Positions 1-64,000 of a stretch of 64,000 nucleotides of DNA are shown here, one piece after another. Position 1 is the first letter of the stretch. Every line of letters begins with the position of its first letter. Under the pieces are notes generated by a model that saw nothing but the letters and a program-made list of their open reading frames with translations, had not been told where the DNA came from and did no database searches. The position numbers were made by a program, and so were the translations under genes. This DNA comes from Tyzzerella sp. An114 (GTDB taxonomy: Bacteria > Bacillota > Clostridia > Lachnospirales > Anaerotignaceae): assembly GCF_002161055.1 (NCBI RefSeq), contig NZ_NFLT01000005.1, positions 124,001-188,000 of the forward strand. The letters run 5' to 3'.

Positions 1-121
1 TGATAATATACAGATTATAGAAGGTATATCAACAGGTGATGTCATTGTGACAGAAGGTCAATTCCTTCTCAGAGATGGAGACTCTGTAACAGTTGAGAAT
101 GGTAATACAGAGGGGGCTTAA
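1..121 (+). CDS. RND efflux periplasmic adaptor subunit, C-terminal end (partial)
   Basis: Only the last 39 codons lie in the window, read in frame from base 2 to the TAA at 119-121. The fragment has the phrase GDVIVTEGQFLLRDGDSV, which matches the end of the membrane-proximal domain of RND adaptor (membrane fusion) proteins. The stop is 3 nt before the ATG of the RND pump, so the two are co-transcribed and probably translationally coupled. The adaptor would link or gate the inner-membrane pump; in a Gram-positive cell there is no outer-membrane channel to reach. The family call rests on a short tail and on the neighbour. Confidence 0.7.
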   Translation, partial: DNIQIIEGISTGDVIVTEGQFLLRDGDSVTVENGNTEGA

Positions 122-124
122 ACA

Positions 125-3100
125 ATGATAAAATGGAGTGTAACACATAAAAGAATTACAGCACTTTTTTGTATGATAATAATGGCTGTTGGTGCATTTT
201 CATATTACAGTTCAGAGAGACAAGAAAATCCCAGTATAGAAAGTCCAATATGTTCTGTAACTTGTGTTTATCCTGGGGCAAGTCCTGAAGATGTTGAAAA
301 ACAAGTTTTGAAACCTTTGGAAGATGAAGTTAATACTATATCTGATATAAAAACTCTTGAAAGCTATGCTATGAACTCGGTAGGTATAATAAAAATTACT
401 CTTGAGGATATGAGTGATGATGATATAGAAAAAAAGTGGACAGAAGTTAAAGACAAAGTTGACAATGCAAAGGGAGAACTTCCTGAAAGTGCCTATGAAC
501 CAGAGATTGAAACAGATTTTACAAGTTCTTATGGTCTTATATTAGGTTTGTCATCAGATGAATACAGTTATGAAGATATTAAGACAGCAGCAGACAGTTT
601 GAAATCATCTCTTGAAAAAGTTGAAGGTGTAAAAGAGGTTGCCATAGAGGGTAATATATCACAGCAAGTTGAAATTGATTTGGATATGACAAAATTACAA
701 AGCTATGGCATTTCTCCACAGACAGCAGCAACAGTTTTAAAGGCAAGAAATATAAATATACCAGGAGGAAATCTTGAGCTTGAAAAAATACAGATACCTG
801 TTCAGATTACCGGAGAATATAACGATATTTCAGAGATAGAAAACACAATAATATCAGTATCAAAGGAAACAGGAACTCCGGTATATTTAAAAGACCTTGC
901 AGAAATAAATCTTACATATGAAGACAAAGAGGAAACAGCTTATGTAAATGGTGAGAAAGCTCTTTTTGTATGTGTAAAATATATGGACGGTCTTAATATA
1001 CTTAAAATAGAGAAAAAACTTCAAAAAGTGATTTCAGATTTTAAAGTAAATGGTCTTTATGCAGATATGAATATGACAGAGCTTTATAATCAGGCACAGT
1101 TTGTAAATGAGTCTATATCTCTTTTTAATGAAAATCTTATATCTGCTATTATACTTGTTTTAATAGTTGTATTTATATCAATGGGTATAAGAAGTGCTCT
1201 TATAGTTGCTTTCCCTATACCTATTGTAATATGTATTGTTTTTACTTATATGAAAGCAACAGAAATTCCTATACATCAGGTTTCTATTGCTGCTCTCATA
1301 ATATGTTTGAGCCTTCTTGTGGCAAATGGTATAGTTTCAAATGATAATATGAATGTATACCTTGATAGAGGGGAAAATATTATGACAGCCTGTACAAAGG
1401 GTATAAAAGAGGTTAATATACCAATTTTAACATCTACTCTCACAACAGTTGCTTCATTCCTTCCCCTTGCCATGATGCAAGGCTCTGCGGGGAAATTTGT
1501 AAATTCTCTGCCTATACTTGTAACGGTGGCGCTTTTAGGCTCTTATATAACAAGTATAACTGTTGTTCCGGCTATGGGTTATATATTCCTTGACCCTAAA
1601 AAAATAAAACGTAATGAAAAAATGAAAGCACAGAAAGAAAAATTTAAAAAACTTTTTAGATTGGATAAAGGAAAAGGAGCTTTCAGCAATTTTTATATGA
1701 AAGTTCTTGATATAAGTCTTAGAAATCCTAGAAAAGTTCTTGCACTTTTTCTTGCAATGCTTATTGCTACATCAACAATAGTTCCAACAATGCTTATACA
1801 GCTTTTTCCTCCTGTTGAAAGGGAGCAATACGTTTTAAATGTCACTTTACAGGATGGTGCAACTGTTGAAAAAACAGAGGATGCTTGTTTGAAAGTTTCT
1901 GAAGTTCTTAAAAATGAAAGTTCAATAGATAATTTCTCATATAAAGTTGGCAACGGATATACAAAATATTACGTTTCATTTATGCCTAACAATATTGCAA
2001 CAAATAAAGCCCAGTTCCTTATAAATGGTACTAGAAGTGAGGCTGAAAATGTTGAGAGAGATATTATAAATAATGTTCCAGGAATTTCTACACAGATAAA
2101 ATATCTTGAAATAAATCTTCCTACTGATTATCCTGTTCAGGTTAGAATTACAGGAACAGACATTAATGAGCTTAGAAGAATGGCAGAGGAAATTCAGGAG
2201 ATAGGATATACTGTTGAAGGTACAAAAAATATTGAGAATAACTTTGGATATGATAGTTATAAACTTGATGTTGATATAAATGAAGAAAAAGCAAGTATGG
2301 TTGGACTTTCTGCCTATGATATAGCTTCTACTGTCAGAATGGCTGTAAATGGTGTTGAAATATCAGAGCTTAAACAGAAAGATATAAATAAAGATTCATT
2401 GCCTATTGTTGCAAAAGTTTCATCTGATAAGAAAACTTCTGCTGATATGCTTGATACTCTTTTCCTTACATCACAGATTACAGGTGATAATATTCCTTTA
2501 AGTCAGGTTGCTGATATAGATACTGAAACATCCCTTAATAAAATAGTGAGAAGGGGAGGAGAAAGAACAATAACAATAGGTTCTTTTGTAAAAGATGGTT
2601 ATAATACAAGAAATGTAATGAAAGCTTATGAGGAAGCTTTAAAAGATTATAAACTTCCTGATGGCTATACAATGGAGTTCGGTGGAGAAAATGAGACAAG
2701 TAATGATGCTTTTTCATCAATGAAACTTCCAGCAGTTATAGCTGTTGTATTGATTTATATAATACTTGTATTCCAGTTTGGAGACCTTAGAGAGCCTCTT
2801 ATAATTATGGCGACAATACCACTCTCATTTATAGGTATTATAATAGGTCTTAAAGTTATGGGTTATCCGATAGGATTTATGGCTCTTTTAGGTGCTATAA
2901 GCCTTATGGGTGTAGTTGTAAACAATGGTATAGTTCTTCTTGACTATATGAAACTTGTTCTTAAAGATGAAAAAGATGTCATAAAAGGAATTAAATTTGC
3001 CTGTGAGACAAGACTTCGTCCAATTATGGTTGGAATGATTACAACTGTTATATCACTTATACCTCTTATGATTTCCGGTGGTGCTTTGTGGGCTCCTATG

Positions 3101-3220
3101 GCAACATCTATTGTTTTTGGTATGATATTGTCATCTGTACTTACAATGACAGCAATACCTTGTGCCTTTATAATTCTTCACAATAGGAGACTTAAAAAGG
3201 GCAAATTTAGATTTTCATAA
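125..3220 (+). CDS. RND family efflux transporter permease (AcrB/HAE-like)
   Basis: A 1031-residue protein of full RND length. It has the usual layout: a first transmembrane helix at the N-terminus (about residues 9-29), a large extracytoplasmic domain, a block of helices from about 335, a second large domain (about 560-860) and a final helix block. It should export a hydrophobic substrate with the adaptor encoded just upstream. Oddly, the transmembrane-4 segment reads LLVANGIVSND (Ala400-Asn401) where AcrB has the Asp407-Asp408 proton relay, and transmembrane 10 reads VVVNNGIVLLDY where AcrB has Lys940. The canonical relay is therefore missing while the fold looks intact. Substrate unknown. 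Confidence 0.9.
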   Translation: MIKWSVTHKRITALFCMIIMAVGAFSYYSSERQENPSIESPICSVTCVYPGASPEDVEKQVLKPLEDEVNTISDIKTLESYAMNSVGIIKITLEDMSDDDIEKKWTEVKDKVDNAKGELPESAYEPEIETDFTSSYGLILGLSSDEYSYEDIKTAADSLKSSLEKVEGVKEVAIEGNISQQVEIDLDMTKLQSYGISPQTAATVLKARNINIPGGNLELEKIQIPVQITGEYNDISEIENTIISVSKETGTPVYLKDLAEINLTYEDKEETAYVNGEKALFVCVKYMDGLNILKIEKKLQKVISDFKVNGLYADMNMTELYNQAQFVNESISLFNENLISAIILVLIVVFISMGIRSALIVAFPIPIVICIVFTYMKATEIPIHQVSIAALIICLSLLVANGIVSNDNMNVYLDRGENIMTACTKGIKEVNIPILTSTLTTVASFLPLAMMQGSAGKFVNSLPILVTVALLGSYITSITVVPAMGYIFLDPKKIKRNEKMKAQKEKFKKLFRLDKGKGAFSNFYMKVLDISLRNPRKVLALFLAMLIATSTIVPTMLIQLFPPVEREQYVLNVTLQDGATVEKTEDACLKVSEVLKNESSIDNFSYKVGNGYTKYYVSFMPNNIATNKAQFLINGTRSEAENVERDIINNVPGISTQIKYLEINLPTDYPVQVRITGTDINELRRMAEEIQEIGYTVEGTKNIENNFGYDSYKLDVDINEEKASMVGLSAYDIASTVRMAVNGVEISELKQKDINKDSLPIVAKVSSDKKTSADMLDTLFLTSQITGDNIPLSQVADIDTETSLNKIVRRGGERTITIGSFVKDGYNTRNVMKAYEEALKDYKLPDGYTMEFGGENETSNDAFSSMKLPAVIAVVLIYIILVFQFGDLREPLIIMATIPLSFIGIIIGLKVMGYPIGFMALLGAISLMGVVVNNGIVLLDYMKLVLKDEKDVIKGIKFACETRLRPIMVGMITTVISLIPLMISGGALWAPMATSIVFGMILSSVLTMTAIPCAFIILHNRRLKKGKFRFS

Positions 3221-3235
3221 TATTAAATAAAAATA

Positions 3236-3267
3236 AAAACGGAAGGAATTTATCCTTCCGTTTTTTT
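3236..3267. terminator. Bidirectional intrinsic terminator
   Basis: An inverted repeat with arms AAAACGGAAGGA and TCCTTCCGTTTT around a 5-nt loop, flanked by A- and T-runs on both sides. It lies between the convergent RND pump and DUF1275 genes and can serve both; its T-run overlaps the end of the DUF1275 gene. Confidence 0.9.
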
Positions 3268-3946
3268 ATTCTTCTTCGTGAAGTATTATAAGTACAAATA
3301 ATAAAAGTATACAACATAGCCATATAGAATTATGACTAAAGTGTTTTATAAGTATTACTCCTGTTGCTGCACCTGCTATAAAAAGTATTATTATTGACAT
3401 ATAAAGTATTGAGTCAATGAGAGCTTTTTTATCTTTTTCAAATAAAAACAGACTTAATTTATCAACAGATGAGCGTAAATTTCCTGTACACATTGTTGTG
3501 GCATAGCCTAAACCTGAAAGTTTTCTGAAAGATGCCACTTGTAATGCACATACAAAAGATACAGAAACGTTTATAAATGAGTCTGGAATGTTTTCATCAG
3601 ACAATCCTATTATGAAAAGTATTATTATTTCAAATAATATTATTATTTGACGCCAGTGTAAAAGCTTTTTTTCTGAAAAATTTCTTTTTATTATCTCTGT
3701 AAGAAATATACCAACAGCAAAAGCTAGTATTGGTATAAGATAGTATATAGCTTTTTTAATGTCTCCTGTGGCTATATTTATACCTAACAATACAATATTT
3801 CCTGTCTGAGCGTTGGCGAAAACGTTGCCTCTTAAAATATATGTATAAGCATCGAGAAAGCCACCTGTAAAAGCTAAAAGTATTCCTGTCAAAAACATTT
3901 CTGATGGTGTGATTTTGGGTTTTATAATATTAGTTTTTTTATCCAT
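3266..3946 (-). CDS. DUF1275 (YoaK-like) integral membrane protein
   Basis: A 226-residue, mostly hydrophobic protein with about six transmembrane segments. The N-terminal signature GFLDAYTYILRGNVFANAQTGN followed by a hydrophobic stretch is characteristic of the DUF1275/YoaK family, as is the later CTGNLRSS segment. Function is unknown for the family. The ATG is preceded by a GGAGG-like site (minus-strand reading of ccgcagac/cctcc near 3951-3957). It is transcribed divergently from the XRE-cupin regulator, across a long AT-rich intergenic region, so shared control is possible. Confidence 0.8.
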   Translation of the reverse strand: MDKKTNIIKPKITPSEMFLTGILLAFTGGFLDAYTYILRGNVFANAQTGNIVLLGINIATGDIKKAIYYLIPILAFAVGIFLTEIIKRNFSEKKLLHWRQIIILFEIIILFIIGLSDENIPDSFINVSVSFVCALQVASFRKLSGLGYATTMCTGNLRSSVDKLSLFLFEKDKKALIDSILYMSIIILFIAGAATGVILIKHFSHNSIWLCCILLLFVLIILHEEE

Positions 3947-4015
3947 TTTTAAGACCTCCGCAGATAAGTTTACTACCTATGAAAAAATTTTACAATATAA
4001 ATTTATCATTTTGTG

Positions 4016-4172
4016 AGTTTAATATCTGTGGTTTATAAGTTTAATTGTTATAAACTTTTTAACAATTATAAATTTCAATGTTTAAAATATATTGAATTTA
4101 TTGGATTTTTTTAAAGTTTAATTATATTAACGCTAATTTTATATATCACAAAATATATAAATTAAGTTTAAT
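4016..4172. repeat. Four dispersed AGTTTAAT octamers in the DUF1275/xre intergenic region
   Basis: The 334-nt gap between the DUF1275 gene and the XRE-cupin gene has no supportable ORF. It holds AGTTTAAT at 4016-4023, 4038-4045, 4115-4122 and 4165-4172. An 8-bp inverted repeat (GTTTATAA, 9-nt spacer, TTATAAAC) lies at 4031-4055. These are plausible operator sites, but the sequence is very AT-rich and the binding protein is not shown. Confidence 0.35.
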
Positions 4173-4198
4173 AATATAAAATTTTTTGTTTTATACTA

Positions 4199-4226
4199 TT
4201 GATTTTATTTTGATGTATAGTATAAT
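4199..4226 (+). promoter_or_regulatory. Sigma-A-type promoter of the xre-potABCD operon
   Basis: TTGATT at 4199-4204 and TATAAT at 4221-4226 with a 16-bp spacer, about 55 nt before the regulator start codon. This is the only good match close to the gene. Confidence 0.6.
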
Positions 4227-4280
4227 GATATAGGTTTAGTTTAGTTAATATAAATGTTTAGTATTTCTAAAGGAGGAAAT

Positions 4281-4814
4281 ATGGATATAGGTCATAAAGT
4301 AAAACAGTTAAGGGTGCAAAAAGGTCTCACTCTTGAAGAACTTGCTTCCCGAAGCGAACTTACTAAGGGCTTTCTTTCACAGCTTGAAAGAGACCTTACC
4401 TCTCCATCTATTTCTACTTTAAATGATATTTTGGAAGCACTTGGAAGTTCACTTTCAGAGTTTTTTATGGAAGAAAAAGAGGAGAAAGTTGTTTTTCAAA
4501 AAGGTGATTTTTTTGTTGATGAAAAAGAAAATTATACTGTAAATTGGATTGTTCCCAATACACAGAAAAATTCAATGGAGCCTATTCTCATTGAAATACC
4601 TAAGGGAGGACGCTCTTTTGAAGTTTCACCTCATAGCGGTGAGGAGTTTGGATATGTCCTTGAAGGCACAGTAACTCTTGTCTGTGGAGAGAATAAATAT
4701 ACTGTGAGAAAAGGAGAAACTTTTTATATGAATGGCAAAAGTTTTCATTATATTGAAAACAATAAAAAGACAATTGCAAAAATTTTATGGGTGTCAACAC
4801 CGCCGTTATTTTAG
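4281..4814 (+). CDS. XRE family transcriptional regulator with C-terminal cupin domain
   Basis: A 177-residue regulator. An N-terminal helix-turn-helix (about residues 3-60, with the phrase LEELASRSELTKGFLSQLER) is followed by a cupin barrel (about 100-175, with SPHSGEEFGYVLEGTV). This is the PuuR/HipB-cupin layout often found beside polyamine genes. The frame opens earlier at 4254, but the codons before 4281 translate an AAAGGAGGAAAT ribosome binding site, so the ATG at 4281 is the real start. It lies 9 nt before potA and probably controls potABCD in response to a small ligand bound by the cupin; ligand unproven. Confidence 0.88.
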   Translation: MDIGHKVKQLRVQKGLTLEELASRSELTKGFLSQLERDLTSPSISTLNDILEALGSSLSEFFMEEKEEKVVFQKGDFFVDEKENYTVNWIVPNTQKNSMEPILIEIPKGGRSFEVSPHSGEEFGYVLEGTVTLVCGENKYTVRKGETFYMNGKSFHYIENNKKTIAKILWVSTPPLF

Positions 4815-4823
4815 GAGGTAAAA

Positions 4824-6398
4824 ATGCGTAAACTTATTCAATTTAAGAATATTGTAAAGGAATTTGACGGACAGCTTGTACTTAAAGGTATAAATCTTGA
4901 TATTTATGAAAATGAATTTGTTACACTTTTAGGTCCCAGTGGTTGTGGAAAAACTACACTTTTAAGAATACTTGGAGGATTTTTGAATCCAACAGAGGGA
5001 GAAGTTCTTTTTGATAATGAAGATATATCAAAAATTCCTCCCTATAAAAGAGAAATAAACACTGTGTTTCAGAAATACGCTCTTTTCCCACATCTTAATG
5101 TTTATGATAATATTGCTTTCGGTCTTAAAATAAAAAAAGAACCTAAAGATATTATTGAACAAAAAGTTATGCGTATGCTTAAACTTGTTGGACTTGAGGA
5201 TTATGGAAAAAGAAGTGTTACAGAGATGTCAGGAGGACAGCAGCAGCGTGTTGCCATAGCTAGAGCCCTTGTTAATGAGCCTGTGGTTCTTCTTCTTGAT
5301 GAGCCTTTGGGAGCTTTAGACCTTAAACTTAGAAAAGAAATGCAACACGAGCTTAAAAAGATACAGCAGGAAGTTGGTATCACATTTATATATGTAACTC
5401 ATGACCAAGAGGAAGCCCTCACAATGTCTGATAAAATCGTTGTCATGAAAGACGGTGAAATTCAGCAGATAGGCTCTCCTACTGATATATATAACGAGCC
5501 TGTAAATGAGTTTGTTGCAAACTTCATAGGTGAAAGTAATATAATTGATGGTATTATGTTAAATGATTATGAAGTTATGTTTGAAGATAAAAAATTCCAG
5601 TGTGTAGACTTTGGTTTTGAGCCTAATGAGAAAATTGATGTTGTTATACGTCCTGAAGACCTTGACATTGTTGAAAAAAGTAAAGGAAAACTTAAAGGTT
5701 TTGTAAAATCAGTTCTCTTTAAAGGTGTGCACTATGAAACTATTGTTGAGACAAAATCTGGTACAAGTATAACTGTAAAAATGGTTGTTCGTGATAAAGA
5801 GCCTGTTTTTAATGAGTCAGCTAATGAAAAAATGAGTGCTAATGATTTCTATCTTGATGTTGAGGACGTAAAAGAGCTTACTGATGCTGATATTATAGCA
5901 AGAGCAGACGCTCAGGCTTGGAACCCTGAAACAGATGAATGGAATTCAATAACTCATATTGAATATGATATAAAAGCAGAAAACGGAAAATATCCTGTTA
6001 CATTTAAAACTTCTTCCGGTACAAGTGTTACTGTCAATATGATAGTTAAAGATGAAAACAGAGTTATAAATAAAGAGTATCAGGAAGAAATATATGCTAT
6101 GAACTTCTTTAAAAACTGTGACGAGATTAAAGAGAGTATTGCTCTTGAAACAGACCTTAAAACATGGGCTAATGCTTCCTGTTGGAGTATGGAAGACGGA
6201 AGTTCTGTTGAGATAAGTGACGTTGTTTATACTTTCGACCCTGAAAATATTATTCCTGGAATATATGACGTTACATTCAAAACAGAAGGTCATGAATATA
6301 AAGTTGACACAACAGATGAACATAAAGTAGGGGATGAAGTGGGATTATGGTTTAATCCTGAAGATATTCATATTATGTCTAAAAAGGGGAGTTATTAA
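4824..6398 (+). CDS. potA: Spermidine/putrescine ABC transporter ATPase PotA with an inserted two-repeat domain
   Basis: The ATP-binding subunit of the PotABCD polyamine importer. The first ~235 residues are a standard ABC ATPase: Walker [10 protein letters not shown] near residue 36, signature MSGGQQQR, Walker [13 protein letters not shown] and the switch His in [14 protein letters not shown]-type C-terminal region follows (VIRPEDLDI, then [12 protein letters not shown]). At 524 residues it is much longer than the usual 340-380. The excess is about residues 310-487, two tandem ~90-residue repeats, each running from a GTS(I/V)TV phrase to a VTFKT phrase. The TOBE region resumes afterwards, ending [12 protein letters not shown]. 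The insertion is in frame and the operon is intact. Confidence 0.93.
5751..6290 (+). repeat. Tandem protein repeat inserted in the PotA TOBE region
   Basis: Two related units, about residues 310-396 and 397-487 of PotA. Shared landmarks in order are: [20 protein letters not shown], a charged stretch, SANDF/YAMNF, an acidic segment, an Ala-Trp pair (AQAW) or Ser-Trp (SCWS), [14 protein letters not shown], and YPVTFKT/YDVTFKT. The pattern recalls immunoglobulin-like repeats of Firmicutes surface adhesins, which is unexpected inside a cytoplasmic ATPase. Confidence 0.75.
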
Positions 6399-6400
6399 GT

Positions 6401-7240
6401 ATGAGACAGTTTAAAAGTATGGCATACCCCTATATAGTATGGATTGCGGCAATGATTGTTGTGCCTATGCTTATGATACTTATGTATGCCTTTACAGTTA
6501 AAGGTAACGATGTTACTACATTTAGATTTGCATTTGAAAATTTTGGAAGATTTTTTAGTGATGCAATATTTGTTGAGGTATTAAAAAGGTCTCTTTTTAT
6601 TGCTGTTGTTACAACAATAATATGTATAATACTTGGATATCCTGCGGCTTATATAATAGCTCAAGTTCAAGGCAAGAAAAAAATGATACTTGTTTTACTT
6701 ATAACATTGCCTATGTGGATAAATATGCTTGTTCGTACATATGCATGGATGGGTATATTGCAGGATGACGGTATACTTAGTACAATACTTTCATTTTTTG
6801 GAATAGAAGTAAAAATGCTTCATACAAGTTTTGCTGTTATACTTGGTATGGTGTATAACTTTATACCATTTATGATTTTACAGATACACACATCTTTAAC
6901 AAAAATGGATAAAAGCCTTATTGAAGCAGCCAGTGACCTTGGTGCTGACAGATTACAGTGCTTTTTGAGAGTGACTTTACCTCTATCATTACCAGGAGTT
7001 ATAAGTGGAATTACACTTGTTTTCCTTCCTGCTGTTTCAAGTTTCTTTATACCAAAATTGTTAGGTGGAGGACAATTTGTTTTAATAGGAAATGTTATTG
7101 AGTCTCAGTTCTTGACATCTGGAAACTGGAATTTCGGAAGTGCTATTTCTCTTATTATGGCAGTAATAATTATGATTTCAATGTATATTACAAAGAAAGT
7201 TGATAAGGGAGAACATATGGAAGGAGGTCGTTTTAATTGA
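6401..7240 (+). CDS. potB: Spermidine/putrescine ABC transporter permease PotB
   Basis: A 279-residue permease with about six transmembrane helices. The cytoplasmic EAA loop (EAASDLGADRLQCFLRVTLPLSLPG) that docks on the ATPase is clear. The start ATG lies 2 nt after the potA stop, with the GGGGAG ribosome binding site inside the potA end. The order ATPase, permease, permease, binding protein is the standard pot operon arrangement. Paired with PotC it forms the translocation pore. Confidence 0.93.
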   Translation: MRQFKSMAYPYIVWIAAMIVVPMLMILMYAFTVKGNDVTTFRFAFENFGRFFSDAIFVEVLKRSLFIAVVTTIICIILGYPAAYIIAQVQGKKKMILVLLITLPMWINMLVRTYAWMGILQDDGILSTILSFFGIEVKMLHTSFAVILGMVYNFIPFMILQIHTSLTKMDKSLIEAASDLGADRLQCFLRVTLPLSLPGVISGITLVFLPAVSSFFIPKLLGGGQFVLIGNVIESQFLTSGNWNFGSAISLIMAVIIMISMYITKKVDKGEHMEGGRFN

Positions 7241-8040
7241 ACAAAAAGACAGGTATTTTCTCAAAAATATATATATTCATTATAATGGCTTTCTTTTACA
7301 TACCTATAATATACACAGTTATATTTTCATTTAATTCATCAAGGTCTCTCACTCACTTTGAAGGATTTTCATTACAGTGGTATGAAAAGATGTTTAATGA
7401 CTCAACTATGATGCAGGCTGTTTTCTATACAATAGCAATAGCAGTTCTTGCCACAGTAATTTCAACTATTGTGGGAACAATAACAGCCATAGGTCTTTCA
7501 AAATCAAATAGAATAGTTAAGATAGTTGTTGAACAGATAAATTCATTGCCTATTATGAACCCTGAAATAGTAACAGCTATTGGTTTACTTATGCTTTTTA
7601 GTACATTAGCCGTTAAAAAAGGTTTTATGACAATGCTTTTAGCTCATATTATGTTTTGTATACCTTATGTTATATTAAGTATTATGCCAAAACTTCGCTC
7701 TCTTGACCCTAATCTTGCAGATGCAGCCTTAGACCTTGGTGCTACACCATGGCAAGCTTTAACAAAGGTTATTGTACCACAGATAATGCCAGGAATTGTT
7801 TCGGGAGCACTTATTGCTTTTACAATGTCTTTTGACGACTTTGTTATATCATACTTTGTTACAGGAAATGGAGTAAACAATATATCAATAATGGTTTATA
7901 CAATGTCAAAACGTATAAACCCTTCTATAAATGCTCTCTCAACAATAATAATACTTATAATAACAGTAGTTTTAATACTTATAAATGTTATACCTATTAT
8001 TAAAGATAAAAAAATGAAAAAGGAGAACGAAAGAATATGA
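7237..8040 (+). CDS. potC: Spermidine/putrescine ABC transporter permease PotC
   Basis: A 267-residue second permease with about six transmembrane helices and an EAA-type loop (DAALDLGATPWQALTKVIVPQIMPG), the motif that contacts PotA. The start is TTG at 7237, overlapping the potB stop in TTGA and preceded by GGAGGT. It overlaps potD by 4 nt, so potB-potC-potD are translationally coupled. Confidence 0.93.
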   Translation: MNKKTGIFSKIYIFIIMAFFYIPIIYTVIFSFNSSRSLTHFEGFSLQWYEKMFNDSTMMQAVFYTIAIAVLATVISTIVGTITAIGLSKSNRIVKIVVEQINSLPIMNPEIVTAIGLLMLFSTLAVKKGFMTMLLAHIMFCIPYVILSIMPKLRSLDPNLADAALDLGATPWQALTKVIVPQIMPGIVSGALIAFTMSFDDFVISYFVTGNGVNNISIMVYTMSKRINPSINALSTIIILIITVVLILINVIPIIKDKKMKKENERI

Positions 8041-9119
8041 AAAAATTACTTGCTCTTGTTTTAGGTGCAACAATGCTTCTTGGAGGATGTGGAGGAGGAA
8101 CTTCATCTGATGTTCCAGACCCTGTTGAAAAATACGGTTCTGACACACTTAAACTTTATAACTGGGGAGAATATATGGGCGAAGACCTTATAAATAATTT
8201 CCAGAAAGAATTTGGTGTAAAAGTAATAACTGAATACTTTGACTCAAATGAAATGATGTACACAAAAATTCAGGCTGGAGACTCCTATGATGTTCTTGTG
8301 CCTTCTGATTATATGATAGAGAGACTTATAGCAAATGACTCTCTTATGGAGCTTGATAAATCATTAATACCTAATGAGGCTAATCTCTATGATGGTGTAA
8401 AAAATCTTGCTTTTGACCCAGAGGGAAAATATTCAGTGCCATATTTCTGGGGCAGTGTTGGTATTGTTTATAACAAAAACAATGTTTCAATAGAAGACCT
8501 TGAAAAAGAAGGATATAATATTCTTAAAGATGAAAAATATAAAGGCAAAATATATATGTATGACTCAGAGAGAGACTCATTCATGGTTGCCTTAAAAGCT
8601 CTTGGATACTCAATGAATACAGATAATGAAAAAGAAATTGAGGAAGCTTATAACTGGCTTATAGAGCTTAATAACACTATGGAACCTTCTTATGTTACTG
8701 ATGAGGTAATTGATAACATGGCTAATGGTATGAAGGATATGGCTGTTGTTTACAGTGGAGACGCTGCTTATATACTTTCACAGAATGAGGATATGGGCTT
8801 CTTCCTTCCTAATGAAGGAACAAATATGTGGTGTGATGCTATGGTAATTCCTAAAAATGCAGAAAATCCAAAACTTGCCCATGAATTTATAAACTATGTT
8901 CTCACTTATGATGCTTCATATGATAACTCATACACAGTTGGATATGCTTCAACAAATAAAGATGTATTAAAAGATATGTCATCAGAAGGCGGAGAATATT
9001 TTGGAAATGAAGCTTATATTCCTAGAACAGGTTATGAAAAAGATGAAGTTTTCAGAGATAATCAGGTTTTAAAAGAAAAACTTGCTAATCTTTGGATAAA
9101 GGTAAAAGCTTCTAACTAA
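8037..9119 (+). CDS. potD: Polyamine-binding lipoprotein PotD
   Basis: A 360-residue extracellular solute-binding protein of the spermidine/putrescine class. It has a lipoprotein signal (MKKLLALVLGATMLLGGC) with the lipobox Cys at residue 18, so it is anchored outside the membrane. The start of the mature fold, LKLYNWGEYMGEDLI, is typical of PotD/PotF, as is VPYFWGSVGIVYNK. The ATG overlaps the potC stop. Whether it prefers putrescine or spermidine cannot be decided from sequence alone. A terminator follows and closes the operon. Confidence 0.93.
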   Translation: MKKLLALVLGATMLLGGCGGGTSSDVPDPVEKYGSDTLKLYNWGEYMGEDLINNFQKEFGVKVITEYFDSNEMMYTKIQAGDSYDVLVPSDYMIERLIANDSLMELDKSLIPNEANLYDGVKNLAFDPEGKYSVPYFWGSVGIVYNKNNVSIEDLEKEGYNILKDEKYKGKIYMYDSERDSFMVALKALGYSMNTDNEKEIEEAYNWLIELNNTMEPSYVTDEVIDNMANGMKDMAVVYSGDAAYILSQNEDMGFFLPNEGTNMWCDAMVIPKNAENPKLAHEFINYVLTYDASYDNSYTVGYASTNKDVLKDMSSEGGEYFGNEAYIPRTGYEKDEVFRDNQVLKEKLANLWIKVKASN

Positions 9120-9125
9120 TATTTT

Positions 9126-9168
9126 AAAGAGTATATGAAATTATGATTTTCATATACTCTTTTTTTAT
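9126..9168 (+). terminator. Intrinsic terminator of the pot operon
   Basis: A long stem with AAAGAGTATATGAAA against TTTCATATACTCTTT, followed by a T-run, 6 nt after the potD stop. Confidence 0.9.
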
Positions 9169-9236
9169 ATTAAAAAGTTTTTAGCTTAATACTTTTATGA
9201 TATAATTATAAAAAATTATATTTTGGTGGTAATTAT

Positions 9237-11474
9237 ATGAAAAAAGTTATTGAAAAAAGAATAATTATATTTTTTTATATATTTTTTATAGTAATTATTA
9301 TGACTTGTTCTTTTGTATCTTTTTTTAAAGATATAAATAAATCAGAAGTTGTTAATACAAAAAATCAATTAAAAGAAATATCTGAACAAAGCAGTGTAGC
9401 TGTCAAAACAAAACTTAAAAATTCACTTGAATATATAAACGGTGTTTCAAATATTATTTTCAATGAAAATTATGAAGATAAATTTGTAATAGAAAATGTA
9501 TTAAATGAATTTTTAGATAAAAGTGATTTTGACAGTATATTTATAATTGATAGAAATGGAAATTTTATTTCAACAGATTATACTTTTTCAGATGAATTAA
9601 AAAATATATATAATCAGTATGAAGACGATATTTTTATAGTTAATATAGAAGGCAAAAATGCCCTTGTTTTTTCATCATCAAAAAAGTCACAAAATGATGA
9701 TGTTGTTTATGGTTTGTATACCATTGATGAGCTTGAAGAAATACTTTATATAACAAGTTTTTATGGTGAAGGATACACTCATATATTTAATTCTTCAGGC
9801 TCCATTATATTAAAATCACCTCATTATTCTTCAGAATATACAACGAATAATATAATTGAAATTTTTGATAATTCTACTATGAAAAAAGGTTATACTGTTG
9901 AAAATTTTAAAAATGATTTAAAAAAGGGTAATGGTGGTTTTATACATTATGTTTATGAAAATATAGATGAAAGATATGCTTATTATATGCCCGTAGGAAT
10001 TAGTGATTTTTATATAATTTCAATTGTTCCTTCAAGTGCCATTGCAAGATATGCAATAAATATTAAAAATGCAGGGGTTCTTTTGCTTGCCAGTATAATT
10101 TCAATATTCGCAATTACAGAACTTTTAGCATATTTTAATAGAAGTAACAGTAATAAAAAAATAATTATTGCTAATAAGCTTATGGAGGTTAATAAAGAAA
10201 GATATCTTCTTGCTGCTGATATATCTGAAAGTGCTGTTTTTGAATATATTATAAAAGATAGTACTGTTGTCTTTAAAAATATATGGTACAAAAAATATTT
10301 TGATACAGATGTCATTAAAAATATTTCACATCATATATATTCATCAAAATATATAAAAGAGAGTTTTAAAAATGATATTGTAATGTGTTTTAGAGATATA
10401 GATAATGGAAAAAAAGAAGCAGAGTGCGAAATGGCTGTCAATGTTGGTGATGAAAAATATGAGTGGTTTAAAATAAAAATGACATCAATATACGATGAAA
10501 ATGGAAATCCTATAAAAGCTGTTGGAACTGCTCATAATATTACATCTCTTAAAGAAACTGAAATAAAATATCTAAAAATGGGGCAATACAAAAATATAAT
10601 AATATCAAATGCAATATTTAGTTGCGAAATAAACGTAAGTCAAAATACTGTTAATAATATAAGATATAGAAATAGAATAATTTCAAATGATAACATTAGT
10701 CTCAGTGAACTTATACAATCTATTAATAGAAAGTATATTATTGACAATAAAAAATATAATTTTTTAGATGTGTTCAGCATTGAAAGTCTTAAAACTATGT
10801 ATAAAAATGGAAAAAAAGAAGTGAGTTTAAGATATAAGAGATATCATGAAGATAGCTATACATGGTCTGAAATATTTGTGTATGTTACAGAAAGTCTTGA
10901 AAATGGGGATATTGTTGGAATAATGTTTGTTTTAGATATAGACAATACTGTAAAGGAAGAAGAAAAACTTAAATATGATGCTGAAATTGATAGAATGACA
11001 CAGATTTATAATAAATCCACAACAGAATTTAAAATAAAAGACTGTATAAATGATAATATCAGCGGAATACTTTTTGTAATAGATATGGACGGATTTAAAA
11101 ATATAAATGATACCTATGGACATATGGCGGGAGATTATGTTTTAAAAGAATTTTCAAAAAAATTAAAATCTATTTTTAGAAGTAGTGATATTGTGGGTCG
11201 AATAGGTGGAGATGAGTTTTGTGTATTTGCCAAAAATATAAACAGTATAATTTTTGCAGAGAGAAAAGGCGATGAAATTCTTTCAATTTTTAAATCTGAA
11301 TATAAATATAATGGAAGTATACTTCCTGTTTCAGGGACAATAGGCATATCAATATTTCCTGAAAATGGAAATACATATAATGAGATATTTTCTAAAGCTG
11401 ATAAAGCTTTATATCATGCAAAACATCTTGGAAAAGCACAATATTCAATATATGATGAAGAAGATAGAAAATAA
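9237..11474 (+). CDS. Membrane sensor diguanylate cyclase (Cache-like, PAS, GGDEF)
   Basis: A 745-residue protein. One transmembrane helix (about 9-29), an extracytoplasmic sensor of Cache type (about 35-270), a second helix (about 277-298), one or two PAS-like regions (about 320-575) and a C-terminal GGDEF domain. The active site reads GGDEF at residues 657-661, and an inhibitory I-site RSSD lies at 648-651 with the expected 5-residue gap. It should therefore make cyclic-di-GMP and be feedback-inhibited by it. It stands alone between the pot terminator and the convergent tRNA-Pro. The ligand sensed outside is unknown. Confidence 0.88.
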   Translation: MKKVIEKRIIIFFYIFFIVIIMTCSFVSFFKDINKSEVVNTKNQLKEISEQSSVAVKTKLKNSLEYINGVSNIIFNENYEDKFVIENVLNEFLDKSDFDSIFIIDRNGNFISTDYTFSDELKNIYNQYEDDIFIVNIEGKNALVFSSSKKSQNDDVVYGLYTIDELEEILYITSFYGEGYTHIFNSSGSIILKSPHYSSEYTTNNIIEIFDNSTMKKGYTVENFKNDLKKGNGGFIHYVYENIDERYAYYMPVGISDFYIISIVPSSAIARYAINIKNAGVLLLASIISIFAITELLAYFNRSNSNKKIIIANKLMEVNKERYLLAADISESAVFEYIIKDSTVVFKNIWYKKYFDTDVIKNISHHIYSSKYIKESFKNDIVMCFRDIDNGKKEAECEMAVNVGDEKYEWFKIKMTSIYDENGNPIKAVGTAHNITSLKETEIKYLKMGQYKNIIISNAIFSCEINVSQNTVNNIRYRNRIISNDNISLSELIQSINRKYIIDNKKYNFLDVFSIESLKTMYKNGKKEVSLRYKRYHEDSYTWSEIFVYVTESLENGDIVGIMFVLDIDNTVKEEEKLKYDAEIDRMTQIYNKSTTEFKIKDCINDNISGILFVIDMDGFKNINDTYGHMAGDYVLKEFSKKLKSIFRSSDIVGRIGGDEFCVFAKNINSIIFAERKGDEILSIFKSEYKYNGSILPVSGTIGISIFPENGNTYNEIFSKADKALYHAKHLGKAQYSIYDEEDRK

Positions 11475-11494
11475 TAAATAAAAAATAAAAAAAA

Positions 11495-11569
11495 TCGGGG
11501 TGACAAGATTTGAACTTGCGACCTCATGACCCCCAGTCATGCGCGCTAACCAAACTGCGCCACACCCCG
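11495..11569 (-). tRNA. tRNA-Pro (anticodon GGG)
   Basis: Read on the minus strand, the 75-nt sequence folds as a cloverleaf. The acceptor stem is CGGGGTG/CACCCCG with discriminator A; the CCA is not encoded. The anticodon stem CATGA/TCATG encloses the 7-nt loop CTGGGGG, with anticodon GGG at 11532-11534 and G at position 37 as in proline tRNAs. The T arm contains GTTCAAATC. A T-rich tract follows on the minus strand and may end the transcript. Confidence 0.95.
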
Positions 11570-11619
11570 ACATAGTAGTAATATTATCTAACAAAATATA
11601 TTAAAAGTCAATGATTTTG

Positions 11620-11654
11620 AAAATGCTCTATAAATTTGTATTTATAGAGCATTT
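11620..11654. terminator. Intrinsic terminator downstream of lonB
   Basis: A stem with AAAATGCTCTATAAA against TTTATAGAGCATTTT, with T-runs usable on both strands. It lies between the lonB stop and the tRNA, both on the minus strand, and probably ends the lonB transcript. Confidence 0.75.
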
Positions 11655-11675
11655 TATTTTTAAAAAATATTTAAT

Positions 11676-13322
11676 TTATACTGCTTTATCGCTGTATATA
11701 TTAGGCATATTTGGTTCAAATACATATTTTGTAAGCTCAGATATATTTTTAACAGGATTTATATTAATATCAATTTTTTCAAGAGAACTTTGAAAATTAT
11801 CAAAGGGTATAAAAGCTGTTTTTGCTCCTGCTTCAAAACCGGCTTTTAATTTTTCAAAAACTCCACCAACAGGAAGTATATTTCCTTTTATTGAAATCTC
11901 TCCTGTAAATATCATGTCTGTTGGAATAGGAATGTTAAATACAGCCGAATAAAGACCACAATACATAGCTATACCAGCAGAAGGACCATCAGCAACAGTT
12001 CCACCTGTAAAATTAATGTGTATATTGTAGGCTTTTAAAGAAATCCCCGTGAAATTTTCAAAACAGGTTATAACATTTTCTATTGATGAGAGTATATTAC
12101 TTTTCTTTGAAATTGTGCCTGTATAATTTTTAATGGTTTCATTTTCTGCAATACCTGTTGTTATTAAAGAGCCTTCTCCATTACTTGAAATTTCAGCAGA
12201 TATTTCTATTCCTAAAACAGTACCATTTCCGTTATTTGTAACAGCAAGACCATTTACAATTCCTTTTTCAGATGTTTCTTTGATTTTATTTATTGTATTT
12301 TTTATTTTATGAGAGGTTTCTGCTATCCATTCAATATCTTTTGATGATACATAACTTCTTCTTTCTATCTCTGCTATTGATACAGCATTTTCAACTATAT
12401 TAACAGCCTCTCTGCCATTTGTTGCATAATCTGCTATAAGTTTTTCTGTGTCTTTTTCAAATTTATATCCTGTTTTTTTGAAAGCGTCAGAAACTATAAT
12501 TTCTATATTATTATGGTCAAGGCTTTTAAAAAATATTTCTGTACAGCGAGAGCGTAAAGCGGGGGGAATTTCTTCTGGTTTTCTTGTTGTTGCACCAACT
12601 AATCTAAAATCTGCCGGCATACCATTTTTAAAAATATCATGTATAAATCTTGGTATAGCTTTGTTTTCTTCACTGTAATAGGAACTTGAAAAGAATACTT
12701 TTCTGTCCTCAAGAACTTTTAAAAGTTTATTCATCTGTACAGGGTGTAATTCTCCAATTTCATCTATAAAAAGTATACCCCCATGGGCTTTTGTTACAGC
12801 TCCTTCTTTTGGCTGTGGAATTCCTGCATTTCCATAAATTCCTGCACCTTGATATATAGGGTCATGAACAGAACCTATTAAAGGGTCTGCTATGCTTCTC
12901 TCATCAAAACGAAGGGTTGTTGCATCTATTTCAACAAATTTTGAAAATTTTCCAAAGGGTGATGAATACATTAATTTTGCTTCTTCAAGTATAAGTCTTG
13001 CAGCAGCTGTTTTTCCTACACCGGGAGGACCGTATATTATTACATGTCTCGGATTTTTACTGCAAAGAGCACTTCTTAAAGCCTTAATGCCGTCATCTTG
13101 ACCTTTTATATCATCAAGACTTTTTGGTCTTGTTTTTTCTGATAAAGGTTCTGTAAGTTTTATACTTTTGAGTTTTAAAAGCTTTTCTTCTCTGTCTCTA
13201 AAATCACTGTTAAATATTGCTTTACTGTTGTTTGAAAAACGTATATTCTGAAAAAAATACATTCCAGCTATAAATGTAAATATAAGCTGTGATGATATAA
13301 GTATTGCTGATATTATTTCCAA
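11676..13322 (-). CDS. lonB: Lon-type ATP-dependent protease LonB
   Basis: A 548-residue membrane-anchored Lon-like protease. A single N-terminal transmembrane segment (about residues 5-25) is followed by the stretch LTEPLSEKTRPKSLDDIKGQ, which closely follows the LonB of Bacillus. The AAA+ module has Walker A GPPGVGKT (98-105) and Walker B ILFIDEIGEL. The C-terminal protease domain has the catalytic Ser in GPSAGIAM and Lys in GGVFEKLKAG. In Bacillus LonB is a forespore protein; that role here is inferred. The large N-terminal substrate domain of LonA is absent. It is separated from the pepP gene by a terminator. Confidence 0.92.
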   Translation of the reverse strand: MEIISAILISSQLIFTFIAGMYFFQNIRFSNNSKAIFNSDFRDREEKLLKLKSIKLTEPLSEKTRPKSLDDIKGQDDGIKALRSALCSKNPRHVIIYGPPGVGKTAAARLILEEAKLMYSSPFGKFSKFVEIDATTLRFDERSIADPLIGSVHDPIYQGAGIYGNAGIPQPKEGAVTKAHGGILFIDEIGELHPVQMNKLLKVLEDRKVFFSSSYYSEENKAIPRFIHDIFKNGMPADFRLVGATTRKPEEIPPALRSRCTEIFFKSLDHNNIEIIVSDAFKKTGYKFEKDTEKLIADYATNGREAVNIVENAVSIAEIERRSYVSSKDIEWIAETSHKIKNTINKIKETSEKGIVNGLAVTNNGNGTVLGIEISAEISSNGEGSLITTGIAENETIKNYTGTISKKSNILSSIENVITCFENFTGISLKAYNIHINFTGGTVADGPSAGIAMYCGLYSAVFNIPIPTDMIFTGEISIKGNILPVGGVFEKLKAGFEAGAKTAFIPFDNFQSSLEKIDININPVKNISELTKYVFEPNMPNIYSDKAV

Positions 13323-13377
13323 TATATAACACTCCTTTCAGTATAGGAGTATAGACAGTTTAAATATATTTATACAT

Positions 13378-13405
13378 AAAAAATGCCTTTCCATATTGGA
13401 AAGGC
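13378..13405 (-). terminator. Intrinsic terminator of the queH-pepP transcript
   Basis: On the minus strand GCCTTTCC, a short loop and GGAAAGGC are followed by ATTTTTT, directly after the peptidase stop codon. Confidence 0.85.
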
Positions 13406-14473
13406 TTATTTTATAATTTGAAGTTCTTTTGTATAGCTGTTTAATATTTCGCAGCCATCATCTGTTACAAGAACAAGGTCTTCTATTCTAACTCCAAAAC
13501 GGTCTGGAATATATATTCCTGGTTCTATTGAAAATATCATACCTGTTTTTGCACAAAACTCTGATTGACTACTTACATCAGGTAATTCATGACATTCAAG
13601 ACCTATATTGTGTCCTGTTCTATGAGTGAAATATTTTCCATATCCTCTGTCTTCAATGTAACTTCTTGCAGCTTTATCAATATCTTTGAGAGGAACACCG
13701 TTTTTTACTTTTTCTATGGCTTTTATATTTGCTGTTTTTACAGTCTCATAAACATATTCTTGTTCTTTTGTTATTTCTTTTAAAAATACTGTTCTTGTCA
13801 TATCACACCAGTATTTATTTATAGGTAAAAATATATCAAAAAGAACACTGTCACCTTTAGATAAAGTTATATTTTTTGAACCATGATGAGGGTTTGCACA
13901 GTTTTTCCCAAAAGCTACAAGTTGAGTTCCTCCCCTTGAAGCTCCTCTTTTCATATAGCCGTTGTTTATAATATTTGCTAACTCTTTTTCTGTGACACCG
14001 TCTTTTATAGCTTCAATACCTTCTTTTATAACTTCATCATTTATTTTTGATGAATGACGCATTTTTTCTATTTCATCAGTGTCTTTTATCATTCTTGCTA
14101 TATCAACAGGCATAGAACCGTTTACAGGAAAAATATCTTTTCTTAATTCCATTATACCTATAAGGAATTTTGAAGGTAAATTTTTGTCAATTCCAACTGC
14201 TCCTGATGATAATGTGTAAGCTAAATCAGCCACAGGATTTTCACCATCTTTATGAACAAAATTCTTTATTGATACAGTATCAATTCCAAATATTGCATTT
14301 GAAAAAAGTTCTATTCTTCCATCAGTGTTTATGTAAAGAGCTATTAAACGTTCTCCCGGTTCTGCCCATATTCCTGTAAGATAGTATATTGAATGTTTAG
14401 AATATACTATTATCTGTTTTAAATTGGAGTTTTCCATATTTTCAATAACTTTTTTAATTCTGTCAGGCTTCAT
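13406..14473 (-). CDS. M24 family aminopeptidase / Xaa-Pro peptidase
   Basis: A 355-residue metallopeptidase of the aminopeptidase P/prolidase type. An N-terminal creatinase-like domain (about 1-125) precedes the pita-bread catalytic domain. All five metal ligands are visible: Asp in VLFDIF, Asp in CDMTRT, His in TGHNIG, Glu in SIEPGIY and Glu in RIEDLV. The frame extends upstream to 14548, but the ATG at 14473 has a GAGGTG site 6 nt before it and matches the family length. It overlaps the end of queH by 11 nt, so the pair is co-transcribed. It should remove N-terminal residues preceding proline from peptides. Confidence 0.88.
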   Translation of the reverse strand: MKPDRIKKVIENMENSNLKQIIVYSKHSIYYLTGIWAEPGERLIALYINTDGRIELFSNAIFGIDTVSIKNFVHKDGENPVADLAYTLSSGAVGIDKNLPSKFLIGIMELRKDIFPVNGSMPVDIARMIKDTDEIEKMRHSSKINDEVIKEGIEAIKDGVTEKELANIINNGYMKRGASRGGTQLVAFGKNCANPHHGSKNITLSKGDSVLFDIFLPINKYWCDMTRTVFLKEITKEQEYVYETVKTANIKAIEKVKNGVPLKDIDKAARSYIEDRGYGKYFTHRTGHNIGLECHELPDVSSQSEFCAKTGMIFSIEPGIYIPDRFGVRIEDLVLVTDDGCEILNSYTKELQIIK

Positions 14474-15110
14474 TTTTTTCACCTCGTCTTTTTTCTGTTT
14501 CGGTTTTTGAAAATACACAACCACAGTAATCTTGTCTGTAAAGACCATAAATTTCTGAAAGCTCTATGGAACGGCGATAACCATTTTTCTTTTTAAAATC
14601 TGAATAAAGGTATTTTATTCCCTTTTCTTCAGCTATCTTTTTTCCTATCTCGTTCATTTTTTCAGCGTTTTTATAAGGGCTTATTGTTAGTGTTGTTGTG
14701 AAATAGTCAAAACCGTTTTTTAATGCATAATCTGCTGTTTCTCTAAGACGCATTTCATAACATTTAAAACAACGCTCTCCCCCTTCAGGTATGTTTTCCA
14801 TACCTTTTGCCATAGCATAAAAATTATCTGTATCATAAACACCTTCAATGAAATTTACAGGATATTTTGTTTTAAGCTCTGATATAAGTTTTTGTTGCTC
14901 TTTTACACGATAATTATATTCTTCAGCCGGATATATATTGGGATTATAGTAAAATACTGTTATTTGAAAAAATTGTGAGAGATATTCCAAAACATAACTG
15001 CTACATGGAGCACAACAACTGTGTAAAAAAAGTTTTGGAATAGTGCCTTGTTTTTCTATTTCTTTAAGTGTTTTTTCCAGTTCTTTTTGATAATTTATTT
15101 TAACATTCAT
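14463..15110 (-). CDS. queH: Epoxyqueuosine reductase QueH
   Basis: A 215-residue protein of the QueH (formerly DUF208) family. The cysteine sets expected for its metal centres are present: SCCAPCSS (Cys32, 33, 36), GGERCFKCYE and QDYCGCVF. QueH carries out the last step of queuosine synthesis, reducing epoxyqueuosine in tRNA, and replaces the unrelated QueG in many anaerobes. No other queuosine gene is in the window. It is 11 nt downstream of plsC and overlaps the M24 peptidase gene. Confidence 0.9.
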   Translation of the reverse strand: MNVKINYQKELEKTLKEIEKQGTIPKLFLHSCCAPCSSYVLEYLSQFFQITVFYYNPNIYPAEEYNYRVKEQQKLISELKTKYPVNFIEGVYDTDNFYAMAKGMENIPEGGERCFKCYEMRLRETADYALKNGFDYFTTTLTISPYKNAEKMNEIGKKIAEEKGIKYLYSDFKKKNGYRRSIELSEIYGLYRQDYCGCVFSKTETEKRRGEKNEA

Positions 15111-15121
15111 ATTATCACCGT

Positions 15122-15847
15122 TTATTGTTTTGATTTTATAGGTTCTTCTATTATTGAGCGAACTTTTTCGGGAAGCTTTGAAAGTTCATCTTTTGAAAGG
15201 TCTGCTGTAAAAATAGGGTCATGGATATAAACATTAACATCAGCCGGTTTTATTATATAATTGTTTCCTTCCATAATTTTATATGAACCGTCTATTGTTA
15301 CAGGTACAACAGTGACTTTAGGTTTTGTTGCTAGTTTGAAACTTCCAGCTTTAAATTCTCCCATTTTATCACACTTACTTCTTGTGCCTTCAGGGAAAAC
15401 AACCATTGAGTAACCTTTTTTGAGAAGAGCTATTCCGTCGACTATTGTTTTTGCTGCTTTTTTAATATCTTTTCTATCCATAAAAACACAGTGTATATTT
15501 CTCATCCAATGGCTTAAAAGAGGAATATTTTCCATCTCGTTTTTTGCTACAAAACCAGCATTTTTATTTATCATGCCAAGAAATATTGCTATGTCAAAAT
15601 CACTTTGATGATTGCTTATGAATAGAACATTTCTGTCTTGTGGAATTTTTTCATTCCCATAAACTGTTATATGAGCACCACTGTCTTTTATTCTTTTTAA
15701 TGCCCATTCATTTGTTACTTTGTATGAAAATTCGTCAAAGGCTTCTTGACCTTCATTTTTAAGTATTTTGTCAGCTTTTTTAAGCTGTGGTGTTTTTAGT
15801 ATAAGAGTTATGACAAATTTTGCATACCATATAATACTATGAAACAT
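15122..15847 (-). CDS. plsC: 1-acyl-sn-glycerol-3-phosphate acyltransferase PlsC
   Basis: A 241-residue membrane-associated acyltransferase that makes phosphatidic acid. It has an N-terminal hydrophobic segment, the catalytic HX4D motif in NHQSDFD and the substrate motif FPEGTRS. The frame is open back to 15880, but the extra codons translate an AAAGGAGG ribosome binding site, so the ATG at 15847 is preferred. It begins the plsC-queH-pepP transcript. Confidence 0.9.
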   Translation of the reverse strand: MFHSIIWYAKFVITLILKTPQLKKADKILKNEGQEAFDEFSYKVTNEWALKRIKDSGAHITVYGNEKIPQDRNVLFISNHQSDFDIAIFLGMINKNAGFVAKNEMENIPLLSHWMRNIHCVFMDRKDIKKAAKTIVDGIALLKKGYSMVVFPEGTRSKCDKMGEFKAGSFKLATKPKVTVVPVTIDGSYKIMEGNNYIIKPADVNVYIHDPIFTADLSKDELSKLPEKVRSIIEEPIKSKQ

Positions 15848-15948
15848 TAAAAAACCTCCTTTTGATAATGATTTTATCATTTTAAAATTTTTTTGGCAAC
15901 TTTGTTCTTTTATGGTAAACTTATAATGAAAAGTTTTAAAATAACCTT

Positions 15949-16020
15949 AAAGCTATATACGGTTAAATTATAAATTTGATTGATTTTATGAACATATAAT
16001 ATACTTTGGAATATAGCTTT
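15949..16020. promoter_or_regulatory. Perfect 10-bp inverted arms upstream of metA
   Basis: AAAGCTATAT at 15949-15958 and ATATAGCTTT at 16011-16020 face each other across 52 nt. The second arm lies in the likely -35 region of a TATAAT at 16037-16042. This could be a pair of operator half-sites or an RNA stem. No S-box or T-box core is visible. Confidence 0.35.
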
Positions 16021-16073
16021 TAAAAAATTTTTATGATATAATAATTATTTATTAAATATGAGGAGTGATTTGA

Positions 16074-16994
16074 TTGCCTATTAAAATAGCTGACGGACTT
16101 CCTGCACAAAAGGTTCTTGAAAATGAGCATATATTTGTTATGACTGAATATAGAGCCCTTCATCAGGATATACGTCCCCTTAAGATAATTATACTTAATC
16201 TTATGCCAACAAAAATTGCCACAGAAACACAGATTTTGAGATGTCTTTCAAATACACCTTTACAGATAGAGGTTGAACTTTTACAGACAAGTACATACAC
16301 TTCAAAAAATACACCACAAGAACATCTTATAGATTTTTATAAAACTTTTGATGAAATAAAAGACCAAAAATATGACGGCATGATTATAACAGGAGCACCT
16401 GTTGAGAATATGGAGTTTGAAGAGGTTGAATACTGGGACGAGATTTGTGAGATTTTTGAATGGTCAAAAACTCATGTTCATTCTACATTCCATATATGTT
16501 GGGGTGCACAGGCGGGACTCTATTATCATTATGGAATACCAAAATATCAGCTTCCTGAAAAGATATTTGGAGTTTTTGAACATAAACTTTTAAATAGAAA
16601 ATCAAGACTTTTTAGAGGATATGATGATACATTCTATGCACCACACTCAAGACATACTGAGGTTAAAGCTGAGGATATTGAAAAAGTTCCTGAACTTAAA
16701 ATTATGGCTGTTTCAGATAAAGCGGGAGTTTATGTTGTTGGAAATGAAAGTGGAAGTCAGTTCTTTGTTACAGGTCATTCAGAGTATGATGTAGATACTC
16801 TTGCAACAGAGTATTACAGAGACCTTAATGCTGGAAAAAATCCTAATATACCTGAAAATTATTTTGAGGATGATAATCCGGAAAATGAGCCTGTATTAAA
16901 ATGGCGTTCCCATGGCCAGCTTTTATATACAAACTGGCTTAACTATTTTGTTTACCAGACAACACCTTTTGATATAAAGAAGGTTAATGAATAA
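16074..16994 (+). CDS. metA: Homoserine O-acetyltransferase MetA
   Basis: A 306-residue MetA-family enzyme that activates homoserine for methionine synthesis. The N-terminal MPIKI and [13 protein letters not shown] blocks are typical. The catalytic Cys is residue 142 ([11 protein letters not shown]) and the His/Glu partners lie in VTGHSEYD. Residue 111 is Glu (APVEN). In this family Glu at 111 selects acetyl-CoA, whereas Gly at that position in the E. coli enzyme selects succinyl-CoA, so I call the acetyl form. The start is TTG at 16074 after GAGGAG. It is a single gene closed by a terminator. Confidence 0.93.
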
Positions 16995-17000
16995 ATCTAT

Positions 17001-17039
17001 AAAAATCTGTCGTAAACATGTGTAACGACAGATTTTTTA
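17001..17039 (+). terminator. Intrinsic terminator of metA
   Basis: AAAATCTGTCGT pairs with ACGACAGATTTT across an 11-nt loop and runs into a T-tract. Confidence 0.9.
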
Positions 17040-17128
17040 TGTAACGAATTGTGTTCTGTGTGAATAATGACGATTTATGTAATCAAATGTAGTTTAATCT
17101 TGTTACATAATATTTTTTAATGTATAAT
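17037..17128 (+). promoter_or_regulatory. lon promoter with three TTATGTAA sites
   Basis: The promoter is TTGTTA at 17100-17105 and TATAAT at 17123-17128 with a 17-bp spacer. The octamer TTATGTAA occurs at 17037-17044 and 17075-17082 on the plus strand and at 17103-17110 inverted, the last overlapping the -35. The outer pair extends to 9 matching bases (TTATGTAAC/GTTACATAA). This looks like an operator array; it is neither CIRCE nor a CtsR box. Confidence 0.55.
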
Positions 17129-17182
17129 GACTTTACGTCTAAATATGGATTTTATAAAATAGATTTTAAAGAGGTGAATTTA

Positions 17183-19519
17183 ATGGATAAATCAACAGAA
17201 TTAATGCCTCTAATACCCTTAAGAGGGCTTACTGTTTTTCCTAATATGATTATAAGTTTTTCTGTTGGAAGACAGAAATCCCTTGATGCAATAGAAAAGG
17301 CTACTGGCGGAAATGAACTCGTTTTCCTTGCATCTCAGAAAGACCCTTCTGTGGATGCTCCGAAACGTGAAGATATATGCGACATAGGAACTGTTGCAAA
17401 GGTAAAACAAATACTAAGACTTCCGGGAAATGTGACTCATGTTATTGTAGAGGGTGTTATAAGAGGAAATCTTGTAAAAGTTATTGAAAATGAAGATTGT
17501 GACATAGCAGAAATTATAGAGATACCTCAAGACTCTGATGAAGAACCTGATGTGGATACTGTTGCCCTTATGAGAATGACTTCTGATGCTTTTGACGAGT
17601 ACATAAAAATGGGCAATAGAATGCAAGCTGGAAATGAGGGTGTTGTAAATGTAATATCTGCAACAAAGCCTGGTCAAATGGCAGACATTATGGCTTCTGG
17701 AATTAATATAAATCAATCAGAAAGACAGACAATTCTTGAAATACTTGACCCTGTAAAAAGACTTGAAGCTGTTTTTGAGATACTTAACTCAGAACTTGAA
17801 ATAGTGAGACTTAAAAAACAGCTTGAGGAAAAAGTAAAAGCGAATATAGATAAATCACAAAAGGAATACTATTTGAGAGAAGAACTTAAAGTTATACAGG
17901 AAGAATTGGGAGAGGACTCTGCTTCTGATATAGATAGATATAAAAAACTTCTTGCTGATAAAGATATTCCAGAAGACTCTAAAAAAGTTATTGAAAGAGA
18001 AATTTTAAAACTTGAAAGAGGTTCTCAATCATCACCAGATGCAAATGTTACAAGAAATTATCTTGATTGGGTTCTTGATATGCCTTGGGGTGAAAAGACA
18101 AAAGAGAAATTTGATATTAAAAAAGCACAGAAAATACTTGATGAAGACCATTATGGTCTTGAAAAAGTTAAGGAGAGAATACTTGAGTATCTTGCAGTAA
18201 TTAAAAATGCTCCAAACTCAAATACTCCTATACTTTGTTTATATGGTCCTCCGGGAGTTGGTAAAACTTCAATAGCAAAATCTGTTGCCTCAGCTCTTAA
18301 TAGAAAATATGTGAGAATGTCTTTAGGTGGAGTTAAAGACGAAAGTGAAATAAGAGGACACAGAAAAACATATATTGGAGCTATGCCGGGAAGAATTATA
18401 AAGGCTGTAAAACAAGCTGGAACAGATAACCCGCTTATACTTCTTGATGAGATTGATAAACTTAGTCAATCCTTTAATGGTGACCCTTCATCAGCTCTTT
18501 TGGAAGTTCTTGACGGTGAACAGAATAATACATTTAGAGACCATTACATGGAAGTTCCTTATGACCTTTCAGATGTGTTATTTATATGTACAGCAAACTC
18601 TCTTGACACAATAGCACCTGCTTTGCGTGATAGAATGGAAATACTTGAGCTTTCAGGTTATACATCTGAAGAAAAGAAAAATATATTTAAAAAACATCTC
18701 TATCCTAAACAGCTTAAAAAACATGGTCTCAAGAAAAGTAATATAAAAATTACAGAACCGGCTATTGATGAGATTATAGACGGTTATACAAGAGAGGCTG
18801 GAGTTCGTCAGCTTGAAAGAATTATGGGTAAACTTTGCAGAAAGACTGTGAAATCAATAGTTTCCGGTGATAAAAAATCTGTGACTGTAAATTTATCAAA
18901 TATTGAAGAATTTTTAGGTAAAAAGAAAATAAAACATGATAAAATTTTTGATACTCCACAAGTAGGTATTGTAAGAGGTCTTGCTTGGACTCAATTTGGA
19001 GGAGATACTCTTTCTATTGAGGTTAATACAATGAAAGGCAGCGGAAAATTTGAGCTTACAGGAAATATGGGAGATGTTATGAAAGAGTCTGCAAAGGCTG
19101 CTATAAGCTATATACGTGCAAACTCTGATATGTTCAATGTAGATGAAAATTTCTACAAAGAAAAAGACATTCATATACATATTCCTGAAGGAGCTGTTCC
19201 AAAAGATGGACCTTCTGCCGGAATAACAATGGCGACAGCAATGATTTCTGCTCTTACAGGGGCAAAAATAAGAAATGATGTTGCTATGACAGGTGAAATA
19301 ACAATAAGAGGACGTGTTCTTCCTATTGGAGGACTTAAAGAAAAAGTTCTTGCTGCTAAAAAAGCAGGAGTTAAAAAGATAGTTATTCCTTTTGACAATA
19401 AAGAGGATTTAGATGAAATTCCTGAAAATATAAAAGATGGAATTGATTTTGTTTTTGCCAAAGAAATGGAAGATGTTTTAAAAGCGGCTGTTTTAAAAGG
19501 AGAGAAAGTATGGAAGTAA
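17183..19519 (+). CDS. lon: ATP-dependent protease LonA
   Basis: A 778-residue cytosolic Lon protease. It has the N-terminal substrate domain (PLIPLRGLTVFPNM onward, about 1-200), a coiled linker, an AAA+ module with Walker A GPPGVGKT and Walker B LILLDEIDKL, and a C-terminal serine protease domain with the catalytic Ser in KDGPSAGIT and Lys in GGLKEKVLAA. The frame is open to 17120, but the ATG at 17183 has AGAGGTG upstream and gives the family start. It overlaps engB by 10 nt, the same lon-engB order as in Bacillus. Confidence 0.95.
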   Translation: MDKSTELMPLIPLRGLTVFPNMIISFSVGRQKSLDAIEKATGGNELVFLASQKDPSVDAPKREDICDIGTVAKVKQILRLPGNVTHVIVEGVIRGNLVKVIENEDCDIAEIIEIPQDSDEEPDVDTVALMRMTSDAFDEYIKMGNRMQAGNEGVVNVISATKPGQMADIMASGININQSERQTILEILDPVKRLEAVFEILNSELEIVRLKKQLEEKVKANIDKSQKEYYLREELKVIQEELGEDSASDIDRYKKLLADKDIPEDSKKVIEREILKLERGSQSSPDANVTRNYLDWVLDMPWGEKTKEKFDIKKAQKILDEDHYGLEKVKERILEYLAVIKNAPNSNTPILCLYGPPGVGKTSIAKSVASALNRKYVRMSLGGVKDESEIRGHRKTYIGAMPGRIIKAVKQAGTDNPLILLDEIDKLSQSFNGDPSSALLEVLDGEQNNTFRDHYMEVPYDLSDVLFICTANSLDTIAPALRDRMEILELSGYTSEEKKNIFKKHLYPKQLKKHGLKKSNIKITEPAIDEIIDGYTREAGVRQLERIMGKLCRKTVKSIVSGDKKSVTVNLSNIEEFLGKKKIKHDKIFDTPQVGIVRGLAWTQFGGDTLSIEVNTMKGSGKFELTGNMGDVMKESAKAAISYIRANSDMFNVDENFYKEKDIHIHIPEGAVPKDGPSAGITMATAMISALTGAKIRNDVAMTGEITIRGRVLPIGGLKEKVLAAKKAGVKKIVIPFDNKEDLDEIPENIKDGIDFVFAKEMEDVLKAAVLKGEKVWK

Positions 19520-20109
19520 ATAACGCTTCATTGGCTGCTGTTGGTGTAAAACTTGAACAGTATCCAAAAGATGGAAAACCTGAAATTGCTTTTGCAGGAA
19601 AATCTAATGTTGGAAAATCATCACTTATAAATGGACTTCTCAACAGAAAATCTCTTGCCAGAACTAGCTCCAGTCCAGGAAAGACAAGAACAATAAATTT
19701 TTATGATGTTGAAAATACATTGTATTTTGTTGACCTTCCAGGATATGGCTATGCTAAAGCTCCTAAAACTGAGATACAGAAATGGGGTAAAATGATAGAA
19801 GATTATCTCTATCAGAGAGAGACTTTAAAAAGTATTGTTCTTTTAATAGATATACGTCACGAGCCTGGTGCAAATGATAAAATGATGTATGAATGGCTCA
19901 AACATTATGACTATGACATAATAGTAATTGCAACAAAGGCAGATAAAATTAAAAGAAGTCAGCTTCAAAAACACGTTTCTATTATAAGAAAGGCTCTTAA
20001 TATGTCAGCTGATGAGAAAATAATTCCTTTCTCAAGCATGACAAAACAGGGTAAAGAGGAGATTTGGTCTGTTTTTGATAATATTATAGGTTATAAAAAA
20101 GATGAGTAA
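19510..20109 (+). CDS. engB: Ribosome biogenesis GTP-binding protein EngB (YsxC/YihA)
   Basis: A 199-residue TRAFAC GTPase needed for large ribosomal subunit assembly. G1 is GKSNVGKSS, G3 is DLPGYGYA and G4 is TKADK; the phrase TSSSPGKTRTINFY is the typical switch I region. The start codon overlaps the end of lon by 10 nt and has an AAGGAG site inside the lon coding sequence, indicating coupled translation. A strong terminator follows. Confidence 0.95.
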   Translation: MEVNNASLAAVGVKLEQYPKDGKPEIAFAGKSNVGKSSLINGLLNRKSLARTSSSPGKTRTINFYDVENTLYFVDLPGYGYAKAPKTEIQKWGKMIEDYLYQRETLKSIVLLIDIRHEPGANDKMMYEWLKHYDYDIIVIATKADKIKRSQLQKHVSIIRKALNMSADEKIIPFSSMTKQGKEEIWSVFDNIIGYKKDE

Positions 20110-20111
20110 AT

Positions 20112-20151
20112 AAAAAATCTTTTCAGGGTTATTCCTGAAAAGATTTTTTTG
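20112..20151. terminator. Intrinsic terminator between engB and the merR gene
   Basis: AAAATCTTTTCAGG pairs with CCTGAAAAGATTTT, with A- and T-runs on either side. It can end both convergent transcripts and overlaps the last codons of the MerR gene. Confidence 0.9.
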
Positions 20152-20959
20152 TTTTTACCATAATTTTAAATACAAAATCATCTTCGTTTTTTGTTGCAAA
20201 ATAGTCTATTACATTTTCCTCGTATATTATATCTTCTGTCTCAATATTGTTTTTATCTATATATTCTAAAAGTTTATCATAGGAATTTTTTATATTATCG
20301 TATGAACCGAAATGATATTTTATTATATATTCTCCAGCAGGACGTTTTTTTAAATAGGGTTTTTCTTCTGAATTTAAAACGATAACAAAAATATCCATAT
20401 ATGAGTTATAATCCTTTTGTCTGATTGAAGAAAGACTTCTTGTAGCACCATAAGGATTATTTTGATATATTCCAAGTTCTATACATTCTTTGATTATTTC
20501 TGATGAATAAAATATAAAGTCAATATCTTCTAAAGACTCAACAGTCTTTGAAAATAATAAACAGCTTTCTTTTATAACCTCTCTAAAAACATCATTTTTA
20601 TTATTTTTTGGTATGTTTATAAGCTCTCTGTTTCTTATTTCTATTGAATTTTTAAAACTTTTAATGTGATTTATTTTATTTTCAAGTACACTTATTCTAT
20701 CTTCAAAAAGATTTATAAGCTTTTTGGGTGAACGATTGTCAATATACTCTTTTATTTCTTTTAATGACATTCCAAGATTTCTAAGCTCTGTTATTATAAT
20801 AAATGTGTCATATTGCCATATAGAATAATATCTGTATCCATTATCTTTAATTATTTCAGGAGAAAAAACTCCTATATCATCATAGTGAAAAAGTGTATGT
20901 TTTGATACATTACATAATTTTGCAAATTCTCCTGTGGTTAAATATATATTTTCTGACAT
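20129..20959 (-). CDS. MerR family transcriptional regulator with effector-binding domain
   Basis: A 276-residue regulator resembling BmrR. The winged helix is N-terminal ([28 protein letters not shown], about residues 5-35, then [10 protein letters not shown] and [12 protein letters not shown]). A dimerisation coiled coil follows (about 80-125) and then a GyrI-like ligand domain. It is divergent from a MATE efflux gene whose promoter has the 19-bp spacer typical of MerR targets, so it most likely activates that pump in response to a drug or metabolite. Confidence 0.88.
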
Positions 20960-20972
20960 AAAAAATCCTTCC

Positions 20973-21003
20973 TTGACTATCGGGTTACACTATACTTTAT
21001 AAT
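20973..21003 (+). promoter_or_regulatory. MerR-type promoter (19-bp spacer) of the MATE gene
   Basis: TTGACT at 20973-20978 and TATAAT at 20998-21003 are both near consensus but 19 bp apart. MerR-family activators work by untwisting promoters of exactly this spacing. The site lies in the gap between the merR gene and the MATE gene. Confidence 0.75.
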
Positions 21004-21038
21004 ACCATAACGGATAAAATAGTATCAAGGAGGATAGT

Positions 21039-22367
21039 ATGAAAACAGATATTTCAAAAAAATTTACTTTTTTTCAGTTACTTATTTTTTCACTTCCTTC
21101 AATAATTATGATGATGTTTATGTCATTGTATACTATTGTTGACGGATTTTTTGTTTCAAGATTTGTTGGTACAGATGCACTTTCAGCTATTAATATAGCT
21201 TATCCAGCAATAAACATAATTATAGGTATAGGCGTAATGGCTTCAACAGGGGGAAGTGCTATTGTGTCTCTTAAAATGGGACAGGGTAAATTTGATGAGG
21301 CAAAAAGGGATTTTTCACTTATTGTAATATCAACAGTTATTGTCTGTATACTTATAAGTATTATATCAGTGACTTTTAGTGAAAAAATTGTTATATTTCT
21401 TGGTGCAGAGGGAAGTATTATAAATCTTGCATCTACTTATCTTAAAATATTAATGATTTTTGCTCCTGTAAGTGGATTACAACTTTTATTTCAATCATTT
21501 TTTGTTACAGCGGGAAAACCTACTCTTGGACTTATTTTGACAATAGTTGGAGGACTTTTTAATATGGTTTTTGACTATGTTTTAATAGTTCCTTTTGAAA
21601 TGGGTATTAAGGGGGCAGCTTATGCCACAGTGACAAGTTATTTTATACCGGCTATTGGTGGAGTTATATTTTTTACTATCAATAAAAAAGGACTTTGTTT
21701 TACTAAAACACGATTTAAAAGTGATATTTTATTAAAAACATCGTCAAATGGTTCTTCTGAAATGGTGACAAATCTTTCAGGAAGTGTAATAACATTCCTT
21801 TTCAACATATATATGATGAAATATGCTGGAGCTGACGGTGTTGCTGCTATAACAGCAGCTATGTATGTTCAATTTCTTATGACAGCTTTTTTCTTAGGAT
21901 TTTCAATAGGTGTTGCTCCTGTTATATCATATAATTATGGGGCTTTGGAAAAAACTTTCCTTAAAAATACTATAAAAAATTGTATGAAATTTACTGTGTT
22001 TGTTTCATGTATTATTTTTTTAATTGGTTTTATATTTTCAAATGAGATTTCAATTATATTCTTTAAAAAAGATACTAATGTTTATAATTTATCACAATAT
22101 GGACTTAAAATTTTTGCAGTTTCATTTTTATTTTCGGGAATAAATATATTTTCATCAGCACTTTTTACAGCCTTAGGAAATGGCTTTGTTTCTGCTGTAA
22201 TATCATTTTCAAGAACACTTCTTTTTACAATAGTTGGAATAATTATGCTTTCAATGATTTTTGAAATAATAGGACTATGGTGGGCGGTTCCTTTTGGTGA
22301 AATGATTACAGTTTTTGTAAGTATAATATTTATGAGACTTTTGAAAACAAGATATAATATTTTTTAA
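21039..22367 (+). CDS. MATE family efflux transporter
   Basis: A 442-residue protein with about twelve transmembrane helices in two MATE halves. Typical phrases are YTIVDGFFVSRFVGTDALSA near the N-terminus, AGKPTLGLI and IGVAPVISYNYGA. This class exports cationic drugs or metabolites using a Na+ or H+ gradient. The ATG follows AAGGAGG by a short spacer. The divergent MerR regulator and its long-spacer promoter suggest inducible drug or signal export. Confidence 0.92.
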   Translation: MKTDISKKFTFFQLLIFSLPSIIMMMFMSLYTIVDGFFVSRFVGTDALSAINIAYPAINIIIGIGVMASTGGSAIVSLKMGQGKFDEAKRDFSLIVISTVIVCILISIISVTFSEKIVIFLGAEGSIINLASTYLKILMIFAPVSGLQLLFQSFFVTAGKPTLGLILTIVGGLFNMVFDYVLIVPFEMGIKGAAYATVTSYFIPAIGGVIFFTINKKGLCFTKTRFKSDILLKTSSNGSSEMVTNLSGSVITFLFNIYMMKYAGADGVAAITAAMYVQFLMTAFFLGFSIGVAPVISYNYGALEKTFLKNTIKNCMKFTVFVSCIIFLIGFIFSNEISIIFFKKDTNVYNLSQYGLKIFAVSFLFSGINIFSSALFTALGNGFVSAVISFSRTLLFTIVGIIMLSMIFEIIGLWWAVPFGEMITVFVSIIFMRLLKTRYNIF

Positions 22368-22371
22368 AAAT

Positions 22372-22400
22372 AAAAAGCCTGAATTTTTCAGGCTTTTTAT
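22372..22400. terminator. Bidirectional intrinsic terminator
   Basis: AAAAAGCCTGAA and TTCAGGCTTTTT form a stem between the convergent MATE and EAL genes. Confidence 0.92.
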
Positions 22401-24610
22401 TTTAATATCTTTTTGTATTCTTCAAAATTTAAAGGTTTTGAAAAATAATATCCTTGTATATAATCACAATTATTATTTTTTAAGAACTCAAACTGTTCTT
22501 TTGTCTCAACACCTTCTGCAATTGTTTCCATACCGAGAGATTTTGCAATATTTATTGTATATAAAACTATATTATCCCCACGATTTGTTCCTATGTTTTT
22601 TATAAACATTTTGTCAAGTTTAAGTATATCAAAATCAAAAACTTGGATAGATGTTAAAGATGAATAACCTGTACCAAAATCATCTAAAAGAAGTTTAAAA
22701 TCATATTTATGAAATTCTGATATTATTTCTTTTATTTTTTCTATATTTTGTGATGTGTCACTTTCGGTAATTTCAAATTGTATATACTTGTGTGGAAGAC
22801 CTATTTTATCAATTTCATTTTTAAACTCTTTTACAATGTTTATATCATAGAGATATGCCTTTGATAAATTTATTGATACAGGAACTATATTATTTCCTTT
22901 ATCAATCAAATCTTTCATCTGTTTACATGTTTTTATAAAAATTTTCCAATCTATTTGACGTATAAAACCATTTGTCTCGCATAAATGAATGAATTTATCA
23001 GGAGGTATTATTGTTCCGTCTTTTTTTCTCCATCTTATAAGAGCTTCAGAACCCATTAAATCCCCGTCAGTTGAATATTTTGGTTGATACCATGGTTCAA
23101 ACTCATTGTTTTTTAAGGCTTCTTCAAGATTATCTTCTAATTCTTTTATTTCCAACATTTGTTTTCTTATACTGTCATTATAGAAGGCATAAAAAAGGTC
23201 GTTTCGTCCTTTTATTGTCATTTTAGCCATATTTGCATAGCTATACATTATTTCAAAAGGTATGTTGGGTTCTTTTATTTCATATATGCCTATTGAAAGT
23301 TTTATATATGACTTATTATGTTTTTCTGAAACTATTTGAATTTGTTTTTCTATATTTTCAAGTTTTTGTTTTATTTCTGATATGTCATTATATGTAAATA
23401 TGGCAACAAATTCATCGGCATACCTGTGTGCTATTATATCATCAGAGTTTTTATATTTAATAAGAATTTTCCATAATATTTTTATTATTTTATTGCCTTC
23501 TTCTATACCAAACATTTCATTTACAAGTTTGAATTTATCAAGGTCAATAATAGCAAAAACAGCTTTGTTTTTATATTTTGGAATTAAAGTTTTTGCATCT
23601 TCTTCAAATTTTATATAACTGTCTCCTCCTGTTATATCATCTCTATAAAGTACACTAATTACTTTTTTATTATGTTTTAATATTAAAATTACTATTATAA
23701 ATATACATATATAGAAAAGTAATATAATAGAAAATAAAAGAATATTTATATCATAAGAAATACTATTTGTTTTACTTGAAATAAATTCTAATGGTATAAA
23801 TGAAATTATATACCAATCATTTATACCTAAAGGTTCATAATATATATATTTGAAATAATAGTTATCATTTGAAGATATATAAGAACCAGATTTATTATTT
23901 TTTATATCAGATTTAATTTTATCTAAAAAAGATTTAGCATCATTATTTATTTCTAAAGTTAAGTCAAAAATATTATTTTTGTTTATAAAATTACCTTTTG
24001 GAGGTGCAATCATAATTTCACCATCTGGAGAAATTATATATGAAAAATAAGATTTTTCATCTGAGTTTAATTTTATTGTTTTGTCCCAATAATCTGAGTT
24101 ATAGGTAGCATATATATATCCTATACAATTTTGATTATTATCATATAAAGGTGCAGTATAAGCAGTATTTCGACCGTTTTTAGACATATATATGCCTATA
24201 TTATATTTTTCCATCTCACTTTGTGCATATTCAAAGCTGTAACCAAAATTTTCGAGAGAATTTACAGTCCCATCTGATTTATAAAATTTACCATCAGGAG
24301 TAATAACTCCTATTTCATTAAAATCATAAATTCTTTTTAATGGCTCTAAAGTTTCGACAACATTGTAAATATCAATGTTGTCTTTTTTAGAAATTTCAAG
24401 GGCAGCACCTGTTATTATTTTTTCTGTATATTTTACTTCCTTATGCATTATTTCTATATTTTTTAATGAAGCATCTTCTAATGAATCAATAGATTGAGTG
24501 TCTATTTTTTTATTTATTGAGTTTGAATATATAAGGAGGGAAGAAGTTAGAGCAATGCTTAAAATCATTATAATTGTAATTATCTTTATGTATTTTAAAT
24601 AATTTGACAA
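22397..24610 (-). CDS. Membrane sensor cyclic-di-GMP phosphodiesterase (Cache-like, degenerate GGDEF, EAL)
   Basis: A 737-residue protein: N-terminal transmembrane helix, extracytoplasmic sensor of Cache type (about 40-270), second helix (about 285-310), GGDEF-like domain and C-terminal EAL domain. The GGDEF active site is YADEF (about 395-400), so cyclase activity is unlikely and the domain may bind GTP as a regulator. The EAL domain keeps SEALIRW, FEITESD, LDDFGTGYSS, KLDK and EGVETKEQ, so it should hydrolyse c-di-GMP. The frame opens at 24628, but GAGGAGGT lies inside those codons, 6 nt before a TTG at 24610, which is the better start. Confidence 0.88.
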   Translation of the reverse strand: MSNYLKYIKIITIIMILSIALTSSLLIYSNSINKKIDTQSIDSLEDASLKNIEIMHKEVKYTEKIITGAALEISKKDNIDIYNVVETLEPLKRIYDFNEIGVITPDGKFYKSDGTVNSLENFGYSFEYAQSEMEKYNIGIYMSKNGRNTAYTAPLYDNNQNCIGYIYATYNSDYWDKTIKLNSDEKSYFSYIISPDGEIMIAPPKGNFINKNNIFDLTLEINNDAKSFLDKIKSDIKNNKSGSYISSNDNYYFKYIYYEPLGINDWYIISFIPLEFISSKTNSISYDINILLFSIILLFYICIFIIVILILKHNKKVISVLYRDDITGGDSYIKFEEDAKTLIPKYKNKAVFAIIDLDKFKLVNEMFGIEEGNKIIKILWKILIKYKNSDDIIAHRYADEFVAIFTYNDISEIKQKLENIEKQIQIVSEKHNKSYIKLSIGIYEIKEPNIPFEIMYSYANMAKMTIKGRNDLFYAFYNDSIRKQMLEIKELEDNLEEALKNNEFEPWYQPKYSTDGDLMGSEALIRWRKKDGTIIPPDKFIHLCETNGFIRQIDWKIFIKTCKQMKDLIDKGNNIVPVSINLSKAYLYDINIVKEFKNEIDKIGLPHKYIQFEITESDTSQNIEKIKEIISEFHKYDFKLLLDDFGTGYSSLTSIQVFDFDILKLDKMFIKNIGTNRGDNIVLYTINIAKSLGMETIAEGVETKEQFEFLKNNNCDYIQGYYFSKPLNFEEYKKILK

Positions 24611-24743
24611 TGATTTACCTCCTCGCATAAAATATATGAATAGAATTATTATACTATAATTATTACAATTAATAAATATTTTTATAAAACTATGTATTTT
24701 TTAATGAACAATATAGTTTTAAAAGTAATTTGGAGGGGAAAAA

Positions 24744-25214
24744 ATGATATCTTTTTCAATAGAAAATACAAAAACTTTTATGGCAGGACTTTTGAAAAGT
24801 TCTATGTTTGATGATTTTGAAGTTAGAAGTTTTTTGGTTACAACATTTACAACTTTTGAAATACATTGTGATTATAACAGCAATTTTTTTACTGATGTAA
24901 TAGAGGAAGAAAGAGAAAAAAGAAAAATATGTTTATGGAAAGATATTAAAAATTATGCTTTTGATATTATAAAGGGTGATAAACTTCCTAAAAGTATAAA
25001 AATTATATTTTGTGCCGATAGAGAGACTATGGATAGCATATATACAAATTCATCAGCTATGTTTATGAATGTTATTTTTGAAGAAGGTAAACTTAAAATT
25101 ATAACAGGATTTTCTCCTAAAGAATTTACAATGGATAAAACAGGGGAATATGAGTGGGACAAGTATGTTAAAGAATTTTTACATAAAAATAAAATTATTA
25201 GCACTCAGGAGTGA
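24744..25214 (+). CDS. DUF5721-like protein of unknown function
   Basis: A 156-residue soluble protein with no catalytic motif I recognise. The N-terminal pattern (MISFSIENTKTFMAGLL then VTTFTTFEIHCDYN) resembles the DUF5721 family of Lachnospirales, from memory only. GGAGGGG precedes the ATG. A perfect CIRCE element covers its last six codons, so heat-shock repressor binding for htpG takes place within this gene. It is divergent from the EAL gene. Confidence 0.6.
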   Translation: MISFSIENTKTFMAGLLKSSMFDDFEVRSFLVTTFTTFEIHCDYNSNFFTDVIEEEREKRKICLWKDIKNYAFDIIKGDKLPKSIKIIFCADRETMDSIYTNSSAMFMNVIFEEGKLKIITGFSPKEFTMDKTGEYEWDKYVKEFLHKNKIISTQE

Positions 25215-25224
25215 TGAGTGCTAA
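25198..25224. promoter_or_regulatory. CIRCE operator (HrcA binding site)
   Basis: TTAGCACTC, 9 nt, GAGTGCTAA: an exact match to the CIRCE consensus. It overlaps the stop of the DUF5721-like gene and lies 7 nt upstream of the htpG -35 hexamer. HrcA, which is not encoded in the window, should bind here and repress htpG. Confidence 0.95.
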
Positions 25225-25231
25225 ATTTTTC

Positions 25232-25259
25232 TTGACTTTTATTATACTGGTGCTAAAAT
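25232..25259 (+). promoter_or_regulatory. htpG promoter
   Basis: TTGACT at 25232-25237 and TAAAAT at 25254-25259, 16-bp spacer, just downstream of CIRCE. Confidence 0.65.
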
Positions 25260-25281
25260 ATATTTTAGAAATATATTTAGC
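25252..25281 (+). promoter_or_regulatory. Imperfect inverted repeat in the htpG leader
   Basis: GCTAAAATATATTT faces AAATATATTTAGC across TAG, between the -10 and the ribosome binding site. It could form an RNA hairpin just before AGGAGG or be a degenerate second operator, since its outer bases TGCTAA/TTAGCA echo part of CIRCE. Confidence 0.45.
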
Positions 25282-25296
25282 AAGGAGGAATACCTA

Positions 25297-27261
25297 ATGG
25301 AAAAGGGTAATTTATCTATAAATAGTGAGAATTTTTTGCCTATTATTAAAAAATGGCTTTATACAGACAAAGACATATTTGTTCGTGAACTTGTTTCAAA
25401 TGGCTGTGATGCTGTAACTAAACTTAAAAAACTTATGGGAATGGGTGAAGCTCCTTCTGTAAAAGATGACGAGAAATTCGCTGTAAATGTTGTACTTGAT
25501 AAAGAGAATAAGACAATAAAAATTATTGATAACGGTATCGGTATGACTGCTGATGAAGTTAAAAAATATATAAATCAGATTGCTTTTTCCGGTGCAACAG
25601 ATTTCTTATCAAAATATGAGGAGAAATCAGATGAAGAAAATGACATTATAGGTCATTTTGGTCTTGGTTTTTACAGTGCTTTCATGGTAGCTGAGAAAGT
25701 TGAAATTGATACATTAAGCTATATTGAAGGTTCAGAAGCTGCAAAATGGATTTGTGAAGGCGGCATAGATTATGAAATGGAGAAAGGCGAGAGAACAGAG
25801 AGAGGAACAACAATAACTCTCTATATAGGTGATGACGGAGAAGAATTCCTCAATGAAGGCACTCTCTATACAACACTTAAAAAATATTGTTCTTTTATGC
25901 CTGTACCTATATATATTGATACAATTTCAAATAAAGAAGATGAAAAAGAAGAAGAAAAATCAAATGTAATTCATGCAACTCCTGAGGAAGCTGAAAAAAT
26001 AGCAGAGACAGGAAAAATTGAAGATGAGGAAGAAAAAGAGCCTGTTCCTCTCAATGATGTAAATCCTTTATGGCTTCGTCAGCCTAAAGAGTGTACAGAT
26101 GAGGATTATAAAAAATTCTACCATGATGTATTTATGGATATGAATGACCCTCTTTTCTGGATACATCTTAATATGGACTATCCTTTCAGACTTAAAGGAA
26201 TACTCTATTTCCCTAAAATAGTAAATGAAATGGACGCTATGGACGGACAGATTAAACTCTATTCAAATCAGGTTTATATTGCTGATAATATTAAAGAGGT
26301 TGTGCCTGAATTTTTACTTCTTCTTAAAGGTGTTATTGATTGTCCTGACCTTCCTCTTAACGTTTCAAGAAGTGCCCTTCAGAATGACGGTTATGCAGGA
26401 AAAATGTCTTCTTATATAACAAAGAAAGTTGCTGACAAACTTAATAGTATGTTCAAAAATGAGAGAAAAGAGACTTATGAAAAATTCTGGGATGATATAT
26501 CAGTATTTATAAAATATGGCTGTATGCGTGAAGAAAAACTTTATGATAAAATAAAAGACTCTCTCTTATTTAAGACTACTGACGATATATATGTTACTTT
26601 AAATGAGTATCTTGAGGAGTGTAAAGATAAACATGAAAATAAAATGTTCTACTTTACAGATAAAAATCAGCAGATACAGTATATAAATTTATTTAAAGAA
26701 AATGACCTTGTGGCAGTTGATTTATCAACAGCAATAGATAAACCTTTTGTGTCATTCCTTGAGTATAAAAATAATGGAATAAAACTTCAGAGAATTGATG
26801 CTGATATATCTGACGTTCTTAAAAATGATGAAGTTACAAGTGATGAGCTTAATACAGAAGTTCAGAACCTTTTTAGAGGAATACTTGGAAAAGAAAAACT
26901 TAATGTAAAAATGGAAGGTCTTAAGGCTGAAAATGTTTCTGCTATGATACTTTTATCTGAGGAGTCAAGAAGAATACAGGAAATGAAAGAAGCTTATGCA
27001 AAAGATGAAATGATGAGCAAAATGTTTGGAAATATAGAGGCTGAGGAGACTCTTGTTCTCAATAGTTCAAACAAACTTATAAAACTTCTTGTAAATCTTA
27101 AAGGTAGAGAGGACAGAAAAGAAGATACAGAGCTTGTTGCAAAACAGATTTATGACCTTGCACTTATGGGACATAAAACACTTTCACCGGAGGAAATGAC
27201 AGCATTTATTGATAGAAGTAATAAAATACTTGAAAAACTTGTTGAGTTTGAAAATAAATAA
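25297..27261 (+). CDS. htpG: Hsp90-family molecular chaperone HtpG
   Basis: A 654-residue chaperone. The N-terminal GHKL ATPase has LVSNGCDAVTKL, DNGIGMT and GHFGLGFYSAFMVA; the middle domain begins after an acidic linker (about 205-255, rich in Glu and Lys); the C-terminal dimerisation domain ends the protein. The canonical substrate-domain phrase NVSRSALQND is present. The ATG follows AAGGAGG. It is a single gene behind a perfect CIRCE operator and is closed by a terminator. Confidence 0.95.
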   Translation: MEKGNLSINSENFLPIIKKWLYTDKDIFVRELVSNGCDAVTKLKKLMGMGEAPSVKDDEKFAVNVVLDKENKTIKIIDNGIGMTADEVKKYINQIAFSGATDFLSKYEEKSDEENDIIGHFGLGFYSAFMVAEKVEIDTLSYIEGSEAAKWICEGGIDYEMEKGERTERGTTITLYIGDDGEEFLNEGTLYTTLKKYCSFMPVPIYIDTISNKEDEKEEEKSNVIHATPEEAEKIAETGKIEDEEEKEPVPLNDVNPLWLRQPKECTDEDYKKFYHDVFMDMNDPLFWIHLNMDYPFRLKGILYFPKIVNEMDAMDGQIKLYSNQVYIADNIKEVVPEFLLLLKGVIDCPDLPLNVSRSALQNDGYAGKMSSYITKKVADKLNSMFKNERKETYEKFWDDISVFIKYGCMREEKLYDKIKDSLLFKTTDDIYVTLNEYLEECKDKHENKMFYFTDKNQQIQYINLFKENDLVAVDLSTAIDKPFVSFLEYKNNGIKLQRIDADISDVLKNDEVTSDELNTEVQNLFRGILGKEKLNVKMEGLKAENVSAMILLSEESRRIQEMKEAYAKDEMMSKMFGNIEAEETLVLNSSNKLIKLLVNLKGREDRKEDTELVAKQIYDLALMGHKTLSPEEMTAFIDRSNKILEKLVEFENK

Positions 27262-27271
27262 TATAATAAAT

Positions 27272-27311
27272 AAAAAAGAGACTTCTGAATAATTTCAGAA
27301 GTCTTTTTTTT
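27272..27311 (+). terminator. Intrinsic terminator of htpG
   Basis: AAAAAGAGACTTCTGAA pairs with TTCAGAAGTCTTTTT around a 4-nt loop and ends in a long T-run. Confidence 0.92.
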
Positions 27312-27363
27312 GTAATATTAAATATTTGAAAGCATATAAATTTAAAAAAGGAGTTGGTTTTAT

Positions 27364-28644
27364 ATGCTTTCAAGAAATATGTTTTTTTTGAGAGGGGATT
27401 TTGATAATAGTAGTCTGTTGTGTATATATAAAGAAAATAATATTGTAAAAATAAAAGAAGGTGAAAGTGATAATGTATGTATATATGACACAGACACGAT
27501 TTTTAACTGTACAACCGATAAAAATGGAAACATTTATATACTTACAAAAAGTAGTGAAGGAAATATTATTCTTTCTAGGAGAAAAAATAGTATTTGGGAA
27601 AGTAGTATTGTTTTTAAAAAGAATAAAAGCATTGAAAATTCATTTTTCTATTTTGAGATTGTAAAAAATATTCCTGTAATGCTTTATACTGTGGCACATA
27701 ATGAAAAGGGACGAGCTATGTTACTTTATACTTGTATGGATAATGGAAAATGGACTGAACCTGTATTTATAGATGAAATTATAGTACATAGCAATATAAA
27801 ATTTAATGTGGCATATATTGAAGAAAACCATAATATGATTTTTTATAAAACACCTGAAGGAAGTATTAAGGGTAGAGAAGTTATAATGTATCCTTTTAAT
27901 ATGGGAAATCCTGTGGAGTATATAAAAAATGGAAATTATGTTACAGATATATCTGTTTTTGCTGATAATGACAGAGTTCATATATCATATATTTCAGCAG
28001 TAAGAGGAAGAATGGGAGTATATTATAAATATAAGAATGATGCAGTGTCATCAGCTAAAACTTTGTGGGAAGGAAGATTTGCTGATGATGTTATATTGTA
28101 TAAAAAAGATGATACTGTTTATACTATGTGGCAAACGGGTAAGGGGATTTTTAGAGTAAATCCTGAAGGTATAGGATTTTCAGGAATACAAAGAGTTTAC
28201 CCTTACGGGCAAGATATTGTTAAATGTAGATATAGAAAACAGTATAAAAAAGGCTGTATACGTTCAAATGAGTGTTATGGATTAATTTCAAAAAAGGGAA
28301 GTATTCCTGTATACTCAAAGGAGGATACAGATGTTTTTGTTGAAAAGGAGACTGAAAAAATGATTGAAGCCACAGAAAAAAGAAAAAATACAGATGAAAT
28401 TAATATGCTTATAAATAAAAATGAGGATAATGAGAGAAAAATATTTGAGCTTACAATGGAAATTGATAAAATACAGAAAAAATATTCAATGCTTTTTTCA
28501 GAGTGTGAAAAAGAGAAAAATATAATAAACAAAAAACTTTGTGAATATATGGAAAGAGAAAAGAAATATGTAAATGATATTACAATACTTGAGAAAGAAA
28601 ACTATCAACTTAATAATATTATAGAAGATATAATTTATAAATAA
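27364..28644 (+). CDS. Unknown protein: propeller-like N-terminal region and C-terminal coiled coil
   Basis: A 426-residue protein I do not recognise. Residues about 1-300 show repeated short beta-rich segments of the type seen in propellers and sialidase-like folds (DKNGNIYILTKS, MDNGKWTEPVFID, DDTVYTMWQTGKG). Residues about 330-426 are strongly charged and predicted coiled coil (EDNERKIFELTMEIDKIQKK). There is no signal peptide or transmembrane segment, so it should be cytoplasmic. It is a single gene with AAAGGAG before the ATG and terminators on both sides. It may be a scaffold or cell-shape protein; this is a guess. Confidence 0.6.
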   Translation: MLSRNMFFLRGDFDNSSLLCIYKENNIVKIKEGESDNVCIYDTDTIFNCTTDKNGNIYILTKSSEGNIILSRRKNSIWESSIVFKKNKSIENSFFYFEIVKNIPVMLYTVAHNEKGRAMLLYTCMDNGKWTEPVFIDEIIVHSNIKFNVAYIEENHNMIFYKTPEGSIKGREVIMYPFNMGNPVEYIKNGNYVTDISVFADNDRVHISYISAVRGRMGVYYKYKNDAVSSAKTLWEGRFADDVILYKKDDTVYTMWQTGKGIFRVNPEGIGFSGIQRVYPYGQDIVKCRYRKQYKKGCIRSNECYGLISKKGSIPVYSKEDTDVFVEKETEKMIEATEKRKNTDEINMLINKNEDNERKIFELTMEIDKIQKKYSMLFSECEKEKNIINKKLCEYMEREKKYVNDITILEKENYQLNNIIEDIIYK

Positions 28645-28654
28645 AATTTATAAC

Positions 28655-28689
28655 AAAAACAGCTGTCTTAAAAGATGGCTGTTTTTTTT
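28655..28689 (+). terminator. Intrinsic terminator
   Basis: AAAACAGC pairs with GCTGTTTT, extended by an imperfect inner stem, and runs into T8. Confidence 0.85.
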
Positions 28690-28777
28690 AATTTATCAAA
28701 TAAATACTTTTGACTATTTTGAATGTTTATTGTATCATCAAATATAAAGATTTTTTAGATTTTTAAAGAGGTGTGTT

Positions 28778-30250
28778 ATGCTTTTTAATTCATTTCAATT
28801 TTTGGTTTTTTTTATTGTGGTTTCAATAACATACTTTTTGATACCCCATAGACTGAGATGGATACTTCTTTTGGCATCAAGTTATATATTTTATATGGCT
28901 TGGAGTCCTGTACTTATAATTCTTCTTGTGTTTTCAACATTTATAAATTATGTTGCAGCCATAAGGATTTATGGTGCAGAGAGGAAAAATAATCAAAGTC
29001 TAAAAAAACGATATCTTATGATATGCCTTTTTATAAACTTTGGACTTTTATTTATATTTAAGTATCTTATGTTTATAAATGAAACTATTATGGGTATATT
29101 CTTAAGTATGGGTATAGGATACCCTATTCCGGAGTTTAATATAGTTCTTCCTATGGGTATATCATTTTATACCTTTCAGGCTTCAGCCTACACAATAGAT
29201 GTTTACAGAGGTAAAATAAAGCCTTTGAAACATTATGGAAAGTTTTCTTTGTTTATTTCATTCTTTCCACAGCTTGTGGCAGGGCCTATTGAGAGAAGTC
29301 AAAATCTTATTCCTCAGTTTTTTAAAAGACATTATCCCGATTTTGAGAGAACTATAATGGGATTAAAAATAATGCTTTGGGGATATTTTAAAAAAGTTGT
29401 TATTGCCGATAGGGCAGCTATTGCTGTAAATACAATTTTTAATTCCTGTGAAAGTTACAGTGGACTTTATTATGTAATAGCCCTTATACTTTTTACATTT
29501 CAAATTTACTGTGACTTTAGTGGATATTCTGATATTGCCATTGGTTCAGCCAAAATTATGGGCTTTAACCTTATGAGAAACTTTGACAGACCATTTTTCT
29601 CAACAAGAATAAAAGAGTTTTGGAGAAATTGGCATATATCCCTTTCAACATGGTTTACCGACTATGTGTATATTCCTCTTGGAGGAAACAGAGTAAGTAA
29701 AATTAAGCATTACAGAAACTTAATAGTTACTTTTCTTTTGAGTGGTTTGTGGCATGGTTCAGCTTGGACATTTGTAATATGGGGAGGACTTCATGGTTTA
29801 TATCTTGTTGTTGGGGAGATTACACTTCCTTTTAGAACTAGAGTAAAAGAGTTTCTCCACATACAAAATAGTGTTGTAATGAAATTTTTTGAAATTATTA
29901 TAACATTTGCTCTTGTTGCCTATGCTTTTATATTCTTTAGAGCAAATAGTTTTCAAGATGCTATTTATATTATAAATCATATTTTATGGGATTTCAGAAT
30001 GTGGCTTGAACCTCAATACTTATATGAGGTTTTCACAAATATGGGACTTAATATTTATGAACTTATTGTTGTTTCATCAGCAATAATTATAATGCTTTTT
30101 GCAGAAGCTGTTTTTGGACGAGATATGCATATTAATATATTAAAAAAACCAGCTGTTGTTGAAGTTTTATTTTATTCACTTATAGCGGTTTTTGTATTGA
30201 CTGCGGGGGTTTATTATAATGCAGGAGAATTCATTTATTTCCAATTTTAA
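28778..30250 (+). CDS. MBOAT family O-acyltransferase (AlgI/DltB-like)
   Basis: A 490-residue polytopic membrane protein with about eleven helices. Family landmarks are PMGISFYTFQASAYTIDVYRG, FVAGPIER-like LVAGPIERS, FCDFSGYSDIAIG and the catalytic His in SGLWHGSAWTF. Such proteins move an acyl group across the membrane for O-acetylation of an extracellular polymer. The next gene, which overlaps it by 32 nt, encodes the SGNH-type partner, as in alginate- and DltB/DltD-like pairs. The polymer cannot be inferred because no polysaccharide genes are nearby. Confidence 0.92.
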   Translation: MLFNSFQFLVFFIVVSITYFLIPHRLRWILLLASSYIFYMAWSPVLIILLVFSTFINYVAAIRIYGAERKNNQSLKKRYLMICLFINFGLLFIFKYLMFINETIMGIFLSMGIGYPIPEFNIVLPMGISFYTFQASAYTIDVYRGKIKPLKHYGKFSLFISFFPQLVAGPIERSQNLIPQFFKRHYPDFERTIMGLKIMLWGYFKKVVIADRAAIAVNTIFNSCESYSGLYYVIALILFTFQIYCDFSGYSDIAIGSAKIMGFNLMRNFDRPFFSTRIKEFWRNWHISLSTWFTDYVYIPLGGNRVSKIKHYRNLIVTFLLSGLWHGSAWTFVIWGGLHGLYLVVGEITLPFRTRVKEFLHIQNSVVMKFFEIIITFALVAYAFIFFRANSFQDAIYIINHILWDFRMWLEPQYLYEVFTNMGLNIYELIVVSSAIIIMLFAEAVFGRDMHINILKKPAVVEVLFYSLIAVFVLTAGVYYNAGEFIYFQF

Positions 30251-31247
30251 AACAGTCATAAAACTTGTTGTATTTTTAGTTATAGTTATTTTTGCCTTTA
30301 ATAAAGCCGGTGCAAAATATAAAGAGGCGGCAGATAAAAATGTTGTAAATGCCTTTACACAACAGAGATACAGTGAGTTTTATAATCAAGAACCAAATTC
30401 AATAGATATGGTTTATATAGGTTCATCACATTCATATTGTACTTTTGACCCTGAAATTATAGACTCTATACTTAAAACATCAAGCTGGCAAATGGGAACA
30501 CCTTTACAGCACTATGACACAAGTTATTATGTTTTGAGAGAGGTTTTAAATCATCAAAAGCCTAAAAAAGTTGTTCTTGAGATTTATTGGGATATTTTAA
30601 AAGATGAATTTGAAATGAAACAAGCAAATTCATTTTTTGAAGTTTTAAAAAATCAAGAGCTTAAAGACGAGTATATAAATAAGGTTTTTCCTATTAATGA
30701 AAGAATAAAATACAGTCTTTTTCCTATAAGATATCAACAGGATTATTTTGCTTATGAGGCTAATGAAATTCAAAATGATTTAGAGGAAAAATATGGTGTT
30801 CATAAAAAGGCTTTACCTGAAGTTGAGGGTACAGAGTATTACAGAAGTAGAGGCTATACTTATTGTGATATTATTATGCCTGAAAATGAATATGATGAGA
30901 CTAACCAGTTTAAAGGATTTGACGGTGAGGACTGGGAGTTTAACAGAACACAGAAAAAATATATTGAAAAAATAATAGAACTTTGTAAAAATGAAGGTAT
31001 AGAGCTTTATTTTGTTACAGCTCCAGTGGCTAATGTTTCTATGGAATACATAGAAAATTATGATATTGTCCATAATACTGTTGCAGAATTTGCTAAAGAG
31101 AATAATATACCTTATATAGATTATAATATTGTAAATAAAGAAGAAAATCTTTTGACTAATGAAAATTTCAGAGATGATGCACATCTTAACCATAGTGGTG
31201 TTCAAATTGTTGACAAACATTTTGCTCAATGGTTAATGAATAATTGA
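30219..31247 (+). CDS. Membrane-anchored SGNH/AlgX-like acyl transfer partner
   Basis: A 342-residue protein with one N-terminal transmembrane helix (about 10-29) and an extracytoplasmic domain. The nucleophile block is YIGSSHSY and the C-terminal catalytic block is DDAHLNHSG, fitting the SGNH-type (DltD/AlgJ/DHHW) proteins that complete acyl transfer started by an MBOAT protein. It overlaps the MBOAT gene by 32 nt. The start is the ATG at 30219, preceded by GGGGG rather than a classical AGGAGG; no better start is visible. Confidence 0.8.
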   Translation: MQENSFISNFKTVIKLVVFLVIVIFAFNKAGAKYKEAADKNVVNAFTQQRYSEFYNQEPNSIDMVYIGSSHSYCTFDPEIIDSILKTSSWQMGTPLQHYDTSYYVLREVLNHQKPKKVVLEIYWDILKDEFEMKQANSFFEVLKNQELKDEYINKVFPINERIKYSLFPIRYQQDYFAYEANEIQNDLEEKYGVHKKALPEVEGTEYYRSRGYTYCDIIMPENEYDETNQFKGFDGEDWEFNRTQKKYIEKIIELCKNEGIELYFVTAPVANVSMEYIENYDIVHNTVAEFAKENNIPYIDYNIVNKEENLLTNENFRDDAHLNHSGVQIVDKHFAQWLMNN

Positions 31248-31309
31248 CATTATATTGTATTTATAATATTATTTATTTCAGATAATTAAGTTTTTTGGGA
31301 GGAAGTTTT

Positions 31310-33004
31310 ATGTCTGAAGAAAACAAAAATGAAGTTTCAAAAGAATCTGAACTTGGCGGAACAGGGAACTTCATACATAGTTATATAACAAATGACTTAG
31401 GAAGTGAAGGTCTTTGCAAACTTAATACACGTTTCCCACCTGAACCTAATGGATATCTCCATATAGGTCATGCAAAATCAATATGCCTTAATTTTGGTCT
31501 TGCAAAATATTATGGTGGAAAATGTAATCTTCGTTTTGATGATACAAACCCAACAAAAGAAGATGTTGAGTATGTTGACTCAATAGAAGAAGATGTAAAA
31601 TGGCTTGGATTTGACTGGGAAGACAGACTTTATTTTGCATCAGAATATTTTGATAAATTTTATGAATATGCTGTAAAACTTATAAAAGATGGTAAAGCCT
31701 TTGTATGTGACCTTACATCTGAGGAGATGAGACAGTATAGAGGAACTTTAAGCACTCCGGGAAAAGAAAGCCCATACAGAAATAGAAGTGTTGAAGAAAA
31801 CCTTGACCTTTTTGAGAGAATGAAAAATGGAGAATTTCCAGATGGTTCAAAAACTCTCAGAGCTAAAATTGATATGTCAAGTCCTAATATAAATATGCGT
31901 GACCCTGTAATATACAGAATTGCACATTCACACCACCACAGAACAGGTGACAAATGGTGTATATATCCAATGTATGACTTCGCTCACCCTCTTGAGGACG
32001 CCATAGAAGGTATAACACATTCTATATGTACAATGGAATTTGAAGACCACAGACCATTATATGATTGGGTTATTGAAAATGTTGGTGGATTTGATGTTAT
32101 TCCAAGACAGATTGAATTTGCAAGACTTAATCTTACAAATACAGTTATGAGTAAGAGAAAACTTAGAGCTTTAGTTGAAGAAGGTCTTGTTGATGGTTGG
32201 GATGACCCAAGAATGCCTACTATAAGCGGTCTCAGAAGAAGGGGTGTTACACCTGAAGCTATAAGAGATTTCTGTGAGAGAATAGGTGTATCAAAAGCAA
32301 ATAGTAAAGTTGACAGCGGTCTCCTTGATTATTGTATAAGAGATGACCTTAAAGCTAAAACAAAGGTTGTTATGGCAGTTTTAAGACCATTAAAACTTGT
32401 TATAACAAACTATCCAGAAGGTCAGATTGAATATATGGAGCTTGAAAATAATCCTGAAAATGAAAGCCTTGGAAAACGTACTGTTCCTTTCTCAAGAGAG
32501 CTTTACATTGAACAGGACGACTTTATGGAAGTTCCAGCAAAGAAATATTTCCGTCTTGCCCCAGGAAAAGAAGTTCGTCTTAAAGGTGTATATTTTGTTA
32601 CTTGTACAGATTTTGTTAAAGACGAAAATGGAAATATTACAGAGGTTCATTGCACATATGACCCTGAAACAAAAAGTGGTTCAGGTTTCGATGGAAGAAA
32701 AGTAAAAGGTACACTTCATTGGGTTAACGCTGATACAGCTGTAAAAGCTGATGTAAGACTTTATGCACCTATGATGCTTGATAATCCAGATGACCCTAAC
32801 GGTGATATGATTATGAACCCAGATTCAATAGAAGTTTTAAAAGATTGCTATATTGAGCCTTCTGTAAAAGATGCTAAACCAGGAGATAAATTCCAGTTTA
32901 TGAGAAATGGTTATTTCTGTGTTGATACAAAGGACACAACAGATGACAAATTGGTATTTAACAGAATTGTATCCCTTAAGAGCAATTATAAACCTTCAAA
33001 ATAA
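31310..33004 (+). CDS. glnS: Glutaminyl-tRNA synthetase
   Basis: A 564-residue class I synthetase that charges tRNA-Gln. It has the HIGH motif in [15 protein letters not shown], the GlnRS-type MSKRKL loop in place of KMSKS, and a C-terminal two-barrel anticodon-binding domain (about 345-560). The frame starts at 31295, but those codons read through GGGAGG, so the ATG at 31310 is used. Many Firmicutes make Gln-tRNA indirectly with GatCAB instead; a direct GlnRS is typical of only part of the Clostridia. Confidence 0.93.
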
Positions 33005-33026
33005 TTTAAAAGAGCTTTGAAAATTT

Positions 33027-33069
33027 AAAAGTCCAAAACAGTAAATAAGGTTAGTTTTGGGCTTTTTTT
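33027..33069 (+). terminator. Intrinsic terminator of glnS
   Basis: AAAAGTCCAAAAC pairs with GTTTTGGGCTTTT (one G-T pair) across a 17-nt loop and ends in a T-run. Confidence 0.8.
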
Positions 33070-33430
33070 ATTGAATTTTTTAATTTTGTTAATATATTTT
33101 ATTAATTAGTATGTGAAATATGCTGTATTTGTCAATAAAAACAATATATAATTATGCATAATATATAAATTAGTCTTTTTTTAATTTCATTTTATGTAAA
33201 ATAAGTGTGGTTTTAACAAAAAAAGTCTTTTTTTAAAAATTTTATTAAATTTTTAGAGTTAAACGTTAACGAAAATCATTCTAGCCTATTGATATTATGT
33301 ATTAATTATAATACTATGTATTTGTTGGTAGTACAAAAATAATGCCTTGTCTTTGAGAGGTGGACAAAAGTGCTTTTAAACTGCCATCATATATAATTTA
33401 TTATTATATTATTTTTTCTAGGAGGTTATT
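33070..33430. other. Long AT-rich intergenic region and leader before the symporter gene
   Basis: About 360 nt without a supportable ORF. A TATAAT lies at 33307-33312 without a convincing -35. The following ~120 nt of leader has a TATTTGT/ACAAAAATA pair and a CTTGTC/GACAAAAG pair near 33343-33372, so it may be structured. I do not recognise a riboswitch class. Confidence 0.4.
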
Positions 33431-34606
33431 ATGAAAAAAATAGGTTTACTGCCACGTTTGATTATCGCAATTATTCTCGGTATCATATTCGGTTCTTTTA
33501 TGCCAGAGTGGTTCATAAGAGCCTTTGCAACATTTAATGGAATATTTGGTAATTTCCTTAACTTTGCAATTCCTCTTATAATTATCGGATTTGTTGTTCC
33601 TGGTATTGGTGACCTTGGTGCAGGAGCTGGAAAAATACTTGCTCTTACAGCCGGAGTTGCTTATCTCTCAACAGTAATAGCTGGTTCTCTTGCATATTTT
33701 GTAGACATAACAATATTCCCAACTTTCCTCAAAGAGGGTGCTCTTGTTATGGATGCTGCAAACCCAGAACATCAGCTTCTTACAGGATACATAACAATTG
33801 ATATGCCACCTATTATGGAAGTTATGACAGCTCTTATATTCTCATTCCTTATGGGACTTGGTATAGCTGTTATAAAAGGAACAGTTATTAAAAATGCTTT
33901 TAATGAGCTTCAGGAAATTATATCAAAATTAATTTCAAACGTTATTATTCCTTTATTACCTTTCCATGTTTGCGGTATATTCTCAAACATGACAAAAGCA
34001 GGTACAGTATTCCAGATATTAAGTGTATTTGCAAGAGTATTCTTAATAATAATTATACTTCACATTATAATTATAGTAGTACAGTACACAATAGCTGGTG
34101 TTACAGCAGGTAAAAATCCTTTCAAACTTATAAGAAATATGATACCTGCCTATATGACAGCCGTAGGAACACAGTCTTCTGCTGCAACAATACCTATTAC
34201 TCTTGGTCAGACAAAGAAAAATGGCGTTAGAGAACAGGTTGCTGATTTCGTAGTACCTCTTTGTGCTACAATACATCTCTCAGGTTCAACAATAACACTT
34301 ACAAGCTGTGCTTTAGCAATAATGATGATGAATGGTATGGATTATAGCTTTGGAAATATATTCCCATTCATACTTATGCTTGGTGTTACAATGGTAGCTG
34401 CTCCTGGTGTACCTGGTGGTGCTGTTATGGCTGCTCTTGGTATACTTCAGTCTATGCTTGGTTTTGATGAGACTCTCACAGCTCTTATGATTGCTCTTTA
34501 CCTTGCACAGGATAGTTTTGGAACAGCTTGTAACGTAACTGGTGACGGTGCTATTGCAATATTTGTTGATAAAGTTACAGCAGGTTGGAAAAAAGCTAAT
34601 AAATAA
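33431..34606 (+). CDS. Dicarboxylate/amino acid:cation symporter (DAACS family)
   Basis: A 391-residue membrane transporter. The N-terminal helix phrase LPRLIIAIILGIIFGSFMPEW and the core TQSSAATIPITLG, followed by HLSGSTITLT and the final DSFGTACNVTGDGA block, are the GltP/SstT-type substrate and sodium-binding elements. Substrate could be glutamate, serine/threonine or a C4-dicarboxylate; sequence alone does not decide. GGAGGT precedes the ATG. It is a single gene with its own terminator. Confidence 0.88.
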   Translation: MKKIGLLPRLIIAIILGIIFGSFMPEWFIRAFATFNGIFGNFLNFAIPLIIIGFVVPGIGDLGAGAGKILALTAGVAYLSTVIAGSLAYFVDITIFPTFLKEGALVMDAANPEHQLLTGYITIDMPPIMEVMTALIFSFLMGLGIAVIKGTVIKNAFNELQEIISKLISNVIIPLLPFHVCGIFSNMTKAGTVFQILSVFARVFLIIIILHIIIIVVQYTIAGVTAGKNPFKLIRNMIPAYMTAVGTQSSAATIPITLGQTKKNGVREQVADFVVPLCATIHLSGSTITLTSCALAIMMMNGMDYSFGNIFPFILMLGVTMVAAPGVPGGAVMAALGILQSMLGFDETLTALMIALYLAQDSFGTACNVTGDGAIAIFVDKVTAGWKKANK

Positions 34607-34622
34607 TTAATTTTAAAATTTT

Positions 34623-34650
34623 AAAGCCGTTCATAAAGAACGGCTTTTTT
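34623..34650 (+). terminator. Intrinsic terminator of the symporter gene
   Basis: AAAGCCGTTC pairs with GAACGGCTTT and runs into T-residues. Confidence 0.93.
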
Positions 34651-34766
34651 TATAAATTGTAATTAAAATATATGAATATATATAATCTTTTCATAAATGT
34701 TTTTTTGTTATATAATATAATAGTTTTAATGTTTCAGGCTTTTCTAAGTAAGAAGGGAGAATTTTT

Positions 34767-35315
34767 ATGAGCAAAAAAGTATTTGTTTTTTTGGCAGAAG
34801 GATTTGAGGAGATAGAAGCTCTCACTCCTGTTGACCTTTTAAGACGTGCTGGTATTGTATGTACTACTGTTTCAATAGGCGATAGCCTTGAGGTTATAGG
34901 TTCACATGGTATAAAAGTTGTTGCAGACAGATTTTTTGATGAAGCTGAATGTATGAAAGGTGATGCGGTTATACTTCCAGGAGGTATGCCTGGTACAATA
35001 AACCTTTCAAAACATTATGGTGTAAAAAATGTAGTTATAGACTATAATAAGAGAAATAAACTTATAGCTTCAATATGTGCTGCACCTACAATATTAGGTG
35101 AAATGGGACTTCTTGAGGGACTTAAATCAACTTGCTATCCAGGAATGGAAAACAAACTTTATGGTTCTGATGTTATAGATGAAGTTTATGTAAAAGACGG
35201 AAATTTCCTTACATCAAAAGGTGTAGGTACAGCCATTGATTTTGCTCTCAAAATAATAGAAATTTTGGAAGATGATAATCTTAAAGAAAATATCAAGACT
35301 CAGATTGTATACTGA
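34767..35315 (+). CDS. DJ-1/PfpI family protein
   Basis: A 182-residue protein of the DJ-1/ThiJ class. It has the N-terminal FLAEGFEEIEALTPVDLLRRAG, the acidic Glu of the site in that block, and the nucleophile Cys in ASICAAPTILGE. Family members act as deglycases or chaperones against oxidative or glyoxal stress; the exact activity is not established for this subgroup. Its last 23 nt overlap the 3' end of a convergent minus-strand gene. Confidence 0.92.
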   Translation: MSKKVFVFLAEGFEEIEALTPVDLLRRAGIVCTTVSIGDSLEVIGSHGIKVVADRFFDEAECMKGDAVILPGGMPGTINLSKHYGVKNVVIDYNKRNKLIASICAAPTILGEMGLLEGLKSTCYPGMENKLYGSDVIDEVYVKDGNFLTSKGVGTAIDFALKIIEILEDDNLKENIKTQIVY

Positions 35316-35709
35316 TTTCACCGAGAATATTTTTGATAGTTCTATCATCAAAAGAGTAACAGTTTAGCTTTTTACAGGCTCTGTAAACTTCTGATATATC
35401 TATATCATAAATATATGATATATTTTCTGGTGAATATTCGGTTTTCAATCCACAGTTCAATTTGCGTGAAAATAGGCGGCAGATTTTACTGCTGCCTTTT
35501 ATCATTATTGTAAAAAAATCTGATATATTTATTGATGTTATATCATAAACATACATTATATGTAAAAGCTCATCTTTTGAAATATCTAAAATAGAAGCAG
35601 TATTATCTATATTAAAGGGTTGTTCTTCTGTTTTAAGATAAATATCTATTTCTTTTAATTTTGGTGATATATTTGAATTATATTCTTTTAGCATTGTACT
35701 AGTGCTCAT
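35293..35709 (-). CDS. Small hypothetical protein with two helix-turn-helix-like segments
   Basis: A 138-residue protein I cannot assign. It appears to hold two related helical segments: NIDNTASILDISKDELLHI (about 33-51) and YSPENISYIYDIDISEVYRA (about 92-111). Both resemble the helix-turn-helix region of small regulators. An AGGAG-type site precedes the ATG on the minus strand. Its 3' end overlaps the DJ-1 gene by 23 nt. Confidence 0.6.
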   Translation of the reverse strand: MSTSTMLKEYNSNISPKLKEIDIYLKTEEQPFNIDNTASILDISKDELLHIMYVYDITSINISDFFTIMIKGSSKICRLFSRKLNCGLKTEYSPENISYIYDIDISEVYRACKKLNCYSFDDRTIKNILGEISIQSES

Positions 35710-35820
35710 TATTATTTTTGCTCCTTCTTTTTTTAAAAATATTATACTTATGATTAAATAAATTTTCTATCTGTAATATATGGATATATATTTTAACAAG
35801 TCAGGCTGGTGGATTTTTAT

Positions 35821-36342
35821 ATGAATGCGATACAAAAATATTTTAAATATAGACAGAGTCTTATTGACCAGTATAAAAAAGGGGATATGACAAAAAGAGA
35901 ATATCTTAAAATGAATTATGATGAAGTTATGAATAATGACATAAGACCTTTTAAAAATATAGATACTGTTGAAAAAGCTTTATATAACTATCAATATTAT
36001 AATGCCCTTGCAAAGCAAATGAAATCAATTAGCACTGAAAGAGGCATGGATTTTGAACTTAAAAATGATTATAGAGAGAAATCAGATTACTATTATTACA
36101 AAAAAGATAAAGCTACAATGAAAGTGTTAAATATGCTTGATTATAGAAATATGGAAGCATATTTTGTAAAGGTACGTTCAAAATATTTAAAAGGAAAGCT
36201 TTTTGAGATAGTTATACCTGACCATGATGTTATACTCCACTCTACAAATACTCTCATATTAAAAAATCTTAGAGATGAGGGAGTATTTACTGAGGGAAGC
36301 AGAATATCTCTTATAGATGAATATATAAATCATAGATACTAG
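35821..36342 (+). CDS. Hypothetical protein (possibly DUF6648)
   Basis: A 173-residue soluble, Tyr- and Lys-rich protein. It is mostly helical with no catalytic motif; typical phrases are YKKGDMTKREYLKMNYDEV and RNMEAYFVKVRSKYLKG. It resembles a conserved Clostridia family of unknown function, which I recall as DUF6648 with low certainty. The frame allows a GTG at 35809, but the ATG at 35821 has GGTGG 8 nt upstream. It is 13 nt before the CYTH gene and is co-transcribed with it. Confidence 0.6.
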   Translation: MNAIQKYFKYRQSLIDQYKKGDMTKREYLKMNYDEVMNNDIRPFKNIDTVEKALYNYQYYNALAKQMKSISTERGMDFELKNDYREKSDYYYYKKDKATMKVLNMLDYRNMEAYFVKVRSKYLKGKLFEIVIPDHDVILHSTNTLILKNLRDEGVFTEGSRISLIDEYINHRY

Positions 36343-36355
36343 GGAGGAATTTTGA

Positions 36356-36811
36356 ATGGAAATAGAAAGAAAATTTACTGTTAAAAAAATTCCTGATAAT
36401 TTGGAAAATTTTGAATGTATAAATATGGAACAATGTTATATATCAACAAGTCCCACAATACGTTTAAGACGTGAAAATGATAATTTTGTTTTGACAGTAA
36501 AGGGAAGTGGTCTTGTTTCAAGAGAGGAATTTGAACTTTTGATAACAAAAGAACAGTATGAAAAACTTTTGAATAAAAGAGAAACACCTTTTGTTAAAAA
36601 GAAAAGATATAAAATACCTATTAAAAATGGACTTGTAGCGGAGCTTGATATATATGAAGGAGAGCTTTTAGGTCTTTTAACAGTTGAAGTTGAGTTTGAA
36701 AGTGAAAAAGAAGCTATTGAATTTATTCCTCCTGAATGGTTTGATAAAGATGTGACTATGGACGGAAGATATAAAAATACAAGTTTATCATTATATGGAA
36801 TACCAAAATAA
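36356..36811 (+). CDS. CYTH domain protein (triphosphatase/adenylate cyclase fold)
   Basis: A 151-residue protein covering one CYTH domain. The signature MEIERKF (EXEXK) is at the N-terminus; conserved basic strands include TIRLRRENDNFVLTVKG, followed by KKKRYKIP and LLTVEVEFES. Family members bind triphosphate groups with divalent metal and usually hydrolyse inorganic or organic triphosphates. GGGAGG precedes the ATG. It is co-transcribed with the preceding unknown gene. Confidence 0.88.
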   Translation: MEIERKFTVKKIPDNLENFECINMEQCYISTSPTIRLRRENDNFVLTVKGSGLVSREEFELLITKEQYEKLLNKRETPFVKKKRYKIPIKNGLVAELDIYEGELLGLLTVEVEFESEKEAIEFIPPEWFDKDVTMDGRYKNTSLSLYGIPK

Positions 36812-36833
36812 AAGCCTTTTATAAGGCTTTTTT
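36811..36833 (+). terminator. Intrinsic terminator of the CYTH gene
   Basis: GCCTT and AAGGC around TTAT, with flanking A- and T-runs, starting at the last base of the CYTH stop codon. Confidence 0.85.
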
Positions 36834-37023
36834 GTTGTCAAAAAATAAATATTACAAAAAATTCCAATTTAATATAATAAATATTATATTACAACCATGA
36901 TAAAATAATAAAAATGGTAAAAAGTGTAAAAAACAAAAATAAACAGTAATTTTATGGTATTTCTATTATATTGCAAAACATATTTTTATAACTTATAATA
37001 ATCCTTGTAGTAAATATTTTCCA

Positions 37024-37046
37024 ATTTTACAATATAAATGTAAAAT
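37024..37046. promoter_or_regulatory. Palindrome upstream of spo0A
   Basis: ATTTTACA and TGTAAAAT are perfect 8-bp arms with a 7-nt spacer, 36 nt before the spo0A start. The 270-nt gap upstream has no ORF, no TGTCGAA-type 0A box that I can see and no clear sigma-H promoter. The palindrome is a candidate operator only. Confidence 0.4.
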
Positions 37047-37082
37047 GATGTTTAATATAATATATATACTGGAGGGATTATT

Positions 37083-37874
37083 TTGAATAATGGAAAAATA
37101 AAGGTTCTTTTAGCTGATGATAACAAGGACTTTTGCGACATTGTAAGTAATTATATCAATAAACAAGAAGATATGGAAGTTTGTAAAACTGTATATGATG
37201 GCATAGAAGCTTTTAATAAAATACAAGAACTTAAACCTGATATAGCCATTATAGATGGAATTATGCCTCGTCTTGATGGACTTGGAGTTTTGGAAAAATT
37301 GCAAAAACAGGGAGCCAATATGCCTGTTTGTATCATTATTTCAGCTATAAGTCAAGAAAAAATAACCCAAAGAGCCGTTGAATTGGGTGCATCTTATTAT
37401 ATTGTAAAACCTTTTGATATGGAATCACTTTGTAGAAGAATACGTCAGCTTATGAGTGAAAAACCTGTTATAAAACCTTCTGTTTCATACAATGGCATAA
37501 AAATGACAGGAAATACTCAATATGACCTTGAAACAAAAGTTACTAATATTTTACATGAAATAGGAGTTCCTGCACATATAAGAGGTTATCACTATATGAG
37601 AGAAGCAATAATAATGAGTGTTAACGATATGGACGTACTTAACTATATAACAAAGGAACTTTACCCTTCAATAGCTAAAAAGTGTAATACAACACCTTCT
37701 CGTGTTGAAAGAGCAATACGCCATGCCATAGAGGTTGCATGGAGTAGAGGAAAAATTGATGCCATAGATGCTCTTTTTGGATATACAATAGATAATCACA
37801 AAGGAAAACCTACAAATAGTGAGTTTATCGCTCTCATAGCTGATATGCTTAGACTTGAGCAGAAAGCAGTTTGA
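37083..37874 (+). CDS. spo0A: Sporulation master regulator Spo0A
   Basis: A 263-residue response regulator that controls entry into sporulation. The receiver has the acidic pair Asp12-Asp13 (LLADDN), phospho-acceptor Asp58 (AIIDGIMP), a Ser switch and the conserved Lys in IVKPFD. The Spo0A-C domain carries [15 protein letters not shown], the recognition helix [15 protein letters not shown] and the end [18 protein letters not shown]. The start is TTG at 37083 after GGAGGG. It is not next to spoIVB as in many Clostridia and Bacilli; spoIVB lies about 20 kb away. Confidence 0.96.
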
Positions 37875-37880
37875 TATTTA

Positions 37881-37918
37881 ATAATAGACGGATATAAAAT
37901 ATCCGTCTATTATTTTTT
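37881..37918 (+). terminator. Intrinsic terminator of spo0A
   Basis: ATAATAGACGGATAT pairs with ATATCCGTCTATTAT and runs into T6. Its T-run overlaps the lysine codons ending the convergent XRE gene. Confidence 0.9.
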
Positions 37919-38197
37919 CTTTTTACTGTCAAAATATTCCACTAGCTCATATATAATATTTATTTCATCTTCATCAAAATTATCAAGATTTATACTCATT
38001 TTATTTTCTATTCCAAGTATATAATCGCTTGAAACATGAAAAATTTTTGCAAATTTTACTATATATTGTGTCGTCGGTGTGGATAAACCGCTTTCCCATG
38101 CATTTATACTTGACCGAGTAACGTTAAGTTTACGTGCAAGTTCTGCTTGTGAAATACCACTTTTTATTCTTAGTGATTTTATTCTGTCGGAAAGCAT
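37910..38197 (-). CDS. XRE family helix-turn-helix regulator
   Basis: A 95-residue DNA-binding protein. The helix-turn-helix occupies about residues 5-60 (IKSGISQAELARKLNVTRSSINAWESG, then IVKFAKIFHVSSDYILGI), followed by a short acidic tail ending in four lysines. It resembles small repressors such as SinR or phage-type regulators. GGAGG precedes the ATG on the minus strand. It diverges from a small membrane protein gene whose promoter carries a palindrome, the likely target. Confidence 0.9.
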   Translation of the reverse strand: MLSDRIKSLRIKSGISQAELARKLNVTRSSINAWESGLSTPTTQYIVKFAKIFHVSSDYILGIENKMSINLDNFDEDEINIIYELVEYFDSKKKK

Positions 38198-38283
38198 TTT
38201 AAATTACCTCCTTAAAAGTTTGTATGTATTTATTCTAATAAAATAATGATGGATAATTCATTATCATTATATGTATAGTTTAA

Positions 38284-38326
38284 TTGACAACTTGTTGTTG
38301 ACAAATAAAATGTATTACTTTATAAT
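38284..38326 (+). promoter_or_regulatory. Consensus promoter with overlapping palindromic operator
   Basis: The promoter is TTGACA at 38298-38303 and TATAAT at 38321-38326 with exactly 17 bp between. The palindrome ACAACTTGTTGT (38287-38298) abuts the -35, and TTGACAA is repeated at 38284-38290 and 38298-38304. Both features lie between the XRE gene and the membrane protein gene and suggest repression by the XRE protein. Confidence 0.65.
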
Positions 38327-38405
38327 TTTAATAAAGATTACATTTTGTGTATAATAGCATGTTTGTTTAATTAAAAGTAATTTTATAGTTTTTTGGAGAC
38401 TTAAT

Positions 38406-39050
38406 ATGATACTATATTTTAATAAAAAATACAAAAAAATAACTTTTTTAAAAAATGATTGCTATGAAAAAAGTTTTAATAGAAAGTTTTTAATTTCTAT
38501 TATATTTATGATATTTATAATAGTGTCCGTGTTTATTTTTTTATACACAAAAATGATTTATCCTCAAAAAATTTATCTTGAAGCTATTAATTTTCTAAAC
38601 CAAGGAAAATATATAGAAGCAGAAAGGCTTTTTGATATTATACCTGAATATGAAAATTCTAGTAAAATAAAAGAACAGATGAAATATGAAAAGTTTTTCC
38701 TTAAATGTTTTAATAATGCTGATGAGTTTGAAGAACATAATAATGATATTAAAATAAACAATGTTGAGTTTTTTTATGATAATGAAGGAAATTTTTATTG
38801 TATAGCTAATTATGTATTAAAACAATCTATGGATAGCAATATGAAAGGATATATTGTTTTTGATGGAGAATATAATTATATTGGAAAATGCTCTAAAATT
38901 AATGTAAAAAGATTGAAAAGTGATGATGAAAAGTATATATCAAATCTTATAAATGAAGTTTATAATACATACCAAAAAACAACTATGGGAGTTAATATTG
39001 ATAGAGTAAATAATTTAATAAAAAGTGGTAATTATGAAAATATACCATAA
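38406..39050 (+). CDS. Small membrane-anchored protein with TPR-like segment
   Basis: A 214-residue protein with a basic N-terminal cytoplasmic stretch, one transmembrane helix (about residues 29-52) and an extracytoplasmic part. Residues about 59-85 (YLEAINFLNQGKYIEAERLF) look like one tetratricopeptide-type helical hairpin. No known function. It sits behind a consensus promoter divergent from the XRE regulator and is closed by a terminator. It may be the regulated partner of that repressor. Confidence 0.6.
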   Translation: MILYFNKKYKKITFLKNDCYEKSFNRKFLISIIFMIFIIVSVFIFLYTKMIYPQKIYLEAINFLNQGKYIEAERLFDIIPEYENSSKIKEQMKYEKFFLKCFNNADEFEEHNNDIKINNVEFFYDNEGNFYCIANYVLKQSMDSNMKGYIVFDGEYNYIGKCSKINVKRLKSDDEKYISNLINEVYNTYQKTTMGVNIDRVNNLIKSGNYENIP

Positions 39051-39089
39051 AAAAAGAATTTCTGTTTTTTTACAGAAATTCTTTTTTTA
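39051..39089 (+). terminator. Intrinsic terminator
   Basis: AAAAGAATTTCTGT pairs with ACAGAAATTCTTTT and ends in T7, directly after the stop codon. Confidence 0.92.
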
Positions 39090-39173
39090 TATATTTACAA
39101 AATATAAAATCACAGACACAAACTATAAATTTGCGTATTATTTATTAGACTAAATAATTTAAGGTGATAAAAT

Positions 39174-39359
39174 ATGGATAAAAAACTTTGTCTGTCTGAA
39201 AATAAAATAATAGGTGGTGTATGTGGAGGTATAGCAGAGTATTTTGATTTTGAACCGTCCCTTGTTAGAATAGTTTGGGTTTTGATGTTTTTTTTAATTT
39301 CTGTTTTTATGATAGTGTTATATTTTGTGTGTTGGGCAATATTACCTTCAAAAAAATAA
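39174..39359 (+). CDS. PspC domain protein
   Basis: A 61-residue protein that is a single PspC domain: LCLSENKIIGGVCGGIAEYF followed by one long hydrophobic helix and the ending CWAILPSKK. PspC proteins sit in the membrane and take part in envelope stress sensing. An AAGGTG site precedes the ATG. No other psp gene is nearby. Confidence 0.9.
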   Translation: MDKKLCLSENKIIGGVCGGIAEYFDFEPSLVRIVWVLMFFLISVFMIVLYFVCWAILPSKK

Positions 39360-39397
39360 AGAGTATAGGTTTTTTATCCTATACTCTTTATTTTTTT
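39358..39397. terminator. Bidirectional intrinsic terminator
   Basis: AAAGAGTATAGG pairs with CCTATACTCTTT around a T-rich loop, between the convergent PspC and DUF4364 genes. Confidence 0.9.
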
Positions 39398-39987
39398 AAT
39401 GCTTTGTCAAAATCTATTGTTTCTGGCAAAGTTATTTTTTTTATGGGAATTTCTTTATTTGAAATCATAGCAGTAAATATTGAACCGTAAAGTTTGTTAA
39501 CATTCTTTTTCCAATTAGAACACATAAGTCTTGCCTGTTCTTTTGAAGGTACGGAAACATTTATTTCCATAAGACATACACCTTCACTGTCATATATACC
39601 GCATTTTACACTATATTCATTGTTAAGCTCCAAAAAATAGTTTGCTGTGACTTCATATTCAGCTTTTATTCTTTTACCGTTTTCATGAACATATGAAATA
39701 ATATCATTTTTAGCCGCAGGTGAGATATGCTTTATAAATATGCTAAGAACTTCTGTACCTTCGTCTGTAAGAGAATATCTTGTGGTATTATTCTCTTTTT
39801 GTTGGTCAAGAAAACCTGATTCAACAAGCTCCGAAAGATACTGCTGTGCATTGAAATAATTTATGTAGTTTTTTTCAAGAAGAAATTGGCAAATCTCACT
39901 GTTTGAGAGAGCTATACCCATTTTTTCAATAAGATATAATATTATAAGCTTATCTTCTGCAAGTCTTCGTAGCTTATTATTAGACAT
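39388..39987 (-). CDS. DUF4364 family protein (winged-helix-like)
   Basis: A 199-residue protein. The N-terminal half looks like a PadR/winged helix (LYLIEKMGIALSNSEICQFLLEKNYINYF, then TRYSLTDEGTEVLSIF); the C-terminal half is a mixed alpha/beta domain (LMEINVSVPSKEQARLMCSNW). This arrangement fits the DUF4364 family of Clostridia, whose function is not known but is probably regulatory. Single gene. Confidence 0.8.
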   Translation of the reverse strand: MSNNKLRRLAEDKLIILYLIEKMGIALSNSEICQFLLEKNYINYFNAQQYLSELVESGFLDQQKENNTTRYSLTDEGTEVLSIFIKHISPAAKNDIISYVHENGKRIKAEYEVTANYFLELNNEYSVKCGIYDSEGVCLMEINVSVPSKEQARLMCSNWKKNVNKLYGSIFTAMISNKEIPIKKITLPETIDFDKALKK

Positions 39988-40067
39988 TTTAAAACACTCC
40001 CGGTTACATAAAATACATTATAGCTATATTATTATATAATACTTTTAATATATAGACAAATAAATTT

Positions 40068-40994
40068 CTACATTTTTTTTAATTTTTTTCCTTGAAATGA
40101 ATTGTTTTTACGCATTTTTTTGTGAATGAGATTTAGAGTTCCTCTTTTATCAAGGCTCCAAAGAGGTTCAATAAGATTTTCACGATTTCCATCACCTGTT
40201 AAACGATGTATGACAACATTTTCAGGTATATTTTCAATAGCTTCAATTATAATATCTGTGTATTCTTCTTGACTAAGTATATGAAATCCTTTGTTAATAT
40301 AATAGCTATAAAGTCGGGAGTCTCTTAAAACATGAAGAAGTTGAAGTTTTATTCCGTCAATAGGGAAAGAGGTAACATATTTTACAGTATTAATCATATC
40401 TTCATGGCTTTCATTGGGAAGTCCTAATATTGTATGAACAACAACTTCTATATTTCTATTTTTAAGTTCTTTTATAGCTTTTTCAAAAATATCATTTGTA
40501 TATCCTCGATTTATAAATTTTGCTGTTTCTTCATTTGCTGTCTGAAAACCTAATTCAACCCATAAATATGTTTTTTCATTAATTTCAGATAAAAGTTCAA
40601 GAACATCTTCAGGCAAACAATCAGGACGTGTAGCTATGGCTATTCCGCATATATCATCACAGTTAATAGCTTCATAATATTTCTTTCTAAGGTCGGAAAC
40701 AGAGCTGTATGTGTTTGTGTAGGACTGAAAATAGGCAATATATTTTGCATTTTTCCATTTTTTCGCTGTCTGTTCTTTTCCTTTTTCTATCTGTTCTCTT
40801 ATGGGCATTATACGACTTTCTGCAAAGTCTCCAGAGCCCTTTGAGCTACAAAATATACATCCACCAAAACTTTTCGTTCCGTCTCTGTTGGGACAAGTAA
40901 AACCACCATCTATTGATATTTTTGCAATTTTTGTTCCGAATTTATTTTTAAGACTATAATTTAAAGAATTATACGGCTTATCGCCCCAAAGCAT
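40068..40994 (-). CDS. TIGR01212-type radical SAM protein (YtqA-like)
   Basis: A 308-residue radical SAM enzyme. The cluster-binding cysteines are in CPNRDGTKSFGGCIFCSS, which has the wide first spacing typical of this subgroup. Later family phrases are AYFQSYTNTYSSV, LPEDVLELL and VVHTILGLPNESHEDM. The reaction is not known. The frame extends to a TTG at 41009, but the ATG at 40994 follows GGGGGT and gives the usual MLWGDKPYNSL start. It is 39 nt downstream of a small unknown gene. Confidence 0.88.
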   Translation of the reverse strand: MLWGDKPYNSLNYSLKNKFGTKIAKISIDGGFTCPNRDGTKSFGGCIFCSSKGSGDFAESRIMPIREQIEKGKEQTAKKWKNAKYIAYFQSYTNTYSSVSDLRKKYYEAINCDDICGIAIATRPDCLPEDVLELLSEINEKTYLWVELGFQTANEETAKFINRGYTNDIFEKAIKELKNRNIEVVVHTILGLPNESHEDMINTVKYVTSFPIDGIKLQLLHVLRDSRLYSYYINKGFHILSQEEYTDIIIEAIENIPENVVIHRLTGDGNRENLIEPLWSLDKRGTLNLIHKKMRKNNSFQGKKLKKM

Positions 40995-41033
40995 AATATA
41001 TACCCCCAAATTTTAAATAAATTATATTATATT

Positions 41034-41459
41034 CTAAATCCTTTCAAGTATAAAGTCAAAATTTGAATTTTCTTCTCTTATTTTTTGACATAGCTCAACA
41101 AGATTTTTAAATTGTATATCTGATTTTAAAAGTCGTAATTCTTTTATAAAATTAACTTTGCATTCTCTCTTAAATTCTTCACAAAAAATTTCTGCTTCTC
41201 TTTCTGATTTACTGTATAATGCTGACATAAAAATTTCATGGCTTTTGTCTGTCAAAGAAAAGGGAATACAGTCTTCTATTTCTTCCATAAGTTCTTTTAT
41301 TGTTTTGTTGTTTATTTTTTCATTTTCCATATAGGAATAAAATGAATTTTCATCAATAAATATTACATTTTGTAGTGTTTTATAAGGATAATCCCATATA
41401 AAATTCCTTATTGATAAAAGTATGTCGTTAAGCCTTTCAAATGTTACTGTTTTTTTCAT
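41034..41459 (-). CDS. Hypothetical protein, helical
   Basis: A 141-residue soluble protein rich in Glu, Lys, Ile and Phe, predicted helical, with no motif I recognise (for example IKELMEEIEDCIPFSL, SEREAEIFCEEFKRECK). GGAGG precedes the ATG on the minus strand. It is upstream of the radical SAM gene in the same direction with a short gap, so co-transcription is likely. Confidence 0.6.
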   Translation of the reverse strand: MKKTVTFERLNDILLSIRNFIWDYPYKTLQNVIFIDENSFYSYMENEKINNKTIKELMEEIEDCIPFSLTDKSHEIFMSALYSKSEREAEIFCEEFKRECKVNFIKELRLLKSDIQFKNLVELCQKIREENSNFDFILERI

Positions 41460-41521
41460 GAAAAGACCTCCTTGTATATAGTAATATTTACACTAAAAAA
41501 ATAAATAAACTCTGTAATAGG

Positions 41522-41606
41522 TGGAATTTTGTACGCCGTATAAGGAATATTTATGGAAAGTATAAGACACTTTCTATTGTAAAATTAACTATTTTAGTAA
41601 TATAAT
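41522..41606 (+). promoter_or_regulatory. gdhA upstream region: promoter and TGGAATTTTGTA/GCCGTATA elements
   Basis: A likely promoter is TTGTAA at 41577-41582 and TATAAT at 41601-41606 (18-bp spacer). Upstream, TGGAATTTTGTA (41522-41533) and GCCGTATA (41535-41542) lie side by side. The same two words occur before the second Spo0A gene at 62781-62802 in the other order. Confidence 0.45.
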
Positions 41607-41608
41607 AG

Positions 41609-43003
<1,395 letters not shown>

Positions 43004-43073
43004 TTTAAAATTAATTGAATAGATAAGTAAATTCACTCATATCACAAAAGAAAAGTTTATAAATGTACAAAAG

Positions 43074-43106
43074 AAAAACCTCTGATATTTTATCAGAGGT
43101 TTTTAA
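43074..43106. terminator. Intrinsic terminator between gdhA and the VOC gene
   Basis: AAAAACCTCTGAT pairs with ATCAGAGGTTTTT around ATTTT, between convergent genes. Confidence 0.92.
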
Positions 43107-43117
43107 TATTTTATTTA

Positions 43118-43486
43118 TTATTTGCTAGGTACAATCTCAATCCAATAATTATCAGGGTCATTTATGAAATAAATTCCCATAGCTTCGTTGTTGTAACATA
43201 TACAGCCCATTTCTGAATGTTTTTTAAAGGCTTCTTCATAGTTGTCTGTTACAAATGCAAGATGAAATTCATTTTCTCCAAGATTATAAGGCTCTTTTCT
43301 GTCTCTAAGCCATGTAAGTTCTAAAGAAAAATCGCTTTTTCCGTCACCCATATAAACAAGAATGAAACTTCCGTCAGATGCTTCTTTTCTTCTTACTTCT
43401 TTAAGTCCTAAAGCTTCCTCATAAAATTTTATACTTTTTTCAAGGTCGAGTACATTGTAGTTGTAGTGATTAAATTTGAAATCCAT
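43118..43486 (-). CDS. VOC family protein (glyoxalase I-like)
   Basis: A 122-residue single-domain vicinal oxygen chelate protein. Metal-ligand positions appear as the His in FNHYNYNVLDLEKSI, the Glu in DFSLELTWL, the His in EFHLAFVTD and the Glu in YWIEIVPS, as in lactoylglutathione lyases. It may detoxify methylglyoxal, but the thiol cofactor in this organism is unknown. GGAGGT precedes the ATG. It lies 23 nt downstream of the His-tail gene in the same direction. Confidence 0.88.
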   Translation of the reverse strand: MDFKFNHYNYNVLDLEKSIKFYEEALGLKEVRRKEASDGSFILVYMGDGKSDFSLELTWLRDRKEPYNLGENEFHLAFVTDNYEEAFKKHSEMGCICYNNEAMGIYFINDPDNYWIEIVPSK

Positions 43487-43509
43487 AGTTTTAATACCTC
43501 CGTTTTTAA

Positions 43510-45129
43510 TTATTTATGTTCGTGGTGGTCGTGACCACAATCGCAGTCGTGATGATGGTGATGTTCGTGACCACAGTCGCAATCATGGTGATGATGATGT
43601 TCATGACCACAGTTACAATCATGGTGGTGATGATGTTCGTGACCACAATCGCAATCATGGTGATGATAATCCATTAATCCCCAATCTTCATCTTTTTCTT
43701 CTTCTGTTCTGTAATCATAACCATTGTCTGTAAATACCATTCCCGCTTTATCTACAATAAGAACTTTGTGTTCAAAATCAGGAGTATTTTCCATAGCTTC
43801 TCTTATAAGATTTATAGCCTCATCAACAGTAAATGCAGGTGGAAGTGATGAGAGAAGTAATTGCATTGAAAGTTTTCTTATTTTTGAAGGAAGTTTTGCA
43901 AAGTATTCTCTCATTGTGTTTATAAATTCATCAAATACTTTGTTTTTAAATTCCATACTTGCAGGAGGAAGATTTGTATCTATGTTAAAGTTGAATATTT
44001 CATCATTTATATCTCCATAGTACATACTTCTAACAAAGCTATCGCTCATAATACTTTTTGCTGTCTCATCAGAGAGATTTTCAAAAGAACCTACTTTCTC
44101 AATTATTTTAAGTTCTTCAGCACTTAAAGCGTTAGCCTTATCAATTATAGGTTCAAAAGCATTTTCAAGTCTTTCATTTAATGTGTCTGTGAAAGCTAAA
44201 GCTGTTTCAGAGTCTGTCTCTCCTGTTAATATTTCACATACAGAGTGATAAAGGTCACTGTACTCAAAATTATTTTCTGTAAGTTCATCAAATGTATATG
44301 ATGTATAGAAAAGTATTATGAGAGAGTTTATATCGTTGAACATCTGAGCAAAATAATCTTCAATTTTGTTAAGTGTGTCAAATACAGCGTTGAAATCTGT
44401 ATATTCCTCATCAAGTTCCTCATCACTTAATTTTTCAGATACAATATTTTTCTTTTCTGCAAGCCACTGTGCAAGCTCTGGGAAATATTTCCCGTAAGTT
44501 TCTTGATTTTCAGGGGCACAGGCAGACTCTATTGTTCTTAAAGCATTTTTAATTGACTCCTCAGACTCACCACTGAAAGCTATATTGAGAGACTCTTTTA
44601 TAATATCAAAATATTTTTCTCTAGCCATTTTCAGAGGTATACATTTTAAAAGCTGTCCCATAAAGTTTTTCTGTTGTACAGGATTTTCAGCTGTTGTTAA
44701 GAACTGTACACAGTCATTGTAAAACATATCAAATTCAATTTTTTTATCTGATACATTATCTTCACGATATTTTCTTACAGCTACTTCATCAGTTACAGGA
44801 GATGAATAAATTCCCCATGAAGCAAAATATCTATATATATTTTCATATATTTTTACTATTGATTTTTTTATATCTAAACAATCATCAAGAGAGGCTTTTA
44901 TAAACTCTTTGTCACCGTTTAATATATCCTCAAGTTTAACAATATAGTGTTTTATACCGTCTTTTATCTCTATAATGTCAGAATGAATTTCATAAGGTAT
45001 TTCGTTTTCGTCTCTTTCCATATCTTCTATGGCACTCATAAGTATAAGTAAAAGACTTCCTACAGCTTCGTTATATACATAGTCAGCAGATATTTTTTTA
45101 AGTCTTTCTTCTGTTTTTATATCAACCAT
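43510..45129 (-). CDS. Large unknown protein with His/Cys-rich metal-binding tail
   Basis: A 539-residue acidic, mainly helical protein with no signal peptide or transmembrane segment. Residues about 1-470 match no domain I recognise. The last 51 residues (489-539) hold 25 His and 8 Cys, arranged as four 12-residue units of DCDCGHEHHHHH type (the second has DCNCG, the last is DCDCGHDHHEHK). Such tails bind Ni, Zn, Co or Cu in metallochaperones and storage proteins. The gene is divergent from the cobalamin operon 113 nt away, which makes cobalt a reasonable guess. Its ATG follows GGAGAT-type sequence. Confidence 0.75.
   Translation of the reverse strand: MVDIKTEERLKKISADYVYNEAVGSLLLILMSAIEDMERDENEIPYEIHSDIIEIKDGIKHYIVKLEDILNGDKEFIKASLDDCLDIKKSIVKIYENIYRYFASWGIYSSPVTDEVAVRKYREDNVSDKKIEFDMFYNDCVQFLTTAENPVQQKNFMGQLLKCIPLKMAREKYFDIIKESLNIAFSGESEESIKNALRTIESACAPENQETYGKYFPELAQWLAEKKNIVSEKLSDEELDEEYTDFNAVFDTLNKIEDYFAQMFNDINSLIILFYTSYTFDELTENNFEYSDLYHSVCEILTGETDSETALAFTDTLNERLENAFEPIIDKANALSAEELKIIEKVGSFENLSDETAKSIMSDSFVRSMYYGDINDEIFNFNIDTNLPPASMEFKNKVFDEFINTMREYFAKLPSKIRKLSMQLLLSSLPPAFTVDEAINLIREAMENTPDFEHKVLIVDKAGMVFTDNGYDYRTEEEKDEDWGLMDYHHHDCDCGHEHHHHHDCNCGHEHHHHHDCDCGHEHHHHHDCDCGHDHHEHK
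43513..43665 (-). repeat. 36-bp tandem coding repeat (His/Cys tail)
   Basis: Four near-identical 36-bp units encode the HHHDCDCGHEHH-type tail. The units differ mainly by third-position changes (tcg/tca, cgt/tca) and one D-to-N codon, consistent with expansion by slippage or unequal crossing over under selection for the protein. Confidence 0.9.
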
Positions 45130-45157
45130 TTTGTAGATTAATCTCCTTTCAAAAAAT

Positions 45158-45186
45158 TTGTTTTTTAGATTACAATATATTATAAT
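45158..45186 (+). promoter_or_regulatory. Promoter of the cobalamin operon
   Basis: TTGTTT at 45158-45163 and TATAAT at 45181-45186, 17-bp spacer, about 55 nt before cobQ. The leader is too short to hold a cobalamin riboswitch and no B12-box sequence is visible. Confidence 0.6.
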
Positions 45187-45242
45187 TCAATATGAATTTA
45201 ATAACAATATAAACATTTTAATATATAAATCGGAGAAATGGT

Positions 45243-46724
45243 ATGAAAAACAAAAGTATAATGCTTCAAGGTACAGCTTCAAATGTGGGAAAAAGTCTTT
45301 TGTGTACAGCTCTTTGTAGAATATTTACAGAGGACGGATATAATGTAAATCCTTTCAAATCACAAAATATGTCCCTTAATTCCTATATAACACCGGAAGG
45401 AGGGGAAATGGGTAGGGCACAGGTTGCACAGGCTGAGGCTTGCCATAAACTGCCCCATACAGACATGAACCCTATACTCTTAAAACCTTCCACAGATAAA
45501 AAATCCCAAATAATATTAAATGGAAAAGTTTTTGATAGTATGAATGCTATGGACTATTTTAAGTTTAAACCTAACTTAAAACCTGAAATAGAGAAAACAT
45601 ATAAAAGATTACTTGATAAAAGTGATATTGTAGTTCTTGAGGGTGCAGGAAGTCCGGCAGAAATAAATCTTAAGGATAATGATATTGTAAATATGGGTAT
45701 GGCTGAAATAGCTAACTCTCCTGTAATACTTGTAGGCGATATAGATAAGGGGGGAGTTTTTGCTTCTCTTGTGGGAACAATAATGCTTTTAACTCCTGAG
45801 GAGAGAAAGAGAGTAAAAGGTATAATAATAAATAAGTTTAGAGGAGATGTGTCTCTTTTAGAGCCGGGACTTGTTCAGATTGAGGAGATAACAAAAGTTC
45901 CTGTTATAGGTGTTGTTCCTATGGTTGATGTTGATATAGATGACGAGGACAGCGAAGCGGATTTCCTTAAATATTCAAAAAATAAAAATGGTAATATTGA
46001 CATAGCTGTAATAAAATTGCCATATATTTCTAATTTTACTGATATAAATGCTCTTGCTCTTGAAAAAAATGTCAATATAAGATTTGTAAATAGTTGTGAG
46101 GAATTGGAAAAACCTGATATAATAATACTTCCGGGAACAAAAAGCACTATGAATGCCCTTGAGTTTTTAAGGGAAAAAGGTCTTTTTTATGAAATAAAAA
46201 AAGCTCATAATGAAGGTGCTTTTGTTTTTGGAATATGTGGTGGTTATCAGCTTATGGGTAAAACTATAAATGATGAAAACTCTGTTGAAAGTGATATTAA
46301 AACTATGGAAGGTTTAGGACTTCTTAATATTCATACATATTTTGAAAATGAAAAGAAAACTGTTCTTTCTGAGGGTAAAGAGAGTCTTTTTGGTTTAAAT
46401 GTAAAGGGTTATGAAATTCATATGGGTACAGAGAAAAAAGGAGATAATGTTAAATCCTTTATAAATACAGAATATGGCTTTGAAGGTGCTGTAAGCAGTG
46501 ATAAAAGAGCTGTAGGAACATATTTCCATGGTATTTTTGATAATGGTGTATTTACAAGAAAATATGTAAACATGGTTAGAAGGTCAAAAAATATTGAGGA
46601 ATATAATGGGGATATTGTTAATTTCTCAGACTATAAAGAAAGCCAGTATACTAAACTTGCAAATATAGTGAGAAATAGTATTGATATTGATAAAATATAC
46701 AAAATATTGGAGGAAGACCTTTGA
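45243..46724 (+). CDS. cobQ: Cobyric acid synthase CobQ/CbiP
   Basis: A 493-residue glutamine-dependent amidase that converts adenosyl-cobyrinic acid a,c-diamide to cobyric acid. The N-terminal synthetase half has LQGTASNVGKSL and NPFKSQNMSLNS; the C-terminal glutaminase half has the nucleophile Cys in GICGGYQLMG and the His in YFHGIFDN. It is the first gene of the cobalamin operon and is also known as cbiP in the anaerobic pathway. It overlaps cbiB by 4 nt. Confidence 0.96.
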   Translation: MKNKSIMLQGTASNVGKSLLCTALCRIFTEDGYNVNPFKSQNMSLNSYITPEGGEMGRAQVAQAEACHKLPHTDMNPILLKPSTDKKSQIILNGKVFDSMNAMDYFKFKPNLKPEIEKTYKRLLDKSDIVVLEGAGSPAEINLKDNDIVNMGMAEIANSPVILVGDIDKGGVFASLVGTIMLLTPEERKRVKGIIINKFRGDVSLLEPGLVQIEEITKVPVIGVVPMVDVDIDDEDSEADFLKYSKNKNGNIDIAVIKLPYISNFTDINALALEKNVNIRFVNSCEELEKPDIIILPGTKSTMNALEFLREKGLFYEIKKAHNEGAFVFGICGGYQLMGKTINDENSVESDIKTMEGLGLLNIHTYFENEKKTVLSEGKESLFGLNVKGYEIHMGTEKKGDNVKSFINTEYGFEGAVSSDKRAVGTYFHGIFDNGVFTRKYVNMVRRSKNIEEYNGDIVNFSDYKESQYTKLANIVRNSIDIDKIYKILEEDL

Positions 46725-47662
46725 TAAAAATAGTAATAGCACTTATTATTGATAGGATTTTAGGTGACCCATACAGTTATCCCCACCCTGTAAAGTATAT
46801 GGGAAAACTTATATCATTCCTTGATAATAATATGAGAAAAATTTTTAAAACACCAAAAGGACTTAAATTTGCAGGATTTTTGACTGTTATAATAACAGTT
46901 TCTGTTTCTTTTGGTGTTTCATACGGTTTAATATATGGTTTTAATAGAGTAAACGATATACTTGGAGATATTGTTGAAATAATACTTATATGGAATTGTA
47001 TAGCTTTAAGATGTCTTGATAAAGAGATTATAAAAATATATAACTCTCTTAAAGAAAGAGATATTGAAAAGGCGAGACAGCAAGTTTCATATCTTGTGAG
47101 TCGCGATACAAATTGTCTTGATGAAAAAGGCATTGTTAAGGCAGCTGTTGAGACAGCGGCGGAAAATATAACTGACGGTATAATATCACCACTTTTTTAT
47201 ATTATGATAGGCGGTGCACCTTTAGGAATTGCCTATAAAGCTGTAAATACCCTTGATTCTATGATAGGATATAAAAACGATAAATACATTGATTTTGGTT
47301 TCTTTGGTGCAAAACTTGATGATGTAGCTAATTTTATACCGGCAAGACTTACAGGTTTTGCTATGGTGATTTTTGCTTTTATAACAGGTAAAGACTATAA
47401 AAATGGTTATAGAATAATGATGAGAGACCATAAAAAAAGTAAAAGTCCCAATGCCGGCTGGACAGAAAGTGTTGTTGCTGGTGTAATGGGTATTGAGCTT
47501 TGTGGACCTACTGTGTATTTTAATAAAACTGTCTATAAAGATACAATAGGGGATAATATAAATGAAATAAATTATGAATATATTAAGACAACAACAGACT
47601 TTATGTATGGTGCAACACTTATTGTTGTGACTATGGGAATTATTGTTGCTTTTTTAATTTAA
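46721..47662 (+). CDS. cbiB: Adenosylcobinamide-phosphate synthase CbiB
   Basis: A 313-residue membrane protein that attaches aminopropanol (phosphate) to cobyric acid. Family phrases are DRILGDPYSYPHPVKYMG at the N-terminus, AVETAAENITDGIISPLFY and SPNAGWTESVVAGVMG. About five hydrophobic segments are present. The start is TTG at 46721, inside TTGATA overlapping the cobQ stop, with TTGGAGGA upstream. Confidence 0.95.
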   Translation: MIKIVIALIIDRILGDPYSYPHPVKYMGKLISFLDNNMRKIFKTPKGLKFAGFLTVIITVSVSFGVSYGLIYGFNRVNDILGDIVEIILIWNCIALRCLDKEIIKIYNSLKERDIEKARQQVSYLVSRDTNCLDEKGIVKAAVETAAENITDGIISPLFYIMIGGAPLGIAYKAVNTLDSMIGYKNDKYIDFGFFGAKLDDVANFIPARLTGFAMVIFAFITGKDYKNGYRIMMRDHKKSKSPNAGWTESVVAGVMGIELCGPTVYFNKTVYKDTIGDNINEINYEYIKTTTDFMYGATLIVVTMGIIVAFLI

Positions 47663-47675
47663 AGGATTGATTTTT

Positions 47676-48746
47676 ATGAATTTTCACGGTGGAAATATAT
47701 ATGATTATGATAATGAAATTATAGATTTCAGTTCAAATATAAACCCTTTAGGTGTTTCGGAAAAACTTAAATATGAGATTTCAAAAAGAATTGATGAGGT
47801 ATCAAAATATCCTGATATAAAATACTCAAAACTTAAAAGTAATATATCAAAATACCTTAATGTTGATAAAAGTAATATTACTGTGGGAAATGGTGCTGTT
47901 GATATTATATATAGAGCTGTAATCTGTTTACCACAAAAAAAGGCTTTTATTATGGCTCCGGCTTTTTCAGAGTATAGAAAGGCTTGTGAAATATCAAATA
48001 AGGAATATTTTGAGATACCTTCTTTTGATTTTGATAAAAATTATTTTGATATAGATTTTTTTAAAAGTAAAATAGAGGATAATTCAATTATAATAATATG
48101 TAATCCCAACAATCCAACAGGAGTTGGAATTAAAAATACTGATATTGAAAGTATAGTTGAAATTTCAGAAAAAAAAGGAAATTTTATAATTATAGATGAA
48201 GCCTTTATGGAGTTTACCTGTGATGAAGCAAAATTCTCTTTTATTTCAAATATAAAAAAATATAATAATGTTTTGATTATAAGAGCTGTGACAAAATTTT
48301 TCGGTCTTCCGGGAATAAGGCTTGGATATGGAATAAGTAGTAATTATAAATTAAATGAAAAAATGGAGTATTTCTCAAAGCCTTGGGATATAAATACATT
48401 TGCTGTTATCGCCTCAGATGTTATTTTTAATGATATTGATTATATTGAAAAATCTAAAAAATGGATTATTGATGAGAGAGAATTTATTTATAATTCTCTT
48501 TCAAATGAAAATAATATACACATATATAAATCAGACTCAAATTTCTTTTTGATTAAAACAAATAAAAATTCAAAATATATTAGAGATGAACTTTTGAAAC
48601 ATAATATATTAATAAGAATACCTGAAGGTTTTACAGGTCTTTTTGATAATTTTATACGTATTGCAGTTAAAGACAGGGAAAGTAATATAAAAATTATAAA
48701 TGCATTGAGGAGTGAAAGCCTTTGGATAGAGAAGGAAGAATTATAG
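47676..48746 (+). CDS. cobD: L-threonine-O-3-phosphate decarboxylase CobD
   Basis: A 356-residue PLP enzyme of the class I aminotransferase fold that makes aminopropanol phosphate for CbiB. It starts MNFHGGNIYDYDN, typical of CobD, and has IDFSSNINPLG, the NPNNPTG loop and the PLP-binding Lys in RAVTKFFGLPGIRLGYG. The frame allows a TTG at 47667, but the ATG at 47676 follows AAAGGA and matches the family start. It overlaps the next gene by 25 nt. Confidence 0.92.
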   Translation: MNFHGGNIYDYDNEIIDFSSNINPLGVSEKLKYEISKRIDEVSKYPDIKYSKLKSNISKYLNVDKSNITVGNGAVDIIYRAVICLPQKKAFIMAPAFSEYRKACEISNKEYFEIPSFDFDKNYFDIDFFKSKIEDNSIIIICNPNNPTGVGIKNTDIESIVEISEKKGNFIIIDEAFMEFTCDEAKFSFISNIKKYNNVLIIRAVTKFFGLPGIRLGYGISSNYKLNEKMEYFSKPWDINTFAVIASDVIFNDIDYIEKSKKWIIDEREFIYNSLSNENNIHIYKSDSNFFLIKTNKNSKYIRDELLKHNILIRIPEGFTGLFDNFIRIAVKDRESNIKIINALRSESLWIEKEEL

Positions 48747-49255
48747 TTCTTACAGGTGATGGAAAGGGAAAGACAACATCAGCTTTAGGAATGGCTATGA
48801 GAGGACTTGGCTGGGGTAGAAAAGTATGTATACTCCAGTTTTTTAAATCTTTGGATTATGATTGCGGAGAGAGAATATTTCTTGAAAAATTAGGTTGTGA
48901 GATATACCCTTTAGGTATAGGCTTTTCTTGGCTTAAAAGCGAAAAAGAACAGAGAGAGGCTTTGAAAAAGGCTTGGGATATGTCTCTTTTAAAACTTTCC
49001 GATGATTATGATATGGTAATACTTGATGAGATTATAAATGTTTTTTCACAGAAAAATATTAATATAGATGATATACTCACAGAAAAAATGCTTTCTGATA
49101 CAGTTAAAAAATATAGTTTAAATAAAGATATAATACTTACAGGTAGAGGCTGTCCAAAATCTATAATTGATATAGCTGATACAGTAACTGAAATGGTTAA
49201 TATAAAACATGGATATGAAAAGGGCATAAAAGCCTGTAAGGGTGTAGAGTTTTAG
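48722..49255 (+). CDS. cobO: Cob(I)yrinic acid a,c-diamide adenosyltransferase (CobO/BtuR type)
   Basis: A 177-residue P-loop enzyme that adds the adenosyl ligand to the corrinoid cobalt. The nucleotide-binding motif GDGKGKTTSALGMAMRG is at the N-terminus, followed by WGRKVCILQFFKS and DMVILDEIINV. The start is TTG at 48722 within the end of cobD, preceded by GAGGAG. It lies between cobD and cbiA. Confidence 0.93.
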   Translation: MDREGRIIVLTGDGKGKTTSALGMAMRGLGWGRKVCILQFFKSLDYDCGERIFLEKLGCEIYPLGIGFSWLKSEKEQREALKKAWDMSLLKLSDDYDMVILDEIINVFSQKNINIDDILTEKMLSDTVKKYSLNKDIILTGRGCPKSIIDIADTVTEMVNIKHGYEKGIKACKGVEF

Positions 49256-49263
49256 GAGGAATT

Positions 49264-50628
49264 ATGAAAGTACCAAGATTTGTTATAGCTGGTACAAACA
49301 GTGGTTGCGGAAAAACCACAATTACATCAGCACTTATTTCAGCACTTAAAAAAAGAGGTATGCAGGTACAACCCTTTAAAATGGGACCTGATTATATAGA
49401 TACAATGTTTCATAGTTTTATAGCAGAGTGTGACGGAAGGAATATAGACTCATTTCTTTTTGATGATGATACATTTAGATATATTTTTCAAAAAAATAGC
49501 GAGGAAGCCGATATAGCTGTATGTGAAGGTGTTATGGGAATGTATGACGGAATAGGAAAAACATCTAATTCCAGTACAGCCGAAATGTCAAAGATTATAG
49601 ATGCTCCCGTTATAATGGTTGTAAATGCAAAGGGAATGGCTGTAAGTGCTGCGGCTATGGTTAAAGGGTTTATTGAATTTGATAAAACTGTAAATGTTTG
49701 TGGTGTTATACTCAATAATGTTAAATCTGAAACACAGTATGTATTTTTAAAAAGCATAATAGAGGAACACACAGACACAGAAGTTTTAGGATATTTACAG
49801 GAAAATGAAAAAATTAAAATAGGAAGTAGACATTTAGGTCTTATTACAGCTAGAGAAGTATCAAGACTTGAAAAGAAAATGGATATTTTAGCTGATGAAG
49901 CTGAAAGAACTATTGATATTGATAGAATACTTGAAATTGCAGAAAATGCATCTGATTTAAAATTTAAAAATATACTTTCAAAGGATTTGAAAGATAAATT
50001 TAAGGGGCTTAGAGTAGGAATTGCCTATGATATGGCTTTCAATTTCTATTATCGTGATAATATAGATTTTCTTAATTATCTTGGAATTGAGACAGAATTT
50101 TTCTCACCTTTAAAAGATTACAGAATACCTAAAAATATTGATGCTCTTTATATAGGTGGAGGGTATCCCGAACTTTTCCCTGTGGAGCTTACGAACAATA
50201 TTTCAATGAGAAATTCAATAAAACAGTTTGCCGAAAAAGGCGGATATATATATGCAGAGTGTGGCGGTCTTATATATATGAGTGAGAAAATAAAAACTTT
50301 TGACGGAAATGAATACAGTATGACAGGAGTTTTAAAGGGTAGCTGTAAAATGGGAGATAAGCTCCGTCATTTTGGATATGTTGAGCTTAAAGATAGAGAA
50401 ACAGAAATGGAAATTAAAGGTCATGAGTTCCACTATTCTATTGAAAATATAAGAAATAGAACACTTTTTGAGGTTTCAAAAACACGAGGAAATAGGAAAA
50501 CTGTTTGGAGAAGTGGCTATAATTATAAAAATGTTATAGCTTCTTATCCACATATACATTTTTATTCTAATATGGATTTTGTTATAAAATTTATAGAGAA
50601 AGCTATTAAGGAGGTAAAGAATGCTTGA
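49264..50628 (+). CDS. cbiA: Cobyrinic acid a,c-diamide synthase CbiA
   Basis: A 454-residue glutamine-dependent amidotransferase that amidates the a and c side chains of cobyrinate. The N-terminal ATP-binding half has IAGTNSGCGKTTITSALI and PFKMGPDYIDTMFH; the glutaminase half has the Cys in YAECGGLIYMSE and the C-terminal His in SYPHIHFYSN. GGAGG precedes the ATG. It overlaps cbiC by 8 nt. Confidence 0.95.
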   Translation: MKVPRFVIAGTNSGCGKTTITSALISALKKRGMQVQPFKMGPDYIDTMFHSFIAECDGRNIDSFLFDDDTFRYIFQKNSEEADIAVCEGVMGMYDGIGKTSNSSTAEMSKIIDAPVIMVVNAKGMAVSAAAMVKGFIEFDKTVNVCGVILNNVKSETQYVFLKSIIEEHTDTEVLGYLQENEKIKIGSRHLGLITAREVSRLEKKMDILADEAERTIDIDRILEIAENASDLKFKNILSKDLKDKFKGLRVGIAYDMAFNFYYRDNIDFLNYLGIETEFFSPLKDYRIPKNIDALYIGGGYPELFPVELTNNISMRNSIKQFAEKGGYIYAECGGLIYMSEKIKTFDGNEYSMTGVLKGSCKMGDKLRHFGYVELKDRETEMEIKGHEFHYSIENIRNRTLFEVSKTRGNRKTVWRSGYNYKNVIASYPHIHFYSNMDFVIKFIEKAIKEVKNA

Positions 50629-51268
50629 AAAAATAGAAATGATATCACCTTCAGATATTGAAAATAGAAGTTTTCAGATAATATCAGAGGAGCTTGGAGA
50701 TAAAAAATTTCCGCCTTTCTGTGAAAATATAGTAAAAAGAGTTATACATACAACAGCAGACTTTGATTATGCCGAAAATCTTTATATAAGTGAAAATGCT
50801 GTGGGAAAAGGTCTCAAAGCATTACAATCCGGTTGTACAATAGTTACAGACACAACAATGGCTCTTTCTGGCATAAATAAAAGAGTTTTATCATCTCTTG
50901 GAGGAAGTGTTAAGTGTTTTATAGCTGATGAAGATGTAAAGGAAGAAGCTAAAAAAAGAGGAATAACTCGTTCTGCTGTGGCTGTTGAGAAGGCTTCTAA
51001 AGACAAAAATATAAAAATATATGTTGTTGGAAATGCTCCAACAGCTTTAATAAGTCTTTATGACCTTATAAAAGAGGGAAAAATGGAAGTTCCAGACCTT
51101 GTTGTTGGAGTTCCTGTGGGATTTGTAAATGTTGTAGAGAGCAAGGAGCTTTTTGTAAACAGCGAGATACCTTGTATAATTGCCAGAGGAAGAAAAGGCG
51201 GAAGTAATGTGGCGGCAGCTATAATAAATGCCCTTCTTTATATTGTTTCAGAAAACAGGAGGGACTGA
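50621..51268 (+). CDS. cbiC: Cobalt-precorrin-8 methylmutase CbiC
   Basis: A 215-residue enzyme that moves a methyl group from C-11 to C-12 of the corrin ring. Family landmarks are SDIENRSFQII near the N-terminus, the active-site His in RVIHTTADFDYA, DTTMALSGINKR and a C-terminal PCIIARGRKGGSNVAAAIINALL. AGGAGGT precedes the ATG inside the end of cbiA. The stop is 1 nt before the cbiD start. Confidence 0.95.
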   Translation: MLEKIEMISPSDIENRSFQIISEELGDKKFPPFCENIVKRVIHTTADFDYAENLYISENAVGKGLKALQSGCTIVTDTTMALSGINKRVLSSLGGSVKCFIADEDVKEEAKKRGITRSAVAVEKASKDKNIKIYVVGNAPTALISLYDLIKEGKMEVPDLVVGVPVGFVNVVESKELFVNSEIPCIIARGRKGGSNVAAAIINALLYIVSENRRD

Positions 51269-51269
51269 T

Positions 51270-52376
51270 TTGTTAAAATCTTTGTATACAGAGATAGCCG
51301 GCAAAAAATACAGATTAGGCTATACAACAGGTACTTGCAGTGCAGCGGCAGCTATGGCAGCTGTAATGCTTTTTGAAGGCAAAAAAAGTGAAAGTGTTGT
51401 AATAAATACTCCTTATGGAATTGATGTTGAAATAGATATAATATACAGTGAAAAAAATAATAATTATGCTGTCTGTGGTGTTGTTAAAGATGGCGGCGAT
51501 GATTACGATGTTACAAGTGGTATAAAAATATATGCAAAAGCCCAATTGACAGAGGGTGAAACCTTTGTGACAGGCGGAGAGGGAATAGGTATTGTAACAA
51601 AAAAAGGTCTTAAATGTAATGTGGGAGAATATGCAATAAATCCTGAACCTATAAAAATGATTAAAAAAGCTGTGTCTAGTGTATCAGATAAAAATTATAA
51701 AATAACTATATATGCCCCTGAAGGTGTTGATATAGCTAAAAAAACATTTAATCCACGTTTAGGCATTCAGGGAGGTATATCTATAATAGGAACAACTGGC
51801 ATAGTTACTCCTATGTCTGAGGAGGCTTGGAAAGAGTCCTGTTCCTATGAACTTTCTGTCAAAAAAGCCAGTGGCAAAAAAAGTGTTTGTTTTGTATTTG
51901 GAAATTATGGTGAAGTTTTTGCTACAAAATATTTAGGAATAAATAAGGATTGTATCGTATCTATAAGTAATTTTGTTGGTTATATGCTTGATACTGCTTT
52001 AAATATGGCTTTTGATAATGTTCTCATTGTAGGACATACAGGAAAACTTATTAAAGTTGCAGCAGGTATATTTCATACCCATAGTAAAGTTGCTGACGGC
52101 AGAATGGAAACATTATGTACTCTTGTAGCTTTAGAGGGTGGAGATTATGAAGTCATAGAAAAAATATATAACTGTAATACCACAGATATGGCAGAAAAAA
52201 TACTTAAAGATAGTAATTTGTCTCATATATGGCAGAAAGCCTGTGAAATAGCCAAAAAGAAGTGTTGTGACAGAATTTTTAATAAAATGAATGTAGGCTG
52301 TATTATGTTTAATAATGAAAATGAGATACTTGGAAAAAGTAAAAACTGGTCTTATATTATAAATGAACTGAGGTAG
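51270..52376 (+). CDS. cbiD: Cobalt-precorrin-5B C1-methyltransferase CbiD
   Basis: A 368-residue protein of the CbiD family, which methylates C-1 in the anaerobic pathway. It has LGYTTGTCSAAAAMAA at the N-terminus, then EGVDIAKKTFNPRLGIQGGISIIGTTG and GHTGKLIKVAAGIFHTHSKVADGR. The frame is open to 51228 inside cbiC, but AGGAGG lies just before the TTG at 51270, which is chosen. This gene marks the oxygen-independent route. Confidence 0.93.
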   Translation: MLKSLYTEIAGKKYRLGYTTGTCSAAAAMAAVMLFEGKKSESVVINTPYGIDVEIDIIYSEKNNNYAVCGVVKDGGDDYDVTSGIKIYAKAQLTEGETFVTGGEGIGIVTKKGLKCNVGEYAINPEPIKMIKKAVSSVSDKNYKITIYAPEGVDIAKKTFNPRLGIQGGISIIGTTGIVTPMSEEAWKESCSYELSVKKASGKKSVCFVFGNYGEVFATKYLGINKDCIVSISNFVGYMLDTALNMAFDNVLIVGHTGKLIKVAAGIFHTHSKVADGRMETLCTLVALEGGDYEVIEKIYNCNTTDMAEKILKDSNLSHIWQKACEIAKKKCCDRIFNKMNVGCIMFNNENEILGKSKNWSYIINELR

Positions 52377-52379
52377 AAT

Positions 52380-53594
52380 ATGAATAAAGTTTATATAATA
52401 GGAATGGGCACAGGTGACGAAAGTCTTTTGACTTTTAAAGCTGTAAAAGTCATTGAAGATTGTGATGTTTTGATAGGCGGAAAACGTCATATTGAAAACT
52501 TTAAAAATAAAGAAAAAATTGAAATTAAAAATAATCTTTCTGATATTGTAAAATACATAAATGAAAATAAAGATACAAAAAAAATTGCAGTTCTTGCCAG
52601 TGGAGACCCTTTTATGTATGGTATAGGTTCTTATATAATTAAAAATGTTAAAAATGCAGTTTTTGAAAATATAAGTGGTATATCATCTGTACAGTATATG
52701 GCAGGAAAATGTGGTATACCATGGCAAGATATGTATATTGGAAGTGTTCATGGAAGAAATGAAAATATTTCTTCTCTTATATCAAACCATAAAAAATTGG
52801 CTCTTTTGACTGCTAAAAACACAAAAGAAGTTATAAAAGAAATTTATGACAATGGTTTTGATGATGTGTACATATATGTTGGTGAAAATCTTTCTTATGA
52901 TAATGAGAGAATAACAGCAGGCTTTGCAGAGGATTTGATTTATAATGAATTTTCAGACCTTTCAGTTATGATTATATTAAATAATAATGAAAAGCCTTAT
53001 AAATTCATATCCGGCGGAATACCTGATGAAATGTTTAAAAGAGGGAATGTTCCTATGACAAAAGAGGAAGTTCGCTCTGTATCGTTGTCAAAATTAAAAC
53101 TTTTGGAAGATAGTATTGTTTTTGATATAGGTTCTGGAACAGGCTCTGTAACTGTTGAGTGTGGTTTAATGGCGAAGTTTGGAAAAGTTTATGGCTTTGA
53201 AAAAAATAGTGAGGCTGTTGAACTTACAAAATCAAATATAAAAAGATTTGGTGTTTATAACTGTGAAGTTATAGAGGGAGATGCTCTTGAAAGTATAAAA
53301 AATATTGATGTAGTGCCTTCAAGAGTTTTTATAGGTGGCACAGGTGGAAATATGAATGATATTTTGAATGTTATTTACGATAAATGCCAAAATGTAAAAG
53401 TTGTTATAAATTGCATAGCTGTTGAGAGTATTTATGAGGCTTTGAAAGGTCTTGAAAATATAGGATATAACAACATTGAGTGTGTTTCTGTTTCAGTTTC
53501 AAGAAATAAAAAAGCTGGAAGCAAAAATATGATGATAGGACAGAATACCGTATATATTATAAGCGGTGAGAAGGGAGACATAAGTGAAAGGTAA
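52380..53594 (+). CDS. cbiET: Fused cobalt-precorrin-7 C5-methyltransferase / precorrin-6Y C15-methyltransferase (CbiET)
   Basis: A 404-residue bifunctional enzyme. Residues about 1-205 are a CbiE-type tetrapyrrole methylase (IIGMGTGDESLLTFKA, then VLASGDPFMYGIG). Residues about 210-404 are CbiT, a class I SAM methyltransferase with decarboxylase role (IPDEMFKRGNVPMTKEEVR and the SAM loop VFDIGSGTGSVTVE). The two are separate genes in some species and fused as CobL in others. It overlaps cbiL by 11 nt. Confidence 0.94.
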   Translation: MNKVYIIGMGTGDESLLTFKAVKVIEDCDVLIGGKRHIENFKNKEKIEIKNNLSDIVKYINENKDTKKIAVLASGDPFMYGIGSYIIKNVKNAVFENISGISSVQYMAGKCGIPWQDMYIGSVHGRNENISSLISNHKKLALLTAKNTKEVIKEIYDNGFDDVYIYVGENLSYDNERITAGFAEDLIYNEFSDLSVMIILNNNEKPYKFISGGIPDEMFKRGNVPMTKEEVRSVSLSKLKLLEDSIVFDIGSGTGSVTVECGLMAKFGKVYGFEKNSEAVELTKSNIKRFGVYNCEVIEGDALESIKNIDVVPSRVFIGGTGGNMNDILNVIYDKCQNVKVVINCIAVESIYEALKGLENIGYNNIECVSVSVSRNKKAGSKNMMIGQNTVYIISGEKGDISER

Positions 53595-54279
53595 ATTTTA
53601 TGGTGTGGGAGTAGGTCCGGGAGACCCTGAACTTATAACACTTAAAGCAATTAATGTACTTAAAAAATGTGATTGTGTTGTAATTCCAAAGGCTGAAGGT
53701 CGTGACAGCACAGTTTTTAAAATAGCGAAGGAATATATAAACAAAGATACTGAAATCTGTGAAGTTTCATTTTCAATGGTAAAAGATAGTGAAAAAAGAC
53801 AGAAAAGTCGTGAGGAAGCAGCTTACACTATATCAAAACATATTGATATGGGAAAAAATGTTGTTTTTATAACTCTTGGCGATATTTCTGTTTATAGCAC
53901 TTGTATGTATGTATATAAAATATTAGTTGAAAAAGGTTATGATTGTGAGCTTATTCCGGGAGTTCCTTCATTCTGTGCCGTTGCCTCAAAGGTTGGAGAA
54001 AGTTTGGGAGAAGATGGAGAAAGTTTTGGAATAGTTCCTTCAGCATTGGGAATAGAAAAGCTTTCTAAAGCTGCTAAAAATTTTGATACAGTTGTAATTA
54101 TGAAATCAGCTAAAAATATTGATACAGTTAAAGAGATACTTAAAGAAGAAGGTTTTGATAATGTAAAAGGTGTTATGAACTGTGGTCTTGAAAATGAAAG
54201 AGTTTTTATGAACAATGATGATATAGAAGGCGACCTTGGATATTTTACAACACTTATAGCAAAAAGAGGTGGAAAATAA
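53584..54279 (+). CDS. cbiL: Cobalt-factor II C20-methyltransferase CbiL
   Basis: A 231-residue tetrapyrrole methylase. The N-terminal GVGVGPGDPELITLKAINVL block, TLGDISVYST and PGVPSFCAVASKVGES are typical of CbiL/CobI, the C-20 enzyme that commits precorrin-2 to cobalamin. The start is GTG at 53584, preceded by AGAAGGGAG inside cbiET. The stop TAA shares its last A with the cbiF ATG. Confidence 0.94.
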   Translation: MKGKFYGVGVGPGDPELITLKAINVLKKCDCVVIPKAEGRDSTVFKIAKEYINKDTEICEVSFSMVKDSEKRQKSREEAAYTISKHIDMGKNVVFITLGDISVYSTCMYVYKILVEKGYDCELIPGVPSFCAVASKVGESLGEDGESFGIVPSALGIEKLSKAAKNFDTVVIMKSAKNIDTVKEILKEEGFDNVKGVMNCGLENERVFMNNDDIEGDLGYFTTLIAKRGGK

Positions 54280-55022
54280 TGGTTTATATAGTAGGTGCAG
54301 GACCAGGAGATACAGAGCTTATAACTGTTAAGGGACTTAAAAGAGTTGAAAGTGCTGATATTATAATATATGCAGGTTCTCTTGTTAATCCTGAAATATT
54401 AAAATATGCAAAAAAAGACTGTGAGATACATAACAGTGCATATATGAACCTTGAAGAAGTTATTGATGTTATAAAAAAAGGTCATAGTGAGGGAAAAGAC
54501 ATTGTGAGACTTCACACAGGTGACCCTTCAATATATGGAGCTGTTCGTGAGCAGATGGATATTTTAAAAGAAAATAATATACCTTTTGAAAACATACCAG
54601 GAGTAAGTTCTTTTTGTGGTGCTGCCTCAGCTTTACAAGCAGAATACACATTGCCTAGTGTATCACAGACAGTAATATTGACAAGAATGGAAGGAAGAAC
54701 AGCTGTACCAGAAAAAGAGAGTATTGAAAGTTTATCTAAACATAATGCTACTATGATTATATTTTTAAGTGTTGGAATGATTAGCGAACTTTCAAAAAAA
54801 CTTATGGAAGGCTATTCAAAGGATACACCAGCAGCAGTTGTATATAAAGCTACATGGGAAGATGAAAAAATTGTAAGAGGAACACTTGCTGATATAGCAG
54901 AAAAAACAGAGAAAGCCGGCATTAAAAAAACAGCCCTTGTTATAGTTGGAAATTGTCTTGGAAATGATTACGAGCTTTCAAAACTCTATGACAAGAATTT
55001 TAAAACAGAATTTAGGGGATAA
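54279..55022 (+). CDS. cbiF: Cobalt-precorrin-4 C11-methyltransferase CbiF
   Basis: A 247-residue tetrapyrrole methylase. Family landmarks are IVGAGPGDTELITVKG, IIYAGSLVNPEIL, RLHTGDPSIYGAVREQM and PGVSSFCGAASALQAEYTLP, the set seen in CbiF/CobM. The start overlaps the cbiL stop by 1 nt and the stop is 1 nt before cbiG, so translation is coupled. Confidence 0.95.
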   Translation: MVYIVGAGPGDTELITVKGLKRVESADIIIYAGSLVNPEILKYAKKDCEIHNSAYMNLEEVIDVIKKGHSEGKDIVRLHTGDPSIYGAVREQMDILKENNIPFENIPGVSSFCGAASALQAEYTLPSVSQTVILTRMEGRTAVPEKESIESLSKHNATMIIFLSVGMISELSKKLMEGYSKDTPAAVVYKATWEDEKIVRGTLADIAEKTEKAGIKKTALVIVGNCLGNDYELSKLYDKNFKTEFRG

Positions 55023-55023
55023 T

Positions 55024-55995
55024 ATGAATACAGCAGTTTTTTATATTACTGATAATGGCAAAAAAACAGCTCTTAAAATTTCTGAAAAAATAGAATGTGA
55101 TGTTTTTGATAAAGAAAGTCTTAAAAATATTAAATTCTATTTTGATAATTATGACTCTTTAATTTTTATTATGGCAACGGGAATTGTTGTTAGAAAAATT
55201 GCTGAGTTTTTGAAAAGTAAAAAGACAGACCCCGCAGTTATTGTTTGCGATGATAAAGGAAAATTTGCTATAAGCCTTCTTTCCGGTCATATAGGGGGAG
55301 CTAACGAAATAGCTATAAAAATTGCTGAAATACTTGGTGGAACTCCTGTTATAACAACATCAACTGATGTAAATGAAAAAATAGCCTTTGATGTGTTTGC
55401 TAAAAAAAATAATCTTTATATAAAAAATATAGAGAATATAAAATATGTAAGTGGTGACATTGTAAATGGAAAAAATGTTGGGCTTTTTTCTGATGTTGAT
55501 ATAAAAGGGAATATTCCTAAATATATTATTGAAAATAAAAAATGTGAAAGTAATGTTTTTATAACAGCTTTAAAAAAGGATATAGACAAAAGAGATGTTT
55601 GTCTTGTGCCTAAAAAATATATTTTAGGTATAGGTTGTAAAAAAAATACACCTTTTTGTAACATAAATAATGCTGTCTATGATTTTTTGAAAAATATTGA
55701 TGTTAAATCAATAAAAGCTGTAACATCAATAGATTTAAAAAAGAACGAAAAGGGTATAATTGATTTTTGTAATAATGAAAATATTGATTTTATAACATTT
55801 ACATCAAAAGAACTTGAAAAAGTAGAGGGAGAATTTTCAAAATCGGATTTTGTACTTAAAACAACAGGGGTTTCAAACGTATGTGAGAGAAGTATAAAAT
55901 GTTTTGATGAAAATGCTGTCATTATAAAAAATAAAACTATATATAAAGGTATTACTCTTGCATTGGGAGAGATTGACTTTGTATGTAGATTTTAA
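55024..55995 (+). CDS. cbiG: Cobalt-precorrin-5A hydrolase CbiG
   Basis: A 323-residue protein that opens the delta-lactone ring and releases the C-20 fragment as acetaldehyde. Landmarks are IFIMATGIVVRKIA-type text, AISLLSGHIGGANEIA, PVITTSTDVNEK and the C-terminal GIGCKKNTPF. The frame is open back to 54946 inside cbiF, but the ATG at 55024 follows AGGGGAT and gives the normal start. It is CbiG alone, with no CbiH fused, and it is the last corrin gene of the operon. Confidence 0.93.
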   Translation: MNTAVFYITDNGKKTALKISEKIECDVFDKESLKNIKFYFDNYDSLIFIMATGIVVRKIAEFLKSKKTDPAVIVCDDKGKFAISLLSGHIGGANEIAIKIAEILGGTPVITTSTDVNEKIAFDVFAKKNNLYIKNIENIKYVSGDIVNGKNVGLFSDVDIKGNIPKYIIENKKCESNVFITALKKDIDKRDVCLVPKKYILGIGCKKNTPFCNINNAVYDFLKNIDVKSIKAVTSIDLKKNEKGIIDFCNNENIDFITFTSKELEKVEGEFSKSDFVLKTTGVSNVCERSIKCFDENAVIIKNKTIYKGITLALGEIDFVCRF

Positions 55996-56007
55996 AGGAA
56001 TGATTTT

Positions 56008-56721
56008 ATGGTATATAATGAAACTGTTAAGGCGGTATTTAAAAGCCGCCCTAATAGATTTATAGCGAATGTTATATTAAATGGCAAAGATGAAACTGTT
56101 CATGTTAAAAATACAGGAAGATGTAAAGAGCTTCTTTTGGAGGGAGCTACTGTTATACTAGAAAAGAGCAATAATCCCAACAGAAAAACAGCCTATTCAC
56201 TTATAGCTGTATATAAAGGCGATAATATTGTCAATATGGACTCTCAAGCTCCCAATGAGATTTTTGCTGACGCTATTTCTTCTGGAAAAATTGAAGAAAT
56301 AGGAGAAGTTGATTTTGTCAAGAGAGAAGTAAAATATAAAAATTCAAGATTTGATATATATTACGAAAAAAATGGCAAAAAAGGATTTGTTGAAGTTAAG
56401 GGAGTTACCCTTGAAGAAAATGGATTGGCGAAATTTCCAGATGCACCAACGGAGAGGGGCACAAAGCATATTTTAGAGCTTATGGAGGCTAAAAAAGAAG
56501 GTTATGAAACTTCTATTGCCTTTGTTGTGCAGATGAAAGGCGTTAAATCTTTTACACCTCATAAGGAGAGAGACAAAAAGTTTTATGATGCTCTTTATAA
56601 GGCTTATAATGAGGGTGTAAATATACTCTTATATGATTGTAATGTTTCTGAAAATTCCATTGATATAGATAAAAAATATATGGCGGTGTTATATTTTAAT
56701 ATCCTTAAAAATATATTATAA
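56008..56721 (+). CDS. sfsA: SfsA family protein (sugar fermentation stimulation)
   Basis: A 237-residue protein. Landmarks are FKSRPNRFIANVILNGK with an OB-like N-terminal region, HVKNTGRCKELLLEGA, a nuclease-like core (RFDIYYEKNGKKGFVEVKGVTL) and FPDAPTERGTKHILEL. The Asp/Glu-Val-Lys pattern suggests a PD-(D/E)XK-type nuclease fold; the cellular role is uncertain. It starts 12 nt after cbiG with AAAGGA and no terminator between, so it is probably read through from the cobalamin operon. Confidence 0.92.
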   Translation: MVYNETVKAVFKSRPNRFIANVILNGKDETVHVKNTGRCKELLLEGATVILEKSNNPNRKTAYSLIAVYKGDNIVNMDSQAPNEIFADAISSGKIEEIGEVDFVKREVKYKNSRFDIYYEKNGKKGFVEVKGVTLEENGLAKFPDAPTERGTKHILELMEAKKEGYETSIAFVVQMKGVKSFTPHKERDKKFYDALYKAYNEGVNILLYDCNVSENSIDIDKKYMAVLYFNILKNIL

Positions 56722-56748
56722 CAATAATATATATGAGGGGACTTTGAT

Positions 56749-57921
56749 TTGAAGGATATTTTAAAAAAAACAACTGCCTTTTTTATTGCTATTATTTTGA
56801 TGTTATCAAATATCTCCTGTGTTTTTGCTGAAGATAATGCAAATTTGGGACTTACTTCAAAAAGCTATGTTCTTATGGAAGAAAGCACAGGAAATGTTCT
56901 TGTTGAAGGTAACAGCCATGAAAAATTGCCTCCTGCCAGTGTTACAAAGGTTATGACTTTACTTTTGATATTTGAGGCTTTGGAACAAGGGAAAATTAAA
57001 TATGATGACATGGTTACAGTGAGTAGTCATGCAGCCAGTATGGGAGGAAGTCAAGTTTTTTTGGAAGAAGGGGAAACTCAAACTGTAAAAGATATGATAA
57101 AATGTATATCAATAGCCTCTGCCAATGATGCTTCTGTTGCTATGGCTGAGTTTTTGGGAGGTAGTGAGGAAGGCTTTGTTCAGATGATGAATGATAGGGC
57201 TAAGGAATTAGGAATGAATGACACAAATTTTGTAAATGCCTGTGGTCTTGACGTCGACGGTCATGTTACATCAGCCTATGATATAGCTGTTATGTCGAGA
57301 GAGCTTATTAAAAATCATCCTGAAATAAAAGAGTATTCCACAACATGGCAGGACACAATAGTACATAAAACAAGAAAAGGTGAAAATGAGTTTGGGCTTA
57401 CAAATACAAATAAACTCATAAAACAGTACAGCAAAGCCACAGGACTTAAAACAGGAAGTACGGGAAAGGCTTTGTACTGCCTTTCTGCCACTGCTGAAAA
57501 TGAAAACATAAAACTTATAGCTGTAATAATGGCAGCTCCAGACCCTACAACGAGATTTAATGAAGCGGTTAAACTTCTTGATTATGGTTTTGCAAATTAT
57601 GGCATAGAACAGGCAGGAAAAAAAGGTGATATTGTGGCGGAAGTTCCTATTTATAAGGGAAGTGAAAAAACTGTAAGAGGAAAGACTGCTGAAGATGTAA
57701 GTATACTTATTAAAAAAGGTGAAGATGCCAAAATAGAGACAAAAACAGAGACTATTCCAAATATTACAGCTCCTATAAATGAAGGAGATAAAATAGGTGA
57801 GATTGTATATATTGCAGATGGAAAAGAACAGGGAAGATGTGATATAGTAGCGGAAAACTCTGTTGATAAAATAAATATCAGTGAAATGATGATGAGATTG
57901 CTTTCAATATGGTGTAGATAA
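56749..57921 (+). CDS. D-alanyl-D-alanine carboxypeptidase (DacF-like)
   Basis: A 390-residue penicillin-binding protein of the S11 class, exported by an N-terminal signal (about 1-27, ending CVFAED). The catalytic motifs are Ser64-Val-Thr-Lys67 (PASVTK), SAN in IASANDAS and KTG in LKTGSTG. A C-terminal beta domain and a final amphipathic segment follow. It removes the last D-Ala of peptidoglycan stem peptides. The start is TTG at 56749 after GAGGGGA. It is 27 nt after sfsA; the neighbour spoIVB is convergent. A sporulation role is possible. Confidence 0.92.
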   Translation: MKDILKKTTAFFIAIILMLSNISCVFAEDNANLGLTSKSYVLMEESTGNVLVEGNSHEKLPPASVTKVMTLLLIFEALEQGKIKYDDMVTVSSHAASMGGSQVFLEEGETQTVKDMIKCISIASANDASVAMAEFLGGSEEGFVQMMNDRAKELGMNDTNFVNACGLDVDGHVTSAYDIAVMSRELIKNHPEIKEYSTTWQDTIVHKTRKGENEFGLTNTNKLIKQYSKATGLKTGSTGKALYCLSATAENENIKLIAVIMAAPDPTTRFNEAVKLLDYGFANYGIEQAGKKGDIVAEVPIYKGSEKTVRGKTAEDVSILIKKGEDAKIETKTETIPNITAPINEGDKIGEIVYIADGKEQGRCDIVAENSVDKINISEMMMRLLSIWCR

Positions 57922-57933
57922 AATAGATATATT

Positions 57934-57966
57934 AAAAAGGCGTGAAGATTTCTTCACGCTTTTTTT
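57934..57966. terminator. Bidirectional intrinsic terminator
   Basis: AAAAAGGCGTGAAG pairs with CTTCACGCTTTTT, between the convergent carboxypeptidase and spoIVB; it overlaps the last bases of spoIVB. Confidence 0.92.
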
Positions 57967-59224
57967 ATAACATATTCTCTATAAATATACCATAGCCCTT
58001 TGAAGGGTCGTTTACAAATACATGGGTGACAGCACCTATAATGTGATTATCCTGTATAATAGGGCTTCCGCTCATACCTTGAACTATACCTCCAGTTTCT
58101 TTTAAAAGATTTTCATTAGTAATTCTTATAACCATACCCTTTGAAGGATTTGAACTATTTCTGTCTATATCTTCAATGTTTATCTCATATTTCTTAACTT
58201 CATTTCCTGATATATTTGATAATATATAGGCTTTTCCTTCTTTTATATCATCTTTAAAAGCTATGGGAATAGCTTCTGTTCCTGTAAAATCTTCTTTTCC
58301 TTCAAATATTTTACCGTAAAGTCCACACTCTGTATTTTGATATATTTCACCTATTAAATTTTTGTTGTTAGTTTCACCTATAAGTTCTCCAGGTTTTCCT
58401 TTTTCACTTTTGTTTACTCCTGAAATTGATGTTTCTGTTATTTTACCGTTTTTTATTGATAAAAGGCTTTTGGTATCTATGTCATAAACTCCATGACCTA
58501 ATGCACCAAATCCGCCGGTTTGTGGGTTATAGTATGTCAAAGTTCCTATACCTTGAGTACAGTCTCTTACCCATGCACCTATTTTTTGTTTTCCGTCATC
58601 AATAGATTTTGCGGGAGTTATAGTTTCTGTTTTTTCTTCTCCATTTCTAACTATGTTAAGCTTTAAAGCTCCTGTTGTATTTTCTACAATATCTATAAGT
58701 TCTTCTTTTTCTGTTATTTTTTGACCATTTACATGGGTTATAAGGTCTCCTGTTTTTAATATTCCTTTTGCGGGTTCACATACTTCATTTGTATTGTTAT
58801 TTACAAATCCTGTTCCTAAAACAAGTATGCCGTCTGTATCAACAGAAACACCTACTGCCTTTCCAACAGGTACAAGTTTTGTTTCTGGTACAACATCAAC
58901 ATTTACACTTTTTACAGGTATTATTCCCAAAAGAGATATGTCTATTTTTCCTGTACCTGTCTGTATAGAGTTTATTGACACACTTCCTATGTCGGTTTTT
59001 ATATTTTCCGTCAAAGGTTTGTTTGAAATACTTAAAACTTCTACACTTTCATCATCAACAGATACTTTTGCTGGTATTCCAACGAATAACTTTTCTTCCT
59101 GTCCTTCAACAATGCTTATGTTTGATGGTATTGCAAAATACATAAATATGAATGAAAGAAGGGTGAGAAGTGATAAAACTGCAAAGCCTTTTCTTAAAAA
59201 TCTTTTCTTTTTCTTTAAAAACAT
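57965..59224 (-). CDS. spoIVB: SpoIVB serine peptidase (S55)
   Basis: A 419-residue forespore protein. An N-terminal transmembrane helix (about 14-33) is followed by a PDZ domain (about 130-200, with GILKTGDLITHVNGQ) and the S55 protease domain. The catalytic His is in FGALGHGVYD and the Ser in GMSGSPIIQD. In Bacillus it is secreted into the intermembrane space and triggers processing of pro-sigma-K. GGGGTGA precedes the ATG. In many spore formers spo0A follows directly, but here the minus-strand neighbour downstream is only a convergent carboxypeptidase. Confidence 0.95.
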   Translation of the reverse strand: MFLKKKKRFLRKGFAVLSLLTLLSFIFMYFAIPSNISIVEGQEEKLFVGIPAKVSVDDESVEVLSISNKPLTENIKTDIGSVSINSIQTGTGKIDISLLGIIPVKSVNVDVVPETKLVPVGKAVGVSVDTDGILVLGTGFVNNNTNEVCEPAKGILKTGDLITHVNGQKITEKEELIDIVENTTGALKLNIVRNGEEKTETITPAKSIDDGKQKIGAWVRDCTQGIGTLTYYNPQTGGFGALGHGVYDIDTKSLLSIKNGKITETSISGVNKSEKGKPGELIGETNNKNLIGEIYQNTECGLYGKIFEGKEDFTGTEAIPIAFKDDIKEGKAYILSNISGNEVKKYEINIEDIDRNSSNPSKGMVIRITNENLLKETGGIVQGMSGSPIIQDNHIIGAVTHVFVNDPSKGYGIFIENML

Positions 59225-59302
59225 TTATATTCACCCCATAACTTTTAATTTTGGTTTCATATATAAGTTTCCCCTATAAAAAAGGCTTATACAGTAAATT
59301 TA

Positions 59303-60484
59303 TTAAATAATTTCAAATTTTTTCAGTATGTTTTCAAAAAGTGTGTCTCCGCTTCTTTGCCAAATATCAAATATTTTTTTTGATGAATTATAAATGTCGT
59401 TTCTCTGGGCATTTTCAGATGTCTTTATATTTATTTCTTTTTCTTTTTTGCCATTTATTATTATTTCTGCTTTTCCTATAATTGTGTCTTTTTTAATAGG
59501 TGCTTCAATACTATCAGGAAGAAGTATATTAATCATTATGTTTTCTTTTTCACTGTCATTTAAAGGCAATGAAAGATTTTCACACATTTCTGTTGATATA
59601 AATTCACTTTTTGACATTGTTACAGGAACATTTCCTGTAAAATCTCCAGATTTAACTATATCAACATTTGAAAAATTTTCAAAACCATAATTTAAAATAT
59701 TTTTAGTGTCAATCCACTTTTGTTCTTTTCCAGTTGTTCCCCAGCCACTTCCCAAAACAACAGAAATAAGTGTCATTCCATTTCTTTTAGCAGCACCTAC
59801 AAAACAGTGACCAGCTTTTCCTGTAAATCCTGTTTTAACACCTATTGCTCCTTCATATTCTGTCAAAAGACGGTCTTTATTTGTCACATCAAAAGTCCTT
59901 GTTCCTTTTACAGTGTAGGCAAGTGTTTTTATAACTTCTCTAAATATATCATTTTTTAGAGCGTAAGCTGTTATTATAGCCATGTCTTTTGCTGTTGAAT
60001 GGTGATTTTCAAGGTCAAGACCGTTGGGTGTTTTAAAAACTGTGTCAGTGCAACCTAAATCTTTTGCTTTCTCTGTCATAGTTTCACAGAAATTTTCAAC
60101 AGTTCCACCTAAATGTTCAGAAATGGCAACTGCTGTATCATTGTAAGATGAAAGCATCATAGCATATAATAAGTCTTTTAATGTGTATTGTTCTCCTTCT
60201 TTTATACCCATTTTTACTTCCGGTGCAGACTGGGCACGTTTGCTTACAGTTATTGTTTCATCTAGTTTTCCACTTTCTATGGCAATTATTGCTGTCATTA
60301 TTTTTGTTGTGCTTGCCATTGCTAAAGGTTCATTTTCATTCTTTCCCCAAAGTATTCTACCTGTATCCATATCCATTAAAACAGCACCTAGAGCCTTTAC
60401 TTCTGCTTGTTCTTTAGCTTTTATATTTAATGAAAATGAAAACATTAATATAAATGATAATATTATTGATACTGTTTTTTTCAT
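59303..60484 (-). CDS. D-alanyl-D-alanine carboxypeptidase (DacF-like)
   Basis: A 393-residue S11 penicillin-binding protein with a cleavable signal (about 1-24). Catalytic motifs are Ser58-Thr-Thr-Lys61 (MASTTKIMT), SYN in LSSYNDTAV and KTG in VKTGFTG; a C-terminal beta domain follows. It is a paralogue of the carboxypeptidase 2 kb away. It is read in the same direction as scpAB and spoIVB. Its ribosome binding site AGGAG is buried in the 3' arm of a terminator-like hairpin and its ATG follows the T-run directly. Confidence 0.93.
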   Translation of the reverse strand: MKKTVSIILSFILMFSFSLNIKAKEQAEVKALGAVLMDMDTGRILWGKNENEPLAMASTTKIMTAIIAIESGKLDETITVSKRAQSAPEVKMGIKEGEQYTLKDLLYAMMLSSYNDTAVAISEHLGGTVENFCETMTEKAKDLGCTDTVFKTPNGLDLENHHSTAKDMAIITAYALKNDIFREVIKTLAYTVKGTRTFDVTNKDRLLTEYEGAIGVKTGFTGKAGHCFVGAAKRNGMTLISVVLGSGWGTTGKEQKWIDTKNILNYGFENFSNVDIVKSGDFTGNVPVTMSKSEFISTEMCENLSLPLNDSEKENIMINILLPDSIEAPIKKDTIIGKAEIIINGKKEKEINIKTSENAQRNDIYNSSKKIFDIWQRSGDTLFENILKKFEII

Positions 60485-60522
60485 AAAAAAACTCCTATCT
60501 AAATTTTGATAGGAGTATTTTT
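60485..60522 (-). terminator. Terminator-like hairpin containing the carboxypeptidase ribosome binding site
   Basis: On the minus strand ACTCCTATC and GATAGGAGT are perfect 9-bp arms with an 8-nt loop, followed by seven T including the stem end, then ATG. The AGGAG in the second arm is the only ribosome binding site for the gene at 60484. It can end scpAB transcription and also hide the site. Confidence 0.8.
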
Positions 60523-60549
60523 TGTAATAATTAAGTTAATATGTATTTT

Positions 60550-61089
60550 TTAATTTTTTTCTGTATTTTCCAAAGATATTTTTTCATCAAGGGGAGGAAG
60601 TTCCTTTACTGATGTAAAACCGAAATATCTTAAAAATTCCTTTGTTGTTCCAAAAAGAATAGGTTTTCCCGGTGTGTCAAGTCTTCCTTTTTCACATACA
60701 AGTTTTTTTTCAACAAGTTTGTTTACTGCATGGTCAGAGTTTACACCTCGTATTTCTTCTATTTGAGTTTTTGTTATAGGCTGTTTGTAGGCTATTATTG
60801 CCAATGTTTCAAGTAAAGCCTGAGTTAAACCCTGTCTCTGAGGGGATTTATACATATTTCTTATATATTCAAAACAGTTTGGTGAAGTACACATTTGATA
60901 TGAATTTTCATATTCTACAATCTGTATTCCTCTTTTTTCTGTTGAGTATTTATCAGACAGAGAACGTACAATGGCTTTTGTTGTGGCTTTGTCCATATCT
61001 ATTGTTTGAGCAAGAACTGATATAGGTACAGCTTCACCAGATATAAAAAGTAATGCTTCTATTACCGCCTCAAGTTCGCTAAGTTTCAA
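60550..61089 (-). CDS. scpB: Segregation and condensation protein ScpB
   Basis: A 179-residue kleisin-associated winged-helix protein of the SMC-ScpAB complex, which compacts and segregates chromosomes. Landmarks are AVIEALLFISGEAVPISVLA, LTQALLETLAIIAYKQPITKTQIEEIRGV and the glycine-rich GRLDTPGKPILFGTT. The start overlaps scpA by 4 nt. Confidence 0.95.
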   Translation of the reverse strand: MKLSELEAVIEALLFISGEAVPISVLAQTIDMDKATTKAIVRSLSDKYSTEKRGIQIVEYENSYQMCTSPNCFEYIRNMYKSPQRQGLTQALLETLAIIAYKQPITKTQIEEIRGVNSDHAVNKLVEKKLVCEKGRLDTPGKPILFGTTKEFLRYFGFTSVKELPPLDEKISLENTEKN

Positions 61090-61856
61090 TATAAATCACC
61101 TCCGTTATTTTTTGTTATTGTTATATCTCCAAAGGCTTTTTCCTGTGTAATAATAACGTCTTTCATTTTTATAAGTTCTAAGAGGGCGAGAAATGTTACA
61201 ACTATCTCCATTTTTTTTGCACCACTCCTAAATATTGATTTAAAGATAATTTTTGGAGTTATAAAAAGCATATCACGAATATAGTTTATTTTTTCATCTA
61301 TTGTGTAAAGGTCTCTCTCAACAGATTTGAAAGAACTTCTCACTTTATCCACCTTTGTCTCTTTTCTCTGCATAACTTCCTGAAAGGTATTAAATATATC
61401 TTTTAATGTGACACCATTAAAAAAACTGTCTAAATCATCATTTTTTTCAATGTCATCAAAAAGTTTTTCAAATTCTTCATTTTTTTTATAAAGAACTTGG
61501 GAGGCTTCCTCCTCATATTTTTTGAAATCTTCAGTTATATTTTTGAATTTTTTATATTCAATAAGTTTTTTAACAAGTTCTTCTCTTGGGTCTTCTCCTT
61601 CTTCCTCTGTTTTATCGTTTTTTTGTGAAGGAATAAGCATTTTTGATTTTATTTCAAGAAGGGTGGAAGCCATTATTAAAAATTCGCTCATACTTTCCAT
61701 GTTTTTGTTTTGAGCCTTTTCTATGTATTCTATGTATTGGTCTGCAAGAGAAGATATTGGTATATCATATATATCTATTTCATTTTTTTCTATAAGATGA
61801 TAAAGAAGGTCCAAAGGACCTTCAAAAGCATCAAGATGAACTGTTATTTTTTCCAC
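61086..61856 (-). CDS. scpA: Segregation and condensation protein ScpA
   Basis: A 256-residue kleisin that bridges the SMC heads. The N-terminal HLDAFEGPLDLLYHLIEKNEIDIYDI is diagnostic; a charged linker (about 75-140) and a C-terminal winged helix (VVTFLALLELIKMKDV) follow. Single gene pair with scpB, as in most Firmicutes. It starts 18 nt after the M50-like gene on the minus strand. Confidence 0.95.
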   Translation of the reverse strand: MEKITVHLDAFEGPLDLLYHLIEKNEIDIYDIPISSLADQYIEYIEKAQNKNMESMSEFLIMASTLLEIKSKMLIPSQKNDKTEEEGEDPREELVKKLIEYKKFKNITEDFKKYEEEASQVLYKKNEEFEKLFDDIEKNDDLDSFFNGVTLKDIFNTFQEVMQRKETKVDKVRSSFKSVERDLYTIDEKINYIRDMLFITPKIIFKSIFRSGAKKMEIVVTFLALLELIKMKDVIITQEKAFGDITITKNNGGDLY

Positions 61857-61874
61857 AGAATTTACTCTCCTTTA

Positions 61875-62492
61875 TCATAAACCGGCAAGAAGGCTTAAAA
61901 TACTCATTAAACCGTTTATTACAGGTGTAAATATAAAGTCTGTTGTTCCTATAAATAAGAAAAGTAAGAATACAGCCTGTATAACTTTTTCATACTGTAT
62001 ATATTGGAAATATTTGTTTGAAGGTATTATGTGAGCTAAAACCTTAAGTCCGTCCATAGGTGAAACAGGCACAATATTATATACAGCAAGACTTATATTA
62101 TATACAGCAATTTTTGAGAAAAGTGAAAACACAACTACATTTCCTGTTTTTATAAATAAATTTGCCAATATAAGACTTATATAGGCTACAATTATATTTG
62201 CTATATCAGGCATAATTGCTGTTAAAAGAGTATCTCTCTTTCTATTTTTATAGTATAAAGATGTTGTGTCAACAGGTTTTCCCCAACCGAAACCACCAGT
62301 TGCCAGCATAAGTATAAATCCTATTGGTTCAAAATGTTTAATTGGATTTAATGTTAAACGTCCTTTTTGTTTTGGCAGAGTGTCGCCTAAAATTGTTGAT
62401 GTTAAAGCCCTTGTAAATTCGTGTACTGTTGTTGCAATTATAATTGCTATTAGTGCAAATAATATAAAAAGAAAACTGTTTATATTTACCAT
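61875..62492 (-). CDS. M50-like site-2 protease homologue with degenerate zinc motif
   Basis: A 205-residue membrane protein with about five helices. The order of elements fits the small M50 (YwhC-type) family usually encoded next to scpA: a first helix with the zinc motif, GDTLPKQKGRLTLNPIKHFEPIGF, and a late VSPMDGLKVL. The motif reads His24-Glu25-Phe-Thr-Arg28 instead of HExxH, because the codon for the second zinc-binding His is AGG. Peptidase activity is therefore doubtful. It precedes scpA by 18 nt, so it is expressed with scpAB. Confidence 0.85.
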   Translation of the reverse strand: MVNINSFLFILFALIAIIIATTVHEFTRALTSTILGDTLPKQKGRLTLNPIKHFEPIGFILMLATGGFGWGKPVDTTSLYYKNRKRDTLLTAIMPDIANIIVAYISLILANLFIKTGNVVVFSLFSKIAVYNISLAVYNIVPVSPMDGLKVLAHIIPSNKYFQYIQYEKVIQAVFLLFLFIGTTDFIFTPVINGLMSILSLLAGL

Positions 62493-62947
62493 AAATTCAA
62501 CTCCGTAATATTATTTTTTAAACTTAGACTGTAATAAATATAATATCAAAGTTATCATATTTAGTCTATACCTGTGATTTTAATTATATGTATATACGCA
62601 TTATTATTAGTTAAATACTAAAAATTTTTATAATAAATTATATCAAAGTATTAAATATTAAAAAATTATGTATTTTATTCTATAATTAGATGATAAAACT
62701 ATTTTATCATTTATAAGTATTATTTTCTACAATATACTTTCAATAAAAATGGTGTCTGTGTCGATATAGATGTTATATGTGCCGTATATATGGAATTTTG
62801 TATTTCTCATGCTTATAATATCTTTTGTAAAATATTTCGCCAAAAAAATAAGAGGAGAGTGGTGTATTAAGGGGGCGTTTTAAAAGGATAAGTTATGTGA
62901 AATATTTTATTAATATAGTGTACTTTTTATTTAGGGGGGCTTATAAA
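62493..62947. other. Long AT-rich intergenic region before the second spo0A-type gene
   Basis: About 455 nt with no supportable ORF. A likely promoter is TGGAAT at 62791-62796 and TATAAT at 62814-62819 (17-bp spacer), giving a leader of about 125 nt. GCCGTATA (62781-62788) and TGGAATTTTGTA (62791-62802) are shared with the gdhA upstream region. A weak TGTCGAT near 62759 resembles part of a 0A box. I see no known RNA. Confidence 0.45.
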
Positions 62948-63730
62948 ATGATTTCTGATAGGTTGATTAAGGTGCTTATTGCCGATAACAATGAGGTTTT
63001 TAGAAAAACCATAATTAACTGTCTGGAAAAAGAAAATGATATTAAGGTTTTAGGAGAAGTTTCTGATGGGGAGGAAGCTTTTAAATTTGTACTTAATAAT
63101 GAAGTTGATATTGTAATACTGGATGTTGTATTACCTAAAAAAGACGGTTTATGGTTTCTTGAAGAACTTGAAAAGTTTGATGGCAAAAAACCAGAATGTA
63201 TTGTTGTTTCAGCAATGAATTGTGATATTGTTGTAAAAAGAGCTGTTGAAACTGGAGCATCATATTTTTTAAGTAAACCTTTTGAGAGTGGTTTACTTAT
63301 AAAAAGAATAAGACAGATTTGTCAAAGAGAGGAAGTTGTTTCCGATAGAATGTATTTCAAAGAGTATACAGGAGAAAAAACTCTTGAAATGAGAATAACA
63401 GAAGTTTTGAACAGTTTTGGCATATCTCCAAGTATAATGGGATTTCATTATATAAGAACAGCAATAGAAATGGCTGTAGATAATAGAGAGCTTTTGATAG
63501 GTATAACAAAAGGAATATATCCGGATATTGCTAAGAAATATAATACAAGTGGAAGTAAGGTTGAAAGGGCAATAAGACACGCTATTGAATGTATTTGGAG
63601 GAATGGTTACAGTGATGTCTACTGTCGCACAATAGGAATGTATAGTGTCAAAAAGCCTACTAACAGTCAATTTATATCAATACTTACAGAATATTTTAGA
63701 CTTGGAATGATAAATGATAAAACAGCATAA
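62948..63730 (+). CDS. Second Spo0A-type response regulator
   Basis: A 260-residue Spo0A paralogue. Receiver: the acidic pair is Asp13-Asn14 (IADNNEVF) rather than Asp-Asp; the phospho-acceptor Asp59 (VILDVVLP) and the Lys in LSKPFE are kept. The Spo0A-C domain keeps the recognition helix [15 protein letters not shown] and KPTNSQFISILTEYF. The frame opens at 62897, but the ATG at 62948 follows AGGGGGG. It likely binds 0A-like sites and may tune or oppose spo0A. It is a single gene with a long leader. Confidence 0.9.
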   Translation: MISDRLIKVLIADNNEVFRKTIINCLEKENDIKVLGEVSDGEEAFKFVLNNEVDIVILDVVLPKKDGLWFLEELEKFDGKKPECIVVSAMNCDIVVKRAVETGASYFLSKPFESGLLIKRIRQICQREEVVSDRMYFKEYTGEKTLEMRITEVLNSFGISPSIMGFHYIRTAIEMAVDNRELLIGITKGIYPDIAKKYNTSGSKVERAIRHAIECIWRNGYSDVYCRTIGMYSVKKPTNSQFISILTEYFRLGMINDKTA

Positions 63731-63745
63731 TAATTTTTTAATAAT

Positions 63746-63776
63746 AAAAGGTGCAGAAATATTCTGCACCTTTTAT
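63746..63776. terminator. Bidirectional intrinsic terminator
   Basis: AAAAGGTGCAGAA pairs with TTCTGCACCTTTT around ATA, between the convergent Spo0A-type and rqcH-like genes. Confidence 0.9.
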
Positions 63777-64000
63777 TTATTCGCCTATTTGAAGTTTTTT
63801 GGCTTTTGTCTCGTCAGGATTTATATATACAGACCAATTTTGTTCATATATAACCATACCTGGTTTTGAACCGTTAGGTTTTTTAATATTTCTTCTGAAT
63901 GTATAGTCAACAGGAACTAAAGTACCGTCTTTGGCTTTACTGTTTAAAACAGCAAGATTTGCCGCTTCAATGAGTGTATTGTCTGGAAGGTCATTTATAT
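63777..64000 (-). CDS. rqcH: RqcH/NFACT family protein, C-terminal end (partial)
   Basis: The last 74 codons of a minus-strand gene that continues beyond the window; its stop is at 63777-63779. The fragment has DLPDNTLIEAANLAVLNSKA, VPVDYTFRRNIKKPNGSKPG and VYINPDE, the end of the NFACT-R domain of RqcH (once called fibronectin-binding protein FbpA). RqcH adds alanine tails to stalled nascent chains on the large ribosomal subunit. The call rests on this domain only. Confidence 0.85.
   Translation of the reverse strand, partial: INDLPDNTLIEAANLAVLNSKAKDGTLVPVDYTFRRNIKKPNGSKPGMVIYEQNWSVYINPDETKAKKLQIGE

Follow-up and report, generated by a model that had tools for sequence, protein, structure and literature searches.

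A His/Cys-tailed protein encoded beside glyoxalase I in Tyzzerella sp. An114 and its relatives: a candidate metal buffer on an unnamed scaffold

Organization of the locus

The window, i.e., the whole 64,000-nucleotide stretch of Tyzzerella sp. An114 DNA analyzed here, contains a gene for a 539-residue protein with a His/Cys-rich C-terminus (the tail protein), followed by a co-directional glyoxalase I gene that starts 23 bp after its stop codon (Table 1). The first-pass annotation, made without database searches, had described an open reading frame ending in four 12-residue units, with 25 His and 8 Cys in 51 residues, and its divergence from cobQ. Both observations were confirmed, the two genes lying on opposite strands with 113 bp between their start codons; the glyoxalase I gene had not been mentioned. 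A strong terminator-like hairpin is situated between the glyoxalase I gene and a convergent glutamate dehydrogenase gene. Together with the promoter-like site upstream of the tail gene, which comes from a scan whose count of such sites was not above that in shuffled sequences, the hairpin fits a predicted two-gene transcript. A search against Rfam found no riboswitch of any kind in the window, a cobalamin riboswitch included, and none near 15 homologs, and riboswitch control was discarded.

Table 1. Features of the tail protein locus and its surroundings, in window coordinates
Feature	Position	Strand	Basis or remark
Tail protein gene, 539 aa, ATG start	43510..45129	-	ORF; no family match; homologs in relatives
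Helical body, residues 1-486 of the tail protein			
His/Cys tail, residues 489-539	43513..43665	-	Four 12-residue units, 36-bp DNA repeat
Glyoxalase I (VOC family), 122 aa	43118..43486	-	Pfam Glyoxalase 1.5e-13; PDB glyoxalase I matches
Promoter-like site 5' of the tail gene (TTGTTA-17-TATAAT)	45179..45207	-	Consensus scan only
Bidirectional terminator-like hairpin	43074..43104	.	14-bp stem and T tract
Cobalamin operon, cobQ first, divergent neighbor	45243..55995	+	Judged outside the functional unit by neighborhood comparison
cobQ	45243-46724	+	PRK00784, E=1.5e-190
sfsA and dacF-type (D-Ala-D-Ala carboxypeptidase) genes	56008..57921	+	Directly 3' of the cob operon; sfsA starts at 56008, dacF at 56749

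The His/Cys tail

The last 51 residues of the tail protein consist of HHH, DCDCGHEHHHHH, DCNCGHEHHHHH, DCDCGHEHHHHH and DCDCGHDHHEHK, in that order, and the four units follow the pattern D-C-x-C-G-H-[DE]-H. The remainder of the protein contains 4 His and 5 Cys. At the DNA level, the tail is a tandem repeat of 3.9 copies with 86% matches.

Among homologs of the same family, a C-terminal His/Cys tail with a CxCGH[DE]HH flavor was present in 32 of the 34 that could be assessed, a 35th (G003) being excluded as it runs off its contig; the number of units varies widely, down to a single one in some genomes. The pattern TGYGGNCAYGANCAYCAY, a DNA motif for CGH[DE]HH, was detected in 35 of the 58 family genomes and always at the tail gene locus, matches being assigned to that gene by their position beside the homolog or the glyoxalase gene; the reversed pattern gave no match in the same 58 genomes. 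Since the motif is restricted to the tail gene, the tail is not a product of chance, and judged from sequence it is real and selected. As it occurs in independent assemblies and in many genera, a repeat or assembly artifact was rejected. The earlier proposal that the tail binds transition metals thus gains support from composition and conservation.

Exceptions to the typical form were also observed. The tails of G046 and G124 carry His with almost no Cys, and in G009 the tail has been lost in every frame, so a hidden frameshifted version was dismissed; loss of the tail (G009, G015) has left the body conserved. The G012 homolog (L044 9091-10875) possesses a much longer tail built on a different repeat, CDHGHHEHHH, with ~65 His in its last 120 residues. 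Outside the family, tails were found in all 15 loci of f12, both of f17, all four of f24 (including two short ones) and some of those of f2; loci from f4, f5, f6, f15, f21 and f22 had none.

The body and its family

Neither the query nor its homologs matched a convincing Pfam or NCBIfam family above the curated cut-off, which bears out the earlier remark that the body belongs to no recognized family. A PDB profile search with the body gave nothing credible, and candidate identities from Pfam, NCBIfam and PDB profiles were rejected as weak and mutually inconsistent. AlphaFold modeling of the body from three sequences predicted helices, at a pLDDT (37.5) too low for a usable structure. In a single profile-profile comparison, residues 1-235 matched residues 236-475 with a probability of 94% (E 3e-8), which suggests that the body is probably an ancient internal duplication.

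The family is single-copy, unnamed and found mostly in one order of Clostridia. One homolog per genome was identified in 36 of 36 same-family genomes tried and in 45 of the 46 genomes of a larger sample; across the order the body family occurs in 140 of 295 genomes, and outside it in 6 genomes of a class-wide sample of 291. Viral contigs yielded no relative of the tail protein. In f4, f6, f21 and f22, tail-less homologs reside in a conserved row with a protein of ~105 aa and two further homologous genes, which we take to be homologs of DUF2953 and GerW/YtfJ-type proteins. Hence the body does not have to rely on the tail in every lineage, and the row may serve as a lead to its original function. 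A membrane-like protein of ~230 aa is often also present in this row (L127-L139, e.g., L127 3227-7284).

The glyoxalase I partner

Glyoxalase I is a metal-containing enzyme by which toxic methylglyoxal is removed. The best solved relatives of the partner are glyoxalase I enzymes, including those of E. coli (1F9Z) and P. aeruginosa (4MTQ). Its putative metal ligands H7, E56, H75 and E117 are invariant in 22 family sequences and align with the His, Glu, His and Glu of 1F9Z that we take to be the ligands of the E. coli enzyme. By similarity, length and these four ligands, the partner fits the short bacterial (Ni/Co) GlxI class. The short forms of ~120 aa constitute the Ni-activated class (PMC5412262), and in Clostridium acetobutylicum Ni or Co activates GlxI and Zn, bound tightly in the wrong geometry, inactivates it (PMC4192464). 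This characterized clostridial counterpart needs octahedral Ni or Co; for the enzyme encoded here, whose short length fits the Ni class, a Ni/Co-dependent isomerase activity on hemithioacetal may be expected.

The variability of the gene pair was assessed by comparing glyoxalase I positions with tail gene positions across the family. Glyoxalase I is present in 48 of 58 genomes, and where both genes could be placed it is immediately downstream of the tail gene in 42 of 47; one radical-SAM gene intervenes in two genomes (G001, G002), glyoxalase I is located elsewhere in three (G015, G029, G288), and G304 could not be judged. The pair spans 11 genera with a gap of 12-42 bp (median 21, 24 family loci). 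Glyoxalase I is the most conserved neighbor of the tail gene, the next being sfsA, adjacent in 8 of 34 loci. Outside the family, tailed homologs do not adjoin glyoxalase I. In the single-contig genome G261, a second, disrupted copy of the tail gene with a partial glyoxalase gene was detected at one genome end, and the intact tail gene and glyoxalase are near the other (G261:C1:2197-4020 and 2913534-2915447); the disrupted copy may stem from overlap in the assembly and not from a duplication.

The cobalamin operon and metal enzymes of the genome

The first-pass annotation had suggested that the tail protein may buffer or chaperone cobalt destined for corrin synthesis, in an organism whose chelatase gene is elsewhere. 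A CbiK gene was indeed identified elsewhere in the genome (G000:C78:9495-10256, E=9e-96), but the corrin role itself was not upheld by the relatives, where adjacency to cobQ and co-occurrence with it both fail. The tail gene stands beside cobQ in the window's genus only (1 of 17 genera), and cobQ exceeds its cut-off in 27 of 58 family genomes, compared with 45 of 46 for the tail gene; near-complete genomes with the tail protein and without cobQ include G030, G011, G027, G035, G161, G010 and G023. The first-pass annotation had named the lack of a link to cobalamin genes in related genomes as part of what would count against it, and this lack was observed with one exception: in three other genera (g2, g6, g11), the tail gene has a lone cobA-type adenosyltransferase gene as its upstream neighbor. 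The upstream side is otherwise occupied by sfsA, dacF and rubrerythrin genes, sfsA and dacF lying directly upstream in many relatives. In the window the cob operon lies between the tail gene and these usual neighbors and hence looks like a later arrival. In the simplest reading of this gene order, the cob genes ended up, or were put together, in the interval that separates the tail gene from its older neighbors, and the tail gene appears to face the operon only by accident of position. In view of co-occurrence and gene order, cobalt supply for corrin synthesis was not retained as the main role.

The genome of Tyzzerella sp. An114 (G000) also encodes a complete urease cluster, ureABCEFGD (contig C24, L158 2295-7276), and a CbiMQO uptake system; together with CbiK, these point to a cell that deals with Ni as well as Co. 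The urease cluster has no counterpart in two congeners searched, and elsewhere in the family a strong match occurs only in G005. A NiFe hydrogenase match was obtained in five genomes and none in the Tyzzerella sp. An114 genome. Given these distributions, urease and NiFe hydrogenase were both discarded as general clients. The CbiK gene follows a gene for a P-type metal ATPase with heavy-metal domains on the same strand (region L160 2569-6263).

Possible role and alternative explanations

Considering that the tail gene forms a two-gene unit with glyoxalase I in nearly all relatives, buffering of Ni, Co or Zn for GlxI and for the cell appears the most likely function. We tentatively propose, with somewhat less than even confidence, that the tail protein is a SlyD-like metal buffer or metallochaperone on a new scaffold, co-expressed with a Ni/Co client GlxI. 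The protein would be cytosolic and combine a two-lobed helical scaffold with a flexible C-terminal tail, whose DCxCGH[DE]HHHHH repeats would reversibly bind several divalent ions (Ni, Co and probably Zn). Predicted to be co-transcribed with the GlxI gene, it could keep a local reserve of Ni or Co, or soak up competing Zn, and thereby favor correct metallation of GlxI; other metal enzymes would probably be helped too, such as urease in this strain. A more specific version seems to us rather doubtful: the tail protein would be a dedicated GlxI metallation factor, its scaffold having no relation to SlyD, HypB or UreE, and the two genes would form a module that keeps a Ni/Co glyoxalase active while the cytosol is rich in zinc.

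Several observations run against a link to GlxI, and in other bacteria GlxI is not known to require a dedicated chaperone. G009 is tail-less, yet its glyoxalase I gene is still 23 bp downstream; six genomes (G004, G005, G007, G017, G018, G019) have a tailed protein and no glyoxalase I ortholog; and the pair is absent outside the family. These cases make a general buffer and a body-based function real rivals. According to the former, the tail protein is a metallothionein-like store or detoxifier of Zn or mixed metals with no dedicated client, and glyoxalase I is merely co-expressed with it, e.g., in a shared response to electrophile or metal stress. This would account for tails retained in genomes that have no glyoxalase I ortholog, urease or NiFe hydrogenase and, in G007, no cobQ either (an assembly only 84% complete), as well as for tails in other families with unrelated neighbors, and clusters of CxC and His bind both Zn and Ni. 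It leaves unexplained why glyoxalase I alone has been kept within 12-42 bp across 11 genera when the other neighbors changed, and we consider it somewhat unlikely, if by no means negligible. The body may alternatively have a conserved cellular function of its own, the tail being an accessory that some lineages have acquired for sensing metal or as a regulatory switch, as the gene row around the tail-less homologs and the retention of the body in G009 and G015 would suggest. However, the presence of tails in several families, with many changes in repeat number, points to direct selection for metal capacity, and no partner within the family indicates another process, which makes this explanation distinctly unlikely.

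Two further alternatives appear far less plausible. The corrin hypothesis draws on the divergent arrangement with cobQ in the window's genus, the adenosyltransferase gene upstream in three genera and the presence of CbiK and CbiMQO in the same genome; set against the distribution of cobQ and the apparent later arrival of the operon, it is very improbable. Equally hard to credit is a thiol sink, in which the tail cysteines would act directly on methylglyoxal or other electrophiles beside glyoxalase I: the operon with glyoxalase I and the 8 Cys per tail agree with it, but His outnumbers Cys about 3 to 1, the G046 and G124 tails are nearly devoid of Cys, and the CGH-His pattern is more in keeping with metal ligands.

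The delivery of Ni or Co to its proper enzyme when zinc competes is a standing problem, and most metallochaperones known for these metals serve hydrogenase, urease or cobalamin. If the buffering role proposed here is correct, the conserved pairing of a His/Cys-tailed protein with a glyoxalase in gut Clostridia could be used as a simple test system of two genes, and a protein family that is widespread but unnamed would be assigned a function.

Comparison with known metal-handling proteins

In the literature searched, no metal-tailed partner protein of the short bacterial GlxI class was found. Very His-rich metal stores are represented by Hpn and Hpn-like of Helicobacter, which are small and His-rich throughout, whereas the tail protein has a 486-aa body with a short tail. 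HypB and UreE resemble it in carrying a His-rich terminal extension thought to store Ni. They differ in their domains, the tail protein having neither a GTPase nor a UreE domain: the G3E GTPase domain PF02492 is not among its Pfam matches, the genome's clear PF02492 match is UreG, encoded elsewhere, and UreE and UreG are separate genes in the same genome. CbiK and CbiX are cobalt enzymes of corrin synthesis, and some CbiX proteins have His-rich stretches; no chelatase domain is among the Pfam or NCBIfam matches of the tail protein, and CbiK is encoded separately in its own genome. Domain tests thus exclude HypB, UreE, CobW and chelatase identities.

The closest analog of the tail is that of SlyD, a Ni metallochaperone that aids Ni insertion during [NiFe]-hydrogenase maturation in E. 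coli and H. pylori and whose unstructured C-terminus serves as a Ni reserve and, through its His and Cys residues, binds up to 7 Ni (PMC7055735). Both tails are C-terminal, rich in His, Cys, Asp and Glu and variable among homologs, and the protein described here carries a SlyD-type His/Cys-rich tail. It differs from SlyD in its regular 12-residue repeats, in its glyoxalase I partner and in a genome with no NiFe hydrogenase match. SlyD identity itself was rejected, as no FKBP prolyl isomerase domain was found in the body among Pfam matches up to E=1, or among the families listed for 37 homologs up to E=0.1. By analogy, the protein is best described as a putative metal buffer whose His/Cys tail is carried by an unnamed scaffold and whose gene is paired with that of glyoxalase I.
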